A stretch of DNA of 56,163 bases, from the NCBI GenBank assembly GCA_035948415.1, contig DASZJD010000003.1, forward strand, positions 1-56,163, written 5' to 3'. The notes below the pieces were generated by a model. That model was not told the DNA's origin. It worked only from the letters and a program-made list of their open reading frames with translations, and made no database searches. Positions 1 through 56,163 of this stretch are shown in pieces (positions within the stretch are counted from its first letter, which is position 1; every line of letters begins with the position of its first letter). The position numbers and the translations under genes are program-made. The DNA is from Acidimicrobiia bacterium. Lineage in GTDB: Bacteria; Actinomycetota; Acidimicrobiia; IMCC26256; PALSA-555.

Positions 1-204
1 CAGGCTCGTCGCGACGACGTCACCGTCAGCGGCTCCTCGAACACGGTCACCCGCGCCCGGCTCGAGGACGCCGCCGGCCTGGTGGCGAGCGGGCAGGTCC
101 GGGTCGAGGTCAGCGCCCGGCTGCCGCTCGACGAGGCGGCCAGAGCCCACGAGCTGATCGAGACCGGCCACACCCGGGGCAAGATCGTCCTGATCCCAGG
201 CTGA
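1..204 (+). CDS. Zinc-type/MDR dehydrogenase, C-terminal end (partial)
   Basis: The window opens inside a gene: 67 codons are open from base 1 to a TGA at 202-204. The last residues have the pattern LPLDEAARAHELIETGHTRGK followed by IVLIPG, which is the usual C-terminus of medium-chain NAD(P)H-dependent alcohol dehydrogenases and quinone reductases, where the final strand (GKIVL) closes the catalytic domain. The nucleotide-binding fold and any zinc ligands lie upstream of the window, so substrate and cofactor cannot be judged. The family call rests on this tail alone. Confidence 0.75.
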   Translation, partial: QARRDDVTVSGSSNTVTRARLEDAAGLVASGQVRVEVSARLPLDEAARAHELIETGHTRGKIVLIPG

Positions 205-269
205 CCGTCGCCGGGCACCGACGCCCGGGCATCCGCGCCGCGCGCGCAGCGATCGTGTGAGATGTCGCC

Positions 270-764
270 GTGACGGCGACACCCATGCCGCCGGGCGGCG
301 CGGTGGACTACCAGGACCAGCCTCACCCCCGCACGGTCGACCACATCGTGCATCACCGACCGAAGCCGGTGAAGGTCGACGAGCAGCGAACCGGGCTCAA
401 CGGCCGGATCGGCCTGTTCATCACGCTCATCGTCGGCACGATGTGGGCGGCCTACCTGTTCGCGCTCATCGCGCTCGTGAGCCTCCCCGACACCCTCGAC
501 CAGGCCGGGATCCATCTCGGATTCACGCTTGGATCGGGAACGATCCTGTTGGTGGCGTGGATCAGCCAGGCGTTCCTCCAGCTCGTGTTGCTGCCGATCA
601 TCATCGTCGGCCAGAACATCCAGGCCCGCGCCGCCGACAAGCGGGCGGAGGAGACCTACAAGGACGCCGTCGCCGTGCTCCACGAGTGCCGGGAGATCCA
701 GAAGCACCTGATCGCCCAGGATCAGGCGCTCACCCAGCTGCTCCATCCCCAGGGCGGGACCTGA
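270..764 (+). CDS. Two-helix membrane protein of unknown function
   Basis: A 164-residue protein starting at GTG 270. The N-terminal 45 residues are hydrophilic and proline-rich. Two hydrophobic segments follow, at about residues 50-75 and 88-115. The C-terminal 45 residues are charged and look helical, probably a cytoplasmic coiled coil. I do not recognise a named family; the layout resembles small actinobacterial inner-membrane proteins of the DUF1003 sort, but I see no defining motif. It converges on gpmA with only 25 bases between the two stops. Function unknown. Confidence 0.7.
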   Translation: MTATPMPPGGAVDYQDQPHPRTVDHIVHHRPKPVKVDEQRTGLNGRIGLFITLIVGTMWAAYLFALIALVSLPDTLDQAGIHLGFTLGSGTILLVAWISQAFLQLVLLPIIIVGQNIQARAADKRAEETYKDAVAVLHECREIQKHLIAQDQALTQLLHPQGGT

Positions 765-789
765 GCCTCCAGCGCGGGCCCGCCGGCCG

Positions 790-1527
790 CTACCCGGCCT
801 GCTTGGCCACCGCGGTCGCGGCCGCCGCCGCGGCGGCGGGGTCGAGGTAGCGAGCCTCGAGCACCTCGAAGCGGCGTCCCAGCCCGTACACGAGCGGCTG
901 CCCGGTTGGGATGTTCAGGTCGACGACCTCGTCGTCCGAGAGCTGGTCCAGGTGCTTCACGAGGGCCCGCAGCGAGTTTCCGTGCGCGGCCACGAGCACG
1001 CAGCGTCCGGCGGACAGATCCGGGATGATCCCGTCGAACCAATAGGGGAGCATCCGATCGACCACGTCGGCGAGGCACTCGGAACCAGGAAGGGCTTCGA
1101 CCGGCAGGCCCGCGTACCGAGGGTCGAACCGAGGGTGCATCGGGTCGTCCGGGTCCAGCGCCGGAGGCCGGGTCGCGTACGACCGGCGCCAGACCTTGAC
1201 CTGGTCGAGGCCGAACTCCTCGGCCGTCTCCTTCTTGTTCTTGCCCTGCAGCGCGCCGTAGTGCCGCTCGTTCAGGCGCCAGGAGCGCCGGACGGGGATC
1301 CAGGCCCGGTCGCACTCGGGCAAGGCGAGCTCGGCCGTGCGGATCGCCCGTTGCTGCACCGACGTGTGCACGACGTCGGGGGGCAGCTCGTGCCGCGCCA
1401 GCAGGCCGCCCGCGGCGACGGCCTCCTGTTCGCCCCACTCGGAGAGGCCGACGTCGACCCAGCCCGTGAACCGGTTCTCGCGGTTCCACGTGCTCTCGCC
1501 GTGGCGCAGCAGGATCAGGGTCGCCAT
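790..1527 (-). CDS. gpmA: 2,3-bisphosphoglycerate-dependent phosphoglycerate mutase
   Basis: A 245-residue enzyme that interconverts 3- and 2-phosphoglycerate in glycolysis and gluconeogenesis in the cytosol. The RHGES motif at residues 8-12 holds the histidine that is phosphorylated (H9). The second catalytic histidine is H182 in HGNSLRAL, and the acidic residue E87 lies in RLNERHYG. The [11 protein letters not shown] stretch after the active-site motif is typical of the cofactor-dependent enzyme, and the length is close to the usual 250 residues. The ATG at 1527 has no clear Shine-Dalgarno sequence; a small membrane-peptide frame ends 13 bases upstream, so the two may be coupled. Confidence 0.95.
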
Positions 1528-1540
1528 GGTCGGCGTGCCG

Positions 1541-1630
1541 TCAGCGCGGGCGCCGGGCGTACCGGCCGCTCCACATCGTGATCACGACGCTGAGGAGCAG
1601 CAGGCTCGGCACCAGCATCAGAAACTCCAC
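1541..1630 (-). CDS. Possible 29-residue single-span membrane peptide upstream of gpmA
   Basis: A GTG at 1630 opens a 29-codon frame ending with TGA at 1541. The product starts [20 protein letters not shown] and ends with four arginines in the last eight residues. This is one hydrophobic helix followed by a positive tail, the usual pattern of a small inner-membrane peptide with N-out, C-in topology. An in-frame TAG lies four codons upstream, so this GTG is the only sensible start. The frame lies just before gpmA on the same strand. The composition is unlike a chance frame in this GC-rich DNA, but I know no family for it. Confidence 0.45.
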
Positions 1631-1755
1631 CGTCTGACTCTACGTTCTCGTCGCGCTGACGGCTTGGGTTTGGGCGCCGCTCCGCTTCGCCGGCAGCCGG
1701 TGCGTCGGCCATGCCGCTCGATCCGGCGGTCATTCGTTGTGGTGAACTGCACCTG

Positions 1756-3453
1756 ATGAGTCCGATCCTCGATCTCGCCGTGCGCGGCGGCGTCGTCGTC
1801 GACGGCACCGGTGCGCCCGGGCGACGAGCCGACGTCGGCGTGCGCGCCGGACGGATCGTCGAGGTCGGCCCGCTCTCCGAGGCCGCGACCCGGACCGTCG
1901 ACGCGACCGGCTGCGTCGTCGTCCCGGGCTTCATCGATCCCCACACCCACCTCGACGCCCAGCTGTGCTGGGATGCCGCGGCCCGGCCGACCTGTCTGCA
2001 CGGGGTGACGTCGGTCGTCATCGGGCTCTGCGGGTTCGGCGTCGCGCCGTGCCCACCGCGCGGTGGCGAGTACCTCCTCCGCAGCCTCGAGGTCGTCGAG
2101 GAGATCCCCTTCGAGACCACCGAGCAGGGCGTGCCGTTCGACTGGGAGTCGTGGACCGAGTACCGAGCCTTCCTCGGCCGGCAGGCGCTCGGCGTCAACG
2201 TGGGCGCGCTGGTTCCCCACTCTGCGCTCCGGTACGCGGTGATGGGGGAACGGGCCCGGGGCGCGGTGGCGACCGCGGACGACCGAGCCGCCCTTGCCGG
2301 CGAGCTCACGCGCGCGCTCGCCGGCGGCGCGCTCGGATTCGCCACCTCACGGGGCCCGAACCACGTCGACGCCTTCGGCGACCCCGTGCCGAGCCGGTTC
2401 GCCGACGACGCCGAGCTGCAGGCGCTGGTCGCCGCCTGTCGCGGGAAGGTGTGGCAGATCAACGTCCGCACGAAGTTCAGTGGTGACGCCCGCGGCCTGA
2501 CCGACGAGGTGTCGGCCTACGCGGCCTGGAGCGCGGAGTCCGGCGCGCGCCTGACGTGGAGCCCGCTCCACGCTGAGCCGGGCACGGACACCTGGGCCGA
2601 CGTCGTGCGCCACAACCGTCGGCTCAACCAGTCGCCCGGGACCGTGGTCGCGCCGCAGGTCGCGACCGCTCCGATCACGACCACGTTCCGCTTCGACCGG
2701 TTCTCGCACGTCGCGTTCGTGCCGGGGTGGGACGCGCTGGTGCGGGGGTTCTTCGATCTGGACACCGCGTCGAGGCTTCGGCGCCTCGCCGACCCGGCGG
2801 TCCGCGCCTCCCTGCGTGACGCCCGGGTGGACCCGGCCGCGATGTTCGCGCCGGCCTTCGACGCGTGGGTGCTGCTCGTCTCTCCCTCAGAGCCCGACGC
2901 CATCGGGCAGTCGCTGGCGGCGGTGGCCCGCCGGCGCCACGTGCACCCGATCGACGCGCTGTGCGACCTGGCCGTCGCCGATCAGCTGGCCACGGTGGTG
3001 CAGGTTCCAGCCGTGAACCGCGACGCCGTGGCGGCGGTGTCGCTCCTCACCGACCGGCACACCCTGGTGGGGCTGGGGGACGCGGGCGCGCACGTGATGA
3101 GCATCAACAATTTCTCGTATCCGTCGCAGGTGCTGACGCGCTTCGTCCGCGACGATGCCAGCGTGCCGCTCGAGGTGGCGGTCAGCCGGATGACGGCCCG
3201 GCCGGCGGCGGTGCTGGGCATCGCCGACCGCGGAAGGATCGCGACCGGGCTCGCCGCCGACCTCGCCGTCATCGACCTCGAGGGGTTACGGGTGGGGCGG
3301 CTGCAGGTGACCCGGGATCTGCCCGGCGCGGCACCGCGCCTCTACCAGGATGCCCGGGGCTATCGCATGGTGGCGGTGAACGGGACGATCACGATCGAGG
3401 ACGACCAGCCGACCGGCGAACGACCCGGTCAGCTGCTGGCGGCGCCGACGTAG
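1756..3453 (+). CDS. N-acyl-D-amino-acid deacylase-like amidohydrolase (family 3)
   Basis: A 565-residue metal-dependent hydrolase of the amidohydrolase superfamily, nearest in layout to D-aminoacylases, which remove acyl groups from N-acyl-D-amino acids. The N-terminal strand carries the VVDGTGAPGR pattern and the PGFIDPHTH motif (H63 and H65, metal ligands). GLCGFGVAPC follows at the position of the second active-site loop, and a GLGDAGAH motif near residue 440 should give the catalytic aspartate. I chose the ATG at 1756, which directly precedes the family's usual first strand, over an ATG 45 bases upstream. The substrate is not determined; cyclic amides or acylated peptides are alternatives. 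Confidence 0.85.
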   Translation: MSPILDLAVRGGVVVDGTGAPGRRADVGVRAGRIVEVGPLSEAATRTVDATGCVVVPGFIDPHTHLDAQLCWDAAARPTCLHGVTSVVIGLCGFGVAPCPPRGGEYLLRSLEVVEEIPFETTEQGVPFDWESWTEYRAFLGRQALGVNVGALVPHSALRYAVMGERARGAVATADDRAALAGELTRALAGGALGFATSRGPNHVDAFGDPVPSRFADDAELQALVAACRGKVWQINVRTKFSGDARGLTDEVSAYAAWSAESGARLTWSPLHAEPGTDTWADVVRHNRRLNQSPGTVVAPQVATAPITTTFRFDRFSHVAFVPGWDALVRGFFDLDTASRLRRLADPAVRASLRDARVDPAAMFAPAFDAWVLLVSPSEPDAIGQSLAAVARRRHVHPIDALCDLAVADQLATVVQVPAVNRDAVAAVSLLTDRHTLVGLGDAGAHVMSINNFSYPSQVLTRFVRDDASVPLEVAVSRMTARPAAVLGIADRGRIATGLAADLAVIDLEGLRVGRLQVTRDLPGAAPRLYQDARGYRMVAVNGTITIEDDQPTGERPGQLLAAPT

Positions 3454-3507
3454 CGGCGCCCATCGCCGCGTCGGCGGAGGCGGCGCGCGGCGCGCTCACG
3501 ATGTTGG

Positions 3508-4239
3508 TCAGCGGGCCGGCTCGGTCCGGGTCACGAAGTCGTCGACGATCGACGGACACAGCGCCTCCGTCGGACCCGAGAGGGTGCAGGTCACCTTGGC
3601 CACGTCCACCGAGTCGGGCTCGGGGCTCAGCCGCGGGTACACGACCGCGCCGTACGCGCGGTTGTCGGCACCCGAGGGCTCACCCGAGCCCCGCACGCCG
3701 GGCGGATCGAGGAACGTGGCCACGCCGCGTCGCGGCCGGTGCACCGACTCGTGCCGCGGGGACGGCGTGCATCCGCCCGTCTCCGCGCCGAGGCGCGCCG
3801 CGCGGGTCCCGGGGAACAGGGCGCAGACGAGCTGCGCGCCGGGACCGTGGCCGGTGTACTCGCGGATGGCGGTGACGCCGGCCGCGTGCGCCGGCAGCCG
3901 GCCCGCACCGAGCGGGTTCGGTTGACCGGGCGGGAACACGCTGAGGCTCTGCCCGCCGTCGGCGGCGCTCAACCCGGCGCACAGCCAGCCTCGGGGGGCG
4001 ATCACGGTGACGAAGCCGTCGGAGTACGCGCGCACCCGGGCGGCCGCGCGGTCCGTGAGCCGCACGGGGAGCGAGCGGGGGATCGGAGGCGGAGCCGAGC
4101 CCTCGCCCCCCGCGACGGCGGCGCAGGTCACGACGGGCTCCGCCCGGTTTGGGACGCCGGCCGGAGACGAGCGGGGCCACGCCGGCGTCGCGGCGACGGC
4201 GCTCAGCCCGGCGAGCAGGACCCCGGCGACGCGGTGCAC
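3508..4239 (-). CDS. Secreted protein of unknown function
   Basis: A 243-residue protein with a GTG start at 4239. The first 20 or so residues (arginine, then an Ala/Leu/Val-rich core ending AAATP-like) look like a signal peptide without a lipobox cysteine. The mature part has several cysteines (for example in VVTCAAV, GWLCAGL, LVCALF and VTCTLSG) that could form disulfides outside the cell. It starts 8 bases after the stop of the quinone oxidoreductase gene on the same strand, so the two are probably cotranscribed. No family recognised. Confidence 0.65.
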   Translation of the reverse strand: MHRVAGVLLAGLSAVAATPAWPRSSPAGVPNRAEPVVTCAAVAGGEGSAPPPIPRSLPVRLTDRAAARVRAYSDGFVTVIAPRGWLCAGLSAADGGQSLSVFPPGQPNPLGAGRLPAHAAGVTAIREYTGHGPGAQLVCALFPGTRAARLGAETGGCTPSPRHESVHRPRRGVATFLDPPGVRGSGEPSGADNRAYGAVVYPRLSPEPDSVDVAKVTCTLSGPTEALCPSIVDDFVTRTEPAR

Positions 4240-4247
4240 GCCGGCGG

Positions 4248-5243
4248 CTACGCAGCCGGCGTCGCGTCGCCCGCCGTGGGGTCGACGACCACCTTGCCGA
4301 GGGCCCGGCGGTCGGCGACCGCCCGCAGCGCCTCGCCGACTCGTTCGAGGGGGAAGACCGCCGAGACGTGGGGCCGGATGGCGCCGGCGGCGAAGAGCTC
4401 GGCGAGTTCGTCGGCGTCGCGGCGCGCCGCATCCGGGGCGTGCTGCGCAAAGGTCCGCATCTCGAACCCCTTCACGATGACGCCCTTGAGCAGCACCAGG
4501 TTGAGGGGGACGCGGGGGATCTCACCGGAGGCGAAGCCGACCACGACGAAGCGGCCGCCCCATCTCGTCGCCCGGAGGGCCGGCTCGGAGTACGCGCCGC
4601 CCACCGGGTCGATCACGACGTGCGCACCGCCGGTCAGGTCCTTGATCCGCTCCTTGAGGTCCTCGCGGGTGTAGTTGACCGTCGCCTCCGCGCCGCGCGC
4701 TCGGCACAGCGCGAGCTTCTCGTCGGTCGAGGCCGCCGCCAGCACCCGCGACCCGAGGTGGTGGGCGACCTCCACCGCCGCGAGCCCGACGCCACCAGCC
4801 GCACCGAGCACGACGGTCCACTCCCCGGGCTGGACCTCGGCGACGCTCCGCAGGGCGTGGTAGGCGGTGGTATAGACGACGCCGAAGGCGGCGGCTTCGG
4901 TGAAGGTCACCGAGTCCGGGACGGGGCTCAGCGCCGCTTCGGCCGCAGCGACCTCGTCTGCGAACGCGCCGGTGAACCCGGCGCCGCAGACGCGGTCCCC
5001 GACGCGGACGGTCGAGACGCCGTCGCCGACATCGAGCACGACCCCGGCGAACTCGCTGCCGGGCGTGAAGGGCAGCGGAATCGACACCTGGTACTCGTTC
5101 GCGACGACGAGAACGTCGGGGTAGTTCACCGATGCCCCTCGCACGCCCACGAGTGCCTGGCCGGCCCGCAGCGTCGGCGCGGGGACCTCTTCGACGGCGA
5201 GCGTCTCGGGGGGCCCGTACTCGTTGCATCGGGCGGCTCTCAC
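4248..5243 (-). CDS. NADPH:quinone oxidoreductase-like MDR enzyme
   Basis: A 331-residue zinc-independent medium-chain dehydrogenase that probably transfers hydride from NADPH to a quinone or enoyl substrate in the cytosol. The GroES-like N-terminal domain (PGSEFAGVVLDVG near residue 60) is followed by a Rossmann fold with the quinone-reductase version of the glycine motif, GAAGGVG, near residue 147. The structural-zinc cysteine cluster is absent. The start is a GTG at 5243. The secreted protein downstream begins 8 bases after this gene's stop. The exact electron acceptor cannot be read from the sequence. Confidence 0.88.
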   Translation of the reverse strand: MRAARCNEYGPPETLAVEEVPAPTLRAGQALVGVRGASVNYPDVLVVANEYQVSIPLPFTPGSEFAGVVLDVGDGVSTVRVGDRVCGAGFTGAFADEVAAAEAALSPVPDSVTFTEAAAFGVVYTTAYHALRSVAEVQPGEWTVVLGAAGGVGLAAVEVAHHLGSRVLAAASTDEKLALCRARGAEATVNYTREDLKERIKDLTGGAHVVIDPVGGAYSEPALRATRWGGRFVVVGFASGEIPRVPLNLVLLKGVIVKGFEMRTFAQHAPDAARRDADELAELFAAGAIRPHVSAVFPLERVGEALRAVADRRALGKVVVDPTAGDATPAA

Positions 5244-5849
5244 GGCGGTCCTCTCCGGACGGGCTGGTGCGGGGCGGTGGGTGGGACGTGTGCAGGCTCG
5301 CCGCCGGCTCGGGCTGAAGGCAAGCGCGGCGCGACCGGCTGGGGCATCCTGGCGACCGGGTCAGCCCGAGCCTGTGGGAGGTGCCAACGATGCCTGTCGA
5401 GCGTGGCCGGGACCGCGAGGGGCCCTACTACCGATGGGGCAAGCACGGTGCGAAGTAGCGCTACACCGCGAAGGACCCCCGCAGCCGTGAGGCGGCACGA
5501 GCGCGCGCGACTCGGCAGGGGCAAGCCGCACACGCCCGCGGGTACGAGTAGTTGCTGCGCGGCCGAGCCGGGTCGCGCTTCGGCTCCGCTAACCCATCGA
5601 CGTCCGAGCAGCTCGCCGCTCGGCCTGCGCCAACGAGGCCGGGCCGCGGCGTACCGCCGAAGCCGGTCGTCGACGCCTGGAGCACGGCGACGCGCCGACC
5701 CGGGCCCGTCGAGCCGAGCGAGTGGCGTGGGACACGGACGCCGGCAGGGCAGCCTGCGGGGGTGAGGGCCCGCGGTCGACGGGCGCGACCACACTGGTCC
5801 CGGCGCCGAGGCTCCGGGCCCGGCGGTCGGGCAAGATGTCGAGGAGCGG
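5244..5849. other. 606-base gap holding only one interrupted small gene
   Basis: Between the divergent quinone oxidoreductase and DUF1254 genes I see one credible coding unit, the TAG-interrupted frame at 5390-5551. The remaining sequence is GC-rich with no frame of convincing composition, no tRNA-like fold and no repeat I could recognise. The promoters for the two flanking genes should lie here, but I could not define their boxes. Confidence 0.5.
5390..5551 (+). pseudogene. Small basic protein gene interrupted by an in-frame TAG
   Basis: A strong ribosome binding site (GGGAGGTG, 5376-5383) precedes ATG 5390. The frame encodes MPVERGRDREGPYYRWGKHG-AK, then TAG at 5456-5458, then RYTAKDPRSREAARARA and onward to a natural TAG at 5549-5551. 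The reading on both sides of the internal TAG is continuous and resembles a family of roughly 53-residue basic bacterial proteins in which a tyrosine occupies the stop position (AKYRYTAGD-like). That resemblance is from memory. A single change from TAC or TAT would explain it. It may be a recent nonsense pseudogene, a sequencing error, or a 22-residue truncated product. Confidence 0.55.
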
Positions 5850-7253
5850 ATGGCGCGGGCGAGGGTCGAGGTCGGCGTCATCGTCGCGGTCGCGGCGCTC
5901 GTCGCGGCGGGCGCCGCGGGCACCACCCGCAGCGCGTCCGGCTCGCCGAGCGGCGCCGCCACCCTTCGAGCCTCGGCTGCCGACGCCGCCCGACGGGCGG
6001 GCCCCGGCGTCGATCGGATGGCCTTCCAGGCCGGCGTCGAGGCCTACGTCTGGGGCTTCCCGCTCGTCACCATGTCGCGGACGCGCGGCCAGGTGCTCTG
6101 CGGCATTCCCGTCAACACCCTCATCAACGTGCCGCGTCTGCTCGATGCGGGATCGCGAGTCGTGGTGACCCCGAACGCGGACACGCTGTACTCGTCCGCG
6201 TTTTTGGACCTGCGTCCGGGCCCGATGGTGCTCCGAGTCCCGGCCGTCCGGGATCGGTACTACGTGTTCCAGTTCCTCGACATGTACACGAACACGATCG
6301 CCGACGTCGGGACCCGCACCAACGGTGGCCGCGCCGGTGCGTACGCGATCGTCGGCCCCGGGTGGCACGGGCGGCTCCCGACCGGGACGGGCCGAATCAC
6401 GGCCCCCACGCCGGACGTCTGGGTCATCGGTCGAACCCTCGCGGCCTTATCGCGCGACGTCGCCGGCGCCGCGGCCGAACAGCGGCGGTACCGCCTCCAG
6501 CCGCTCTCGAGTCTCACGCCCCGGGCCGGGGCGAGCGCTCCGGCGTGCTCGCCGCCGTCGGCGCCCCGGCCGAGCTTCACGGGTGAGCTGGCGACGGCCA
6601 TAGGCGCCGACCCTCCGCCCCCACGTGATCGGCCGATCGTCGCCGACCTGGCCGCCGCCGGCATCCGACCGGGCCTCGTGCCGAACGCGGCCGCGCTCGC
6701 GACCACCGAGGCCAGTCGGGCCGCGGCGCTCGAGATCATCCGACGCGTCGGCAGCCGCCTGACGACGGCGCGGAACGGGTGGACCCGACTCCACGGCACC
6801 GGGAGCTACGGGACCGACTACATCACGCGCGCGGTGGTCGCGATGGTCGGGCTGGGGGCGAACGTCCCCGACGAGTCCGTCTACTACTTCGCGGCGACCG
6901 ACGAGGGCGGCGCGCCGCTGAGCGGCGCGGCCTCCTACGTGATCCACTTCCGGCCGGGCCAGCTCCCACCGATCGACCCGCGCGCGTTCTGGTCCATCTC
7001 CCTCTACGGACCCGACCACTTCTTTGTCGCCAACCCGGTCGATCGGTACGCGGTCGGGGACCGCACGGAGGGTCTGACCCGCGGGCACGACGGCTCGCTC
7101 GACGTCTTCGTCTCCCACTCGCCCCCGCCGGGCCACGAGGGGAACTGGCTACCGGCGCCGGCCGGCAGCTTCAACCTCGTCCTTCGTGCCTACCTGCCGG
7201 GACCTGGTATCCGCTCCGGCTCGTGGACGCCGCCTGCGGTCCGACCCGGCTAG
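5850..7253 (+). CDS. DUF1254/DUF1214 domain secreted protein
   Basis: A 467-residue protein with an N-terminal signal peptide or anchor (hydrophobic residues 7-24 followed by a Ser/Ala-rich stretch). The DUF1254 part covers about residues 55-200, with the EAYVWGFPLVTM and TPNADTLYSSAFLDL motifs. The DUF1214 part covers about residues 310-450, with FWSISLYGPDHFFVANP and a closing NWLPAP-like segment. This pair is widespread in bacteria and its biochemical role is unknown. The start ATG 5850 follows GAGGAG closely. The C-terminus is complete. Confidence 0.85.
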   Translation: MARARVEVGVIVAVAALVAAGAAGTTRSASGSPSGAATLRASAADAARRAGPGVDRMAFQAGVEAYVWGFPLVTMSRTRGQVLCGIPVNTLINVPRLLDAGSRVVVTPNADTLYSSAFLDLRPGPMVLRVPAVRDRYYVFQFLDMYTNTIADVGTRTNGGRAGAYAIVGPGWHGRLPTGTGRITAPTPDVWVIGRTLAALSRDVAGAAAEQRRYRLQPLSSLTPRAGASAPACSPPSAPRPSFTGELATAIGADPPPPRDRPIVADLAAAGIRPGLVPNAAALATTEASRAAALEIIRRVGSRLTTARNGWTRLHGTGSYGTDYITRAVVAMVGLGANVPDESVYYFAATDEGGAPLSGAASYVIHFRPGQLPPIDPRAFWSISLYGPDHFFVANPVDRYAVGDRTEGLTRGHDGSLDVFVSHSPPPGHEGNWLPAPAGSFNLVLRAYLPGPGIRSGSWTPPAVRPG

Positions 7254-7397
7254 GCGGCACAGCACCCCCGGCGCCGGCGCCACGGGGACACCGCGCCCGC
7301 CGCTCAGGTCGCGGGCGCCGCCAGCCGATCCCTTCTCGATGCCAGTGTCGTCGGGGTCCTCGGCCGTGGACGGCCGCAGCGCGACGCGGGCGGCGGG

Positions 7398-8306
7398 ATG
7401 ACGGCGGTCGCCGAGGAAGCGAACCCACCGCCCGTCGGTGGGGCGGCCGCGGCGCTTCGCGGCGTCGATCGCGGCCTGTTCCAGGTTGTGGCGCTGCTCT
7501 GGATCTACGCGCTCTACGACCTGGTCCGCGTCGGGGTGAGGGGATCGACGGCGGCGGCCACCGCTCACGCCCACCAGGTCGCGGCCCTCGAGCACTCCCT
7601 CGGCCTCGGCGCGGAGCGGATGCTCCAGCAGGGAGCGATGCGCGTCCCCGGGCTCGTCGGGGCGTGCAACGCGTACTACGCGATGGGCCACCTCGCCGTC
7701 CCGCCGATCGCCCTCCTGATGCTCTACCGCCGGGCTCCGGCGCGATACCGACACTGGCGGAACGTCTTCGTCGCCATGCTGGGCCTGGCGCTGGCCACGT
7801 TCTGGCTCTATCCGCTCGCGCCCCCGCGGCTCATGCCCGGTCCGGGCCAGGTCATCGACACGTCGAGGGCGTACTTCAGCTTCAGCCGGACGCCGCTCGC
7901 GGCGCTCGGGGCCAGAGCCGGGTCGTCGGCGCCGAGCTGGGGTGGCGGCACGAACCCCTTCGCCGCGATGCCGAGCCTGCACGTCGGGTGGGCGCTGTGG
8001 ACGACCCTCGCGCTGTGGCCCGTGCTCCGGCGTCGATGGACGAGGCTGCTCCTGGCCCTGTATCCGATGGCCATGGTCCTCGTCGTCATCGTCACCGGCA
8101 ACCACTGGCTTGTCGACGCGCTAGCCGGTGCGGCGGTGACCGCGCTCGCAGCCGCGCTCGTCACCGCCGGATCGCGGGGCACGCGGCGCCTGACCGGCTC
8201 GACGGGGACGGCGTCACCAGCAGAAGACCGAGCCGGCGGCCGGGCCCCGGTCGCGGGTCTCGAACCCGTCCGTCTCTCGGCGTCGACCGGACCGCGTCTT
8301 CGCTGA
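7398..8306 (+). CDS. PAP2-superfamily membrane phosphatase / inositol-phosphotransferase-like
   Basis: A 302-residue polytopic membrane protein of the PAP2 group that acts on lipid phosphates or transfers phosphoinositol (Aur1/Ipt1-like). The three PAP2 signatures can be seen: YPLAPPRLMPG (domain 1 region), AMPSLHVGW with the catalytic SLH, and TGNHWLVDALAGA with the second histidine and aspartate. At least five hydrophobic helices separate them. The Arg/Ser/Gly-rich C-terminal 50 residues look disordered. The variant domain 1 (no KxxxxxxRP) favours the inositol-phosphotransferase-like branch over a classic phosphatidate phosphatase. ATG 7398 lies 144 bases after the preceding stop. Confidence 0.82.
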   Translation: MTAVAEEANPPPVGGAAAALRGVDRGLFQVVALLWIYALYDLVRVGVRGSTAAATAHAHQVAALEHSLGLGAERMLQQGAMRVPGLVGACNAYYAMGHLAVPPIALLMLYRRAPARYRHWRNVFVAMLGLALATFWLYPLAPPRLMPGPGQVIDTSRAYFSFSRTPLAALGARAGSSAPSWGGGTNPFAAMPSLHVGWALWTTLALWPVLRRRWTRLLLALYPMAMVLVVIVTGNHWLVDALAGAAVTALAAALVTAGSRGTRRLTGSTGTASPAEDRAGGRAPVAGLEPVRLSASTGPRLR

Positions 8307-8477
8307 CGAACGATCAGGTCCGGAGCAGAACCCGGCGTTCGGCTCGCGAGCCACTCGCCTCGGGAGGCGCGTCCGCGGTTCGGGACGCGCGACCGTCACG
8401 TCTCAGCGACACCCGTCGGGGCGGTGCCGCGGCGCTGCGACCGGTTCGGACCGCACCCGATCGGTACCGTTGAAGTG

Positions 8478-9941
8478 ATGGAACCCGCGGCGCCCGACCG
8501 GATCCTGAACGGTCGGTACCGGCTCCTCCGCCCGCTCGCTCGGGGCGGCATGGCCTCGGTCTGGCTCGGTGAGGACACCCTGCTGGCGCGCCGCGTCGCG
8601 GTGAAGACCTTGCACCCGGAGCTGTCCGCGGACGGCTCGTTGCGCGCGCGCTTCAAGAACGAGGCCATCTCGTCGGCGAGCATCGAGGACCAGCGCATCG
8701 TCGCGGTCTACGACACCGGTGACGACGATGGCGTCGCCTACATCGTCATGGAGTTCGTCGACGGCCGCGACCTGCGTCGCCTCCTCGACGAGCAGGGCAC
8801 GCTCCCGACCAGCAGCGCGCTGCAGATCGCCCGGGACGTCGCCCTGGCGCTGGAGCATGCCCACCGCGGCGGGATCGTCCATCGCGACATCAAGCCCGCG
8901 AACGTGCTGGTGGGGCTCGACGGTCGGGTGAAGGTGACCGACTTCGGGATCGCGAAGGCCAGCCGAGCCGAGAGCGACCTCACGAGCACGGGCGTGGTGC
9001 TCGGGACCGCTCGCTACCTGGCGCCGGAGCAGGTCCGAGGCGAGCACGCGGACGCCCGAGCCGACGTCTATGCGACCGGCCTCGTGCTCTACGAGATGCT
9101 TGCCGGTCGGCTGCCCTTCCATGGCGACACGGACATGGCGGTGGCGTTGGCCCGCCTGAGCACGACGCCCGACCGGCTGCCGCCGGGGACGCCGGCGGGC
9201 GTCGCCGCGATCGTCGAGCGGTGCCTCGCCGACGATCCCGAGCAGCGCTTCCCGACCGCGCGGGCGCTCGCCGCCGCGATCGAGGCCGCCCAGGACGGGG
9301 ACCCGACGGCGCCGAACGAGGTCACCGGCATCCTGCCGTCGCCGCCGGCCCCGGCTCGGCCATCGGCCCCGCCGCCCGCGGCGTCGCCGCCGAGACGCCA
9401 GCGGAGGTGGGTGGCCGCGCTCCTCCTCGCCGCTGTCCTCGCTGGCGGCGGCACCGCTGCATTTCTCCTGGTTCGTGACCAAGGCGGGCGAGGCGCCGGC
9501 ACGCCGGGCGCCGCGCCGCGGATCGTGGCGGCCCAGGACTTCGATCCGTTCGGCAACGACGGTCAGGAGAACCACGCCAAGGTGAACCTGGCGATCGACC
9601 ACAACCCCCAGACCGCGTGGCCCACCGAGATCTACGTCACCCGCGATCTCGGCGGCGGGAAGCCAGGGGTCGGGATCTACGTGACCCTCGACGCGCTCAC
9701 CCGCGTCCGAACCGTCTCCGTCGACACGTTCGAGACCGACTGGAACGGGCAGATCTACGCCGCCGCGGCCCCGTCTCCGCAGCTCGCGGGCTGGGGCGCG
9801 CCGCTCGCGGCCGGCAGCCATCTCGGCCAGCACACCGCGTTTCGGCTCCGCACGGCGGGACGGGCGCGTGTCGTCTTGCTCTGGATCACCTACCTGCCCA
9901 CGTCGGGCGAGCTCAACGTGGCCGAGATCCACGTGAGCTGA
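8478..9941 (+). CDS. PknB-type Ser/Thr protein kinase with extracellular discoidin-like domain
   Basis: A 487-residue transmembrane eukaryotic-like kinase. The catalytic domain (1-270) has a glycine loop (ARGGMASVW), the ATP lysine K43, HRDIKPANV (135-143), DFG (155-157) and APEQ. A proline-rich linker (285-308) leads to one membrane helix (311-332). The outer 150 residues begin with an IVAAQDFDPFGNDGQEN-like strand and resemble the F5/8-type C (discoidin-like) fold found in some actinobacterial kinase and MurJ proteins; it may bind cell-wall glycans. I chose ATG 8478, 11 residues before the kinase core, over an upstream ATG at 8424 in lower-quality sequence. Confidence 0.9.
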   Translation: MEPAAPDRILNGRYRLLRPLARGGMASVWLGEDTLLARRVAVKTLHPELSADGSLRARFKNEAISSASIEDQRIVAVYDTGDDDGVAYIVMEFVDGRDLRRLLDEQGTLPTSSALQIARDVALALEHAHRGGIVHRDIKPANVLVGLDGRVKVTDFGIAKASRAESDLTSTGVVLGTARYLAPEQVRGEHADARADVYATGLVLYEMLAGRLPFHGDTDMAVALARLSTTPDRLPPGTPAGVAAIVERCLADDPEQRFPTARALAAAIEAAQDGDPTAPNEVTGILPSPPAPARPSAPPPAASPPRRQRRWVAALLLAAVLAGGGTAAFLLVRDQGGRGAGTPGAAPRIVAAQDFDPFGNDGQENHAKVNLAIDHNPQTAWPTEIYVTRDLGGGKPGVGIYVTLDALTRVRTVSVDTFETDWNGQIYAAAAPSPQLAGWGAPLAAGSHLGQHTAFRLRTAGRARVVLLWITYLPTSGELNVAEIHVS

Positions 9942-10189
9942 CGCGGAGACGCCGCGCCGCCGCTCGGTGACGAGTCGCCACGCCCGCCTTTACCTCGAGG
10001 TCGTCGCCCGTCCCCGGGCTCGCGGTTCTCGATGCCACGCCGCGGTGGGCGGGTCGGCGGCGTCATTCGGTGCACGTGTTGCACGTCGCCTACCCTCACC
10101 CCGGTCGGAGACGGCAGCGGTAGCGGGCACCCGCCGCCGCGGTTCCCGGAGCCGACCGTGAAGTCCGATGCCGAGCCCTCGGAGGTTGG

Positions 10190-11053
10190 ATGGATCCACG
10201 GCTCGTGCGCTTCGAGGGCTTCGAAGGGATCCATCTCGTCGCCGACGTGTGGGGCGAGGACACGGCGTGGCCCGTCCTGCTCATGCACGGCGGCGGCCAG
10301 ACCCGCCACGCGTGGGGCAGCACGGCCAGCGCGCTCGCGGATGCGGGCTGGCGGGCGGTGTCGCTGGACCTGCGGGGACACGGTGACAGCGAGTGGGCGC
10401 TGAACGGCGACTACTCGTTCACCGCCTTCGCCGCTGACTGCGTCGCGGTGTGCGACCAGTTGGGCCGGCCGCCGGTCCTCGTCGGGGCGTCACTCGGCGG
10501 CGTCGCGGCGATGCTCGCCGAGGGCGGCAGCGATCGGGTGGTCTCGTGCGGCCTCGTCGTGGTCGACATCACGCACCGCAGCAACCCGGAGGGGATCCAG
10601 CGCATCCGGGACTTCATGAGCTCGGGCCTGGGCGGCTTCGAATCCCTCGACGACGCGGCCGACGCCATCGCCGCGTACACGCCGAACCGCACCCGGAGCC
10701 GCAACCCGGCCGGCCTCATGAAGGTCCTCCGCCAACGACGCGACGGTCGCTGGTACTGGCACTGGGATCCGAAGTTCCTCGAGCACGGTCGAACCGAGGT
10801 GCCGCGTGAGGACTTCCAAGCGTTGTTCGAGGCCGCGCTCCGAGGCATCCGCGTCCCCACGCTCCTCGTCCGAGGCCTGCTCAGCGACGTCGTCACCGAG
10901 GAGGGCGTGCAGGACTTCCTCGATCAGATCCCGGGAGCCCGACTCGTCGATGTTGGCGGGGCGGCGCACATGGTGGCCGGCGACCAGAACGACGCCTTCT
11001 CACGAGCCGTGATCGAGTTCCTCGACCACGACATCCGGCCCACGCTGCCGTGA
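10190..11053 (+). CDS. Alpha/beta hydrolase
   Basis: A 287-residue cytosolic hydrolase with a good ribosome binding site (GGAGG, 10180-10184). The oxyanion motif is HGGG at residues 33-36 and the nucleophile elbow is GASLGG, with S101 as catalytic serine. The acid is likely the aspartate in the GLLSDVVT strand near residue 232, and the general base is the histidine in GGAAHMVAGD near residue 264. RGHGDSEW is the usual loop after strand 4. The family includes esterases, epoxide hydrolases and haloperoxidase-like enzymes; the substrate cannot be named. Confidence 0.88.
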   Translation: MDPRLVRFEGFEGIHLVADVWGEDTAWPVLLMHGGGQTRHAWGSTASALADAGWRAVSLDLRGHGDSEWALNGDYSFTAFAADCVAVCDQLGRPPVLVGASLGGVAAMLAEGGSDRVVSCGLVVVDITHRSNPEGIQRIRDFMSSGLGGFESLDDAADAIAAYTPNRTRSRNPAGLMKVLRQRRDGRWYWHWDPKFLEHGRTEVPREDFQALFEAALRGIRVPTLLVRGLLSDVVTEEGVQDFLDQIPGARLVDVGGAAHMVAGDQNDAFSRAVIEFLDHDIRPTLP

Positions 11054-11117
11054 GCTGCCCCGAGTCGGGCTGCCCCCGCCAGCACCCGGCGCGTGGCGAC
11101 GGCGGCGCCGCTCACCC

Positions 11118-12638
11118 TTGAGCACCGGCTCGGGCCTCTCACGGGTGGCCACGCCGGTCCGTCGGATCGCCGCCGCCGGCACCGGCGCTCGGTGGCCCAG
11201 CCGCGTGGGGTTCGGCGTCATCGTGATGGCCGGCGCGCTCGCCGCTCGCGCGCCAAGCCTCGGACGCGGGCTCTTCGACCCCGACGAGGCGGCGATCGCG
11301 ACCATGGGCATGGTCGTGTCCCGCGGCGGGGTCCTGTATCGGGACGTGATCGACCGCAAGCCCCCGATCGCGCCGCTGCTGTACGCGCTCACGTTCTGGG
11401 TCACCGGCAGCCGCCACCTCGAGCCGTTGCACATCGTGGCGGCGCTGGAGCTCGGCGGCGCCGCGCTCGTCGTCGCCTACGAGGTGCGGCAGCGGGCCGG
11501 CCGTCGCGCTGCGTGGTGGGCCGCGGGGCTCCTCCTCGCCGGCGCCGTCGCGCTGCGACCCGCCGACGCGCAGGCGGCCAACTACTCCCACCTTGCCCTC
11601 CTGCCGGCGTGCGGAGCCATCGTCGCTGCACGGCGCGGCTCCCGGTCGAGCGTGCTGGCGGCCGGTGTGCTGCTCGGCCTGGCGACACTCACGCGCCAGA
11701 CCTGGCTCATCGGCCTGGTGCCGGCCGCGGTCGCGGTGTGGACCCGCGGGCGCCGCAGCGATCGCGTCGGGCGCGTCGCGGTCCTCGTCGTCTCCACCGT
11801 GGCGACGATCGCGGCGGTGGCGATCGTGGTCCCGTTCGGCCCCTTCGTGCACTGGACGTTCTCGGGCAACGGCTCGCTGGTGTTCAACCTGGGCCAGGTG
11901 CAGCGGCCGATCGGCCGGGGGCTCGACGCGCTCGAGCTGTTCGTCGTCGGCCACATCGGGCTGTGCGTGCTCGTCCTCCTCCGTCGATGGCGCCGCGCCG
12001 ACCTCGACCTGTGGCTCTGGGTGCTCACGGGCCTCATCGCCGTCGTGGCGGGATTCCGATACTTCGGGCACTACTGGCTGCAGGTGCTGCCGGCTCTGTG
12101 CCTGCTCGCGGCGCCCGCCATCGCGTCGTGCACGGCGTGGACGCGGGTGGCGCTGGCGACCCTGGTCGTGGTCCCGACCTTCTTCTACTGGCAGCAGGCC
12201 TGGGCACCGATCCACGGGTCCAGCAACATCGACCAGCGGGCCTTCCCGCTGGTGGCGGAGGTCCGCCGACGAACCACCGGGGGCGACCTCGTGACCGTCT
12301 GGGGCTCGTTCCCCGAGATCTACTGGCTCTCGGGCCGCGCGCCCGGGGGCGCGCTCGTCATCACCGACTTCATCGTCGGTCGCACGGCGGGCCGCCCCGA
12401 CGGGCCGCAACGCCTCCGGGACGCCACCCCGGGCGCCCTCCACGACTTCCTGGCGAGCGTGCGCGCGCATCCGCCGAAGCTCTTCCTCGACACGTCGACC
12501 GGCGCGGTCCGCAAGTACCAGCATTACCCGCTCACGCTGATCCCGAGCGTGCGCGCGTTCGTGGATCAGCACTACCGACCGGTCGCGGTGGTGCGGGGCG
12601 TGACCGTCTACGAGCTGGCGTCAGCGCGGAGCCGCTGA
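11118..12638 (+). CDS. GT-C family membrane glycosyltransferase (ArnT/PMT-like)
   Basis: A 506-residue polytopic protein with about ten hydrophobic helices. The first extracytoplasmic loop contains LFDPDEAAIA (residues 52-61), the acidic pair expected for the catalytic site of GT-C enzymes that use lipid-linked sugars. Further on, a DRKPPIAPLLYA motif resembles the conserved lysine-proline region of ArnT and PMT proteins. The C-terminal 100 residues (after YWQQAWAPI) form a small soluble domain outside the membrane. It likely adds a sugar to lipid, protein or polysaccharide at the cell surface. The donor and acceptor are unknown. Confidence 0.8.
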   Translation: MSTGSGLSRVATPVRRIAAAGTGARWPSRVGFGVIVMAGALAARAPSLGRGLFDPDEAAIATMGMVVSRGGVLYRDVIDRKPPIAPLLYALTFWVTGSRHLEPLHIVAALELGGAALVVAYEVRQRAGRRAAWWAAGLLLAGAVALRPADAQAANYSHLALLPACGAIVAARRGSRSSVLAAGVLLGLATLTRQTWLIGLVPAAVAVWTRGRRSDRVGRVAVLVVSTVATIAAVAIVVPFGPFVHWTFSGNGSLVFNLGQVQRPIGRGLDALELFVVGHIGLCVLVLLRRWRRADLDLWLWVLTGLIAVVAGFRYFGHYWLQVLPALCLLAAPAIASCTAWTRVALATLVVVPTFFYWQQAWAPIHGSSNIDQRAFPLVAEVRRRTTGGDLVTVWGSFPEIYWLSGRAPGGALVITDFIVGRTAGRPDGPQRLRDATPGALHDFLASVRAHPPKLFLDTSTGAVRKYQHYPLTLIPSVRAFVDQHYRPVAVVRGVTVYELASARSR

Positions 12639-12736
12639 CCTCGGCGCCCGGGATCACCGGGTGGCGCGCGACGCGGTCGGAGCGCGGGTTCCCTGAGTAC
12701 CGGTTACTCAGGTGCCGGCCCTCGGCGGGCTCCATC

Positions 12737-13450
12737 ATGAGCGCGCGGCGGTCGATCCCCCCGCCGTCGAACCCGGACGAGGGAGGGCACGGGGTGCATC
12801 GGCGACACGGGGCCCGGGCCGTGGGCAGCGTCGCGGCCGTCGCCGGCTTCGCGTTCTGCCTCACGCTGCTGGCGCGGGCCGTGCGCTCGGTCCAGGCGAT
12901 CGGCGGCTTCTGCGCCTCCGGAGGCCCCTACCGCATCGCGCACCACTGCCCGAAGGGGGTGGCGGGCATCCTCCCCCTCGCCATCGTCGGCGGGCTCGTC
13001 TGCCTCGGTCTGTTCGTCCTCAGCGTGGGCGACCGGGGCCGCTCGGTGGCGCTCCTGGCGTGGCCCGCCCTGTTCCTGACCCTGGGCGGGAACCTCCTCG
13101 ACTCCGGGCTGAACCCGCCGAACGGCAGCGCCAACGTCGGGTTCCTCGTGACCGCCGGTATCTTCATCCTGATGGGCGGCATCCCGCTGGTCCTGCTCGT
13201 ACCGAGCCTCGTGCGGGGCCTCACCGGGCCGACCGAACCTCCCAAGACCTCGCCGGTGCTCGCCCCGACGAGCGTGCGGTTCACGGCCCCGCCGGCTCCG
13301 GCCGCGGTGGCGACGGCGCCGAATTCGCGGGCTGACCTCGCCAGCGAGCTCGAGCGCCTGGCCTCCCTGCACCGGCGCGGCGACCTCACCGACGCCGAGT
13401 ACGAGGCCGCGAAGCGCCGCGCCCTGCAGACGCCGGCGGGCACCCGATGA
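12737..13450 (+). CDS. Membrane protein with C-terminal SHOCT domain
   Basis: A 237-residue protein with four hydrophobic helices in the first 160 residues, an Ala/Pro-rich linker (about 165-200) and a C-terminal short helical SHOCT motif (ELERLASLHRRGDLTDAEYE). SHOCT modules are usually oligomerisation tails at the ends of bacterial membrane or phage-related proteins. I chose ATG 12737 because the coding signature begins there; the same frame stays open upstream through the glycosyltransferase gene, which is a shadow. The stop overlaps the start of a 30-residue membrane peptide by four bases. Confidence 0.75.
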   Translation: MSARRSIPPPSNPDEGGHGVHRRHGARAVGSVAAVAGFAFCLTLLARAVRSVQAIGGFCASGGPYRIAHHCPKGVAGILPLAIVGGLVCLGLFVLSVGDRGRSVALLAWPALFLTLGGNLLDSGLNPPNGSANVGFLVTAGIFILMGGIPLVLLVPSLVRGLTGPTEPPKTSPVLAPTSVRFTAPPAPAAVATAPNSRADLASELERLASLHRRGDLTDAEYEAAKRRALQTPAGTR

Positions 13451-13539
13451 CTCGAGGGCTGCTGATCGCCGCGCACGTCGCCGCGATCCTCGTCGGGATC
13501 TACGGGGGCTTTCAGGTCTTCGACCTCGTGACGAGGTGA
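13447..13539 (+). CDS. 30-residue single-span membrane peptide, coupled to the SHOCT gene
   Basis: The ATG at 13447 overlaps the TGA of the SHOCT membrane-protein gene (ATGA, 13447-13450), the classic arrangement for translational coupling. The product begins MTRGLLIAAHVAAILVGIYG and continues GFQVFDLVTR to TGA at 13537-13539. It is a single hydrophobic helix with an arginine near each end. Such peptides often act as subunits or regulators of the membrane protein encoded just upstream. No family is known to me. The NYN-domain gene starts 16 bases later, so all three may form one operon. Confidence 0.6.
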   Translation: MTRGLLIAAHVAAILVGIYGGFQVFDLVTR

Positions 13540-13555
13540 CCCGCCCCCGGTCGCG

Positions 13556-14020
13556 ATGACGACCGGACGTCGCGCCGGCGGCGGACGTCGCGTGCCCCGC
13601 CGGCGCTCGCCCGCGTCGATCCCCGTCGGGGCGCACCTGGTCGTCGACGGCATGAACGTCATCGGGAGCACGCCGGACGGGTGGTGGCGCGACCGCGACG
13701 GCGCCGTCCGCCAGCTGTTCCATCGCCTGGAGCGACTCTCGGCCGAGACGGCTCGTCCCATCACGCTGGTGCTCGACGGGCGGCCGCCGCGCGGCGTCCC
13801 CGAGGGCCGGCACGGCGGCCTGACCGTCACCTACGCCGCTCGAGGTGGCCGCGACGCCGGGGACGACCGCCTCGTCGAGGTGATCGAAGGGTGGCCCGGC
13901 GATCCGCCGGCCTGTGTCATCACCTCCGACCGCGCCCTCGCGGCGCGGGTCGAGCGACTCGGCGCCTCCGTCCGCGGCGCGACGGTGCTCCGTGCCGTGC
14001 TCGACCGGCTCGGTGACTGA
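13556..14020 (+). CDS. NYN-domain (YacP-like) RNase-fold protein
   Basis: A 154-residue protein with a basic N-terminal 20 residues followed by a PIN-like NYN domain. The first strand reads VVDGMNVIGS (D31, N34), the metal-binding start of NYN nucleases. Further acidic residues sit at GDDRLVEVI near residue 101 and at ITSDRALA near residue 122, at the expected ends of strands. VLDGRPP resembles the YacP-type second strand. Family members are thought to cut RNA, but this one's target is unknown. It follows the small membrane peptide by 16 bases. Confidence 0.8.
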   Translation: MTTGRRAGGGRRVPRRRSPASIPVGAHLVVDGMNVIGSTPDGWWRDRDGAVRQLFHRLERLSAETARPITLVLDGRPPRGVPEGRHGGLTVTYAARGGRDAGDDRLVEVIEGWPGDPPACVITSDRALAARVERLGASVRGATVLRAVLDRLGD

Positions 14021-14138
14021 GCGGCGCGACGCCACGGACGCCGGTTCGGCTGCGGCGGGCAGACTCGAGGTCGAGGCGCACGATCGCACCGGGTCGACGA
14101 GTGAGGGGCCGGCGCCGCGGTCGACCCGGGCGGTCGGC

Positions 14139-15266
14139 TCAGGCGGGCGGCGGCGGGTCCAGGTGGTAGAGGCGGGCGCAGTTCCGCCACACGATGTCGT
14201 CGCGGACGGCGGGGTCGAGGCCCGCGGTCTGCTCCGCGAGCACCGACTGGGAGTCCGGCCAGGTGGCGTCGCTGTGAGGATGGTCGTTCGCCCACATCAG
14301 GCGCTCGTGGTTCAGGAGGTCCGTGACCCGGAACGCCACCCAGTCGTCCTGGAACGTGACGTAGACGTTGTCACGGAAGTACGCGCTCGGCAGCCGAGAC
14401 AGGGCATCGGCGGTGAGCCAGGTGCGGTGGCGCTTGAAGGCGTGGTCGGCCCGATACATCCAGTGCGGCGCCCACCCGGCGTCGGCCTCGACACAGACGA
14501 CGCGCAGGTCCGGGTGCCGTTCGAACACGCCACCGAAGACCAGCGTTCCGATGATGTCCTGGCAGCCTCGGATGATGCCGAGGAAGCTGTTCATCCTCGG
14601 GCCGCGGTACGGCGGGCGGGCGAGGTTGTCGTTGTTCGTCAGGATGTGGAACGACAGGGGCAGGTCGAGCTGCGCCGCCGCGTCCCAGAACGGATCCCAC
14701 CGGTGGTCGTCGTAGTCGCCGTCGTCGTGGCAGCCCGCGTACCCCGGCATCATGACGCCGCGCAGCCCGAGCTCCTTCACCCGCTGCAGGTCGTCGATGC
14801 CCTCGGCGACGCTTCGGAGCGCGGTCTGCCCGAGCCCGACCAGCCGGTCGGGCGCGTAGCTCTGGAACTCCGTGATCCACAGGTTGTAGGCGTCGAAGCA
14901 GGCCTTCTTGTAGTCCACGTCCGGGTGGTTGCAGAGCAACATCCCCACCGACGGGTAGAGCACCTCGACCGAGACCCCGTCCCGCTGCTGCTCCGTGAGC
15001 CGGGCCGCCGGATCCCAGCCCCCGGGGTGGAGCTCGTCCCAGCCCACGAAGGTGTACGGGTGGATGCTCTCGACCGGGCGGCCCGCGGCGGCGATCATGC
15101 CGTACGGGATCCGGGCCCGGCCGCGGTCGATCTCGATGACGGCCCCCATCTTCTCGTCGGTGAGGGCGTGGGGCGCGCGATCGCGGAATCGGGGGTCGAT
15201 CCGGTCGAGATAGCAGTCACCGGGCTCCGTCACGTGCGAGTCCGCGGAGATCGTGAACAGCGTCAC
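14139..15266 (-). CDS. Amidohydrolase (amidohydrolase 2 family)
   Basis: A 375-residue TIM-barrel metal-dependent hydrolase of the group that contains aminocarboxymuconate-semialdehyde decarboxylase (ACMSD) and many uncharacterised actinobacterial enzymes. SADSHVTEP near the N-terminus (H11) is the usual metal-binding start, SFHILTN supplies the histidine at strand 5, and ANDHPHSDATWP near the C-terminus carries the catalytic aspartate. It starts with GTG 15266 and an AAGGGTGG ribosome binding site, 89 bases after the TlpA-like selenoprotein gene on the same strand, so it is probably the third gene of an LLM-redoxin-amidohydrolase operon. Decarboxylase activity is as likely as hydrolysis. Confidence 0.88.
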   Translation of the reverse strand: MTLFTISADSHVTEPGDCYLDRIDPRFRDRAPHALTDEKMGAVIEIDRGRARIPYGMIAAAGRPVESIHPYTFVGWDELHPGGWDPAARLTEQQRDGVSVEVLYPSVGMLLCNHPDVDYKKACFDAYNLWITEFQSYAPDRLVGLGQTALRSVAEGIDDLQRVKELGLRGVMMPGYAGCHDDGDYDDHRWDPFWDAAAQLDLPLSFHILTNNDNLARPPYRGPRMNSFLGIIRGCQDIIGTLVFGGVFERHPDLRVVCVEADAGWAPHWMYRADHAFKRHRTWLTADALSRLPSAYFRDNVYVTFQDDWVAFRVTDLLNHERLMWANDHPHSDATWPDSQSVLAEQTAGLDPAVRDDIVWRNCARLYHLDPPPPA

Positions 15267-15355
15267 GGTGCCACCCTTCGTCCCCGGTCCCGAGGCCAGC
15301 GTGACGTTACCCGCCGCTCGCCCGGCGGCTCGCCGGCGGTGCCGCGGCGCCCGCG

Positions 15356-16423
15356 CTAGGGCGTGACCGGCGGGTAGTAGTTCTCAGCGCCGATCTTCTG
15401 AACGTCCTCGAACCACGAGCCGTCGTACGCGTCGGTCCGTCCCTGGCGCATCGGGTCCTCGAGCTCCCAGGCCTGGCGCTTGTAGGTCCAGTTGGCCGGG
15501 AACAGTCGGTGCGCGGCCCGCCAGTGCGGGATGGCCGCGGCGTGGTCACCCGATCGGTGCAGGTGCTCGCCGAGCTCGAACTCCGCCGCCGCCAGGGCCT
15601 CGTCGGTGGCTCGGGGCTGGGAGCGGCGCACGACCTCCTCGGCGCTGAGCGCGTAGCGGCTCGAGGCGCCGTGGTCGACCCAGTCCAGGAGCATGGCGAG
15701 GTAGCCCTCCGGGTCGGTTCGGATCTTCCGGGCCTCGGCCAGCATCGCCGCGGTCTCCGGCGGGAGCGTCGTGATGTCGACCGTTCGCAGCTGCTCGAGC
15801 ACCGGGTTGCGGCCCGGGAACGCAGGCTCGGCCGGACGCACGATCGTGCCGTCCTCGTTGATCCAGAGCCCGTTCGGGACGTTCACGACGCCGAAGCGCT
15901 CGTCGAGCGAGTGACCCTGGTCGATGAGCGACGGATGCTCTGGCTTCGCGGCCTCGATGAACGGCCGCGCCGCCTCAACGTCGACGTCGAGCGCCACCGT
16001 CACGATCTCGACGCCGCGCGGATGCAGCCGGGTCCGCAGCTCCTGCCACACGGGCAGGTCGAAGCGGCATCCTCACCAGGACGCCCACGCCAGCAGCACC
16101 ACCTTCTGCCCCCGCAGGCTGGACAGCCGGAACCGGTGGCCGGCCAGATCGGGCAGCTCGAGCTCGGGCGCGCTCGCCGTGGTCAGCGCACGGCCGGTGA
16201 CGGCGGTCTCCGGTCCGAGCGCCACGAGGCCGTGCTCATCGTCGCGGGCGATCGGCATCCCGAGGGTGCGCGCGACGACGGTCACGTCGACCTGACCCGA
16301 GGGCGTCGCGTCGGTCGGCAGCGGGACGCAGATCTCCGCCTTGCAGGCACCTTCGGGCTTGATCGCCCACCCCGTCCCGGATTCGAAGGCGCGGACGTCG
16401 GTCGTGAGGTCGGTGAGGATCAC
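15356..16423 (-). CDS. TlpA/ResA-like redoxin selenoprotein (TGA read as selenocysteine)
   Basis: Read through TGA at 16073-16075, the gene encodes 355 residues. The thioredoxin-like domain follows a 90-residue N-terminal region with a CxxxxC pair (C27, C32). Its active site reads LLAWASW-U-GCRFDLPVW, with Sec at residue 117 and cysteine at 119, where TlpA/ResA relatives have cysteine. Downstream the thioredoxin fold continues (GVVNVPNGLWINEDG), then a helical TPR-like tail ending in YYPP. I chose GTG 16423 because GGAGG lies 10 bases upstream and the LLM gene stops 40 bases before. No signal peptide is seen, so a cytosolic thiol reductase or peroxidase is likely. Ordinary annotation would split this into two fragments. 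Confidence 0.85.
16034..16067 (-). promoter_or_regulatory. Candidate bacterial SECIS hairpin in the TlpA-like selenoprotein gene
   Basis: On the transcribed strand the sequence after the UGA folds by hand into a lower stem CCGC/GCGG (16064-16067 with 16034-16037), a 5 x 4 internal loop, and an upper stem CCUGCC/GGCAGG (16053-16058 with 16042-16047) capped by CGUGU. The apical loop starts 20 nucleotides after the UGA and has a G in its first two positions. This agrees with the general bacterial SECIS description (loop 16-37 nucleotides from the UGA). It would recruit SelB with selenocysteyl-tRNA. Confidence 0.7.
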
Positions 16424-16463
16424 CGGAGCAGGGCCTCCGCGCGTCGGACCGGCGCGCCGGGTG

Positions 16464-17618
16464 TCACGCCGGGCTCCGGGCCGCGGCCTCGTCACGGAAG
16501 CGCGACGAACGATGCACCGGGTCGGGGTCGAGCTTCGGCACGACGTGGTCGCCGAACAGCCGGAGCGTCTCCTCCGCGTCGGCCCACGACATGTTGATCG
16601 GCATGCCGAACACGAGCTGGTCGCAGCCGATGCTCTCGTAGCGGCGGACCTGCTCGAGGACCTCGTCGGGATCGCCGCAGAGCAGGTACCCCTCTTGGAT
16701 GCGCGTCTCGACGTCCTCGAGGGTGGGCTCGGGAAAGTGCTCCGGCCAGACCGGGACGCCCTCCACCTTCGGGAACGTGTCGTGGTAGTAGAAGACCAAG
16801 CTCTGCAGGTAGCTGATGCCCATCTCGCACGCGACCTGTCGAGCGCGTTGGCCGTCTTCGAGGCACACGAGCCCGTTCGTGATCATGACGTTGTCGTTGA
16901 CGTAGTCGCCGACGGGCTCGGCCTCGCCGATGTGGTCCTTGTAGGCGCGGACCATCGGCTCCATGTCGCGGACGGCGGCGACGTTGAACCCGAGCACCCC
17001 CAGCCCGAGGCGGGCCGCCTTCTCGTACGTGGGCGGGTTGCCGGCGGCGACCCACAGCGGTGGGTGCGGCTTCTTCCACGGCTTCGGCAAGACGTTTCGG
17101 GTCGGCATCAGCTCGTTCGGATACGGGACCCGGAACGTGGGCCCGTCGTGGTGGTAGTCGGTGCTGCGCCACATCTTCGGGAGCTCGCGGATGACCTCGT
17201 CCCACGGCGCCTTCGTGAGGTCGGTGCTCGCGATGTCGAAGCCGGTGACCTCGCGGCTCCCGGCCCCGCGGCCTGTCCCGAGCTCGAAGCGACCGTCCGA
17301 GAGGTGGTCGAGCATCGCGGCCCGCTCCGCGATCCGCACCGGATGGTTCACCTGCGGGTTGAGGTTGAAGATGCCGGAGCCGATGTGGATGCGGTCCGTG
17401 ATGGCCGCCAGGTACCCGAGGTACGAGGCACTGTCCGACAGGTGCGAGTACTCGGTGAGGAAGTGGTGCTCCACCACCCAGCAGTACTTCCACGCTCGTT
17501 GGTCCGCGACCCGCACGAGGTCCGTCTCGTTGAGGAGCGCCTCGTGCTCAGCGTTCGCACCGCTCGCGTCGAACCGCGCCTGCGGGACGTAGGCCTGGAT
17601 GAAGATCCCGAACTCCAT
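16464..17618 (-). CDS. LLM-class flavin-dependent oxidoreductase
   Basis: A 384-residue luciferase-like TIM-barrel oxidoreductase using FMN or F420. MEFGIFIQAYVP is the usual first strand, VVEHHFLTEYSHLSDS carries the conserved substrate-pocket histidines, and GRFELGTGRGAGSRE is the phosphate-binding loop of the family. The long acid-rich C-terminus (QLVFGMPINMSW) closes the barrel. I chose ATG 17618 because it begins the first strand; an upstream ATG at 17672 adds 18 residues of poor composition. It leads a probable operon with the redoxin selenoprotein (40 bases downstream). The substrate is unknown; alkane or heterocycle monooxygenation is typical. Confidence 0.9.
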   Translation of the reverse strand: MEFGIFIQAYVPQARFDASGANAEHEALLNETDLVRVADQRAWKYCWVVEHHFLTEYSHLSDSASYLGYLAAITDRIHIGSGIFNLNPQVNHPVRIAERAAMLDHLSDGRFELGTGRGAGSREVTGFDIASTDLTKAPWDEVIRELPKMWRSTDYHHDGPTFRVPYPNELMPTRNVLPKPWKKPHPPLWVAAGNPPTYEKAARLGLGVLGFNVAAVRDMEPMVRAYKDHIGEAEPVGDYVNDNVMITNGLVCLEDGQRARQVACEMGISYLQSLVFYYHDTFPKVEGVPVWPEHFPEPTLEDVETRIQEGYLLCGDPDEVLEQVRRYESIGCDQLVFGMPINMSWADAEETLRLFGDHVVPKLDPDPVHRSSRFRDEAAARSPA

Positions 17619-17744
17619 CGCGTACCTCGGGCCAGACGTCGCTCCTGGCTCAGTCTCACACAGCCGCGCCACGCCCGCACGGTGGGACCGCGTGGGGTTG
17701 GGTGCCGAGCGGCCGGCGCGCCCGGCGACCGGCGGCCGCGAGGC

Positions 17745-19457
17745 TCAGCCGTGGAGCTGGACGAGGAGCAGCGCCATGTCGTCGCGGGGCTCGCCGGCGG
17801 AACGGGTCGTCGCCGCCTGGATGATGCGATCGGCGATTGCGCCGGGCGGGAGACCCCGGCTGGCCCGGATGATCTCGAGCAGCCCTTCCTCGCCGAGCAT
17901 CGGTGCGCCCGGGGCGTGGGCCTCGGTGACGCCGTCGGTGTAGAAGACGACGGTGTCCCCTCGTTCCAGCGTGACCTGCTGGTCCACGAGGTTCACGTTC
18001 TCGGTGATCCCCAGCAGCGTCCCTCGACAGTCCGTCACCTCGAGCTGACCGTCTCGGCGCAAGATGACCGGGAGGGGGTGTCCGCCGCACGACAGGTTGA
18101 TGGCCACGCGGGCGCGCGGCCGCCGACGCTGGCGCCGCGATCCCACCGTCACCATGCCGAGGCACACGGTGCAGAACCGCTCACCCGCGCTCTCGTCGCG
18201 GTCGAGCGCCTCGTGGAGGAGGCGGAGCACCCGGCTCGGTACGTCTTCGCGCAGCACGCCGGCTCGAATGGTGTGGCGGGCCAGGCCGGACACGGCGCCC
18301 GCCTCCGGGCCCTTGCCGCTCACGTCTCCGATCACGACGGCCCACCGGTCGGGCGCGACCTCGAACACGTCGTAGAAGTCGCCGCCGATGTCGTTGCCCG
18401 CGCCGGCGGGTTCGTACCGGGCCGCGAGCTCGATCCCCGCGATGTCCGGGAGCGAGGGCGGGAGGAGGCTGTCCTGCAGCGCGCGCGCCACGTGGGTGCG
18501 CTCGGAGAGGAGCCGGACGTTGTCGAGCGCGAGGGCGGCGCGCCGTGCCATGTCCTCGGCGAGCACGAGGTCGCTCGGGCCGAAGCGCCGACCCGAGCCG
18601 GAGGACACGAGCGTAAGGGCCCCGATCGTTCGACCACGGGCCGTCAGGGGCACGCACATGTAGGAGGCGAAGTCGAGGGCCTGCACGATGCGGAGGTGGT
18701 CGTCGCTCCTCGTCGTCGCCTGGAGGAAGTCCTCGGGCATCTCGGCTCGCACCTCGGCCGCCCCCCCTCGGATCACGCGGGCCGCGGGGTGGGCGCCGAA
18801 GGGGTCCGGTGGGTACCGGAGCCGGAGCTCGTCCACGAGCGCCCGCTTGGCCGGGTCGGCGTGGGCGGCGCCCATGCGGCGGATCGCGGCTCCCTCGGCG
18901 ACGTCGATCAGGCAGAGGTCGGCGAGGAAGGGGACCGAGACCTCGGCGAGCCGCTGGAGGCTCTCGGGGTAGTCGAGCGAGGAGCTCAGGATGGTGCTGG
19001 CGTCGGCGAGGAACTGCGCGACGTCGAACCGCCGGCTCAGCTGCTCCTCGCGCTCGCTGCGCTCGGTCACATCGAAGGCGAGGCTCACCACGCCGACCAC
19101 GGTCCCATCGGGGCTGAAGAGCGGGGAGTCCATGGCGTGGACGGCGACGACGGAGCCGTCGGCGCGACGGACCTGGAAGTCGCCCTCCCAGCTCCGACCG
19201 CCGAGGATCGCGGCGCCGATCTCGCGGATCACGTCGCGCGGCACGGGATCCGCGAAGTCGCCCGAGGGCTGGCCGAGCAGCTGCGCCGGCGCGCGGCCGT
19301 AGAGCACCTCGCAGTACGGGTTCGCGTAGAGGATGACGCCGTCGAGGGTGGTCGCGATCACCGCCGCGTCGACGTGCTCGAGCAGGCCCGCCGCGTCGAG
19401 GCCGACGAGTAGCCGCGGTGACGGTTCCGGCGTGAGGGCGGTCACGACGAGCGCCAC
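17745..19457 (-). CDS. PAS-GAF-SpoIIE (PP2C) sensor phosphatase
   Basis: A 570-residue cytosolic signalling protein of the RsbU/SpoIIE type that dephosphorylates anti-anti-sigma factors. A PAS domain occupies about residues 22-135 (AAVIATTLDGVILYAN), a GAF domain 150-315, and the PP2C-type phosphatase 330-570 with GGDFYDVF (358-365), IGDVSGKGP (376-384), FYTDGVTEA and a closing RDDMALLLV. An arginine-rich insertion (RRQRRRPRAR) sits inside the phosphatase domain near residue 440. The start is uncertain: GTG 19457 and GTG 19445 are both possible; frames further upstream are shadows. No partner switch genes lie beside it. Confidence 0.88.
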   Translation of the reverse strand: MALVVTALTPEPSPRLLVGLDAAGLLEHVDAAVIATTLDGVILYANPYCEVLYGRAPAQLLGQPSGDFADPVPRDVIREIGAAILGGRSWEGDFQVRRADGSVVAVHAMDSPLFSPDGTVVGVVSLAFDVTERSEREEQLSRRFDVAQFLADASTILSSSLDYPESLQRLAEVSVPFLADLCLIDVAEGAAIRRMGAAHADPAKRALVDELRLRYPPDPFGAHPAARVIRGGAAEVRAEMPEDFLQATTRSDDHLRIVQALDFASYMCVPLTARGRTIGALTLVSSGSGRRFGPSDLVLAEDMARRAALALDNVRLLSERTHVARALQDSLLPPSLPDIAGIELAARYEPAGAGNDIGGDFYDVFEVAPDRWAVVIGDVSGKGPEAGAVSGLARHTIRAGVLREDVPSRVLRLLHEALDRDESAGERFCTVCLGMVTVGSRRQRRRPRARVAINLSCGGHPLPVILRRDGQLEVTDCRGTLLGITENVNLVDQQVTLERGDTVVFYTDGVTEAHAPGAPMLGEEGLLEIIRASRGLPPGAIADRIIQAATTRSAGEPRDDMALLLVQLHG

Positions 19458-19624
19458 TCTAGGTGGACGGTCGCGGCGCCTCCCCGGCCGCAGGCCACCG
19501 CAGCTCGGGCGCCTTCGGGTCCGGCCGACCGACGACGACCCGCACGCTCCGCTGAGCCCGCCGTCGGCGATCGAGGCGCCGACCGGCTGACGGCGTCGCC
19601 GGCGCGGGCGGCGCCGCGCGCGAC

Positions 19625-20470
19625 CTAGGGGGTCGGGCTCGCCGACCGCTGCTTGCGGTACACGAAGAACACGCGGTTGATCCTCGACGGCACGGTGCGC
19701 GCGTACGGGCGGATCGGTCCGACCCAGCCGATCTCGGCCTGATCGCGTCCCTCGGCGCGCAGGTGATGGAGCGCGGCGACGAGCACGGCCCGGCCACGTC
19801 CCTGCCCGATGACCGACGGGCGGACCCCGACGGGGCCCACCCAGCCCGCCCGAGCGCCGTCCCAACAGCAGAACGCGACGATGCCCTCCTCGTCGCGCGA
19901 CACCATGAGCCGGTCGCGCTCGAGGCATCGCAGCGTCTCGGTCCGCCAGTTCGGCCAGTTCGCGGTGATCCACTCGTCGATCTCACCGCCTTCCGCGGCG
20001 CGGGCCACCGACGCCTCCGCCGCCGACGGTGCCGAGGGGAGGCGCTCGAGGTCGACGAGCAGGTTGTAGTTGGCTTCGCCTCGCACGTAGTGGTGTCGCT
20101 CGAGCAGGCAGAGCATCTCCAGCTGCGTGGTCTCGACACCGGGAAAGAGGTGGTCGGGCGCGTCCGCCCCGACCGTCACGGTGCCCGCCGGGGCGAGCTC
20201 GGCCTCCGCGGCCTCCAGCAGCCGGGTTCCCAGGCCCTGGCCCCGGCACGCCGGGCTGACGACGAGGAGCCGGAGGTAGGCGGCGCCGTCCCGCACGCAC
20301 GACGCCACGACGCCTCGGTCGGGGTCCCCGCGCACCGACACGGGGAAGCCCGGCGTGAAGAGCGAGGCGCCGAGGTCGTCCACCGTCGGCGGGTCGGCGA
20401 GCCCTCGAGCACAGAGCGCCGCGATCGGCTCGAGGGCATCCGGACCGAGGGTGGGGAAGGCCTCGCTCAC
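19625..20470 (-). CDS. Tandem GNAT acetyltransferase
   Basis: A 281-residue protein with two GNAT folds. The first has the acetyl-CoA loop RGQGLGTRLL at about residues 76-85 after the strand LRLLVVSPAC. The second has IGQGRGRAVLVAAL near residue 215 after WVGPVGVRP. The region between (residues 110-180) contains YVRGEANYNLLVDLERL, typical of the first domain's last strands. One of the two copies may be catalytic and the other structural, as in other tandem GNATs. The start is taken as GTG 20470, where the coding signature begins; no clear ribosome site is seen. Substrate unknown. Confidence 0.82.
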   Translation of the reverse strand: MSEAFPTLGPDALEPIAALCARGLADPPTVDDLGASLFTPGFPVSVRGDPDRGVVASCVRDGAAYLRLLVVSPACRGQGLGTRLLEAAEAELAPAGTVTVGADAPDHLFPGVETTQLEMLCLLERHHYVRGEANYNLLVDLERLPSAPSAAEASVARAAEGGEIDEWITANWPNWRTETLRCLERDRLMVSRDEEGIVAFCCWDGARAGWVGPVGVRPSVIGQGRGRAVLVAALHHLRAEGRDQAEIGWVGPIRPYARTVPSRINRVFFVYRKQRSASPTP

Positions 20471-20640
20471 GGGGCGCGGCGACGGGGGGCGGCGTCCGCC
20501 GCGGGTCCCGAGGCCGGCTTCACGACGCCCTCGCGTCGGAGCCGAGGTGGAGGGCCTCCACCGCGTGGAGCGCCGGACCGCACTCCCGGGCCCGCGGCGT
20601 CGGCGGGGGGCCGGGGCTCTGGATGCGCCCGGCCCGGCGG

Positions 20641-21792
20641 TCAGGCCGGCGCGCTGGTGTCCCCGAGGAGGAACGCGACGTTGTCGTGGAAGAGCCCGGG
20701 CTCTCGCCCGGGTTCCGAGCCGATGGCCCGATAGTCGTCGAGGGGTGTCGCCGTCCCCTCCGAATGCGGATAGTCGCTGCAGCACATATAGAGGGAGTCG
20801 GTGCGGTCTCGCAGCCGGCCCGGGCGCTCGTACGAGAACGCCGCCACCCGCACCTGGCGTCGGAAGTACTCGCTCGGCGTCAGGTCGAGGTCGCAGAGCG
20901 GCTGGCCGTTCAGGGTGGCGGTGAACCGGACGGCCCCGTCGAGCATCAGCAGGTACATCGGCACCCAGATCGCGCTCAGTTCGATGATGCCGAGCCGGAG
21001 CCCGGGGTGCCGGGCCAGGACCCCGTTGACGATCAGGTCGGTCACGGCGAGCGCCGGGGGCGTCCAGATGAACACCGATTCGACCGTGGGCACGAAGGCG
21101 TCGTCCGGGTCGGTGTACCAGCCGTCTTCGAACACGCGGCGCTGGTCCGCGACGTGGAAGACGGGCGTGACGCCGTGCTCGACGAACGAGGCCCAGATGC
21201 GCTCGTGATCGGGGTGCGAGAGCGGACGGCCGTCGACGGTGGCGGGGGCGACCATGCCGAGCCGGACCCCCCCGCGGGCCAGGCGATCGAGCTCGTGCTC
21301 GAGCCAGGTCGGGTCCCGCAGCGTCAGGTGCGCGACCGGGTGGAGCCGACCGCGCCCGGCCGTGGTGACATCGGCGCACCACCGGTTCCACGCCGACATG
21401 TTGGCGGTGAGCGCCGGCAGCGACGCCGCCAGCCGGCGTTCCCAGAGCAGCCCGAAGTTCGGGAACAGCACCGCGCCGCCGAGGCCGAGCTCGTCGAGCC
21501 GGCGCACCCGGGCCGACGGCTCCCAGTAGTCGGCCGGCAGCGCCTCGTCGTAGTTGTACGGGGCCGGCGCTCCCTCGCGGCGCCGCCGCCGGTGCTCACC
21601 GAGCACGGTGGTGTCGCCCGGGTGCTGCACGTCGGCGATGTCGAGGGGGTGGTCCCGCCACCGGAGCCACGCGTAGCCGAGCTCGTCATCCTCGATCCGC
21701 AGCGCTTCCTCCCGAAAGGCGGGATCGATGTGATCGGCCCAGAGGGTCCGGGACTCGTACAGGTGCTCGTCGCAGTCGATGACCGCGGTCAT
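20641..21792 (-). CDS. Amidohydrolase (amidohydrolase 2 family)
   Basis: A 383-residue TIM-barrel enzyme of the same broad family as the genes at 14139 and 30572. AVIDCDEHLYE replaces the more common DxH start, with the acidic and histidine residues (D8, H9-like) in place for metal binding. PVFHVADQRRVF gives the mid-barrel histidine and CCSDYPHSEGTATP near the C-terminus gives the catalytic aspartate. ATG 21792 follows a GGAG ribosome site. A decarboxylase or hydrolase role is possible. The closest paralogue in the window by motif spacing is the 30572 gene. Confidence 0.87.
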   Translation of the reverse strand: MTAVIDCDEHLYESRTLWADHIDPAFREEALRIEDDELGYAWLRWRDHPLDIADVQHPGDTTVLGEHRRRRREGAPAPYNYDEALPADYWEPSARVRRLDELGLGGAVLFPNFGLLWERRLAASLPALTANMSAWNRWCADVTTAGRGRLHPVAHLTLRDPTWLEHELDRLARGGVRLGMVAPATVDGRPLSHPDHERIWASFVEHGVTPVFHVADQRRVFEDGWYTDPDDAFVPTVESVFIWTPPALAVTDLIVNGVLARHPGLRLGIIELSAIWVPMYLLMLDGAVRFTATLNGQPLCDLDLTPSEYFRRQVRVAAFSYERPGRLRDRTDSLYMCCSDYPHSEGTATPLDDYRAIGSEPGREPGLFHDNVAFLLGDTSAPA

Positions 21793-21909
21793 GGCGCTCC
21801 TCTGTCCGCGGCCAGTGTGCCACAGGCCCGTTCGGTGCCCGATGGTCGGCCGAGCCGCGCCCACGGCGCGGGGCCGGACACGGCCAGCATGGGACCGTCG
21901 CCCGGCGGC

Positions 21910-22971
21910 TCAGGGGCGCGCGGCGCCGACGGGCTGACCCCAGATCGGCCCGATGTGCACGTCGTTCCCGGTCCCGCCGGCCTCGAGGATCCGCGCCGAG
22001 CCGATGTAGATCGCGACGTGCTCGCTGCCGCCCGCGCCCCAGAACAGGAGGTCGCCGGCCTGCATGGCGCCGAAGGGAACGTGGGGGAGCATGTCGTACT
22101 GCGCACCGGAGTAGTGCGGCAGGCGGACCCCCGCCGAGGCGTAGGCGGCCATCACCAGACCCGAGCAGTCGTAGGAGTTCGGTCCGGCCGCCGCGTACTC
22201 ATAGGGCTTGCCGAGCTGGGCCCGAGCGAAGGCGATGGCTTGCGCGGCGGCGCCGTTCGGTGCGGCCACGTTCGGGAACGCCGCCGGGTCAGCGTTGCCG
22301 CCCCCGCCGAACCGGGATTGGGCGGCGGCGAGCGCGGCCGCTTCGCGGCGCTGCTGCTCCTGCTGGACGAGCGCGACGAGCTGGCCCTGCACCTGGCTGA
22401 GGGTCTGCTGCTGGGCCGCGTTGGCCGCGGCGAGGCTCTGCCGGGCACCGGCGATCTGCTGGCGCTCGGCTTCGGCCTGGGCCTTCGCGCGCTCGGCCGC
22501 GGCCTGGTCGCCGGTGAGCCGCTGCTTCACGACGCCGAGCTGGGCGATGAGCGCCTGGTCGGCGGCGGCTTGGGCGCTGGTGTACTTCTCGCCGATCAGG
22601 AGCTGCTCGGAGTCGCGGAAGTCGAGGGCGCTCAGGGACTGGCCCGAGACCGCGCCGCGATAGTCCGAGCCCGCCCGCTCCCGGACCCGGGCTCGCAGCG
22701 CGTCGAGGCTCCGCTGGGCCGCGGCCTGCTTGGCCTCGGCGTCGGTGACGGCCTGCTCGGCCTGTTGGAGCCGCAGCTGGGCCCCGTCGTACCGCTGGCT
22801 CAGCGCGTCGATGCGCTGGTTGTTCGCCTCGATCTGGCTCTGGAGCGCCTGGGCCTGGGCCTGCGCGTCGCTGATCGGGTCGGCGCCGGCGGGCGGCGCG
22901 CCCGGGGCCACCGCGAGGGCGCTGGTGATCGCGAGCGCGATGAGGCCAAAGCGGCGCATGTGGCGGGACAC
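21910..22971 (-). CDS. Secreted NlpC/P60 peptidoglycan hydrolase with coiled-coil domain
   Basis: A 353-residue exported cell-wall enzyme that cleaves peptide stems in peptidoglycan, like actinobacterial RipA/RipB. A signal peptide (1-30, ending PPAGA) is followed by a long Gln/Ala-rich coiled coil (about 35-215), a glycine hinge and the NlpC/P60 domain (240-345). The catalytic cysteine is C269 in YDCSGLV and the histidine is H318 in GSEHVAIYIG. The coiled coil may block the active site until cleaved, as in RipA. It lies divergent from the sulfotransferase gene. Confidence 0.93.
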   Translation of the reverse strand: MSRHMRRFGLIALAITSALAVAPGAPPAGADPISDAQAQAQALQSQIEANNQRIDALSQRYDGAQLRLQQAEQAVTDAEAKQAAAQRSLDALRARVRERAGSDYRGAVSGQSLSALDFRDSEQLLIGEKYTSAQAAADQALIAQLGVVKQRLTGDQAAAERAKAQAEAERQQIAGARQSLAAANAAQQQTLSQVQGQLVALVQQEQQRREAAALAAAQSRFGGGGNADPAAFPNVAAPNGAAAQAIAFARAQLGKPYEYAAAGPNSYDCSGLVMAAYASAGVRLPHYSGAQYDMLPHVPFGAMQAGDLLFWGAGGSEHVAIYIGSARILEAGGTGNDVHIGPIWGQPVGAARP

Positions 22972-23084
22972 GGGGTCGGCACGCTACCGGGCTCGACCCG
23001 GCCCGGCCAAGTGGAGCCGCAACGCCCCGCCCGGGGCGGGCCGCAGCCTCCTCGCCATAGTGTCCGCTCGAGGAGGGGGACGAC

Positions 23085-24257
23085 ATGGCTGACGCCCTCA
23101 GCGGCGAGCGCCTCGTCGAGCTGGCCTGCGAGCGGACCGGGCTCGACGACTTCGGCGGTGACACGTTCCGGCTCGGCCTGGACCGCCTGGTCGACGGGCT
23201 CACCGCGGAGGCCCGCCTCAACGCGGTCGGTGAGGCGATGGCGCCCGAGGTGCTCCTGACCCACCTCGTGAACCGGCTCGAGATCACCGACTGGCACCGG
23301 CGTCACCCCGAGATCGGCGCCGCCGACGTCACCCCGCCGGTGGTGATGATCGGGATGGGGCGCACCGGCACGACGATCCTCCACGACCTGCTCGGCCAGG
23401 ACCCCGCCAACCGGATCCCTCGAACCTGGGAGGTCGACCGGCCGTGCCCGCCGCCGGAGCGGGCCGCGGCGGACACCGACCCCCGGATCGCCGAGGTCCA
23501 GGCCCACATCGACGCCCTCGACCAGCTCCATCCCGAGTTCAAGACCATGCACCCCACCGGAGCCCGCCTCGGGCAGGAGTGCATCTGCATCACCGGCAGC
23601 GAGTTCGCCAGCCTCATCTTCCTCAGCCAGTTCAGCCTCCCCTCCTACCTGCGGTGGCTGACCCGGGAGGCCGACCTCGCCCCCGCGTACCGCTGGCACC
23701 GCCGGTTCCTGCAGCTGCTGCAGTGGCGCGACCCCGCCGAGCGCTGGGTGGTGAAGTCTGGGGCCCACCTGTGGGCGCTCCCCGCGCTGGTCGCCGAGTA
23801 CCCGAACGCGACGATGATCCAGACCCACCGCGACCCGCTGCGCGTCATCGCGTCGATCTCGTCGCTGTTCGCCACCGTTCGGCGCACCGGGAGCAGCGAC
23901 GTCACGATCGCCGCCGTGGCCCACGAGTGGACCGACAGCATCCTCGACGCGCTCGACCGCGCCGTCGACGCCCGCCAGGACGGCACGATCCCACCGGACC
24001 GGGTCGTGGACCTCGACTACGTCGCCTTCGTCGCCGACCCCCTGGCCGCCGTGCGCGACCTCTACGACCGCTGGGGCGTCGAGCTCACCCCCGCAACCGA
24101 GGGTCGCATGGGCGCCTTCCTCGCCGACCACGGCCAGAACCAGCACGGCGCCCATCGCTACTCCTGGGCCGACACCGGTCTGCCGGTCGACGAGATCCGC
24201 GAGCGGGCCCGTCGCTACCAGGAGTACTTCGACGTCACCCCCGAGCCGGTGCCGTGA
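23085..24257 (+). CDS. Sulfotransferase family protein
   Basis: A 390-residue enzyme of the actinobacterial Stf-like sulfotransferase group that transfers sulfate from PAPS to a hydroxyl group. The 5'-phosphosulfate loop is GMGRTGTT (residues 90-97), and the 3'-phosphate-binding region is likely TMIQTHRDPLRVIASISS near residue 250, with the conserved RDP. The N-terminal 80 residues are the helical cap seen in related proteins. The start ATG 23085 is preceded by GAGGAGGGGG. A strong hairpin follows the stop. The acceptor (lipid, glycan or steroid-like) is unknown. Confidence 0.9.
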   Translation: MADALSGERLVELACERTGLDDFGGDTFRLGLDRLVDGLTAEARLNAVGEAMAPEVLLTHLVNRLEITDWHRRHPEIGAADVTPPVVMIGMGRTGTTILHDLLGQDPANRIPRTWEVDRPCPPPERAAADTDPRIAEVQAHIDALDQLHPEFKTMHPTGARLGQECICITGSEFASLIFLSQFSLPSYLRWLTREADLAPAYRWHRRFLQLLQWRDPAERWVVKSGAHLWALPALVAEYPNATMIQTHRDPLRVIASISSLFATVRRTGSSDVTIAAVAHEWTDSILDALDRAVDARQDGTIPPDRVVDLDYVAFVADPLAAVRDLYDRWGVELTPATEGRMGAFLADHGQNQHGAHRYSWADTGLPVDEIRERARRYQEYFDVTPEPVP

Positions 24258-24297
24258 ACCGCTCCGGCGTCGTCGCCGAGCCGCGCTGAGCCACGGG

Positions 24298-24319
24298 CCG
24301 GGCCGAGGCATCGGCCTGG
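24298..24319. terminator. Bidirectional hairpin between convergent genes
   Basis: A nine-base-pair stem CCGGGCCGA/TCGGCCTGG (one G-T pair) with a GGCA loop lies between the sulfotransferase stop (24257) and the AhpD-like gene stop (24346). There is no T-run on either side, which is common for actinobacterial terminators. Called from the fold alone. Confidence 0.5.
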
Positions 24320-24345
24320 GCGACCGACGCGTGGCGCGTAACGGA

Positions 24346-24939
24346 TCAGCTCGCGCCGGGCTCCGCGGGCACGCCCAGCGGCGAGCCGTCGGCCAGGCTG
24401 GCCCGCGTCCGCTCGTCGAGCGGCGTGTGGAAGGTGGCGTGGAAGCGGTTCACGACGTTCGCCACGCCGATCGTGCAGCACAGCTCCATGAGCTGCGGGA
24501 GCGTGAAGTAGCGCCGGAGCTCGGCGTAGCGGTCGTCGTCGATCGCGTCGCCGCGCGTGAGCAGCCGGGCGTACTCGACCACGGCCCGCTCGACGGGCGA
24601 GAGCGACCCGTCGGGCGGCTCGGGCTCGCCGACGGCGGCGAGCTGGGCCTCGCTGAGTCCGACGCTCCGACCGAGCGCCCGGTGGGTGGGCACTCAGTAG
24701 TGGCAGCGGTTCTCGGTCGACGCGGTCAGGTACGCGAGCTCCCGGAGGGGCGGGTCGATCGACGAGCCCCAGTAGGCCGCGGCGCTGAAGCGCATGAACC
24801 CGTCGAGGATCGCGGGGTGGTTGGCGAGGGCCCGGATGACGTTGAAGTCCGCACCGGTTGCGGCCAGGCCCTGGAGCAGCGCGCGCGTCTTGGGGTCGAC
24901 GTGCTCGTCGTCGGGGCCGACGAGCGGGATCCTCGTCAT
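24346..24939 (-). CDS. AhpD-like carboxymuconolactone decarboxylase-family selenoprotein (TGA read as selenocysteine)
   Basis: Read through the TGA at 24694-24696, the gene encodes 197 residues. The helical AhpD fold has the signature ENRCHY-U-VPTH: C79, Sec82 and H86 occupy the CxxCxxxH positions of AhpD-type peroxidase partners. The second half carries LSPVERAVVEYARLLT and LPQLMELCCTIGVANVVNRF, typical of the family's C-terminal helices. The start ATG 24939 follows GGAGGAGG. It lies 45 bases after the VOC gene in the same direction, in an operon with an alcohol dehydrogenase. Likely a thiol/selenol peroxidase or disulfide reductase. Ordinary annotation would stop it at 81 residues. Confidence 0.86.
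24661..24679 (-). promoter_or_regulatory. Candidate bacterial SECIS hairpin in the AhpD-like selenoprotein gene
   Basis: On the transcribed strand, GGCGCUC (24673-24679) pairs with GAGCGUC (24661-24667), seven pairs including one G-U, around the loop GGUCG. The loop starts 21 nucleotides after the UGA and begins with two guanines, which fits the general bacterial SECIS pattern and nearly equals the 20-nucleotide spacing in the TlpA-like gene. Folded by hand. Confidence 0.7.
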
Positions 24940-24984
24940 CGTCCTCCTCCGCCGGGGCCGATGGTACGGGAGGCGCCCGCCGCC

Positions 24985-25440
24985 TCAGGCCCGATCGACG
25001 CGCTCGAGGTGCTGGAGCTCGACCATCAGGGGGAGCAAGAACCCGATGTAGGCGCTGGTCAGGATGTAGTCCGAAGCGGGACCCGGGGTCCGGCGGGACG
25101 CCACGTCGATGACTCGGACGCGAGGGTCCTGCCGCTGGCGTCGCTTCGCCCGCTCGACCGTCGCCTCGAGCTCGGCTCGGGTGTCGACCTGCAGCCCGAA
25201 GTGGTCGAGGGGCGGCGCCACGACGTACGGGTCGGCCGGGAGCAGGTAGATGAACTGCGCGAAGACGCCGGTGTAGAGGATGAGGGGGTTCCCCGACTCG
25301 CCGGTGTTGTCGCCCTCGGTCCAGCCGAACACGTCGCCGTAGAAGGCGAGGATCTCGGCCCGTCCGGCGTCGTCGAGGACCGCCGGGTCGAGGCTGAGCG
25401 CCACGTGGTTCAGCCGCGCCGGTCGAGCGGCGTCGCTCAC
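24985..25440 (-). CDS. VOC-family (glyoxalase/dioxygenase fold) protein
   Basis: A 151-residue protein with the paired beta-alpha-beta-beta-beta fold of the vicinal oxygen chelate family. ARLNHVALSL supplies the first metal histidine, DHFGLQVD the second, and a late acidic residue in MVELQHLE the third. YGDVFGWTEGD is the usual helix region. GTG 25440 overlaps the stop of the dehydrogenase gene (GTGA), so translation is coupled. With the dehydrogenase and the AhpD-like selenoprotein it forms a three-gene unit. It could open a ring, isomerise or only bind; the reaction is not known. Confidence 0.8.
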   Translation of the reverse strand: MSDAARPARLNHVALSLDPAVLDDAGRAEILAFYGDVFGWTEGDNTGESGNPLILYTGVFAQFIYLLPADPYVVAPPLDHFGLQVDTRAELEATVERAKRRQRQDPRVRVIDVASRRTPGPASDYILTSAYIGFLLPLMVELQHLERVDRA

Positions 25441-26474
25441 GACGCCGCTCCCGGCCGGACGAGCACCTTGGCCGCGCGCTCGCCGCGGGCCAGGAGCTGC
25501 ATCGCGGGCAGCAGCCCGTCGAGCCCGATGTCGGTCGGCTCGACGAGCAGGTCGACGGGCAGGCGGCCGGACGCCAGCATCTCGAGGGCGGGAGCCCATC
25601 CGTCGGCGTCGTAGTTGTACGCGCCGATCGCGGTGAGCTCGAGCACGATCATCCGGTTGTGGTTCACACGGGGCCAGTCGTGGCCGGTCCCCACGAACAC
25701 CAGCGTGCCGGCGCAGTCGAGGTGGTCCAAGGCCGCCGCCGCCGCGCCGGGTCGCCCCGAGCACTCGAACGCGACCGTGAACGGGTGCTCCGCGGTGCGG
25801 CCGATCGGGACCGGGGGCAGGTCCTCCGGGGTGAGCGTCCGCGTGGCGCCGACCTCGAGCGCGCGCCGGCGCCGCACCGCGGCGGGCTCGGAGACCGTCA
25901 CGTCATCCACGCCCAGGCTCCGGAGCACCGCGGTGATGAGGAGGCCGACCGGCCCGGCGCCCGTCACGAGCACCCGGTCGGCGTCGGTCACGCCGGCGAG
26001 GTGCGCCGCGTGGAGGGCGATCGCGGTCGGCTCGGTGAGCGCCGCGGCGCGAAGCGTGAGTCCCTCGGGCACCCGGAGCAGCCGGCTGGCCTGGGCCCGC
26101 ACGAACCGGCAGAACGCCCCGTTGAACCCGAGGTAGTCGGGGGCGGGCCTGCGCAGGCACACCGACGGGCGCCCTCGACGGCAGGGCCGACACTGCCCGC
26201 AGCCGGGCTCCGGTCCGGCGACGACCGGCGTCCCGAGCGCCCAGCCGTCGACGTGCTCGCCGACGGCGGCGACGGTGCCCGCCCACTCGTGGCCGAGCAC
26301 CGCGCCCGGTCGGGCGTACTGCTCGAGGACGAGGTGCAGGTCGGTGCCGCAGATCCCGCAGTGCGACACCTCGACGAGCACGTCGTCCGGTCCGATCGGC
26401 GGCACCGGGACGGGGCGGACCTCCAGGTTGCCCTGCCCGACGTAGACCGCGGCCGGCATGATGTCGGGAGGCAT
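25437..26474 (-). CDS. Zinc-dependent medium-chain alcohol dehydrogenase
   Basis: A 345-residue NAD(P)-dependent dehydrogenase, similar in layout to threonine and sorbitol dehydrogenases. The catalytic zinc site is seen in HCGICGTDLH and GHEWAGTV. A structural zinc loop with four cysteines lies at CGQCRPCRRGRPSVC. The Rossmann motif is GAGPVGLL near residue 165. I chose ATG 26474, which starts MPPDIMPAAVYVG; a second in-frame ATG five codons later (26459) is equally good. It follows the ECF T-component gene by 59 bases and is coupled to the VOC gene downstream. Substrate unknown, probably a secondary alcohol. Confidence 0.9.
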   Translation of the reverse strand: MPPDIMPAAVYVGQGNLEVRPVPVPPIGPDDVLVEVSHCGICGTDLHLVLEQYARPGAVLGHEWAGTVAAVGEHVDGWALGTPVVAGPEPGCGQCRPCRRGRPSVCLRRPAPDYLGFNGAFCRFVRAQASRLLRVPEGLTLRAAALTEPTAIALHAAHLAGVTDADRVLVTGAGPVGLLITAVLRSLGVDDVTVSEPAAVRRRRALEVGATRTLTPEDLPPVPIGRTAEHPFTVAFECSGRPGAAAAALDHLDCAGTLVFVGTGHDWPRVNHNRMIVLELTAIGAYNYDADGWAPALEMLASGRLPVDLLVEPTDIGLDGLLPAMQLLARGERAAKVLVRPGAAS

Positions 26475-26533
26475 GCGGAGCGGAGCGTAGGGCGACCGCC
26501 CGGCGCGTGCCGACGAGTCGGCGCCGCACGGGG

Positions 26534-27364
26534 TCACACGACGATGGCGGCGGCGACCACGGCGACCGTCGCGGCGAGGACGACGATGTCGCCTCGGCGG
26601 GGGAAGGAGGACGCGGCCCGGGCGCTCACCCCGCCCCGAGCGTCGATGGCGTCGGCGAGGTCCCGGGCCCGCCGCAGCGCCACCACCACCGCGGTGCCGA
26701 GCACACCCTGGATCTCACGGGCGGCGGCGCGGACGCGGTCGCGGGAGAGCGTGCGGTCCCGGCGGGGCGGCCGGCGAAGCCGTGTCACGGCGACGAGGGT
26801 CCGGATCTCGTCGACGAGCAGCGGCAGCGACCGGATGGCGAGCCCGACGGCGACCACCCACTCGTCGACCGGCACCCGCAGTCGTCGGAGCGGCGCCGCC
26901 AGCGTCGCCAGCGCCGGCGCCACCTCGCCGAGGGGGGTGGTCCAGCCGACGAGCAGCGCCGCCGAGAGGAGCACGACGGCGAGCCCGGTGAAGAGGAGGA
27001 AGTCCTCGAGGCCGCCGAGGCTGAGGGCGAGGGTGCCCACGTGGACCAGCGGCGGCCGGCCGGCGCGCAGCGTGAGCAGGGCGTTGACGCCGAGCAGCAC
27101 GAAGACCCACCGCGGGAGGCGAGGGACGGCGCCCGCGGGCACGCGCGCTGCGAGCGCCCCGACGGCCACGAAGGCCGCCGCGACCACGAGGGACGTCCAC
27201 GACGGGCGGACCGAGACCAGCACCGCCAGCGCCACGACGACGAGGAGCTTCGTGCCGGCCCAGAGCCGGTGCACGGGCGAGTGGCCCGGCAGGAGTCGCA
27301 GGACGATCAGCTCCGGTCGGCGCCGTCGCCGGGTGGCGGGACCGGCGCCCGCGTCGACGGTCAT
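26534..27364 (-). CDS. ECF transporter transmembrane (T) component
   Basis: A 276-residue membrane protein of the CbiQ/EcfT family, which couples ATP hydrolysis to the substrate-binding subunit in energy-coupling-factor importers. Five or six hydrophobic helices are seen, followed by cytoplasmic coupling helices with the Ala-Arg-Gly type motif (DAIDARGG near residue 240), plus a more upstream RRARDLA. ATG 27364 overlaps the TGA of the preceding ABC gene (ATGA). The size and arrangement match M. tuberculosis Rv2325c beside Rv2326c, as I recall them. The imported substrate is unknown. Confidence 0.87.
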   Translation of the reverse strand: MTVDAGAGPATRRRRRPELIVLRLLPGHSPVHRLWAGTKLLVVVALAVLVSVRPSWTSLVVAAAFVAVGALAARVPAGAVPRLPRWVFVLLGVNALLTLRAGRPPLVHVGTLALSLGGLEDFLLFTGLAVVLLSAALLVGWTTPLGEVAPALATLAAPLRRLRVPVDEWVVAVGLAIRSLPLLVDEIRTLVAVTRLRRPPRRDRTLSRDRVRAAAREIQGVLGTAVVVALRRARDLADAIDARGGVSARAASSFPRRGDIVVLAATVAVVAAAIVV

Positions 27365-29427
27365 CGCCGGGCCCGCTGGTCGCGGCGTGGACCGAGGTGG
27401 ACCACCCGCCCGTGCTCGAGCTCGAGCACTCGCTCGACGAGGTCGTCGGGCAGGTCGGGGTCGTGCGACACGACCACCACCGTGACGCCCGACGCGCGGA
27501 GACGGACGAGCAGCGCGCCCAGCGACTCGCGGCCGGCGTCGTCGAGTCCGGCGAACGGCTCGTCGAGGACGAGCACGCGAGGGTGGCGCGCGAGCATCCC
27601 AGCGAGGGCGACGCGGCGGGTCTCGCCCCCGCTCAGCTCGTCGACCCGGCGGGTCGCGAAGGCCGCCGGATCGAGGCCGACCGCCTCGAGGGCGGCGGCG
27701 ACGGTCGCGGGATCGGCGCCCGAGGCGGCCGAGACGTCGGCGCCGACCGTGGATCGGAGGAGCTGCAGGCGGGCGTGCTGGAGCGCCAGCGCGACCTGAC
27801 CGGTGCACGCTTGGAGGGGTCGACCGCCGAGCCGCGCCGCGCCGTCGGTGGGCTCGATGAGCCCGGCGAGGATCCACGCCAGGGTGGACTTGCCCGAGCC
27901 GTTGCGCCCGAGCACGAGCAGGCCCTCGCCCGCGCCGAGCTCGAGGTCGACGTCCCGGAGGGCACGAACGACCCACGGCGTCCCGCGGGCGTACTCGTGA
28001 CCGACGCCGCGCAGCGACAGGACCGGCTCGGCCGTGGTGGGGTGACGGCGCGCGGCTCCGTCCGTGACGCGTGCGCGGCTCGGCGCCGCCGGTGGCTCGG
28101 GCCCGACCACGAGTCGACCGGCGTCGAGCGCCAGCACCTGGTCGGCGGCGCGGCACTCGGCGCGCCGGTGCGTCACGTGCACGACGGTCACGCCGTCGGC
28201 CGTCGTGAGGTCGCGGAGCAGCTCGACGAGCGTCTCCCGGCCCTCGGGATCGACCATCGCGGTCGACTCGTCGGAGACGAGCAGCCGCGGCCCTCGAGCC
28301 AGCGCCGCGCCGATCGCCAGCCGTTGCAGCTCACCGCCCGACAGCGTCGACGTGTCACGGTCGGCGAGGTCCCCCAGCCCGACCCGGTCGAGGATGCCCT
28401 CGACGTCGACGGCGGCGTCGACCGGCACGCCCCACACGACGTCGTCGCGCACGCGGACCCCGAGCACCTGCGCCTCGGGACGCTGGAACACGATGGCGCT
28501 GCCGTGGCGGCGACCGAGGCCGACCGGCCCGGGCCGCGCGACGGCGCCGCCGGTCGGCGGACGCCCGACCAGGATCCGCGCCAGCGTCGACTTGCCCGCT
28601 CCGTTCGGCCCCACCAGGGCGAGAAAGGCCCCCGTGGGCGCGGTCAGCGACACGCCGTGCACCGCGGGCGCGCGGGCGCCGTACCGGTACTCCACGTCGC
28701 GCAGCTCGACCGGGACGGGGTCGGGCCGCCCTCCGGCCTCGGCCGGGTCGGGGGGCGCGTCGCCGCTCGGCTCGCCGACGGCGGCGCGCACGCGTCGGAG
28801 CGTCGGGTGGGCGATGAGCCACGCCAGCGCGACGCTGCCGGCGGTGGCGCCGAGCAGCGCCACCGAGACGCTCGCCCACCAGTCGCGCGTCGCCCAGCGC
28901 ACCACCTCGTCCCCGGCGCGGGCCAGCCCGACGACGCCGAGGTCGCGCAGGGTCTGGCTCGTGCCGCGCCACGAGTTCGTCACCTGGACCAGGGCCAGCC
29001 GGCGCAGGTCGGCGAGCACGAAGAGGGCGCCCGTGGCGAGCGCGGCCGCCGGCGGCCAGAGCACGACGACGCCGACCTCCACCGTTCGCGCCAGGCCCCA
29101 GGAGCGACGCGCCGACGCGCCGACGACCGCGCCCACCGCCGCACACCCGACGATCGAGGGCACGAGGCCGGCGCCGGCGATCAGGAAGCCGATCGCGCTG
29201 GCCGCCGCCGCGCCGGCGATGACGGCGCGGAGGCGGTGCCGGACGGCGACGGTTGCCATCGGCACCACCGCCGCCGCCACCAGGATCGTCGCGAGCGGCA
29301 GCACGTGCCCGAGCAGGCAGAGCACGAGCGAGAGGTCGGCGAGCACCACCGCCTCGGCGAGCTCGTCGGCGCGGAGGCGCCCGCCGCGGCGACGCCGCGG
29401 CGAGGTGCTCACCGGCGGCTCGTGCAT
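27361..29427 (-). CDS. ECF transporter fusion: membrane domain plus two ABC ATPases (Rv2326c-like)
   Basis: A 688-residue protein. The first 220 residues hold about five hydrophobic helices and may be the substrate-specificity component. Two ABC ATPase domains follow. The first has Walker A GPNGAGKST (near residue 273), signature LSGGELQRL and a Walker B ending in SDES in place of the usual DEP. The second has GRNGSGKST (near 508), LSGGETRRVAL and LDEPFAGLD. The domain order and length match mycobacterial Rv2326c from memory. With the T protein downstream it makes a complete importer in two genes. The SDES at the first site suggests that ATPase half may be weak or inactive. Confidence 0.88.
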   Translation of the reverse strand: MHEPPVSTSPRRRRGGRLRADELAEAVVLADLSLVLCLLGHVLPLATILVAAAVVPMATVAVRHRLRAVIAGAAAASAIGFLIAGAGLVPSIVGCAAVGAVVGASARRSWGLARTVEVGVVVLWPPAAALATGALFVLADLRRLALVQVTNSWRGTSQTLRDLGVVGLARAGDEVVRWATRDWWASVSVALLGATAGSVALAWLIAHPTLRRVRAAVGEPSGDAPPDPAEAGGRPDPVPVELRDVEYRYGARAPAVHGVSLTAPTGAFLALVGPNGAGKSTLARILVGRPPTGGAVARPGPVGLGRRHGSAIVFQRPEAQVLGVRVRDDVVWGVPVDAAVDVEGILDRVGLGDLADRDTSTLSGGELQRLAIGAALARGPRLLVSDESTAMVDPEGRETLVELLRDLTTADGVTVVHVTHRRAECRAADQVLALDAGRLVVGPEPPAAPSRARVTDGAARRHPTTAEPVLSLRGVGHEYARGTPWVVRALRDVDLELGAGEGLLVLGRNGSGKSTLAWILAGLIEPTDGAARLGGRPLQACTGQVALALQHARLQLLRSTVGADVSAASGADPATVAAALEAVGLDPAAFATRRVDELSGGETRRVALAGMLARHPRVLVLDEPFAGLDDAGRESLGALLVRLRASGVTVVVVSHDPDLPDDLVERVLELEHGRVVHLGPRRDQRARR

Positions 29428-29621
29428 CCGCGCAGCCTTCCACGACGAGGCGTCGAGTCGGGACGCGGGCGGACGCCTTGGCCCGCCGCTCTCAGCGACG
29501 TCTCAGGGCGCGCGTCGGAGACTGCGTGCGTGCCCTGGCGGTCGGCACGAGTTCTCCTCGATGCCCCCCGCGTGCGGACCGTCGAGGGCACGCCACCCGC
29601 GGCGCCCGAGGATCGGACCGA

Positions 29622-30560
29622 TCAGGGCGCCACCCCCAGCTCTCGGGCCCAGCGCAGGTTCTGGCGGGCCGAGCCCACGTGGGCGATGTGGACGACATGG
29701 CCCTCGCCCTGGCCGGGGTCGCCGTAGGTGATGGGGCCGCCACCGTCCGCCTCCGCGTCGCGGGCCAGACGGTCGAGGTCCTGCCAGTAAGCGATCTCGG
29801 CGTCGGTGGGGGTGAAGATCTCGTGCACGAGCGGGACGTGCACCGCGTCGCCGAGCATCATCCCGTAGTAGCCGAGGTCGCGCAGCTGGGTCGCCCAGGC
29901 CCGGAGGCCGGCCAGGTCCTCGCGCCCGCCACCCCACATCCCGCTGATCGGGTAGCGGATCCCGGCCGCGCGCGCGTCGACGAGGACCTTCGAGCGGAGG
30001 AAGAGGGTCTCGCGCCCCTCCGGTGTCCACCGGTAGCCGAGCGCCTGATGGATGTCCCCGAAACGCGACACGGCTCCTCCCATGTACGCGACCCGTGGGG
30101 AGGCGACGGCGATGTCGTAGGCGCAGCGGATCGCCGACGCGGTCTCGAGGACCGGGTAGATCGCGATCGAGCCGAGCGCGAGCTCGTGCTCGACCTCCAT
30201 GCAGGTCAGGAGGGCGTCGGCGGCGTGGATGTCGGCCGGGCCGTGGACCTTCGGGACCAGGACCCCGGTGAGCGACGGGCCCACGACGGCCCGCAGGTCC
30301 TTGAGGGTCTGGCCGGTCGCCGGCGGCTGGACGCGGGCGAACACCGCCGGCCGGCGGCCGTCGCCGGGGAGCTGGTCGAGGAAGCCGCGCGCCACCACGC
30401 GGGCCTCCTCGCGGGCGGGCTCGGGGAACGGGGTCCGCGGCTCCTCGAGGTCGATGACGATCGAGTCGGCCCCCGACGACACGGCGCTCGACAGCGCCGC
30501 CGACTGGTCGCCGCGGACGAACAACACCGAACGCAGTGGGCGAGCCGACTCCTTCCGCAC
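29622..30560 (-). CDS. HpcH/HpaI aldolase / citrate lyase beta-like (CitE) enzyme
   Basis: A 312-residue TIM-barrel lyase of the CitE group, which splits or forms hydroxyacyl-CoA esters such as malyl-CoA or citramalyl-CoA with a metal ion. RSVLFVRGDQ begins the barrel, DSIVIDLEEP carries the metal-binding acidic pair, and FARVQPP has the substrate arginine. VPKVHGPADI and YPVLETASAI supply the later lysine and glutamate. GTG 30560 starts 12 bases after the amidohydrolase stop, so the two are cotranscribed. The C-terminal 100 residues are longer than in the shortest CitE proteins. Confidence 0.85.
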   Translation of the reverse strand: MRKESARPLRSVLFVRGDQSAALSSAVSSGADSIVIDLEEPRTPFPEPAREEARVVARGFLDQLPGDGRRPAVFARVQPPATGQTLKDLRAVVGPSLTGVLVPKVHGPADIHAADALLTCMEVEHELALGSIAIYPVLETASAIRCAYDIAVASPRVAYMGGAVSRFGDIHQALGYRWTPEGRETLFLRSKVLVDARAAGIRYPISGMWGGGREDLAGLRAWATQLRDLGYYGMMLGDAVHVPLVHEIFTPTDAEIAYWQDLDRLARDAEADGGGPITYGDPGQGEGHVVHIAHVGSARQNLRWARELGVAP

Positions 30561-30571
30561 GCGGGCCCCGA

Positions 30572-32014
30572 TCAGCCCGGCTCGGCCGCGAGCAGCGCCG
30601 CCGCCGACTCCTCGCACACCGTCCCGCCGAAGAACGAGGGGTTCCGGGTGGCGTGGAGACGCACCGGGTTCACGAACGTGAGCTGCCGGAACTCGTCGGC
30701 GGTGAGCAGCCCGCGCTCCACGAGCCCGAACGCCTCCGCCACGGGCTCGGTCATGTCGGGCACGTCCCAATGGGAGATGTCGGATCCCAGGACCGGGCGT
30801 AGCCGGGCGCCGAGCGGGTTGACGTCGTCCCGGAAGGCCCACGCCACGAGCGGGTCGTCGGCCTCGCACCCGAAGTAGAAGTGCGGCTCGAAGAGCGCCC
30901 GGAGGTCGGCGGGCTCGTCGATCGCGCAGGCGGCGAACTCGTCGACCTCGGCGGGGCGGGCCGCCGGACGACCGAAGTAGTCGCGGAGGCGATCGAGGCG
31001 CGCCCGGACGGTGTCGTCGCCGTAGACGGCGAAGTAGCGGAGGAGCTCGTCGACGTCGAGGCGGTCGGGGTCGAGCCCGCCGATGGCGTCACGGTTCCGC
31101 TTCTCCCAGTGGCCGACCAGCCCCGCGAACAGCGCGCACGCCCACGCCACGCCCCCTTCGAGGAAGCCGACCCGCAGGGTGGGGAACCGTCGGGTCACGC
31201 CGCCGAGGAACAGCGACTTGCAGAGCGACTCGTGCGCGGCGGCGAGGCCGTTGACGTGGTTGTACACGTAGTTCGAGATCGACCGGGTGACGCGGTGGTG
31301 CTGGAGGGAGCTGTGGAACACGGGCGCGACGCCGAGCTCGACGCATCGGGCCCAGAACGGGTCGTAGTCGTACGGGCTGTCGAGGCCGAACATGTCGAGC
31401 CGGTACGAATCACGCCCGACCGACCGGCGGGCATAGCCGGCGATGAGCGCCGACTTCATGCCGAGGTTCCCGACCGCGTACTCGAGCTCTGCGATCGCCT
31501 GCTGAGGCGTGTTCATCGGGACGAGGGCCCCGACGGTGCAGCGGTCGCGGTACGGCGCGAACCGGCGGGCGTGAGACCGGTTGGCGGCGCGGCACAGCGC
31601 GGAGGAGAGCTCCTCGTCCGTCTCTTCGAAGAAGGCGAGGGTCATCGACGGGTACAGGATCGTGAAGTCGATGCCGAGCTCGTCGAGCCGCTCGTACAGC
31701 AGCGCGGGGAGGTGGGCGGTCGCCCGGTCCCGGGCGTCGTGGGTGGGCCAGCCCCACCAGGAGGGCATCGCCCGCCACTCGCGACGCACGGCGGGGTCAG
31801 CGCGGTCGCTGAGGTTCGAAGCCGTGTCGGTCGGCGCGACGCGGCCGGCGCGGAACCGGTCGCGGAGGGCGGCGCCGCCGAAGTCCTCGAGCGCGGCGAT
31901 GAGCTCGTCGTCGAGGATCGGGCCGATCTCCACGAAGTGGCCGTCGGCGTCGATGATGGGGTGCCCGACCGTCGCCCGCACCGACGCGGCTGGGATCGAG
32001 GTGGTCGTCGTCAT
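30572..32014 (-). CDS. Amidohydrolase (amidohydrolase 2 family)
   Basis: A 480-residue metal-dependent hydrolase or decarboxylase, the longest of the three family members in the window. HPIIDADGHFVE gives the N-terminal acidic/histidine metal motif, PVFHSSLQHHR the barrel histidines, and LGSDISHWDVPDM near the C-terminus the catalytic aspartate. It has a 60-residue insertion around DDTVRARLDRLRDYFGR. ATG 32014 follows GAGGAG. The CitE-like gene follows after 12 bases, which points to one pathway, perhaps breakdown of a cyclic or aromatic acid. Confidence 0.88.
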   Translation of the reverse strand: MTTTTSIPAASVRATVGHPIIDADGHFVEIGPILDDELIAALEDFGGAALRDRFRAGRVAPTDTASNLSDRADPAVRREWRAMPSWWGWPTHDARDRATAHLPALLYERLDELGIDFTILYPSMTLAFFEETDEELSSALCRAANRSHARRFAPYRDRCTVGALVPMNTPQQAIAELEYAVGNLGMKSALIAGYARRSVGRDSYRLDMFGLDSPYDYDPFWARCVELGVAPVFHSSLQHHRVTRSISNYVYNHVNGLAAAHESLCKSLFLGGVTRRFPTLRVGFLEGGVAWACALFAGLVGHWEKRNRDAIGGLDPDRLDVDELLRYFAVYGDDTVRARLDRLRDYFGRPAARPAEVDEFAACAIDEPADLRALFEPHFYFGCEADDPLVAWAFRDDVNPLGARLRPVLGSDISHWDVPDMTEPVAEAFGLVERGLLTADEFRQLTFVNPVRLHATRNPSFFGGTVCEESAAALLAAEPG

Positions 32015-32079
32015 GGCTCCTCGCCGGTCCCGGGCGGCCATTCAACCGCGTTTGGGCGGGCGCGGGCGACGGGCGCGAC

Positions 32080-32319
32080 TCAGCGACCGGTGGGCGCGCG
32101 GGGCAGGAGGCGCCGCGCGTGCTCCACCAGGCGCCGACGGGTGGGGCGGTCGAGCCGATGCCACACGTAGAGGAGGGCGGCGGCGCCGAACACGAGCCCG
32201 AGGAGCGCCTGGCCGACGCCCCCGAGGATCCCCGAGCCGACGACGAAGCCGAAGAAGGCCAAGGCGGCGACGAACACCAGAATCAGCCCGCGCGCGGCGG
32301 CAGGGACGTGCGCGTCCAC
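32080..32319 (-). CDS. Small two-helix membrane protein
   Basis: A 79-residue protein starting with GTG 32319. Two hydrophobic helices (about residues 9-29 and 32-52) are followed by an arginine-rich cytoplasmic tail. The glycine-rich join (GSGILGGVG) suggests a tight hairpin. I do not recognise the family. It lies 65 bases upstream of the amidohydrolase gene and could share its transcript. Confidence 0.6.
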   Translation of the reverse strand: MDAHVPAAARGLILVFVAALAFFGFVVGSGILGGVGQALLGLVFGAAALLYVWHRLDRPTRRRLVEHARRLLPRAPTGR

Positions 32320-32370
32320 GGGAGGGAGCGTACGGCCCGGCGCGGCGCGCGGGAGCTCGGCCGAGCCGGG

Positions 32371-32841
32371 CTACTCGTGCGCGCCGCGACCGCGGCCGCG
32401 CTCGCCGGCGTCGAGGAGCCGAGCGATCTCCGCGACCTCGGACCGGACGGCGTCCGCGAACCAGCGACCGGCGACCAGGTCGTGCAGCCGGCCCAGGACG
32501 CCGAGGCCCAGGTCCAGCTCCTCGACGTGATGGATCCGGACCCCGCCGTCGACGTCCTCGATGTCGAACCAAGCGTGGAGCGCGCGCGGCACGCCGTGCT
32601 CGAGGGTGACGTCGATCCGGCGCGGCTCGTCCCAGTGGTAGCGGGTGATGACCGAGCCCGGCAGTCGGCCGAGGAAGCGGCCGTCCTCGCGGGCGATCAT
32701 GCCGTCGGGGACATTGCCGAGCTTGGTGACCCAGACCATCTTCGTGTCGGCCTTCGTGTACTGGGCCGGGTCCAGGACGAAGTCGAAGGCCTCTTGGGCT
32801 GACACGCCCTGGACGAACGCTGTTCCCTCACCGCGGATCAC
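32371..32841 (-). CDS. SRPBCC-family (START-like) protein
   Basis: A 156-residue single-domain protein of the polyketide cyclase/START-like fold, which binds hydrophobic ligands in a helix-grip pocket. VIRGEGTAFVQGVSAQEAF is the usual first strand and helix, and VDGGVRIHHVEELDL is a late strand. The C-terminal helix is long and charged. GTG 32841 is preceded by GAGGAGG, six to seven bases away, which decides the start; an upstream ATG at 32865 would add eight residues. Ligand unknown. Confidence 0.78.
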   Translation of the reverse strand: MIRGEGTAFVQGVSAQEAFDFVLDPAQYTKADTKMVWVTKLGNVPDGMIAREDGRFLGRLPGSVITRYHWDEPRRIDVTLEHGVPRALHAWFDIEDVDGGVRIHHVEELDLGLGVLGRLHDLVAGRWFADAVRSEVAEIARLLDAGERGRGRGAHE

Positions 32842-32956
32842 CAGCCACCTCCTCGGCGATTGCACCGTCGTAGCAGGCGCGACAGCCGGCGGCGGCCTCG
32901 AACGGCGCGTGGCGTGGCGCTCGACCCGCAGGGCCAGGGTCGGCGCGGCGGCGGGC

Positions 32957-33406
32957 TCAGGACCGAGGGCGGGGCGGCATCACCAGCACCGTGCCCTGCG
33001 CCGCGCACACCAGCCGTCCGTCGTTCCGCACCTCGATTCGAACTACCGCGGTGCGGCTCGAGAGCGAGGCGATCTCCGCCGTCGCCGCCAGCGTCCCGGC
33101 GGTGACCGGCGCCAGGTAGTTCAGCTTGAACTCCGTGGTCGCGGCCCACGCGCCGCGGGGGATCACCGGGTAGCAGACGGTTCCGAGCACGTGGTCGCAG
33201 AGCGCGGCGATGACACCGCCGTGCAGGTTGCCGAACGGCGTCTTCAGCTCGTCGCGGACGTCGAGCTCGGCCCGCAGGGTCCCGGGGCCCACCTCGGCGT
33301 GACGGATCCCGAGGTAGCCCGGGAGGCCACCGACGTTGTCCGGGAGGTTGCCGAGCGACGCCGCCACCGCGGGGTCGAACTGCTCGAACGTGGGTCGTTC
33401 ACTCAC
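32957..33406 (-). CDS. PaaI-type hotdog thioesterase
   Basis: A 149-residue acyl-CoA thioesterase of the PaaI/4HBT group. The helix motif GNLHGGVIAALCDHVLG contains the HGG and the acidic aspartate used in catalysis, and TTEFKLNYLAPV is the next strand. Members hydrolyse aryl- or acyl-CoA esters to free CoA during aromatic or fatty acid breakdown. I placed the start at GTG 33406 (SERPTFEQF-like start); ATG 33424 would add six residues. Neither has a strong ribosome site. It diverges from the RtcB gene. Confidence 0.87.
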   Translation of the reverse strand: MSERPTFEQFDPAVAASLGNLPDNVGGLPGYLGIRHAEVGPGTLRAELDVRDELKTPFGNLHGGVIAALCDHVLGTVCYPVIPRGAWAATTEFKLNYLAPVTAGTLAATAEIASLSSRTAVVRIEVRNDGRLVCAAQGTVLVMPPRPRS

Positions 33407-33603
33407 GCAGGGATCATGGCCCATCGTCCGACCGCGTGAGCTGCGCTCGCCGGTACGCTCGACCGGTGACGCGCGTCGAAGCAACGCCGCGTCGCCGCCC
33501 GGCGCGGCGTGGGCCCGCGCCAGTCGTGGCCACGATCCGCCGCCGGTGCGAGCCTCGGGCGTGGGACCGGTGGACGCGCGACCGCGAGAGGCGGTGAGGT
33601 TCG

Positions 33604-34932
33604 GTGGAGGTCCTCGATGGTGACGGCCTGCCGATCTACACCTGGGCGCCCCGGCTGGAGGCGGGCGCCCTCGCCCAGGCCCGGCACTGCTCGTCCCTGT
33701 CGGTCGCCTACCACCACGTCGCGGTCATGGCGGACGGACACCAGGGCTACGGCGTGCCCATCGGCGCCGTGCTCGCCCTCGACGATGCGGTCGCCCCCTA
33801 CGCCGTCGGCAACGACATCGGATGCGGGGTCGCCGCCGTTCCCACGACGGTGGGACGCGCGGCCCTGCTCGCGGTCGATCCTCGGGCGGACCGCTCAGCC
33901 CGCGACACCGTGATGCGCTCCATCCAGGGCTCGGTGCCCGCCGGCGCCGCCGCGCACCGTGACCCGGGCCGACACGACGACGTCGAGCACCTGCTCGAGT
34001 CGGCGTTCGAGGCGCTCGACGACGCCGCGGCGGCGTCGAAGCTTCGACTGACGAGGTCGGCGGCGTCCGACGCCGGCGGCCGGGACCTGACCCGGTCGGC
34101 CTTCTTCGACCGCGGCCGAGCCCAGGCGGGGACCCTCGGGTCGGGCAACCACTTCATCGAGCTGCTCGCCGATCCGGAGGAGCGGGTCTGGATCATGCTG
34201 CACTCCGGGTCTCGCGGGATCGGGAGCCTGGTGTGCGCCAACTTCCACCGCATGGCGCGAGCGGCCTGCCTGCAGGCCGGCGTCGCGCTGGCGGATCCCG
34301 GCCTGGCGTTCCTCCCCGTCGGGGCAGGAGACGACCGCTGGGCGCGGGTCGGTCACGCCTACGAGCGGGCCCTCGGCGCCGCCCTCCGGTACGCCGAGCG
34401 CAATCGGCAACGCATGCTCGAGGTCGTCGCCGCGATCCTCGAGCGCCGGTTTCCTCGGAGCGTGCGCTGGGACGAGGCGATCAACATCCACCACAACGAC
34501 GCGACTCGGGAGCGCCACTTCGGCCGCGAGGTGTGGGTGCACCGCAAGGGGGCCGTCAAGGCCGCGGCCGGCGACCCGACCATCATCCCCGGCTCGATGG
34601 GGACGGGCTCGTACCTGGGACGCGGGCTGGGCAACCCGGACTCGTTCGCGTCGTGCAGCCACGGCGCGGGACGGTCGCTCAGCCGAGGCCAAGCCCGCCG
34701 TCAGCTGTCGCTGCGCGACGAGCTCGGCCGGGTCGCCGCGGCCGGCGGCAAGGTCTTCACGGCCTACGAGGAGGGAGTCCTCGACGAGATGCCGAGCGCG
34801 TACAAGGACCTCGACGCCGTGATGGCGGCCCAGGCCGACTTGGTGGAGCCGGTGCAGCGCCTCACGCCGCTCGCGACCTACAAGGGCGCCGACCCGCCGC
34901 GCCGAGGAGCGGGCCGAACCCGCCGGCGGTGA
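33604..34932 (+). CDS. rtcB: RNA-splicing ligase RtcB-like protein
   Basis: A 442-residue GTP- and Mn-dependent RNA ligase that joins 2',3'-cyclic phosphate or 3'-phosphate ends to 5'-hydroxyl ends. The metal-binding motif MADGHQGYGVPIG, GNDIGCGV with the metal cysteine, GSGNHF, the MLHSGSRGIG loop, INIHHNDA and VHRKGAVKA (nucleotide-histidine region) are all seen, plus PGSMGTGSYL and the C-terminal YKDLDAVMAAQADLVE motif. The motif reads GNDIGCG rather than the common GVDIGCG. No RtcA or archease gene lies beside it. The ATG 33604 choice is supported by GGTTCG only, so the start is less certain. Confidence 0.92.
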   Translation: MEVLDGDGLPIYTWAPRLEAGALAQARHCSSLSVAYHHVAVMADGHQGYGVPIGAVLALDDAVAPYAVGNDIGCGVAAVPTTVGRAALLAVDPRADRSARDTVMRSIQGSVPAGAAAHRDPGRHDDVEHLLESAFEALDDAAAASKLRLTRSAASDAGGRDLTRSAFFDRGRAQAGTLGSGNHFIELLADPEERVWIMLHSGSRGIGSLVCANFHRMARAACLQAGVALADPGLAFLPVGAGDDRWARVGHAYERALGAALRYAERNRQRMLEVVAAILERRFPRSVRWDEAINIHHNDATRERHFGREVWVHRKGAVKAAAGDPTIIPGSMGTGSYLGRGLGNPDSFASCSHGAGRSLSRGQARRQLSLRDELGRVAAAGGKVFTAYEEGVLDEMPSAYKDLDAVMAAQADLVEPVQRLTPLATYKGADPPRRGAGRTRRR

Positions 34933-34959
34933 GTCGCGCACGCGACGCGATCCCCACCG

Positions 34960-35121
34960 GTGTCGGATCGGTCGCGCGCCGCCGAGGGCGTCGGCGTCGA
35001 CGGTTGCCGTCCCGTCGCGTACCAGACCGCGCACCTCGTCGCCTGGGACGGGAAGATCGCCCGCTGGACCGAGCACCCGGGCAGCATGCGCGAGTTCGAG
35101 GCGGCTTGGGGCCCCCGGTAG
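34960..35121 (+). pseudogene. SnoaL-like (NTF2-fold) C-terminal remnant
   Basis: A 53-codon frame from GTG 34960 to TAG 35119-35121. The text YQTAHLVAWDGKIARWTEHP and the FEAAWG ending resemble the last two strands and helix of SnoaL-like NTF2-fold proteins, where the pattern hxxxxGKIxRWxE is common. The first two-thirds of such a domain are missing; upstream is the end of RtcB and 27 bases of non-homologous sequence in the same frame. This is probably a truncated gene remnant. Alternatively it is a short chance similarity, as no ribosome site is seen. Confidence 0.45.
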
Positions 35122-35142
35122 GGCACGGCCTCCGACCGCCCC

Positions 35143-35628
35143 CTACGACGGCGGCGGCGGCAGGTCCCTCGGCGCCGGGAGCCCGCAGGCCTGCGCGGCG
35201 GCGCGGAACACGGCGAGCTGCTGAGCCGTGGGTGGGCCCGACGGCGGGTCCTTCGGCGGGGGCTGGACCCCGTGCTGGGCGAGGCAGGTGCGCTGGGCGT
35301 CCGTGAGTTGCACCTGGTGCGGCGCGCCGCTCGGTGCGGGCAGGCCGCAGGCCTGCGCCGCGGCCTTGAACGCGGCGCGCTGCTGGGCGGTCGGCGGGGC
35401 CAGCCGCTGCCCGGGGGTCGGCAGCGACACACCGTGCTGGGCCAGGCACGTGCGCTGGGCGTCGGTCAGACGCGGTGGACGGGGCCCGGCGGGATCGGTG
35501 CCCGAGCCCGTCTGGGCCGACGCCAGCGGCGCGAGCGTGACCACGAGCGCCGGGATGGCCACGAGCCCCGCGAGGTATCGCCCGACGCGGGCGCTCAGGA
35601 CTGCAGGTGACGAGCGATGGGTGAGCAT
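35143..35628 (-). CDS. Secreted cysteine-containing tandem-repeat protein
   Basis: A 161-residue exported protein. The signal peptide runs to about residue 38 (LAPLASAQ). Two near-identical 46-residue repeats follow, residues 54-99 and 108-153, each with the pattern LTDAQRTCLAQHGV, a proline-rich linker, PTAQQ and FRAAAQACGLPAP. Each repeat holds two cysteines (C61/C94 and C115/C148) in helix-like segments, so each is probably a disulfide-linked helical hairpin. The ribosome site AGGAGAGGA lies 10 bases upstream of ATG 35628. No known family recognised, although similar Cys-helix repeats occur singly in other actinobacterial secreted proteins. Confidence 0.75.
   Translation of the reverse strand: MLTHRSSPAVLSARVGRYLAGLVAIPALVVTLAPLASAQTGSGTDPAGPRPPRLTDAQRTCLAQHGVSLPTPGQRLAPPTAQQRAAFKAAAQACGLPAPSGAPHQVQLTDAQRTCLAQHGVQPPPKDPPSGPPTAQQLAVFRAAAQACGLPAPRDLPPPPS
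35170..35469 (-). repeat. Two direct repeats of 46 codons within the secreted protein gene
   Basis: Repeat 1 covers 35332-35469 and repeat 2 covers 35170-35307, a period of 162 bases. The DNA is similar but not identical (for example the shared gcaggcctgcgc segment), so the duplication is not very recent and the protein pattern is conserved more than the DNA. Confidence 0.75.
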
Positions 35629-35732
35629 GGCGGCGCGTCCTCTCCTGGTGGCGGGTGCGATGCACCATGCGACAGGCGACCTGAACCTCGGGTAAGAGCA
35701 CGCCGCACCGCTTCGCAGGCGCTCAGGTTGTG

Positions 35733-35750
35733 CGGCTCGGCCCCGAGCCG
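35733..35750 (-). terminator. Hairpin downstream of the helicase gene
   Basis: CGGCTCG and CGAGCCG pair perfectly around a four-base loop, starting 15 bases after the helicase stop at 35765. It has no T-run. It could act as an actinobacterial-type terminator for the helicase gene. Confidence 0.4.
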
Positions 35751-35764
35751 TGGCCGCGATGTGC

Positions 35765-37807
35765 CTAGCGCCAGAGCGAGCGGAGCGCGGCGTCGACGTC
35801 GAGGCCGACCGGCGCGCCCTGGCCGGGAGCGACGTCGCTCGGGGCCGGCCGCGGCCCGTGCTCTGCGCAGTCGAAGAGCCGACGGGCCTCGCTCGGCAGG
35901 AACCGCGTGAGCTGCGCGTAGTGGTGCGCGTCGTCGACGCCGGATCGACGGTGGAAGTAGCGCAGCGGGAAGTAGACGTGGAGGTGGTCGCGGGCCCGTG
36001 TCAGTGCGACGTAGAACAGCCGCCGCTCCTCTTCGATCTCGTCCGGGTCTCGAGTGGCCAGGTCGGACGGGAACATGCCGTCGGCAGCGTGGATGATGTG
36101 CACGGCGTCCCACTCGCCGCCCTTGGCCGAGTGCACCGTCGACAGCACGAGGTAGTCCTCGTCGAGGGCCGGCGGCCCGGCCAGGTCGCCGGTCGCGGCG
36201 GGCGGGTCGAGGGTCAGCTCCGCCACGAGCTGGCTCCGCGTCCGATACGCGGCGGCGAGGTGCTCGAGCTCCTCGAGGTCGCGCAGGCGGGCCTCGGCGC
36301 GCTCGTACCGACGCCGAAGGAGCGGGTCGAGCGCGGGTCGGAGCGCCCGGATCTGCAGGGTCGGCTCCGGGTCGCCGTCGGCGCAGGCGGTCAACCCGTC
36401 GGCGAGGGCCGCGAGCTCCCCCTGCGCCGACTTCGGCGCGCGCGGGGCCGCCCGCCGGAGACGTTCGGCCGCCGTCGCCGCGTCGTCCGAGTGGGGACGG
36501 ACGCCGAGGGTCGCGAGCAGGCGCCGGGCGTGGCCGGGCCCGACCCCGTCGGCGAGGCGCAGGGCCCGGAACCACGCCAGCTCGTCGTACGGGTTGTCCA
36601 GGACACGGAGGAGCGCCAGCAGGTCCTTGATGTGCGCCGCCTCGAGGAAGCGGAGACCGCCGTACTTGACGAACGGGACGTTTCGACGGCCGAGCTCGAG
36701 CTCGACGACGGCGCTGTGGTGGGCGGCGCGGAACAGCACCGCCTGGTTCCGGAGCCCGATCCCCTCCTCGTAGTGCGCCAGGACCGTGTCGACCACCGCG
36801 GCAGCCTGCGCCTGCTCGTCGGCGCACGTGACGAGTCGAGGCCGGCGCGCGTCGGGTCGACGCGACCACAGCTGCTTGTCGAAGCGCGCTGACGCTGCCG
36901 CGATCACGGCGTTGGCGACCGCGAGCACCGACGGGGTGGAGCGATAGTTCTCTTCCAAGGCGATGACCGACGCGCCCGGGTATTGGCTCGGGAAGGCCAG
37001 GATGTTCTGCACCGTCGCGGCGCGAAACGAATAGATCGCTTGCGCATCGTCGCCGACGACCATCACGCCATGGGCATCGCGCGCCATGGCTCGGACGATG
37101 CCCGCCTGGAGGGCGTTCGTGTCCTGGTACTCGTCGACGAGCACGTGGTCGAAGAGCTGGCGGAGGACGGGCCCGACGCTCGAGTGGGCCACGGCCGCGG
37201 CCCAGAACAGCAGCAGGTCGTCGAAGTCGAGGAGCTGCTGCGCCCGCTTCCGCTCGACGTACTCGTTGAAGACCTGCCCGATCGTCGCCGCGTCGCCGGC
37301 GCACCACGGGAACGTCCGCTCGAGCACCTCGCGCAGTGGCCGCTGCATGTTGGCGACCCGCGAGTAGATCGCCAGGAGCGTGTCCTGGCGCGGGAACCGC
37401 CCCGAGCCGTGGGCCGCGCTGCGCTCGCTGCGCACGAGCCCCATGAGATCGGCGGCGTCGCCCGGATCCAGCACGCTGAACTCGGAGCCGAGACCGACCG
37501 CGGCGCCGTGCACGCGCAGGATCCGGTGCCCGACGGCGTGGAACGTCCCGCCCCACACCCGCTGGGCCGAGGCCGGGTCGGCGGAGCGGGCGGCGCGGCG
37601 CAGCATCTCGGCGGCGGCGCGGCGCGTGAACGTGAGCAACAAGATCCGCTCCGGCGGGACCCCGCGACGCAAGAGGGTGGCGACCCGGGCCGCCAGGGTC
37701 TTGGTCTTGCCGGTGCCGGCTCCGGCCACGACGAGCAGGGCTCCGTCGCCGTGCTCGACCACCGAGCGCTGCGCCCGGTTCAGCTCCTCGGCGGTGGCGG
37801 CGAGCAC
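35765..37807 (-). CDS. UvrD/PcrA-family superfamily 1 DNA helicase
   Basis: A 680-residue 3'-5' DNA helicase for repair or conflict resolution. Motifs in order: NRAQRSVVEHG (Q-like), Walker A GAGTGKT (29-35), LTFTRRAAAEML (Ia), VDEYQDTN (II), VVGDDAQAIYSFRAA (III), ALEENYRST (IV), STVHSAKGGEWDAV (V) and VALTRARDHLHV (VI). It is slightly shorter than E. coli UvrD and its C-terminus past motif VI is only about 85 residues. The start is taken as GTG 37807, because a -10-like TATACG lies 8 bases upstream with an SOS-type palindrome just before it, which favours a leaderless transcript. It is divergent from a serine hydrolase gene. Confidence 0.93.
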   Translation of the reverse strand: MLAATAEELNRAQRSVVEHGDGALLVVAGAGTGKTKTLAARVATLLRRGVPPERILLLTFTRRAAAEMLRRAARSADPASAQRVWGGTFHAVGHRILRVHGAAVGLGSEFSVLDPGDAADLMGLVRSERSAAHGSGRFPRQDTLLAIYSRVANMQRPLREVLERTFPWCAGDAATIGQVFNEYVERKRAQQLLDFDDLLLFWAAAVAHSSVGPVLRQLFDHVLVDEYQDTNALQAGIVRAMARDAHGVMVVGDDAQAIYSFRAATVQNILAFPSQYPGASVIALEENYRSTPSVLAVANAVIAAASARFDKQLWSRRPDARRPRLVTCADEQAQAAAVVDTVLAHYEEGIGLRNQAVLFRAAHHSAVVELELGRRNVPFVKYGGLRFLEAAHIKDLLALLRVLDNPYDELAWFRALRLADGVGPGHARRLLATLGVRPHSDDAATAAERLRRAAPRAPKSAQGELAALADGLTACADGDPEPTLQIRALRPALDPLLRRRYERAEARLRDLEELEHLAAAYRTRSQLVAELTLDPPAATGDLAGPPALDEDYLVLSTVHSAKGGEWDAVHIIHAADGMFPSDLATRDPDEIEEERRLFYVALTRARDHLHVYFPLRYFHRRSGVDDAHHYAQLTRFLPSEARRLFDCAEHGPRPAPSDVAPGQGAPVGLDVDAALRSLWR

Positions 37808-37814
37808 GCCGACA

Positions 37815-37820
37815 GCGTAT
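37815..37820 (-). promoter_or_regulatory. Possible -10 element for a leaderless helicase transcript
   Basis: TATACG on the helicase strand ends 7 bases before the GTG start at 37807, so the transcript would start at or next to the first codon. The six bases match four of the TATAAT consensus. Inferred from position only. Confidence 0.4.
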
Positions 37821-37821
37821 A

Positions 37822-37835
37822 CGAACGTACGTTCG
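37822..37835. promoter_or_regulatory. LexA-type SOS box upstream of the helicase gene
   Basis: CGAACGTACGTTCG is a perfect 14-base palindrome that matches the Gram-positive and mycobacterial SOS box core GAAC-N4-GTTC. It lies 15 bases upstream of the helicase GTG and 43 bases upstream of the divergent serine hydrolase start, so LexA bound here could repress one or both. It overlaps the expected -10/-35 spacer of the helicase promoter. Confidence 0.75.
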
Positions 37836-37878
37836 GCCTTGCGGCGCCGACGGGTCGGGCTGCGGCCAAGATCACCGG

Positions 37879-38952
37879 GTGCCGATCGAGCGGAGGCGGC
37901 GGGCACGACAGGCCGGCGTCGGCCTCGTGCTCCTCGGGTGCCTGATGGGCGTCACCGGGGGTGGGGCCAGCGGGGCCGGCCCGGCCCGGCCCGATCCCTT
38001 CCGCCGCGTCGACGACGCGATGCGGAGACGCCTGCGTGATGAGCGTGGCGGCGCGCTGGTCATGGTGCACGACCGCACGCTCTTGCATCGACGCACCTTC
38101 GGCTCGTTCCGCACGACGACTCGTCTCCCGATCGCCTCCGCGAGCAAGTGGCTGACGGCCGCGACCCTGATGACGCTCGTCGACGACGGCCACGTCAGCC
38201 TCGACGAGCCGGTGTCCCGAGTCCTGACGGACTTCGGCGGTCCGAACGCTTCGATCACGATCCGCTCGCTGCTGTCCCACACTTCGGGTCTGCCCGACGC
38301 CGACTGTGTCGGTGACCCCCTGACGACGCTCGCCGGCTGCGTCCACGTGATCGCCCAGTCGACCCCGGCCCACCCTCCCGGCCACGTGTTCCACTACTCG
38401 AGCGTCGGGTACGAGGTGGCGGCCCGCGTGATCGAGGTCGCGACGGGGGAGCCGTTCGAGCGCGCCTTCGAGGACCGGATCGGAGCGCCGGTCGGGATGG
38501 TCCACACCCGGTTCGACGAGCTCGGCCGGGGGCGGACCCCCAACCCGGATCCCGCCGCCTCGGCGATCTCGACGGTCGACGACTGGACGCGCTACCTCGA
38601 CATGGTCCTCCATCTCGGGCAGGCGAACGGCCGTCAGGTGCTCGCGCCCTCGTCGGTCCAAGACATCGAGGCCGACCAGGTGGCGGGCCTGGACACGCGC
38701 GCCGACGCCGCGGTCCAGATCACCAACATCCCCACCTACGGACTCGGCGTGTGGCGGGACGTCCCGGGGCCCATGGACAGCACTGTCGTCGCGAGCGGCA
38801 ACGGCGCCCTCGGCTTCTACCCCTGGGTCGACCGCGACCACACCAACTTCGGGATCGTCGCCGTGGACGACGAGCGGGGCCCCGACGTCGCCGTGCCCGC
38901 GTCCCAGCGGATCGCTCGCTTGGCGTGGACGCTGGCGGCCGCCCTCGGCTGA
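37879..38952 (+). CDS. Secreted serine hydrolase, beta-lactamase class C family
   Basis: A 357-residue exported protein of the serine beta-lactamase-like family (esterases, D-aminopeptidases, penicillin-binding-like proteins). A signal peptide (residues 8-30, with GVGLVLLGC; the cysteine at 21 could also be a lipobox) precedes the domain. The catalytic tetrad SASK is near residue 93, the YSS motif lies in FHYSSVGYEV, and HTSGLPDA gives the family loop. The third motif (KTG-like) is not clear, which favours an esterase over a beta-lactamase. GTG 37879 is the likely start. Shares its upstream region with the helicase gene. Confidence 0.85.
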   Translation: MPIERRRRARQAGVGLVLLGCLMGVTGGGASGAGPARPDPFRRVDDAMRRRLRDERGGALVMVHDRTLLHRRTFGSFRTTTRLPIASASKWLTAATLMTLVDDGHVSLDEPVSRVLTDFGGPNASITIRSLLSHTSGLPDADCVGDPLTTLAGCVHVIAQSTPAHPPGHVFHYSSVGYEVAARVIEVATGEPFERAFEDRIGAPVGMVHTRFDELGRGRTPNPDPAASAISTVDDWTRYLDMVLHLGQANGRQVLAPSSVQDIEADQVAGLDTRADAAVQITNIPTYGLGVWRDVPGPMDSTVVASGNGALGFYPWVDRDHTNFGIVAVDDERGPDVAVPASQRIARLAWTLAAALG

Positions 38953-39064
38953 GCGGGCGCACGAGCCCGACGGGGGCGGCACCGGGCGTGCTACACCTTC
39001 GGCCGGTGGCCGCCGTCCCAGGGCGGTGCAACGGAAGCCCGAGCGATAGGGGGAGCGAGGGTTC

Positions 39065-41149
39065 GTGCCGGCCTTCCTTGCGTTCGGACGCAAGCACCTG
39101 ACGTACGTAGCGGCACTGGCCGTCGCCATCTTCCTCGGCGGCGTCATCGAGGAATCGTGGGCCGGCAACCCCGTCACCTTCGATTCCGTGCTCTTCTTCG
39201 TCGTCGTCGGCGTAACGCTGGGGTCGATCTACGCCGTGGCCGCCGCCGGGCTCGTCGTCACCTACACGACGTCCGGGATCTTCAACTTCGCCCAGGGCGC
39301 GATCGGCATGATGATGGCGTTCGTCTACTGGGAGTTCAAGGTCCACCTCGGCATCCAGACGCTCCTGGCGGTGGTGCTGACGGTGGTCATCGTGGCGCCG
39401 CTCGTCGGCGCGATCATCGAGCGGGCGTTCCGGCCCCTCGCGAACGCGTCCCTGGTCGCGCAGCTCGTCGCCACGATCGGGCTGATGCTGTTCTTCATCG
39501 GGCTGGCGTCGATCCTGTGGAACCCGGACACGCCGCGCAGCGTCGGAACCTTCTTCGGGACGGACGGCTTCAACGTCGGTCAGACGTTCGTGCCGTGGTA
39601 CCGACTTATCACCATCATCGGCGGGCTCGGCATCGCGGTCCTCCTCCGCTTCGTGCTCTTCAACACGCGGCTCGGCATCGGCATGCGGGCCGTGGTCGAC
39701 AACCGCGAGCTCGCGGCGCTGAACGGCGCCCGACCGGCCCGGATGTCGATGGTGTCGTGGGCGCTCGGGTCCTCGATGGCCGCGCTCGCCGGCATCTTCC
39801 TCGCCGAAGAGCTGAGCGCGCTGAGCGTCCAGACCTTGACGCTGCTCATCGTCGACGCCTTCGCGGCCGCGATCATCGGACGGCTCCGCAGCCTGCCGTG
39901 GACGTACGTGGGCGGGATTGTGATCGGGCTGGCGCTCTCCTTCCAGGAGAACTTCCTGAGCTGGGCCGGTCGGTGGAGCACCGCGTCGACGGCGATCCCG
40001 ACGATCATCCTGTTCCTGGCCTTGCTGTTCCTGCCCCAAGCGCGGATCGAGGGACGTCGATCGAGGCTCGAGCTGGCGCCGCGCGTGCCGCGGATCCGCA
40101 CGGCGGCCGGCGGCATGGTCGTGCTCTTCGTAGGCGTGGTCGTGGCGGCCGGCCTGCTCGACCGTCCCGACGTGCGGCGCCTCGCCCTGGCTCTCGCAAC
40201 CGCCTTCATCATGCTCTCGCTCGTCCCGCTGACCGGGTGGGCGGGCCAGATCTCGCTCGCCCAGATCACCTTCGCCGGCGCGGGCGCGTTCGCCTTCGCC
40301 GAGTGGGGCCCCCAGCTCGGGACGACCGGCGGCTTGGTCGTCGCGGCCCTGTTCGCGGTCCCGTTCGGGCTGCTGATGGTGCTGCCGGCGCTGCGGCTCC
40401 AGGGTCTCTACCTGGCGTTGGCGTCGCTGGCCTTCGCGCGCATGGCCGAGTTCGTCTTCTTCGACCAGCCCGAGGTCTTCGGGCCCGGCGCCAAGCGAAT
40501 CCGCTCGCTTCGGCTCTTCGGCTTCGACTTCGGCAAGCCGTTCAGCGTGTTCGGCCTCCACTTCGGCCAGGACGTCGGAACCCTGTTCTTCATCACCGTG
40601 GCCTTCGGCGGCATCGGCGTCTTCGTCGTCTGGCTGCGGCGCGGCGTCTTCGGACGCCGGCTGATCGCCATGCGCGACAGCCCGGCCGCGTGCGCGACGT
40701 TCGGCGTGAACCTCATTGCGACGAAGGTCATGGTATTCGCGGTCTCCGCCGCGATCGCCGGGTTCGCGGGCGCGCTGTACGGCGTGGTCCTCGGATCGGC
40801 GGGGACCATGGACTTCCAGATGCTCCCCGGGCTGGCGATCCCGCTCCTCCTCGTCGTGGGCGGCGTCGGGGTCGTGAGCGGTGCCTTGCTCGGCGGGTTC
40901 TTCTTCCAGGCCTTCACGTGGCTCACCGAGATCTTCCCCGGGGTCACGATCCTCACGTACTGGATGCGGGTCGGGCCCGGCGCCGCGGGCGTCGGCATCG
41001 CGTATCGCCCCGAAGGCATCATCCCCAGCGTCGGCGAGGACCTGCGGCGACGGCGGTCCAAGCCGCCGCCGGCCCCCGCACCCACGCCGGCCCCGGCCGT
41101 GCCCGCCGGGGAACCGAGCGCGGTGCCCGCGCCGGGCGCGTCTCGCTAG
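39065..41149 (+). CDS. Branched-chain amino acid ABC permease, LivH-LivM fusion
   Basis: A 694-residue membrane protein with about 17-18 hydrophobic segments. Residues 30-310 are LivH-like (GVTLGSIYAVAAAGLVVTYTTSGIFNFAQGA, then IERAFRPL). Residues 335-640 are LivM-like (MLSLVPLTGWAGQISLAQ and MRDSPAACATFGV). The proline/alanine-rich last 35 residues are an extension. The two halves are separate genes in most bacteria. It should import branched-chain amino acids or related acids with LivG/LivF ATPases and a binding protein, none of which is in the window. GTG 39065 follows GGGAGCGAGGG. The stop overlaps that of the opposing CoA transferase gene. Confidence 0.87.
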   Translation: MPAFLAFGRKHLTYVAALAVAIFLGGVIEESWAGNPVTFDSVLFFVVVGVTLGSIYAVAAAGLVVTYTTSGIFNFAQGAIGMMMAFVYWEFKVHLGIQTLLAVVLTVVIVAPLVGAIIERAFRPLANASLVAQLVATIGLMLFFIGLASILWNPDTPRSVGTFFGTDGFNVGQTFVPWYRLITIIGGLGIAVLLRFVLFNTRLGIGMRAVVDNRELAALNGARPARMSMVSWALGSSMAALAGIFLAEELSALSVQTLTLLIVDAFAAAIIGRLRSLPWTYVGGIVIGLALSFQENFLSWAGRWSTASTAIPTIILFLALLFLPQARIEGRRSRLELAPRVPRIRTAAGGMVVLFVGVVVAAGLLDRPDVRRLALALATAFIMLSLVPLTGWAGQISLAQITFAGAGAFAFAEWGPQLGTTGGLVVAALFAVPFGLLMVLPALRLQGLYLALASLAFARMAEFVFFDQPEVFGPGAKRIRSLRLFGFDFGKPFSVFGLHFGQDVGTLFFITVAFGGIGVFVVWLRRGVFGRRLIAMRDSPAACATFGVNLIATKVMVFAVSAAIAGFAGALYGVVLGSAGTMDFQMLPGLAIPLLLVVGGVGVVSGALLGGFFFQAFTWLTEIFPGVTILTYWMRVGPGAAGVGIAYRPEGIIPSVGEDLRRRRSKPPPAPAPTPAPAVPAGEPSAVPAPGASR

Positions 41150-42363
41150 AGGATCGCCCCCGATTCCTTGAAGCGCACGAGGTCGTCCCAGGACAGGCCG
41201 AGCTCCAGGAGGACCTCCTCGGTGTGCTGGCCGTGCTCCGGGGCGCGGCGCAGTGCGGGCGGCGACTCGTCGAACTGAACCGGGTTCGCGACGAGGGCCA
41301 CCGGGGTGCCGTCGTCGGCGACGACGGTCGGCAGGTACCCGTTGGCGACGACTTGTCGGTCGTCGTGCAGCTCTAAGGCCGTCTGCACGGGCGCCCACAC
41401 GCCCTCGAGCGTGGCGAGCCGGTCCCGCCACACCGCCAGGGGCGCGGCGGCGAAGATGTCGGCGATCAGGCGGCGGCACTCCCGACGGTGCTCGAAGCGA
41501 GCGGCGGCGTCGACGAACCGCGGGTCGTCGACAAGCTCCGGGTGCCCGAGGTGCAGGCAGAAGTCGCGCCAGTACCGGTCCGATTCGAGCATCACGAGGC
41601 TCACGTAGCGCCCGTCCTCGGTGCGGTACAGGCCGACCAGTGGGTTCGGGAAGTCGCCGGCGTCGAAGCTCGGGGTCTCGACGTGCTCGAACAGCTTGGA
41701 GGCGACGACGTCCGGCGCCAGGTTCCACAGCGCGGTCGCGAGGAGCGAGACGTCCACCACCGGGGCGGTCCCGGTTCGCTCGCGCGCGAGCAGCGCCGCC
41801 GCGATCCCGCCCGCGATCGCCATGCCCCCCATCACGTCCCCGAACGCGGGTCGCTGACCGATCGGGGGCTCCACGCCGCGCGGGGTGAGGGCGGCGGCGA
41901 TCCCGCCCCGGGCCCAGTAGGAGGCGCCGTCGTACCCGCCTCGGCCCGCATCGTCGCCGCGGGGGCCCTGGCCGCTGCCGCGCACGTAGACGATGGCTGG
42001 GTTGCGGGCCCGGATGTGCTCCACGTCGATCTGCAGCCGCGCCCGCGCGTCGGGCAGGAAGTTCGTGAGGAACACGTCGCTCGACTCGGCGATCCGGTAG
42101 AGCAGCTCCCGTCCGTCGCCACTGGCGAGGTCGATGCCGACGCTGCGCTTCCCCCGGTTCGGCTGCTCGATCATGTAGTTGAAGCCGCCGGCCGCGCCCG
42201 GCACGAGGCCCGAGCTGATGAGTCCCCGCTGCGGGTCACCCGTGACCGGGTGCTCGATCTTCACGACGTCCGCGCCCCAGTCGGCGAGGACGGCGCCGGC
42301 GGCGGGCACGAAGGTCCACGACGCGACTTCGAGCACGCGGACCCCGGACAAGATCTCGGTCAT
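41146..42363 (-). CDS. Class III CoA transferase (CaiB/BaiF family)
   Basis: A 405-residue enzyme that moves CoA between carboxylic acids or, in the racemase branch, epimerises 2-methylacyl-CoA. SGVRVLEVASWTFVPAAGAVLADWGADVVKIE is the usual start (two segments), NRGKRSVGIDL follows, and GRGGYDGASYWARGG holds the catalytic aspartate (near residue 167) that forms the acyl-anhydride in transferases. ATG 42363 is preceded by AGAGGAG. The gene converges on LivHM with overlapping stops (CTAG) and is divergent from the SDR gene. Substrate unknown; it may feed acyl-CoA to the TPP lyase downstream. Confidence 0.9.
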   Translation of the reverse strand: MTEILSGVRVLEVASWTFVPAAGAVLADWGADVVKIEHPVTGDPQRGLISSGLVPGAAGGFNYMIEQPNRGKRSVGIDLASGDGRELLYRIAESSDVFLTNFLPDARARLQIDVEHIRARNPAIVYVRGSGQGPRGDDAGRGGYDGASYWARGGIAAALTPRGVEPPIGQRPAFGDVMGGMAIAGGIAAALLARERTGTAPVVDVSLLATALWNLAPDVVASKLFEHVETPSFDAGDFPNPLVGLYRTEDGRYVSLVMLESDRYWRDFCLHLGHPELVDDPRFVDAAARFEHRRECRRLIADIFAAAPLAVWRDRLATLEGVWAPVQTALELHDDRQVVANGYLPTVVADDGTPVALVANPVQFDESPPALRRAPEHGQHTEEVLLELGLSWDDLVRFKESGAIL

Positions 42364-42556
42364 CGTTGCTCCTCTCGGCGGCAGCGAGTCTGGCATCGCC
42401 GCCGCGAGCGCCGCGCGGAGCTCGGCCCACCCTCTACCGTGCTCGCGTGGAAACAGGCCGCTTGAAGGCCGCGGCGGCGCCGGCCGACCGGAGCCCCCGA
42501 CTGCCGTCGGTCACCGCCGACGGCCACCGGTGCCGATCCCCGATCGAGGTGGGCCG

Positions 42557-43354
42557 GTGAGCGCGCCGGAGCCGATGTTCGACCTCGGTGACCAGGTCGC
42601 GATCGTGACGGGCGGAGGCACTGGGATCGGGCGCGCCACCGCGCTGGTGCTCGCCGAGCACGGGGCCGACGTCGCGCTCGCCAGCCGCCGACGAGAGAAC
42701 CTCGAGCGGGTCGCGGCCGAGGTCGAAGCGCTCGGCCGCCGGGCCCTCGTCGTCCCGACCGACGTCCGAGACCCAGCCGCGTGCACGGCGCTGGTCGACG
42801 AGGCCATCAGCGCCTTCGGGCGGCTCGACATCCTCGTCAACAACGCCGGGGGATCGAAGTCCCGACCGCTCGAAGCCTGGGACCTCGACGGGTGGCACAA
42901 CTCGATCGACCTGAACCTGCGGAGCGTGTTCGTCCTCTCCCAAGCCGCGGCCCGGCCGATGACCGAGCGTGGCCGTGGAGCCATCGTCAACATCTCGTCG
43001 GGCGCGGCCGAGCGCGGGTTGCCGTTCGTCGCGCCCTACGGCGCGGCGAAGGCCGGGGTCGAGAACCTCACCGAGTCGTTCGCGGCCGCGCTCGCCCCGC
43101 ACGGGATCCGGGTGAACTGCGTCGGGGTCGGCGCGATCAAGTCCGAGGGGTTCGTGCGGGCGATGGAGAGAATCGGGCAGGATCCCGACCAGGTCGGCGG
43201 GCGTTCCAACGGCTTCGGTCGGGCCGGCCGCCCCGAGGAGATCGCCTGGCCCATTCTCTTCCTCGTGTCGCGCGCCGCCAGCTTCCTGTCGGGCCAGACG
43301 ATCTACGTGGGCGGACCGCCGGTAGTGCCCGGCTACGCCGCCCCGCCGGCCTAA
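42557..43354 (+). CDS. Short-chain dehydrogenase/reductase
   Basis: A 265-residue NAD(P)-dependent oxidoreductase. The nucleotide-binding motif is TGGGTGIG (18-25), NNAG is at 95-98, the catalytic residues are S147/S148, Y161 and K165 (YGAAK), and SFLSGQTIYVGG is the typical C-terminal end. The start is GTG 42557 with GAGGTGGG upstream; an in-frame ATG at 42575 is the alternative. It lies upstream of the hypothetical and TPP-enzyme genes on the same strand. FabG-like in layout; the substrate may be an alcohol or ketone in the same pathway. Confidence 0.92.
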   Translation: MSAPEPMFDLGDQVAIVTGGGTGIGRATALVLAEHGADVALASRRRENLERVAAEVEALGRRALVVPTDVRDPAACTALVDEAISAFGRLDILVNNAGGSKSRPLEAWDLDGWHNSIDLNLRSVFVLSQAAARPMTERGRGAIVNISSGAAERGLPFVAPYGAAKAGVENLTESFAAALAPHGIRVNCVGVGAIKSEGFVRAMERIGQDPDQVGGRSNGFGRAGRPEEIAWPILFLVSRAASFLSGQTIYVGGPPVVPGYAAPPA

Positions 43355-43431
43355 GGCCGCGGCGTGGCGAAGCCGTCGACGGTGACGCCCGTCGCTCGGC
43401 CACCGTGGCGCTTGCCGAACCGGCGGTGCCG

Positions 43432-43764
43432 GTGAGGGCCGACCTGCTCGAGCGCGCGCGCGCCGGCCTCCCGCGCCGCCTCAACGCCGGCATCCTCCTC
43501 GGCGAGGGCGGCTGCTGCGTCCTCGGCTGGATGCTGCTCGTCGCCGGCTACCACGAGATCGCGCTGTTCGGGAACACGATCGGCGTCGTCGACCCTGCAC
43601 GCGGCGGGCCCGCGCCGGAGGTCGTCGCCGAGGCGTACGAGATCCCGCTGGCAGACGTGCAGTCGCTCGCGCAGCTCAACGACAGGACCCCGAGCGCCGA
43701 CCGGGTTGCCGCCGTCGCCGCGCGTCTCGACGAGCTCCTCGCCCGAGCGAGCGCCCACCCGTGA
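43432..43764 (+). CDS. Conserved-looking protein of unknown function, coupled to the TPP enzyme
   Basis: A 110-residue protein starting at GTG 43432 (GTG 43405 is possible in the same frame). The first 60 residues contain a hydrophobic stretch (GGCCVLGWMLLVAGYHEIALFG) and the rest is Ala/Val-rich helix. Its stop overlaps the start of the TPP enzyme (GTGA, 43761-43764), so translation of the two is coupled. I do not recognise it. The coupling suggests it is a subunit, chaperone or activator of the TPP enzyme. Confidence 0.6.
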   Translation: MRADLLERARAGLPRRLNAGILLGEGGCCVLGWMLLVAGYHEIALFGNTIGVVDPARGGPAPEVVAEAYEIPLADVQSLAQLNDRTPSADRVAAVAARLDELLARASAHP

Positions 43765-45398
43765 CCGTCGTCGACGGCGGCGCGCTCGTCTGCGAGGCCC
43801 TTCGACGGCACGGCGTCACGCACGTCTTCGGGCTCGGGGGCGGTCACATCAACCCGACGTGGTGGGCCATCCAGGCCGCCCCCGAGATGACGCTCGTCGA
43901 CGTCCGTCACGAGGCGGCGGCGACCTACGCCGCCGAGGGCTGGGCGCTGGCCACCCGCCAGCCGGGCGTGTGCCTGGTGACAGCGGCGCCGGGGATCACG
44001 AACTGCGTCACCGGGCTCGCCAACGCCCACGCGAACGGCGCTCCGGTCGTGTGCATCGCCGGTGCGGCCACTCAGCGCGGCCAGGACACGGGCGAGGTCG
44101 AATCGCTCGAGCAGCTCGAGCTGGTGCGGTCCGTGACGAAGTGGGCCCGCCGCGTCCACCACGCCGACCGTATCCCGGAGTACGTGGAGCTGGCCTTCCG
44201 CGCCGCCCGCAGCGGCAAGCCGGGGCCGGTGTACCTCGAGCTCGCCATCGACCTCGTCCACGCACGGATCGACGACGGCGCGGTCGACGTCCCCCCGCGC
44301 CTCGATCCGCAGACCGGTGGCGGTGCTGCCGCACCGGCGCTCGTGGATCGGGCGGCGGCGCTGCTCGCGGCGGCGCGGCGGCCGGCGCTCGTCGTCGGCA
44401 GCGGCGTGTGGTGGGCCGACGCGGACGCTGAGCTGCTCGAGTTCGTCGAGCACAGCGGCATCCCGGTCGTGACCCGCCAGGCCGCACGCGGGACGATCCC
44501 CGACGACCACCCCTTTTGCTTCGGGCAGGACTGGCAGAACCTCTGCTACCAGGCCGACGTCTTGCTCTGCGTCGGGAAGCAGCTCGACTACTTCTTCGGC
44601 TACGGCCGGTTCCCCAACCTCGACCACCTCATCCAGGTCGACGTCAACCCGCAAGAGATCGGTCGGAACCGCGTCCCGGTGAGCGCCGGGCTGGTCGGCG
44701 ACGCCAAGGCCACCCTCCGGCAGCTGACCGAGAGCGTGAAGCCGCTGGCGACCGACGAGTGGGTCGCGCACCTGCGGGCCCAGGCCACCGCGATCGCCGC
44801 CAACCAGGCCGAGATGGCCCGGTCGCCGCAGGTGCCGATGCACCCGATGCGCCTCTGCGTGGAGCTGCGGGACCTGCTCGACCGCGACGCCACCGTCGTC
44901 GCCGACGGTGCCTTCAACATGATCTGGACGCGGGCGGCCTTCCCCGCCTACCAGCCCGGCCGGACGCCGAGCATGAGCAACTTCGGGAACATCGGCTACG
45001 GCGTCGGCTACGCGATCGCGGCGGCCTTGGCTCGACCGGGGTCACAGGTCGTGTGGGTGGTCGGGGACGGCTCGTTCGGGTTCCACGCCATGGAGCTGGA
45101 CACCGCCTCCCGGTTCGGCCTGCCGATCGTGACCCTCATCATGAACAATCGGGGCTGGAGCGCCCAATGGGTGCCGCTCGGCGTGCGCCACTACGAGCGG
45201 CTCGCCGGCGGGTTCGACGGCGAGGGTGAGCTGATCGAGCGTCCCGAGGAGATCCGCCCTGCCCTCGAGCGGGCGCTCGCCTCGACCGCGCCCTACATCG
45301 TGAACGCGCTGGTCGAGCCGGCGGCCGAGTACTTCGGCGGGCGGTACCTGGGGCCCCCCGCGCCGCGACCGGACCAGCCCCCGTCGCCGAATCAGTAG
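43761..45398 (+). CDS. Thiamine-diphosphate-dependent enzyme (acetolactate synthase / 2-hydroxyacyl-CoA lyase-like)
   Basis: A 545-residue enzyme of the TPP superfamily with N-terminal PYR, central and C-terminal PP domains. The catalytic glutamate that activates the cofactor is E51 (VRHEAAATYAAEGWA). The cofactor magnesium motif is GDGS at 435-438 followed by NN at 462-463. GLANAHANGAPVV and SGKPGPVYLE are the usual PYR-domain patterns. It could be a decarboxylase, carboligase or 2-hydroxyacyl-CoA lyase; I see nothing that proves one. Its stop overlaps the stop of the opposing TauD-like gene by seven bases. Confidence 0.88.
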   Translation: MTVVDGGALVCEALRRHGVTHVFGLGGGHINPTWWAIQAAPEMTLVDVRHEAAATYAAEGWALATRQPGVCLVTAAPGITNCVTGLANAHANGAPVVCIAGAATQRGQDTGEVESLEQLELVRSVTKWARRVHHADRIPEYVELAFRAARSGKPGPVYLELAIDLVHARIDDGAVDVPPRLDPQTGGGAAAPALVDRAAALLAAARRPALVVGSGVWWADADAELLEFVEHSGIPVVTRQAARGTIPDDHPFCFGQDWQNLCYQADVLLCVGKQLDYFFGYGRFPNLDHLIQVDVNPQEIGRNRVPVSAGLVGDAKATLRQLTESVKPLATDEWVAHLRAQATAIAANQAEMARSPQVPMHPMRLCVELRDLLDRDATVVADGAFNMIWTRAAFPAYQPGRTPSMSNFGNIGYGVGYAIAAALARPGSQVVWVVGDGSFGFHAMELDTASRFGLPIVTLIMNNRGWSAQWVPLGVRHYERLAGGFDGEGELIERPEEIRPALERALASTAPYIVNALVEPAAEYFGGRYLGPPAPRPDQPPSPNQ

Positions 45399-46363
45399 GG
45401 GCGGTCGCCGACGACGCTGGCGCGCTCCACGATCCGGACGTCGGGCCAGTAGTCGGACACCGCGTAGTGCTGCACGACGCGGTTGTCCCAGAACGCGACG
45501 CCGTCCTTCGACCAGCGGAAGCGGCACTGGTACTCGATCGTGTCGGCCTGGCGGGACAGCAGGTCGATCAGGGCCGTGCTCTCCGCCTCGTCGAGGCCCA
45601 CGATGTGGCTGACGAAGAAGCGGTTGACGAACAGCAGCCGGCGGCCGGTCTCGGGATGACGGCGGACGACGGGGTGCTTTACCGGCGGGTACTTCGCCCG
45701 CATCTCGTCCTTCGCCGAGTCCGCGATCACGTGCCCGAAGACGCGGGCGTAGTCGTGAACGGCGACGAGACCGTCGATTCGCTCTTTGACCTCCTCGTCG
45801 AGGCCCTCGTACGCGGCGTACATGTCCGCGAACAAGGTGTCCCCACCCGTCGCCGGCACCTCGATGGCGTGGAGGATCGCCCCCATCGACGGGCACTCCC
45901 GCCACGTCACGTCGTGGTGCCACCCGTTCTCGTATCCCCCGACGTCGGCCGACTTCGCGAAGCGCACCAGCTCCGGCTGCTCGGTGTTCGAGGCGATGAA
46001 CGGATGGATCTCGAGCTCGCCGAACCGGCGAGCGAAGGCGACGTGCTGTACCGGTGTCAGCGTCTGGTCCCGGAAGAACAGGACCTTGTAGTCCAGCAAC
46101 GCCTGGCGAAGCTCGGCGATGACCGCGTCGGGCAGCGCGGCCGTGAGATCGATCCCCGAGATGTCGGCGCCGAGGGTCGCACCGACCGGCTGGGCGTCGA
46201 AGGCGCTCCAGCGGAGCGCGGCGAGACGGGCGCGCTCCGCCGCGAGGTGCCCCACCGGCCCCACGACGACGTCGTAGGGGGCGAGGTGGATGCGAGCCGC
46301 TCGCGGACGGTCGCCCGCGTCATCGGCCGGGCCGCCGGGCTCGAGCGCGGTGGCTTCCGACAT
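45392..46363 (-). CDS. TauD/TfdA-type Fe(II)/2-oxoglutarate dioxygenase
   Basis: A 323-residue non-heme iron oxygenase that hydroxylates its substrate with 2-oxoglutarate and oxygen, giving succinate and carbon dioxide. The facial triad is H149 and D151 (GWHHDVTW) with distal H299 (NRVVQHYAV), and R310 is likely to bind 2-oxoglutarate. The ATG 46363 choice is supported by GAGGAGCG upstream. The first 55 residues are longer than in TauD. The target could be a taurine- or aryloxyacid-like compound, or a carboxylic acid used by the adjacent CoA transferase and TPP enzyme. Confidence 0.9.
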   Translation of the reverse strand: MSEATALEPGGPADDAGDRPRAARIHLAPYDVVVGPVGHLAAERARLAALRWSAFDAQPVGATLGADISGIDLTAALPDAVIAELRQALLDYKVLFFRDQTLTPVQHVAFARRFGELEIHPFIASNTEQPELVRFAKSADVGGYENGWHHDVTWRECPSMGAILHAIEVPATGGDTLFADMYAAYEGLDEEVKERIDGLVAVHDYARVFGHVIADSAKDEMRAKYPPVKHPVVRRHPETGRRLLFVNRFFVSHIVGLDEAESTALIDLLSRQADTIEYQCRFRWSKDGVAFWDNRVVQHYAVSDYWPDVRIVERASVVGDRPY

Positions 46364-46487
46364 CGAACGCTCCTCAGCGAGGGGGCGGCGGGGCCAACGA
46401 AGGATGGCACACCGGGACGGCGGGGCCCCGCCTGCCGTGCCATTGTCGGGAAACTCCGTCTCTTGAGCCGGTGAGCAGCCCCCGCGC

Positions 46488-47579
46488 TCAGGCGCTGATC
46501 TCTGCGACCACGACGGCGACGTTGTCACGACCGCCCCGGGATAGGGCCAGCTCGACGAGCGCGTCGGCAGTCGCCTGGAGGTCCTCGGTCGACGCCATCA
46601 ACGACGCGATCTCGTCGTTGGGCACCTCATTGGAGAGGCCGTCAGTGCACACGAGAAGGCGATCGCCTTCCACGGCAGGGTGGGCCGCACTGTCGAGCTC
46701 AACATCCGGCCCGACTCCGAGCGCTCGGGTGAGGATGCCGCGGTGAGGATGATCGACGGCCTCTTGTTCGCTCAGTTCCCCGCGCCGCACCAGCTCGGCA
46801 GTCACGCTGTGGTCGTCGGTCAGTTGCGTCAACGAGCCGTTGCGGAACACGCAGGCACGGCTGTCGCCAACGTTGACGACCACGAGGCTTCCGTCTCCGG
46901 TCAGGCCAGCCGCACAGACTGTTGTGCCCATGCCCTCCAACTCGGCACTCGCGCCAGCGCGGTCCCAGATCGCCCGGTTGGCTGCCCGCACCGCCGCTTG
47001 AAGCTCATCGAGCGACCGCCCGGTGAAGGCGGCCTGCACGAGCGCGACCGCGACCGTGGATGCGACCTCGCCTCCCGGATGACCTCCCATCCCGTCCGCG
47101 ACCGCCACAAGGTGGTCATTGCTCACGGCGGCGTCTTCGTTGTTCTCGCGCACCCGGCCGATGTCGGTGTGGCTGACCGTCCTCAATCTCATCATCGATT
47201 CCTTCCCTGAGCGCTCATTGTCGATGGGTGTGAGCGACGTGGCCTCGATCGACAACAGACGTCGGGCGAGGTCGAGGGCCTTGTGCCGGTGCTCTGCATC
47301 GATGTCCACTCGCCTCGCCCAGGCATCTAGCTGATCGCACGAGGGATCACCAAGGAGTGCTGCGATGTCGGCGAGCGGCATGCCCGCCTCTCGCAGGGCG
47401 TCGATCAGCTGGGCGTCGCGCAACTGACCCGGGGAGTAGTACCGGTAGCCCGATGCCGAATCGACCGCCGCCGGGACGAGGAGTCCAGCGGTTGCGTAGC
47501 TCCGCAGGCGCTTCGATGACAGACCGGAGCGCTCCGAGAACTCCCCGATCGGCATGAGGTCGTCCACGCAATGCAGCAT
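46488..47579 (-). CDS. Fusion of MerR-type DNA-binding domain and PP2C protein phosphatase
   Basis: A 363-residue fusion (355 if the second start is used). The first 75 residues are a MerR helix-turn-helix: IGEFSERSGLSSKRLRSYATAGLL, then SGYRYYSPGQLRDAQLIDALREAG. A helical region follows, then a full PP2C phosphatase from about residue 140: ENNEDAAV, VADGMGGHPGGEVAS, NVGDSRACVF, CTDGLSNEV and GRDNVAVVV supply the metal aspartates. The two halves are joined without a break. ATG 47579 (GGGAAGGG upstream) is the outer start; ATG 47555 gives a normal MerR N-terminus. It may sense phosphorylation and control its own promoter. The fusion is unusual. Function unknown. Confidence 0.85.
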   Translation of the reverse strand: MLHCVDDLMPIGEFSERSGLSSKRLRSYATAGLLVPAAVDSASGYRYYSPGQLRDAQLIDALREAGMPLADIAALLGDPSCDQLDAWARRVDIDAEHRHKALDLARRLLSIEATSLTPIDNERSGKESMMRLRTVSHTDIGRVRENNEDAAVSNDHLVAVADGMGGHPGGEVASTVAVALVQAAFTGRSLDELQAAVRAANRAIWDRAGASAELEGMGTTVCAAGLTGDGSLVVVNVGDSRACVFRNGSLTQLTDDHSVTAELVRRGELSEQEAVDHPHRGILTRALGVGPDVELDSAAHPAVEGDRLLVCTDGLSNEVPNDEIASLMASTEDLQATADALVELALSRGGRDNVAVVVAEISA

Positions 47580-47605
47580 GAACCCTTCCCTTGGGTGAAG
47601 GTCAA
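47575..47605 (-). promoter_or_regulatory. MerR-style operator-promoter for the MerR-PP2C gene
   Basis: TTGACC (47600-47605) and CATGCT (47575-47580) are separated by 19 bases, the stretched spacing characteristic of MerR-family promoters. The spacer holds the dyad CCTTC-N8-GAAGG (47584-47601), close to the general MerR-type pattern ACCTTC...GAAGGT. If used, transcription would start near 47567, after the ATG at 47579, so ATG 47555 would be the real start. Confidence 0.5.
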
Positions 47606-47825
47606 GCGCCGCCGGACCAGATTGCCCGTCAACCACGTTCGATCGGCGGGTACACGCGCCAGAACGACAGGTGCTTGAGTCGCCGCGACGCGTCGGCACC
47701 CGTACCGAGTCGGCGATCTGGACAAAAGAAGCAGGACCGATCGGTGTCCCAGACCCGCGCCGACACAGGCGGCCCGCTCTGCCCCCGACTGCCCGGTGAG
47801 AGCGTTCGATCGTGGCCGAGCGGCC

Positions 47826-48322
47826 CTACGTGGAGGGGAAAGCAGGTGCCGAGTGGACCCTCAGGAGAGTCGAGGCGATCTCGTGCGGCGGAGCACTACC
47901 GGAGGCCGTGCGGTCAATCCAGCCGGTCGCTCGCAGCTCCTCGATGGTGGCCTTGCTGGTTTCGAACCACTGGGCGTTCGTCCAGCCTTCCTCTGCGAGC
48001 CTCTGCGCGTGGCGCCGCAGCAACTCTTCGTCCGAGACGTCGAGGAGCACGATGCGGAATCCGGCTCGTCGGAGTCTCCGTACGTATACGAGCGGCGTGT
48101 AGCTGTTGAACAGCAAGATGTCGTCGCTGATGGTCGCCGCGTGCAGCACCCGGGGAAGCAGCACGTGGTTCTTCGTGTCGAAGTCGCCCGGCCATGCGGC
48201 GCCATTGAGGCGTGCGAGCTCGTCGTCGCAGTCAACCGCATTCCGACGGTGGGATTCTCGAAGCAGTCGCGACACGGTCGTCTTCCCGAGCACGGTGCAC
48301 CCGCGACGAGTGTCCTCATCAC
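47826..48322 (-). pseudogene. P-loop nucleotide kinase-like gene with a frameshift in the Walker A motif
   Basis: From GTG 48322 or ATG 48319 the frame reads MRTLVAGAPCSG, and the expected continuation KTTVSRLLRESHRRNA is in the next frame. The reading shifts at the GGG run 48285-48287; adding one base restores GAPCSGKTT and about 164 residues to the stop at 47826. Later text (VDCDDELARLNG, VLLDVSDEELLRRH) fits a small P-loop kinase. Either the run lost one G in a recent mutation, or the sequence has an indel error. It could also be a programmed shift, but the site is not a classic slippery heptamer. The intact product would phosphorylate a small molecule, target unknown. Confidence 0.65.
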
Positions 48323-48498
48323 CGGCGAACCTAAGCCTGATGACTCCGGTGGCGGGAGGGAGATTTGGGTCCGCCCCAGAACGCCGGTTTGGTGACGACA
48401 ACTACGCGCCCATTCCGACCGCCCGGTATGGCATCACGGCAGGCCTCGTGCGCGGCTAGAAATCTCCGAGCGGACACGACGCGCTGTACCGTCGCCCT

Positions 48499-48765
48499 GT
48501 GAGCAGCCTGCGAGTGCCCGGTGGGGTGGTGCACAAGCTTCCAGGAGACCTGCGCAACGCGCTGATCGCCAACACCACGGCACTCGATGCCTGGAAGGAC
48601 ATCACGCCTCTGGCCCGGAACGAGTTCATCTGCTGGGTCGAGGACGCCAAGCAGGAGATGACCCGAGAACGCCGCATTCGCCGGACCGAGGAGGAGCTGG
48701 AGGAAGGCCAGCGTCGGCCGTGCTGCTGGCCAGGGTGCAAGCACCGCGAGCGCACCGGCAGATAG
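48499..48765 (+). CDS. YdeI/OmpD-associated-family protein
   Basis: An 88-residue protein with the pattern KLPGDLRNALIANTTALDAW followed by LARNEFICWVEDAKQEMTR and a charged helix rich in Arg/Glu, ending CCWPGCKHR. The first part matches the short OmdA (YdeI/OmpD-associated) domain that is common in bacteria and is linked by some reports to bacteriocin resistance. The terminal CCWPGCKH could bind metal. GTG 48499 is the start. Divergent from the frameshifted kinase. The role is inferred from the family only. Confidence 0.82.
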   Translation: MSSLRVPGGVVHKLPGDLRNALIANTTALDAWKDITPLARNEFICWVEDAKQEMTRERRIRRTEEELEEGQRRPCCWPGCKHRERTGR

Positions 48766-48805
48766 CGGTCGCCTGCGTGCCAGCCATCGCCGGCTCTGTG
48801 GCTGC

Positions 48806-49570
48806 CTACGCGCGCGCTCGGACCCAGAACCGCTCGGAGGGGACCCGGATGGGTCGGCCGTGAAGGCGGAGCAGCGCGTCTTCGTGACGCTCGATCGAGA
48901 AGTCGCGGACACCCCACGGCACGTTGGTGAGGTACCAGGCGAGCGCGCCGATGTCGGCGAACACAGTCGTTGCCGTGCCGACTGCGGCCCGTTCAATGCG
49001 GAGGCCCGCTCGCTGGAGTTGCTCGACCGCGAGCTCGATGTGAAAGTCGTCGTCAAGGGGCTGCTCGAGTGCGAGGAGCTCGTGAAGCCGTTCCGCTCCC
49101 GACCCGGCCTGCTGCGTGACGAAGACGCCGCCGTCGCGCAACACCCGGCGGACTTCAACCGCTACGAAGGATTCGTGGCGGTTGACCACCAGGTCGAACG
49201 CCGCCTCCCGAAAGGCGAGTCGACCGCGGGGGTTGCGGGTCGCCTGATCGACATTGTCGATCGCGCCCTCGTCGTGCACGACCGCGATGCCAACAGGTCC
49301 GAGCCGAGCCGCGGCGACGGGAACGTTCGGAGGCCAGCTCTCGGTCGCCACCGTGAGAGCCGGGTGCCGCCGGCCGCTCAGCCACTCACCGCCCCCGGTT
49401 CCCATGTCGAGCATCGAAGCCGCTCGGCCCGCGTCGTCGTCGACGATTTGTTCAAACGACCATGGCGGCGGGTCGACAACGAGACGATCGCCGAGCACCG
49501 AGAGGTCCCAGCCGCGAAAGGGGATCTCACGGGCATCCCGGAGTAGCTGCGAGGCCGACGACGGCGCCAT
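48806..49570 (-). CDS. SAM-dependent methyltransferase
   Basis: A 254-residue class I methyltransferase. The SAM-binding motif I is MLDMGTGGGEWL near residue 54, with the acidic post-motif residue in VATESWPPN, motif II-like FDLVVNRHESF, and VRRVLRDGGVFVTQQAG as the post-III strand. The C-terminal third is a substrate domain. I use ATG 49570; a TTG one codon earlier is the alternative. The layout resembles small-molecule or antibiotic-related methyltransferases, but the acceptor is unknown. It converges on the YdeI-like gene. Confidence 0.85.
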   Translation of the reverse strand: MAPSSASQLLRDAREIPFRGWDLSVLGDRLVVDPPPWSFEQIVDDDAGRAASMLDMGTGGGEWLSGRRHPALTVATESWPPNVPVAAARLGPVGIAVVHDEGAIDNVDQATRNPRGRLAFREAAFDLVVNRHESFVAVEVRRVLRDGGVFVTQQAGSGAERLHELLALEQPLDDDFHIELAVEQLQRAGLRIERAAVGTATTVFADIGALAWYLTNVPWGVRDFSIERHEDALLRLHGRPIRVPSERFWVRARA

Positions 49571-49752
49571 CAACCCGATCTTGGCCGAACGCGAGCAGCG
49601 ACGCGGTCACCGCGACAGCCACGGCTGCCGAGTCGCCGTCGTGAGTGCCCCCGATCGCCGGATGCCCGGCACACGATCACGTGGCCCGCGTCTTGGAGGC
49701 TCTCGCGGTGGTGCGGCATTCGACCGTGGCGGTGGAGGCGTACGGTGGCCGC

Positions 49753-50394
49753 GTGACCAGGGGCGCGCGGTTCCGCATGGGACGGCTCGATCACGTCCAC
49801 ATCCGAGTGCCCGATCGAGCGCAGGCTGCTGCCTGGTACTCCGACCACCTGGGCTTCGAACCTGTCGAGCGGTTCGATTTCTGGGCCTCGGGCTTCGAGG
49901 GCGGACCGCTCCAGATCTCTGCGGACGGCGGACGCACGATGTTGGCGCTGTTCGAAGCCGGCGAGGGGCATCCGATGATCCCGCAACAGACGGGCGTCGC
50001 TTTCAGTGTCGACGCCGGTGTGTTCGCCGAGTTCGCACGATCGTTGCCGCGTGGAATTGACAGCCCGGCCGGACTGCCCCTGATGCCGAGCGACGTGATC
50101 GATTTCGACTTGTGCTGGGCCTACGACCTCGTCGATCCGTGGGGAAACCAGTACGAGTTGAACTGCTACGAGTACGACCAGGTCAGGGCGGACTTGATCG
50201 AGGCTGAAGGCATCACCCCCACGCGCTACTGGCCGCGGGATCTTTACCTCGAACGCGGCCGGCACCGCCGTTCTCCCACCGAGCCCCGCTCACTGCCACC
50301 CACCGACAACCCGAACCGTGCCGGGGCGACGGTGTCACCAGACGGCGGGTCAGGGTCACCGCTCGAGGAGCGGCGACCGTTGGCTGACAGCTAG
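49753..50394 (+). CDS. VOC-family (glyoxalase/bleomycin-resistance fold) protein
   Basis: A 213-residue protein from GTG 49753 (ATG 49777 gives 205). The VOC signature is LDHVHIRVPDRAQAAAWYSDHLGFE at the start, split here by two turns, with metal histidine H11-like, and DPWGNQYELNCYEYDQ near the C-terminal end. The last 45 residues are Pro/Arg/Gly-rich and look disordered. Frames further upstream from 49645 have poor composition. The gene ends 12 bases from the opposing flippase gene. It may bind a metal and a small hydrophobic compound; the reaction is unknown. Confidence 0.78.
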   Translation: MTRGARFRMGRLDHVHIRVPDRAQAAAWYSDHLGFEPVERFDFWASGFEGGPLQISADGGRTMLALFEAGEGHPMIPQQTGVAFSVDAGVFAEFARSLPRGIDSPAGLPLMPSDVIDFDLCWAYDLVDPWGNQYELNCYEYDQVRADLIEAEGITPTRYWPRDLYLERGRHRRSPTEPRSLPPTDNPNRAGATVSPDGGSGSPLEERRPLADS

Positions 50395-50406
50395 TAGCCG
50401 CGCCGA

Positions 50407-52821
50407 TCACAGGTAGTCGTGACGAGCGAGGTGTCGAGTCGCGAACCAACCGGGGATGGCCGGGACGTAGAAGTAGATGAGCTGGTTCGCGAGCGCGGTG
50501 GCGACCGCGATGTCCTCGCGGACGCCGAACGCGACGAGCACCGCGGAGAGGCCGACCGTCCCGACCGCGGTCCCGCCGCCGGGAATCGGAACGATCTGCG
50601 CGATCGTGATGACCCCGATGTTTGCCGCGAGGAGCGGCCAGAACGAGACATGCCCGCCGAAGGCGAGCAGGCACGCGACGAGGCACCACGTGGCCAGGAG
50701 CGTGGCCGCCACGTTGCCACCGAGGAGCAGCGCCACCTGCCGTGGCGATCGGAGCGCCAGCCAGATCGTGGACGCGGCGCGCACCACCGGCGGCATGACG
50801 GCTCGGCGGACGCGAGGGACACCGCCGATGATGGCCGCGGCCACGCCGATGGCCGCCCCCGTGTACAGCGTCAGCTCGACGAGGCCGGTGGTCGGCAGCA
50901 GCGACAGGTCCACGTGGGCGGGCTCGACGACCAGCGCCAGCGCGAACAAGAGGACCGCGGCGGCGAGGTTCCCGATCGTGCTCAGCAGGCCACCCGCGGC
51001 GACGGCGGAGCTGAGGTCGATTCCCCGCTTCTGGAGGAAGCGCACCTGCATGCCCGTGCCGCCGATCCCCGGCACGGCGAGGTTCGAGAACGACATGGCC
51101 ACCTGGAGCTCGGTCGTCGGCCACAGCGGGAGCCGCAGCGGGACGGTGCCTTGCAGACCCACGGCGAACCCGACGTTCGACGCGAAGGACGCCACGAAGG
51201 CCAGAGCCAGCCACGACCAGTCGGCGGCGCCGAACGTGTGCAGCACCATGGAGGGCTCGCCGACGTCGCTGAGCAGGACGCCGGCGGCGACGAGCGTGCC
51301 GATCGCCAGGGCCAGGCTCGACCCGCGGATCCGTTGCAGCTGCACGGGCTCGGGGGGTTCGACGCCGAGGACCTCCCCGGCCGTCGCCCGCAGCTGGCCC
51401 AGGTAGCGACGCACCTGCCCGTGCCGGGCCGCCAGCTGCTGGCGGGTGGCGCGGGTGAGCACCGGCGCCTGCAAGAAGGGCAGCGCGTCGAGCACGGGCT
51501 GTCGCCCGAGCGTCGCGGCGGCAGCCTCGACGGCCCGACGCTCGCCGACGAGACCGGCGGTCGCGCCGAGGAGCTGGGCCACGTCCACCGCCACTCGTCG
51601 CGCGCGGGCGCTCGAGCTCCCGGCCGCGAACCCGACCAGGTACGGCCCGTCGGGGCCGACCACGACGTGGTCGGCGTCGAGCTGGCCGTGCACGAGATGG
51701 CCGGCGTGGAGCGCCGCGACCTGCCGCCAGGTCTCCGCCACGACGGCATCGTCGACCGCGCTGGGATCGAGGTCGGAGAGCTGGGCCCCGGCGACGGGCC
51801 GGAGGACGAGGAGGGCCGCGCGCGGCCCGGCGGTCCCGGCCGCCAGGACCGACGGGACCCGCACGCCCCGGTCCTGGGCCAAGAGCATCAGGAACGCCTC
51901 GTGCTCCACCTGCTGGAGACGGGTCCACGCCAGCGCGGGCCCGGAGTCCCGGTACACGATGAACCGCCAGAACTTGGCGAGGAACTGGGCGTCGGCCTCG
52001 TCGCGGCCGATGACCTTGATCCGGACCGGGCCGTGCCGGTCCTCGGCGGTCATCAGCGTGGAGCCAGTGAGCTGCCGCGACGCCAGCCGGACGTCGGCGG
52101 CGTCGATCCCGAGCTCGGCCACCGAGCGGCGGACCTGCTCGGAGGTCGGGCGCCCACCGGGAGAGCCGAAGGCGAGGTGCACGGCGGCGGCGACGGCCCA
52201 GCCGAGCACCAGTCCGGCGAACACGTCGTTCGGGTACGCGTTGCCCAGGTACATCGGCGCGAGGGCGCAGCCGATCACGAGGAGGGTCCCCACTCGCCGT
52301 GTCGGCCGGGTCACGTACGGCCGCGCCGCCCGGACCACCGCGGTGAGCAGCGCCAGGCGCACGGCCGGAAACGCCGGCGACGTGCCGAGGCGGGCGACCT
52401 CGCCGAGGCTGTGACCGAAGCTGGCGCCCTCGACCACGATCTGCCCGAGCAAGCGGCCGAACCCCCAGGCGAGCAGGCCGGCGAGGAAGAGGTCGCGGGC
52501 CAGCCGCCACCGGCGTCCGAACAGCGCCGCCCCGACCACGAGGGCGACGGCCCAGAGCCCGCTGAGCCGGTAGACGGTGTTGAAGACCGGCAGCAGCCAG
52601 TCCGGCAGCGTGTTGAAGAAGTCGAAGACGGACTGCTCGGTGGCGGTGATGCTGCTGGCGTGCTGCGCCGAGACGACGAGGAGCACGACCGCGACCGCCA
52701 CTCGGATCCAGTCGCTCGTCCGACGTCGGTACGGCTCCTCCGACGCCGGCCCGAAGGTCGAAGCCCGCAACCGCCGGGCCCGCTCGAGCACCCCGGTCGC
52801 CTTCGTCCGCGCGCTCACCAC
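50407..52821 (-). CDS. PAP2-like, kinase-like and LPG-flippase (UPF0104/MprF-type) fusion protein
   Basis: An 804-residue polytopic fusion. The first 220 residues contain about six helices in a PAP2-like arrangement (YLGNAYPNDVFAGLVLGWAV) without an intact SxH catalytic signature. Residues 230-450 form a soluble domain with aminoglycoside-kinase-like features (HAGHLVHGQLDADHVVV, a H-x-Q-x-D-x-D-like loop). Residues 500-804 hold about eight helices of the LPG-synthase TM/UPF0104 family (GTGMQVRFLQKRG, PIPGGGTAVG). Similar fusions exist in actinobacteria and may flip or modify a lipid-linked compound. I chose GTG 52821; GTG 52818 is equal, and earlier residues are poor. Confidence 0.83.
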   Translation of the reverse strand: MVSARTKATGVLERARRLRASTFGPASEEPYRRRTSDWIRVAVAVVLLVVSAQHASSITATEQSVFDFFNTLPDWLLPVFNTVYRLSGLWAVALVVGAALFGRRWRLARDLFLAGLLAWGFGRLLGQIVVEGASFGHSLGEVARLGTSPAFPAVRLALLTAVVRAARPYVTRPTRRVGTLLVIGCALAPMYLGNAYPNDVFAGLVLGWAVAAAVHLAFGSPGGRPTSEQVRRSVAELGIDAADVRLASRQLTGSTLMTAEDRHGPVRIKVIGRDEADAQFLAKFWRFIVYRDSGPALAWTRLQQVEHEAFLMLLAQDRGVRVPSVLAAGTAGPRAALLVLRPVAGAQLSDLDPSAVDDAVVAETWRQVAALHAGHLVHGQLDADHVVVGPDGPYLVGFAAGSSSARARRVAVDVAQLLGATAGLVGERRAVEAAAATLGRQPVLDALPFLQAPVLTRATRQQLAARHGQVRRYLGQLRATAGEVLGVEPPEPVQLQRIRGSSLALAIGTLVAAGVLLSDVGEPSMVLHTFGAADWSWLALAFVASFASNVGFAVGLQGTVPLRLPLWPTTELQVAMSFSNLAVPGIGGTGMQVRFLQKRGIDLSSAVAAGGLLSTIGNLAAAVLLFALALVVEPAHVDLSLLPTTGLVELTLYTGAAIGVAAAIIGGVPRVRRAVMPPVVRAASTIWLALRSPRQVALLLGGNVAATLLATWCLVACLLAFGGHVSFWPLLAANIGVITIAQIVPIPGGGTAVGTVGLSAVLVAFGVREDIAVATALANQLIYFYVPAIPGWFATRHLARHDYL

Positions 52822-52918
52822 GACCCAACCTTGGCATGCACCCGCCGTCGGGCCGCGGCGGGACGGCGACGCGTCGAGCACCCGATTCGGGCGGTCGCGG
52901 CCGGCCGACGCGGCGGCG

Positions 52919-53704
52919 TCAGGGCAGGTCGAACGCCAGCCAGCGCACCTCGACCTCGGCCACGACGGACGAGTCGAGCGCGCCGTGCTCGGTCGCGGCC
53001 CAGGCCCGGGTCCGCTCCGCGGCGGCGCGCAGGACGACTGCGGGCACGTCCCAGGTCCACGACCAGTGCCCGGCCTCGAGGCTGTTGATCATGGAGTCGA
53101 GCGTCGTCGTGCGGGTGGCCCGCACGAGCGGGAGGGACCGCTGGCGGGCGCCGAGCCCGCGCAGCGCCGCGGCCAGCTCCTCGCCGTCGTGGCGGGCGCC
53201 GGGGTGCTCGCCGGCGTCCGACCCGAGCTCGTGTCGGAAGCGGTCACGCACGGCCCGGCGCAGGGTGCTGCGGTCGTGGCTCCCTAGGTCGCTGAGGACG
53301 AGGCCGCCGGGCCGAACCACCCGCGCCAGCTCGACGAGGGCCGTCCGCCACGCCGGGATGAGGTGGAACACGTGCGACACCACGCCGGCAGCGAACCACG
53401 CCGCCGGGAACGGCAACGCGGTCGCGTCCCCTTGGACCAACGGGAACGCGATTCCGCCGGCCTTCTCGATGAGCACGGTCATCATCGGGCGCGAGAGGTC
53501 GACGCCGGTCATCGGGACGCCGGCCTCGTGGAGGGGCAGCGCGACGCGACCGGTGCCGACGCCGACCTCGAGGCAGGCGCCGCGGCCGTCGAGCTCGGAG
53601 ACGAGGAGCTCGGTGACGCTCGCCGTCGCGGCGGCCCCGAGCCCGCGGGTGGCGTCGTAGTAGGGCGCCGCCCGGTCGAAGCTCCGGGACGACGTCTCCG
53701 CCAC
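52919..53704 (-). CDS. Class I SAM-dependent methyltransferase
   Basis: A 261-residue methyltransferase of the UbiE-like type. SFDRAAPYYDATRG is the usual first helix, LEVGVGTGRVALPL is motif I, MTGVDLSRPM gives the acidic ribose-binding residue, GDATALPFPAAWF is motif II, and VVRPGGLVLSDLG is motif III. GTG 53704 is chosen, with frames further upstream rejected. It diverges from the secreted lipase gene. The acceptor is not known; a quinone, lipid or small-molecule target is possible. Confidence 0.87.
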   Translation of the reverse strand: MAETSSRSFDRAAPYYDATRGLGAAATASVTELLVSELDGRGACLEVGVGTGRVALPLHEAGVPMTGVDLSRPMMTVLIEKAGGIAFPLVQGDATALPFPAAWFAAGVVSHVFHLIPAWRTALVELARVVRPGGLVLSDLGSHDRSTLRRAVRDRFRHELGSDAGEHPGARHDGEELAAALRGLGARQRSLPLVRATRTTTLDSMINSLEAGHWSWTWDVPAVVLRAAAERTRAWAATEHGALDSSVVAEVEVRWLAFDLP

Positions 53705-53927
53705 CGGGCGAGTATGGCCCGGGCGGGCCGCGGTCGGCTCCGACGAGACCGGCGCCGCGCCGGCCCGCCGGAGGCGGCGGCCTACCGTCGCTGCGGACCG
53801 CCGCCGGCGGCCCGGGGTCGGGCGGGACCGGCGTCCCGAGTCAAGGCGGAGGCGGATAGTGCCGATGCTGGACGGGACGGAGCGGCTCTGGTTCCAGGGC
53901 GACGCACGGCTGGGAGTGGGAACACGC

Positions 53928-55109
53928 ATGGGTGAGCACGGTCGGGCCCGTGGCGTCGCCGCGATCCTCGTGGGCGTCGCGCTGCTGGTCGCGGGGCCGT
54001 TCGGGGCCACGCTGGCGGGCGCGTCCCGGGTCCCGGCGGGCGCGGCCTCGTCGGCCGGCGGGCGCAGCAAGGCGGGCCGCCCCGGCGAGCTCATCTCCGC
54101 GACCCCGATCATCGCCCCGGCCGGCGCTCGGGGATGGAGGGTGCTCTACCACTCCCGCGCCGTCGACGGTCGCGACGTCGCGGTGTCCGGCGTGGTCGTG
54201 GCGCCGACCGGCAAGGGGCCGGGCGGAGGCCGTCCGGTCGTGAGCTGGGCCCACGGCACCCACGGACTGGCCGACTCGTGCGCCCCGTCCCGTGCCATCG
54301 ACGTCACGTACCGAATCACCGGCGTCCGCGACTTCCTGCGGTCCGGCTACGTGGTGGCCGCGACCGACTACGAGGGCCTCGGCACACCGGGCGAGCACCC
54401 GTATCTCGTCGGCCCGAGCGAGGCACGCGGGGTGCTCGACATCGCCCGCGCCGCCCAGCAGCTGCCGGCCGCGGACGCGAGCGCGAACGTCCTCGTCTAC
54501 GGGCACTCACAAGGCGGCCAGGCGGCCCTGTTCGCCGGCGAGCTCGCCCACAGCTACGCCCCCCAGCTGCACCTCCTCGGCGTGACCGCGGTGGCGCCGG
54601 TGAGCGACCCGGCCGCCCTGCTGCCGACGGCCAGCCAGACGCCGGCGCTGCTCGGGTACGTCGTGATGGCCATGGTCGGCCTCCACGCCGCGTACCCGAG
54701 CGTGGATCTCTCCGGCGTCCTCACCCCCGAGACGCTCGGGAACCTCAACGTCGTCGACCAGCTCTGCAGCGACGACGTGATCGACTACTTCGCCCAGCGA
54801 ACCCCGGCCCAGGTCCTGGCGCACAGCCCGGTCGACGTCCCCGCCGTCGCCGCGCTGCTCCGCCAGGAGCGGGCCGGCACCGTGTCCAGCGCCGCCCCCG
54901 TGCTCGTGATCCAGGGCGATCGCGACCTGCTCGTCCCGCAGGCCCAGACGGACCAATACGTGCAGCGCGCCTGCGCGGACGGCGACAGCGTGCTGTACCG
55001 CGTCTACCCAGGCCAGGACCACGTCGGGGCTCGGGACGCGTCGGTGCGCGACGTCGAGAGCTGGATGGCCGACCGCCTCGCTGGGATCTCGCCGCCGTCC
55101 AACTGCTGA
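53928..55109 (+). CDS. Secreted alpha/beta hydrolase (secretory lipase-like)
   Basis: A 393-residue exported enzyme of the secretory lipase group. The signal peptide runs to about residue 35 (VALLVAGPFGATLAGA). The nucleophile elbow is GHSQGG near residue 190, the acid is likely the aspartate in IQGDRDLLVPQ, and the histidine is in GQDHVGARD. GTPGEHPYL is the cap region typical of these lipases. ATG 53928 is preceded by GGGAGTGGG, which decides it over the earlier ATGs at 53859 and 53865. A strong hairpin follows the stop. It probably hydrolyses lipids or esters outside the cell. Confidence 0.88.
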   Translation: MGEHGRARGVAAILVGVALLVAGPFGATLAGASRVPAGAASSAGGRSKAGRPGELISATPIIAPAGARGWRVLYHSRAVDGRDVAVSGVVVAPTGKGPGGGRPVVSWAHGTHGLADSCAPSRAIDVTYRITGVRDFLRSGYVVAATDYEGLGTPGEHPYLVGPSEARGVLDIARAAQQLPAADASANVLVYGHSQGGQAALFAGELAHSYAPQLHLLGVTAVAPVSDPAALLPTASQTPALLGYVVMAMVGLHAAYPSVDLSGVLTPETLGNLNVVDQLCSDDVIDYFAQRTPAQVLAHSPVDVPAVAALLRQERAGTVSSAAPVLVIQGDRDLLVPQAQTDQYVQRACADGDSVLYRVYPGQDHVGARDASVRDVESWMADRLAGISPPSNC

Positions 55110-55111
55110 GC

Positions 55112-55130
55112 CGCCGAGGCTTGCTCGGCG
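55112..55130. terminator. Hairpin after the secreted lipase gene
   Basis: CGCCGAG and CTCGGCG pair around a five-base loop (GCTTG) two bases after the stop codon. Another weaker hairpin follows. Between convergent genes, it may terminate both. No T-run is present. Confidence 0.45.
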
Positions 55131-55162
55131 CGCGGCTCGTCGAGCCCGCGGCCGGGAAATGC

Positions 55163-55831
55163 TCAGCGCACGGCCCGGAGCGCCGGCCGTCCCGCGATCG
55201 CCGACGGTCGGCGGAGCATGACGACGACGTCGCTGTCGCCGATGTGATGCCGGGCGACCACCTCGAAGTGGAGCCGGCCCTCGTACAGGCGGAGCAGGGC
55301 GCGGGCTCGCCGGTCATCGGTCGACTGCACCGTCAAGGCGAGCGGGACGACGGCCGCGCTCGCGAGCGCGTCGAGCGCCTCGGTGGCAAAGGTGATGCCG
55401 GCACCGGGCTCCAGCGCCGCGAACTCGCCGACCACGACCGCGTCGGGGGCCTCCCGGAGCAGGGTTCGACGGATCCAGACCAGGCGCTCCAGGCGACGGC
55501 GCCGCGCCGCCGCCGCGACCACACCGACCACGGCGGCGAGCACCATCCACCGGGGGAGCCGGGGCGCCAGCCAGGCGCCGACCACGCCGGTGGCCACGAT
55601 CGCGCTCGCACGCGTGCCGCCGATCCCGATGACCGCGGTTCGCTCTCGGTTCGTGACCGCACGGGTGACGAAGGCGAGACGGAACCAGTTCAGGAACCGG
55701 GCGACGGCGGCCGCGCGGGGCGGCCCGCGGAACCGGGCGGTCACCACCGCGGCGGCCGGCCACGCGCTTCGGGGCCCGACCGGCTCGGCAACGCCGCCGG
55801 TCTGCGCGATCAGCTGGTCGATGCGACCCAC
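55163..55831 (-). CDS. Membrane-associated protein of unknown function
   Basis: A 222-residue protein with a basic N-terminal half (residues 30-70), two adjoining hydrophobic stretches at about residues 74-106 (ASAIVATGVVGAWLAP and WMVLAAVVGVVAAAA) and a 110-residue soluble C-terminal domain (VLGEFAALEPGAGITFATEAL-like, then LHFEVVARHHIGDSDVVVML). I do not recognise the domain. It converges on the secreted lipase gene and lies 82 bases after the HD-GYP gene end on the same strand. Confidence 0.6.
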   Translation of the reverse strand: MGRIDQLIAQTGGVAEPVGPRSAWPAAAVVTARFRGPPRAAAVARFLNWFRLAFVTRAVTNRERTAVIGIGGTRASAIVATGVVGAWLAPRLPRWMVLAAVVGVVAAAARRRRLERLVWIRRTLLREAPDAVVVGEFAALEPGAGITFATEALDALASAAVVPLALTVQSTDDRRARALLRLYEGRLHFEVVARHHIGDSDVVVMLRRPSAIAGRPALRAVR

Positions 55832-55913
55832 CGGCCGAGTCTCGCACGCACCTTCGCGCCGCGAGCTGAACGGTCGCGGTCAGCCGTGCGCTGCGAGGCC
55901 CGTGGCCGTGGCC

Positions 55914-56163
55914 TCAGGACTCGCTGGCGAGGTCGCCGAGGCCGGCCGAGCCCACGCCCACCACCGGGGGAGCCACCGCGAACTGCGTGAGGGCGGCCAC
56001 GGTCTCGACCCCAGCGCCGTACCGCTCGCCCCGGCGGTCGAGCACCCGCAGCAGCGCCTGCACGCACGACTCGTCGAACTGGCGTCCGGCGTTGCGGTAC
56101 AGCTCGGCGACCGCCTCCTCTTGCGGCATGGCCCGCCGGTAGGCGCGGCTCGACGTCATGGCG
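55914..56163 (-). CDS. HD-GYP domain protein, C-terminal end (partial)
   Basis: The frame is open from the window edge at 56163 to a stop at 55914. The text (A)MTSSRAYRRAMPQEEAVAEL followed by AGRQFDESCVQALL is the usual C-terminal end of HD-GYP cyclic-di-GMP phosphodiesterases, where the DAMTSDRPYR-like pattern is followed by the GTQFDP helix. The ATG at 56159 is internal to the domain, so the gene continues beyond the window and its catalytic HD residues and any sensor are not visible. After the domain about 35 residues of unique tail follow. Confidence 0.78.
   Translation of the reverse strand, partial: AMTSSRAYRRAMPQEEAVAELYRNAGRQFDESCVQALLRVLDRRGERYGAGVETVAALTQFAVAPPVVGVGSAGLGDLASES

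Follow-up and report, generated by a model that had tools for sequence, protein, structure and literature searches.

The interrupted frame and its two halves

The window analysed here is the whole 56,163-nucleotide stretch of contig DASZJD010000003.1 (C3), from a 3.4-Mb Acidimicrobiia draft genome in 133 contigs (98.31% completeness, 1.86% contamination). Between an oxidoreductase-like gene upstream and a DUF1254/DUF1214 gene downstream (window 5850-7253), there was a short reading frame at 5390-5551, interrupted by a single TAG, which consisted of the following features.

5377..5383, + strand: Shine-Dalgarno-like GGAGGTG before the ATG, read from the sequence
5390..5455, + strand: ATG start at 5390 and first 22 codons, with the two N-terminal strands of the domain (profile, relatives' columns 1-22)
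5456..5458, + strand: in-frame TAG at codon 23, in place of a residue that is tyrosine in all but one of the 23 aligned relatives
5459..5548, + strand: 30 codons after the TAG, with the domain's third strand and its helix (profile, columns 24-54)
5549..5551, + strand: closing TAG, one codon ahead of where the 13 aligned stand-alone relatives end

This anatomy (ribosome site, ATG, 22 codons, TAG, 30 codons and a closing TAG) agreed to the base with the initial annotation, and a GGAGG-like site stood at the same place in most of the relatives printed. The codon list contained no ATG, GTG or TTG in frame between the two TAGs, and so a restart within the second half is unlikely. Promoter and terminator scans found none.

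Profiles of each half were built from 14 relatives and searched against 916 frames of the window. The half preceding the TAG (profile columns 1-22) was ranked first with E = 2.5e-13, the runner-up having E = 1.2; the half following it (columns 24-54) was likewise ranked first with E = 1e-11, against 0.37 for the runner-up. Set against 2000 shuffles, the first half scored 48.2 bits and the best shuffle 10.2, while the second half scored 40.7 bits and the best shuffle 17.3 (the program reported 1690 of the 2000 shuffles for the first half and all 2000 for the second). With the stop read through, the whole length matched the 54-residue family at a profile E of 1.6e-21; the frame is uninterrupted in that family and broken here by the TAG at codon 23. 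A first search of 99 other genomes returned two clear, full-length homologues free of stops (G014, E = 1.1e-15; G084, E = 4.4e-14), the remaining matches, none better than E = 0.0019, being close to or at the level of chance. Judged by homology, the reading frame is genuine both before and after the TAG, and the possibility raised at the outset that the frame beyond it was a chance one was not borne out. The openness of the last 30 codons was dropped as evidence (chance p ~0.72), since stop triplets are very rare here and openness is uninformative.

In the alignment of 23 relatives, the TAG column was occupied by tyrosine in all sequences except L106, a viral-contig protein with lysine, and by a stop in none. 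The tyrosine that the initial annotation had given for this position was therefore correct. This alignment omitted same-sequence repeats (L005, L044, L045, L046, L048, L049, L051, L052, L054 and L111) and the near-repeats L109 and L110; L113-L115, which were added to the collection afterwards, duplicate sequences of the alignment. The AlphaFold model of an intact relative, L034, had strands at residues 3-8, 11-16 and 22-24 and a helix at 30-51 (mean pLDDT 84.8, 11 sequences). The residue replaced by the TAG is within the third strand, and the stop would thus remove this strand together with the only helix; on this model, a product ending at residue 22 would presumably be inactive.

A search of the PDB by fold gave nothing at E 0.001 (best E = 1.6). 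On a second look the maximum Z was 3.5, for dsRNA-binding and ribosomal chains, which was too weak for naming a fold, and the PDB search by sequence gave a single chance-level match, to fibronectin (E = 0.38). Foldseek against BFVD identified two uncharacterised proteins from uncultured Caudovirales phages at E <0.001.

Domain family, distribution and neighbourhood

The small protein family is poorly described. The focal copy had no match in PHROGs or NCBIfam, and its match to Pfam WGR (12.6 bits, E = 0.15) fell short of the gathering cut-off of 22 bits. Pfam Tox-WTIP (cut-off 25 bits) was matched weakly by three of 14 relatives (best E = 0.045; the one score shown was 14 bits) and was not reported for the focal copy. 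No Pfam family exceeded its cut-off in the one member for which scores were shown, and E-values were weak in the 14 scanned.

Viral relatives came from IMG/VR, where one search produced 11 loci and another two, L042 being found in both and L043 and L111 lying on the same contig. At nine of the 11 loci the domain began a protein of 111-184 residues, while L106 and L107 encoded it as a short protein, with 56 residues in the former and 53 in the latter. Domain genes were located as follows.

L042: 2573-3115
L043: 2998-3555
L056: 1501-3144
L106: 2487-2654
L107: 3001-3159

The proteins of 552 and 569 residues that precede the domain gene in L042 and L043 may be portal proteins, to judge solely from their position; their own best E was 0.19, with no Pfam match, and Pfam and PHROGs gave nothing at E 0.01 for the tested neighbours of the L042 and L043 genes. 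L056 is a bacterial contig with a prophage-like stretch, in which the domain gene follows a Mu-F-like gene. Here, the domain forms the start of a protein of 547 residues, which also has DUF2213 (29.1 bits, cut-off 22), a head-maturation-protease match (E = 5.4e-6) and a best PHROGs match of no known function (E = 1.9e-21). It is plausible that the chromosomal copies derive from phages. A protein search of phage and plasmid records returned nothing at E 0.1.

The gene was thinly distributed at every level sampled. It was present in 11 of 395 genomes in the class sample, including the focal genome and after removal of one chance-like match (G156, E = 6.9e-4), which had two internal TGA; the ten other good matches contained no stop. 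In the phylum sample there were four of 396, again including the focal genome, and the three others also lacked an internal stop. The order yielded two of 58 (focal included), and the class of G503 three of 66. Twelve genomes were searched within the family, and the gene was missing from all 11 besides the focal genome, the single congener among them. Nine loci in named genomes belonged to Acidimicrobiia, Acidimicrobiales, Actinobacteria, Nitriliruptorales and one unplaced MAG. The intact 54-residue family thus occurs in a minority of Acidimicrobiia and Nitriliruptorales genomes, and on IMG/VR viral contigs. Such patchy presence indicates an accessory, dispensable gene, and one that may move or get lost easily.

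The initial annotation had suggested looking for the small gene beside DUF1254 in relatives. By tblastn, no DUF1254 relative was found at any of 14 relatives' loci, which span 3.2 to 6.2 kb each (two are from one contig). Among 13 genomes searched for the DUF1254/DUF1214 protein, eight of them other family genomes, only G014 had it besides the focal genome, and there it is encoded on C61 while the small gene is on C87. DUF1254 is not a conserved neighbour. Like the small gene, the DUF1254/DUF1214 gene was missing from the eight other family genomes searched, one of them the congener, and this stretch may therefore be a region of gene gain. At one of the 14 relatives' loci (L039) there was a protein 28% identical to the product of the upstream oxidoreductase-like gene; when the flanks of 13 loci (two from one contig) were compared by eye, neighbours were common to some loci only. 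At L036 (2521-2950) and L038 (1366-1789) an intact small gene was followed by a gene for a CsbD-like stress protein, and at L037 a ferritin-like gene lay about 900 bases downstream. From these few loci, a link to stress is possible.

Explanations for the in-frame TAG

The divergence of the two halves was compared, taking identity before codon 23 minus identity after it. Between the focal copy and 13 stand-alone relatives this difference ranged from -0.02 to 0.27, which falls inside the range of -0.04 to 0.28 obtained when intact relatives were paired with one another (78 pairs); the top focal value of 0.27, in the comparison with L055, is near the upper end of that range. Since the second half has not diverged more than expected, the TAG probably arose not long ago, with the reservation that the nearest relatives are just 60% identical and a few recent changes would escape notice. 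The relatives' letters are uniform in 14 columns; the focal copy keeps 13 of these, including six of the seven after the TAG. The lost column is G54, present in all 13 relatives that reach it. In addition, column 28 is lysine in the focal copy, where 22 of 23 relatives have glycine and L055 serine. Together, K28 and the missing G54 hint at relaxed constraint on the sequence.

A stronger argument for decay was considered, as K21 and G28 had seemed invariant in 14 relatives and the focal copy departs at both besides lacking G54; two rows with missing ends aside, none of the 14 departs at more than two such columns. This argument was weakened by the wider set, where L055 and L106 share alanine with the focal copy at column 21 and L055 has its serine at column 28. 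What is left of it is K28 and the early end, which occur in no aligned stand-alone relative.

The initial annotation had left three options, nonsense mutation, sequencing error and readthrough, among which the evidence favours a recent nonsense change. The gene of a dispensable, 54-residue basic protein would have been hit by one nonsense substitution at a conserved tyrosine, probably recently. Translation would end with residue 22, short of the third strand and the helix, leaving no folded protein, and the result would be a nonsense allele on its way to becoming a pseudogene. A probability of about 0.6 was given to this reading, in which a dispensable gene of patchy distribution has recently become a nonsense allele or a young pseudogene. 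This reading takes the codon to be real in the organism and to stop translation, the event to be recent and the function to be lost. Counting against it, there is just one interrupting lesion, and the retention of all but one of the 14 uniform columns would equally be expected if the gene were expressed or the TAG were a sequence error.

Unlikely, yet the strongest of the competing explanations, is a consensus error or strain mixture, by which the gene would be intact and the TAG a wrong or minority base. The single lesion and the conserved columns are as expected under an error, in a draft of 133 contigs with 1.86% contamination. However, 156 other family matches across the genome (61 ABC-transporter and 95 short-chain-dehydrogenase) contained no internal stop, from which it appears that such errors are uncommon in this genome, while K28 and the early end point to a copy that would be unlike its relatives even without the TAG.

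Readthrough of the TAG, by suppression or near-cognate misreading, would give little full protein, perhaps in a regulatory way, and was considered improbable. The even divergence of the two halves agrees with it, as does the account of bacterial genes in Belinky et al. 2021 (PMC7918605), where in-frame stops are reported to be widespread and dN/dS to stay <1. Against it, no stop stood at the TAG column in any of the 23 aligned relatives. RF1 was present and uninterrupted (467.7 bits, cut-off 423.25). There were 44 Rfam matches to tRNAs, 43 of them called by ARAGORN, plus one extra ARAGORN gene; none of the 44 ARAGORN genes had a CTA anticodon, and the 45th tRNA, a partial one where a contig ends, has the anticodon CAT as read by eye. 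Pyrrolysine insertion, which would need pylT and PylS, likewise had no CTA tRNA among these 45 in its favour. The tRNA set is incomplete, with a single Val tRNA, and an unassembled tRNA with the CTA anticodon is possible. A tRNA scan of the window gave none. The RNA after the in-frame TAG folded no more strongly than shuffles (z = +0.89, from a single sequence), and Rfam had no family match in 5200-5900. TAG is not a selenocysteine codon, and the initial annotation was right to exclude this form of recoding. In sum, no support for recoding was found. The narrower proposal of low-level or regulated readthrough, with an amino acid inserted at the tyrosine position and protein made in traces or under certain conditions, is somewhat more doubtful again.

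Reassignment of TAG to an amino acid, for which it can be said only that this frame continues with homology across its TAG, is practically dismissed, being contradicted by stop usage. Of 39 ORFs that a simple caller gave for the window, 17 end in TAG (14 of 33 without six likely shadow frames, in which GC1 is above GC3; one more doubtful ORF, 52836-53660, is among the 39). One of them is the DUF1254/DUF1214 gene, in which the last domain is already complete when the TAG is reached. The interrupted gene, too, ends in TAG, and the genome has RF1 and shows no internal stop in the 156 matches.

Comparison with related and interrupted genes

As a nonsense allele, the locus records a routine, ordinary event. 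Such genes would be missed or truncated by gene callers, and this one leads to a small domain without a Pfam family over cut-off, common to actinobacterial chromosomes and viral contigs. Should readthrough prove true, the locus would offer a compact natural test of whether in-frame stops lower expression in bacteria.

With the stand-alone 54-residue family (L004, L033-L041, L047, L050 and L055) the focal gene shares its start, its length, 13 of 14 uniform columns and a GGAGG-like site; it differs in having TAG at the tyrosine column, an end one codon early, A21 and K28. Five viral-contig proteins (L042, L043, L104, L105 and L112) and that of L056 carry the same domain, 45-60% identical to the focal copy, but in these six it begins longer proteins of 180-547 residues, whereas the focal domain stands alone.

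According to Belinky et al. 2021 (PMC7918605), in-frame stops are widespread among the genes of bacteria, for the most part do not last long and are enriched in the mobilome class; dN/dS is reported to stay <1, and artefacts are warned of. The focal case fits this picture. Like the nonsense-interrupted bacterial genes treated there, it has one in-frame stop in an otherwise recognisable gene; unlike those cases, the focal gene is known from one strain.

Follow-up and report, generated by a model that had tools for sequence, protein, structure and literature searches.

A single-domain AhpD-like protein of the carboxymuconolactone decarboxylase (CMD) superfamily, encoded by an Acidimicrobiia bacterium, is almost certainly a selenoprotein. 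From its sequence, the in-frame UGA of its gene would be read as selenocysteine (Sec) by means of a SECIS hairpin and SelB, and the product would perform redox chemistry with the AhpD relay. We observed the UGA position, the Sec machinery, the conservation of the SECIS, the orthologues, the active-site residues and the predicted fold. The gene lies in a stretch of 56,163 nucleotides, the whole of which was analysed and is called the window here. Its features are as follows.

24346..24939, minus strand: predicted AhpD-like/CMD-domain selenoprotein gene; by translation, 197 codons from ATG plus a terminal TGA, with one internal UGA
24694..24696, minus strand: in-frame UGA, codon 82, at the second Cys position of CxxC (C79-H-Y-U82)
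24661..24679, minus strand: putative bacterial SECIS hairpin GGCGCUC-GGUCG-GAGCGUC, loop at 24668-24672, 21 nt after the UGA
24943..24950, minus strand: Shine-Dalgarno-like GGAGGAGG, 3 nt (ACG) before the ATG, recognised only by its position in the sequence

An earlier note on this DNA had read ENRCHY-TGA-VPTH in this frame, followed by 115 codons past the TGA. The frame, the coordinates, the motif and the codon count all held on re-reading. The active-site motif was N77-x-C79-H-Y-U82-x-x-x-H86. The codons before the TGA and those after it both showed coding-like usage, and this TGA ranked first among the in-frame TGAs of the window with coding-like flanks. Standard gene callers end the gene at residue 81 or begin it behind the UGA, so that it would be annotated as two fragments. 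The read-through protein was matched by the Pfam CMD domain (PF02627) at 52.8 bits against a cut-off of 23, and its score for the AhpD core domain (TIGR00778) was 30.3 bits, above the cut-off of 27.8. The UGA had been proposed to occupy the column of the second cysteine of CxxC. Alignment with Cys homologues and solved AhpD structures agreed with this, as this column was Cys in the solved structures of PA0269 and further AhpD-like proteins.

The hairpin behind the UGA was found as described before, with seven pairs and the loop GGUCG; the distance of 21 nt is from the UGA to the loop, and the stem begins 14 nt after the UGA. Folding of its 19 nt gave −11 kcal/mol (z −3.6). This energy, the seven pairs, the GGUCG loop and the 21-nt spacer agreed with all the numerical limits that the bacterial SECIS model of PMC13188914 sets. 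When the peptide was recoded synonymously 5000 times, 61 of the recodings equalled the score of the hairpin. In the genes of the window, the score was equalled at about 1% of in-frame codons, and at 0.2% when the loop had to hold GGU. None of the 31 window genes ending in TGA had such a SECIS-like hairpin behind its stop (0/31).

Whether the hairpin was conserved at synonymous sites in relatives was examined with the orthologues. It was, and the stem showed covariation as well. In the four complete orthologues, the SECIS codons 86-92 were identical in 51 of 51 comparisons with the same amino acid, versus 499 of 898 elsewhere. The codons CTC GGT CGG AGC were the same across all five complete genes. 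GGT is a minor Gly codon in the window (8.4%), yet it was invariant in the SECIS. In a 16-sequence alignment that included the CFYU subfamily, stem pairing was 100% (112 of 112 cells were standard pairs), and 10 stem cells had changed on both sides. When the partners were slid by 1 to 3 columns, pairing fell to 25-51%. One of the aligned sequences had supplied the structure, which biased this control somewhat in its favour; the double changes are independent of that.

Five orthologues (L145, L146, L147, L148 and L157) with 39-46% identity were obtained from a phylum-wide sample and then from one other family of the same phylum. The window protein and its orthologues were co-linear along the entire length. 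The UGA was in the same column in L145-L148, L156 and L157, and also in L149 to L152, which are phylum relatives at a greater distance. Close relatives ending at the same TGA had been named as the point to watch; the orthologues all kept the UGA and continued with homologous sequence. L156 (G753:C58) kept the UGA, had the loop UGUCG instead of GGUCG, and contained an apparent frameshift downstream; it is apparently a decaying gene or an assembly error. As a separate observation, the L145 locus (G553:C147) contained tandem CMD genes at 6739-7233 and 7322-7924, with one internal TGA in each.

These orthologues bear on the reading that a Cys-type AhpD gene is interrupted here by an ordinary stop, a nonsense mutation or an error of sequencing (TGC/TGT to TGA), which would make the gene a pseudogene or an artefact. 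One substitution would suffice for this, and the genome (3.4 Mb, 98% complete) is a draft of 133 contigs. However, independent genomes of another family shared both the TGA and the hairpin, which refutes this reading in practice. TGA was also found in this column in two paralogues from other contigs of the host genome, and the coding-like codon usage flanking the TGA on both sides spoke against it too. We therefore regard it as very improbable.

The genome also encoded the machinery for Sec insertion, which the earlier note had left as a check: SelA, SelB, SelD and tRNA-Sec were all found. On contig C17, selA (470 bits) adjoined selB (287 bits together with its neighbours in the frame). The tRNA-Sec was on the same contig, 18 kb from selA/selB (66.7 bits), and ARAGORN called it tRNA-SeC with the anticodon TCA (UCA). 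The selD gene was on contig C85. As a yardstick for SECIS elements, the fdhA homologues of the genome were also inspected; their matched frames had no TGA. A general code change, with TGA decoded for example as Trp, or non-specific read-through would also leave the frame open through the TGA, as was seen. But TGA was the stop of 31 of the 43 predicted window genes, homologues had Cys in the column in question, and selA, selB, selD and tRNA-Sec were present together with a conserved SECIS hairpin. Decoding other than as Sec is thus the least probable of the readings considered, and insertion of Sec is strongly preferred.

Proteins of this kind are known. In 2005, a study of the Sargasso Sea described 27 AhpD-like and 4 CMD-domain selenoproteins with CxxU (PMC1088965), and the earlier note was correct in naming marine metagenomes as a source of AhpD-like ones. 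The GOS data set gave 299 and 70, respectively, in 2008 (PMC2398784), and a review of 2026 lists both kinds in a table (PMC13188914). The proteins from the Sargasso Sea and GOS (COG2128, PF02627) have in common with the window protein the CMD/AhpD domain, a CxxU motif with Sec at the second Cys, and a bacterial SECIS directly behind the UGA. Unlike the window gene, they are metagenomic fragments, and the likeness is drawn from their published descriptions. The window gene belongs to this known kind, a placement that is well supported and not surprising.

The window protein was also compared with curated families. Among full-length NCBIfam models, TIGR01926 (peroxidase-related enzyme), a listed AhpD-like selenoprotein family (PMC13188914), matched it best, with an alignment that covered residues 9-172. 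The score of 49.0 bits was below the cut-off of 81.8, so the protein is outside this family; its orthologue L145 scored 69.1. TIGR01926 did include the own-genome paralogue L044 (99.1), the class relative L085 (144.3) and the phylum relative L150 (90.1). NF053654 (GroundWater_YciW, YciW-related (seleno)protein) shared the fold and a full-length alignment with the window protein, whose score was 38.9 bits where the cut-off is 310. NF041238 (AhpD_rel_CFYUT, Sargasso hypothetical protein 1) shared CxYU and had a similar SECIS loop, placed one codon later, whereas its proteins have about 350 residues with an extra N-terminal part; the window protein scored 20.3 against a cut-off of 175. The Cys-type AhpD-like structures PA0269 (2o4d, 2ijc), 3lvy, 3c1l, 6e8l, 6k40 and 2prr shared the fold and the E-C-Y-C-H site, with Cys where the window protein has Sec, at 18-28% identity. 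The window protein was below the cut-off of every full-length NCBIfam/equivalog model tested, and its subfamily may therefore be unnamed. With this gene, a subfamily with good support is added that lies outside the curated NCBIfam equivalog models.

No orthologue was detected in the sampled genomes of the order and class of the host (395 genomes for the class, E up to 1e-12), and the window gene may therefore have been acquired from elsewhere. A Cys-containing orthologue of the exact subfamily was not found either; Sec/Cys exchange was visible only in comparison with remoter members of the family. Scanning genome contigs with the window protein gave a distant Cys relative (L021) as the sole match, and scanning viral contigs gave none. 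In the plasmid search, all matches were below 60% identity, with the best-ranked at 28-35%. A TGA listed within L024 was rejected, as it was L024's own stop. In the protein tree (SH-aLRT only), the window protein was on a long branch and placed without support, so a number of Sec gains is not claimed.

The proton relay of PA0269 consists of Glu36, Cys48, Tyr50, Cys51 and His55 (PMC3141380). By spacing and alignment, these residues corresponded to E67, C79, Y81, U82 and H86 of the window protein, all of which were invariant in the five complete proteins. The structure was predicted with a pLDDT of 93.7 as an all-helical AhpD fold. Its nearest solved structures were 3lvy, 3c1l, 6e8l, 6k40 and 2prr, and the best PDB matches were all AhpD-like/CMD peroxidase-related proteins. 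Solved AhpD relatives have weak peroxidase activity (PMC3141380), and the function of the window protein may therefore differ. Upstream on the same strand were a glyoxalase-like gene and a zinc alcohol dehydrogenase gene, and a sulfotransferase gene was on the other strand. These neighbouring genes do not name a substrate.

From its family, the window protein would most likely be a CxxU selenol/thiol peroxidase or a disulfide-reductase partner. We propose the following course. SelB and Sec-tRNA-Sec would bind the hairpin with the GGUCG loop 21 nt behind the UGA, and Sec would be inserted at residue 82 instead of termination. Translation would stop at the second UGA, which has no such hairpin. 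In the folded protein, Glu67, Cys79, Tyr81, Sec82 and His86 would make up the AhpD proton relay. Once His86 had activated it, the Sec82 selenol might then attack a peroxide or a partner disulfide, and Cys79 would resolve Sec82 as a selenylsulfide. A cellular thiol system would presumably reduce the selenylsulfide; both the electron donor and the substrate are suggested by analogy.

The selenoprotein might also serve a chemistry other than peroxide reduction, such as reductive dehalogenation (as Bmp8), disulfide isomerisation, or reduction of nitrogenous or organic electrophiles. The debrominase Bmp8 (6ohi, 6ohj) was among the nearest folds with TM-scores of 0.73-0.74, CMD paralogues were widely diversified in the same genome (11 matched places), and ahpC was absent from the annotated neighbours of the window gene. 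However, the full AhpD proton relay was retained, and several other top fold matches were labelled peroxidase-related or antioxidant proteins, mostly by annotation. Such a chemistry is a serious possibility, and we still favour the thiol/selenol peroxidase or disulfide-reductase role.

Among the 11 CMD matches of the genome, three genes had a UGA at the second Cys: the window gene, L044 (C92, 1501-1953, NRCHYULSTH) and L045 (C28, 1501-1953, DCGYURNV). A SECIS-like hairpin was behind each UGA, with the loops GGUCG, AGUU and GGUC, respectively. Across the class, the pattern N-x-C-x-Y-UGA-x3-H was present in 153 of 395 sampled genomes, and a reversed-pattern control gave about 10 hits. The hairpin beat synonymous recoding (p < 0.05) in 47 of the 57 pattern genes that were read closely. 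The selA gene was above the cut-off in 255 of the 395 genomes. Two motif hits (L119 and L120) were rejected as chance, and L117, without a hairpin, was a doubtful hit.

AhpD-like selenoproteins thus appear common in this class of Actinomycetota, and this breadth is the most interesting part of the result. It is an even call whether the following picture is right. The window gene and its orthologues would be a CMD subfamily that has no name and has so far shown only Sec members, and the class would be a hot spot in which CMD/AhpD-like proteins gained Sec in several distinct lineages (three or more paralogous ones in the genome studied), with the SECIS loop types GGUC, CGUGN and AGUU kept under selection. 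The class offers a natural collection of Sec/Cys and loop variants with which the benefit of Sec to an AhpD-like enzyme could be studied. The genomes with NxCxYU (loci L085-L144) included a large number close to 1 Mb in size, of genus g36 and with the NECEYU type of motif. One subfamily held both Sec members (L099 and L104) and a close Cys member, the above-mentioned L021 from an Acidimicrobiia MAG.

Another selenoprotein had been proposed in the window (16075, minus strand), and its TGA ranked second among the in-frame TGAs with coding-like flanks. The hairpin behind this TGA (16073-16075) was no better than synonymous shuffles (1554/5000), and a SECIS was not supported by that test. The gene, at 15356-16423 on the minus strand, matched NF041054 (WAxxUGC_long, ResA-like WAxxUGC) with 552 bits against a cut-off of 300. 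Its read-through protein contained WASWUGC and belongs to this already curated family.
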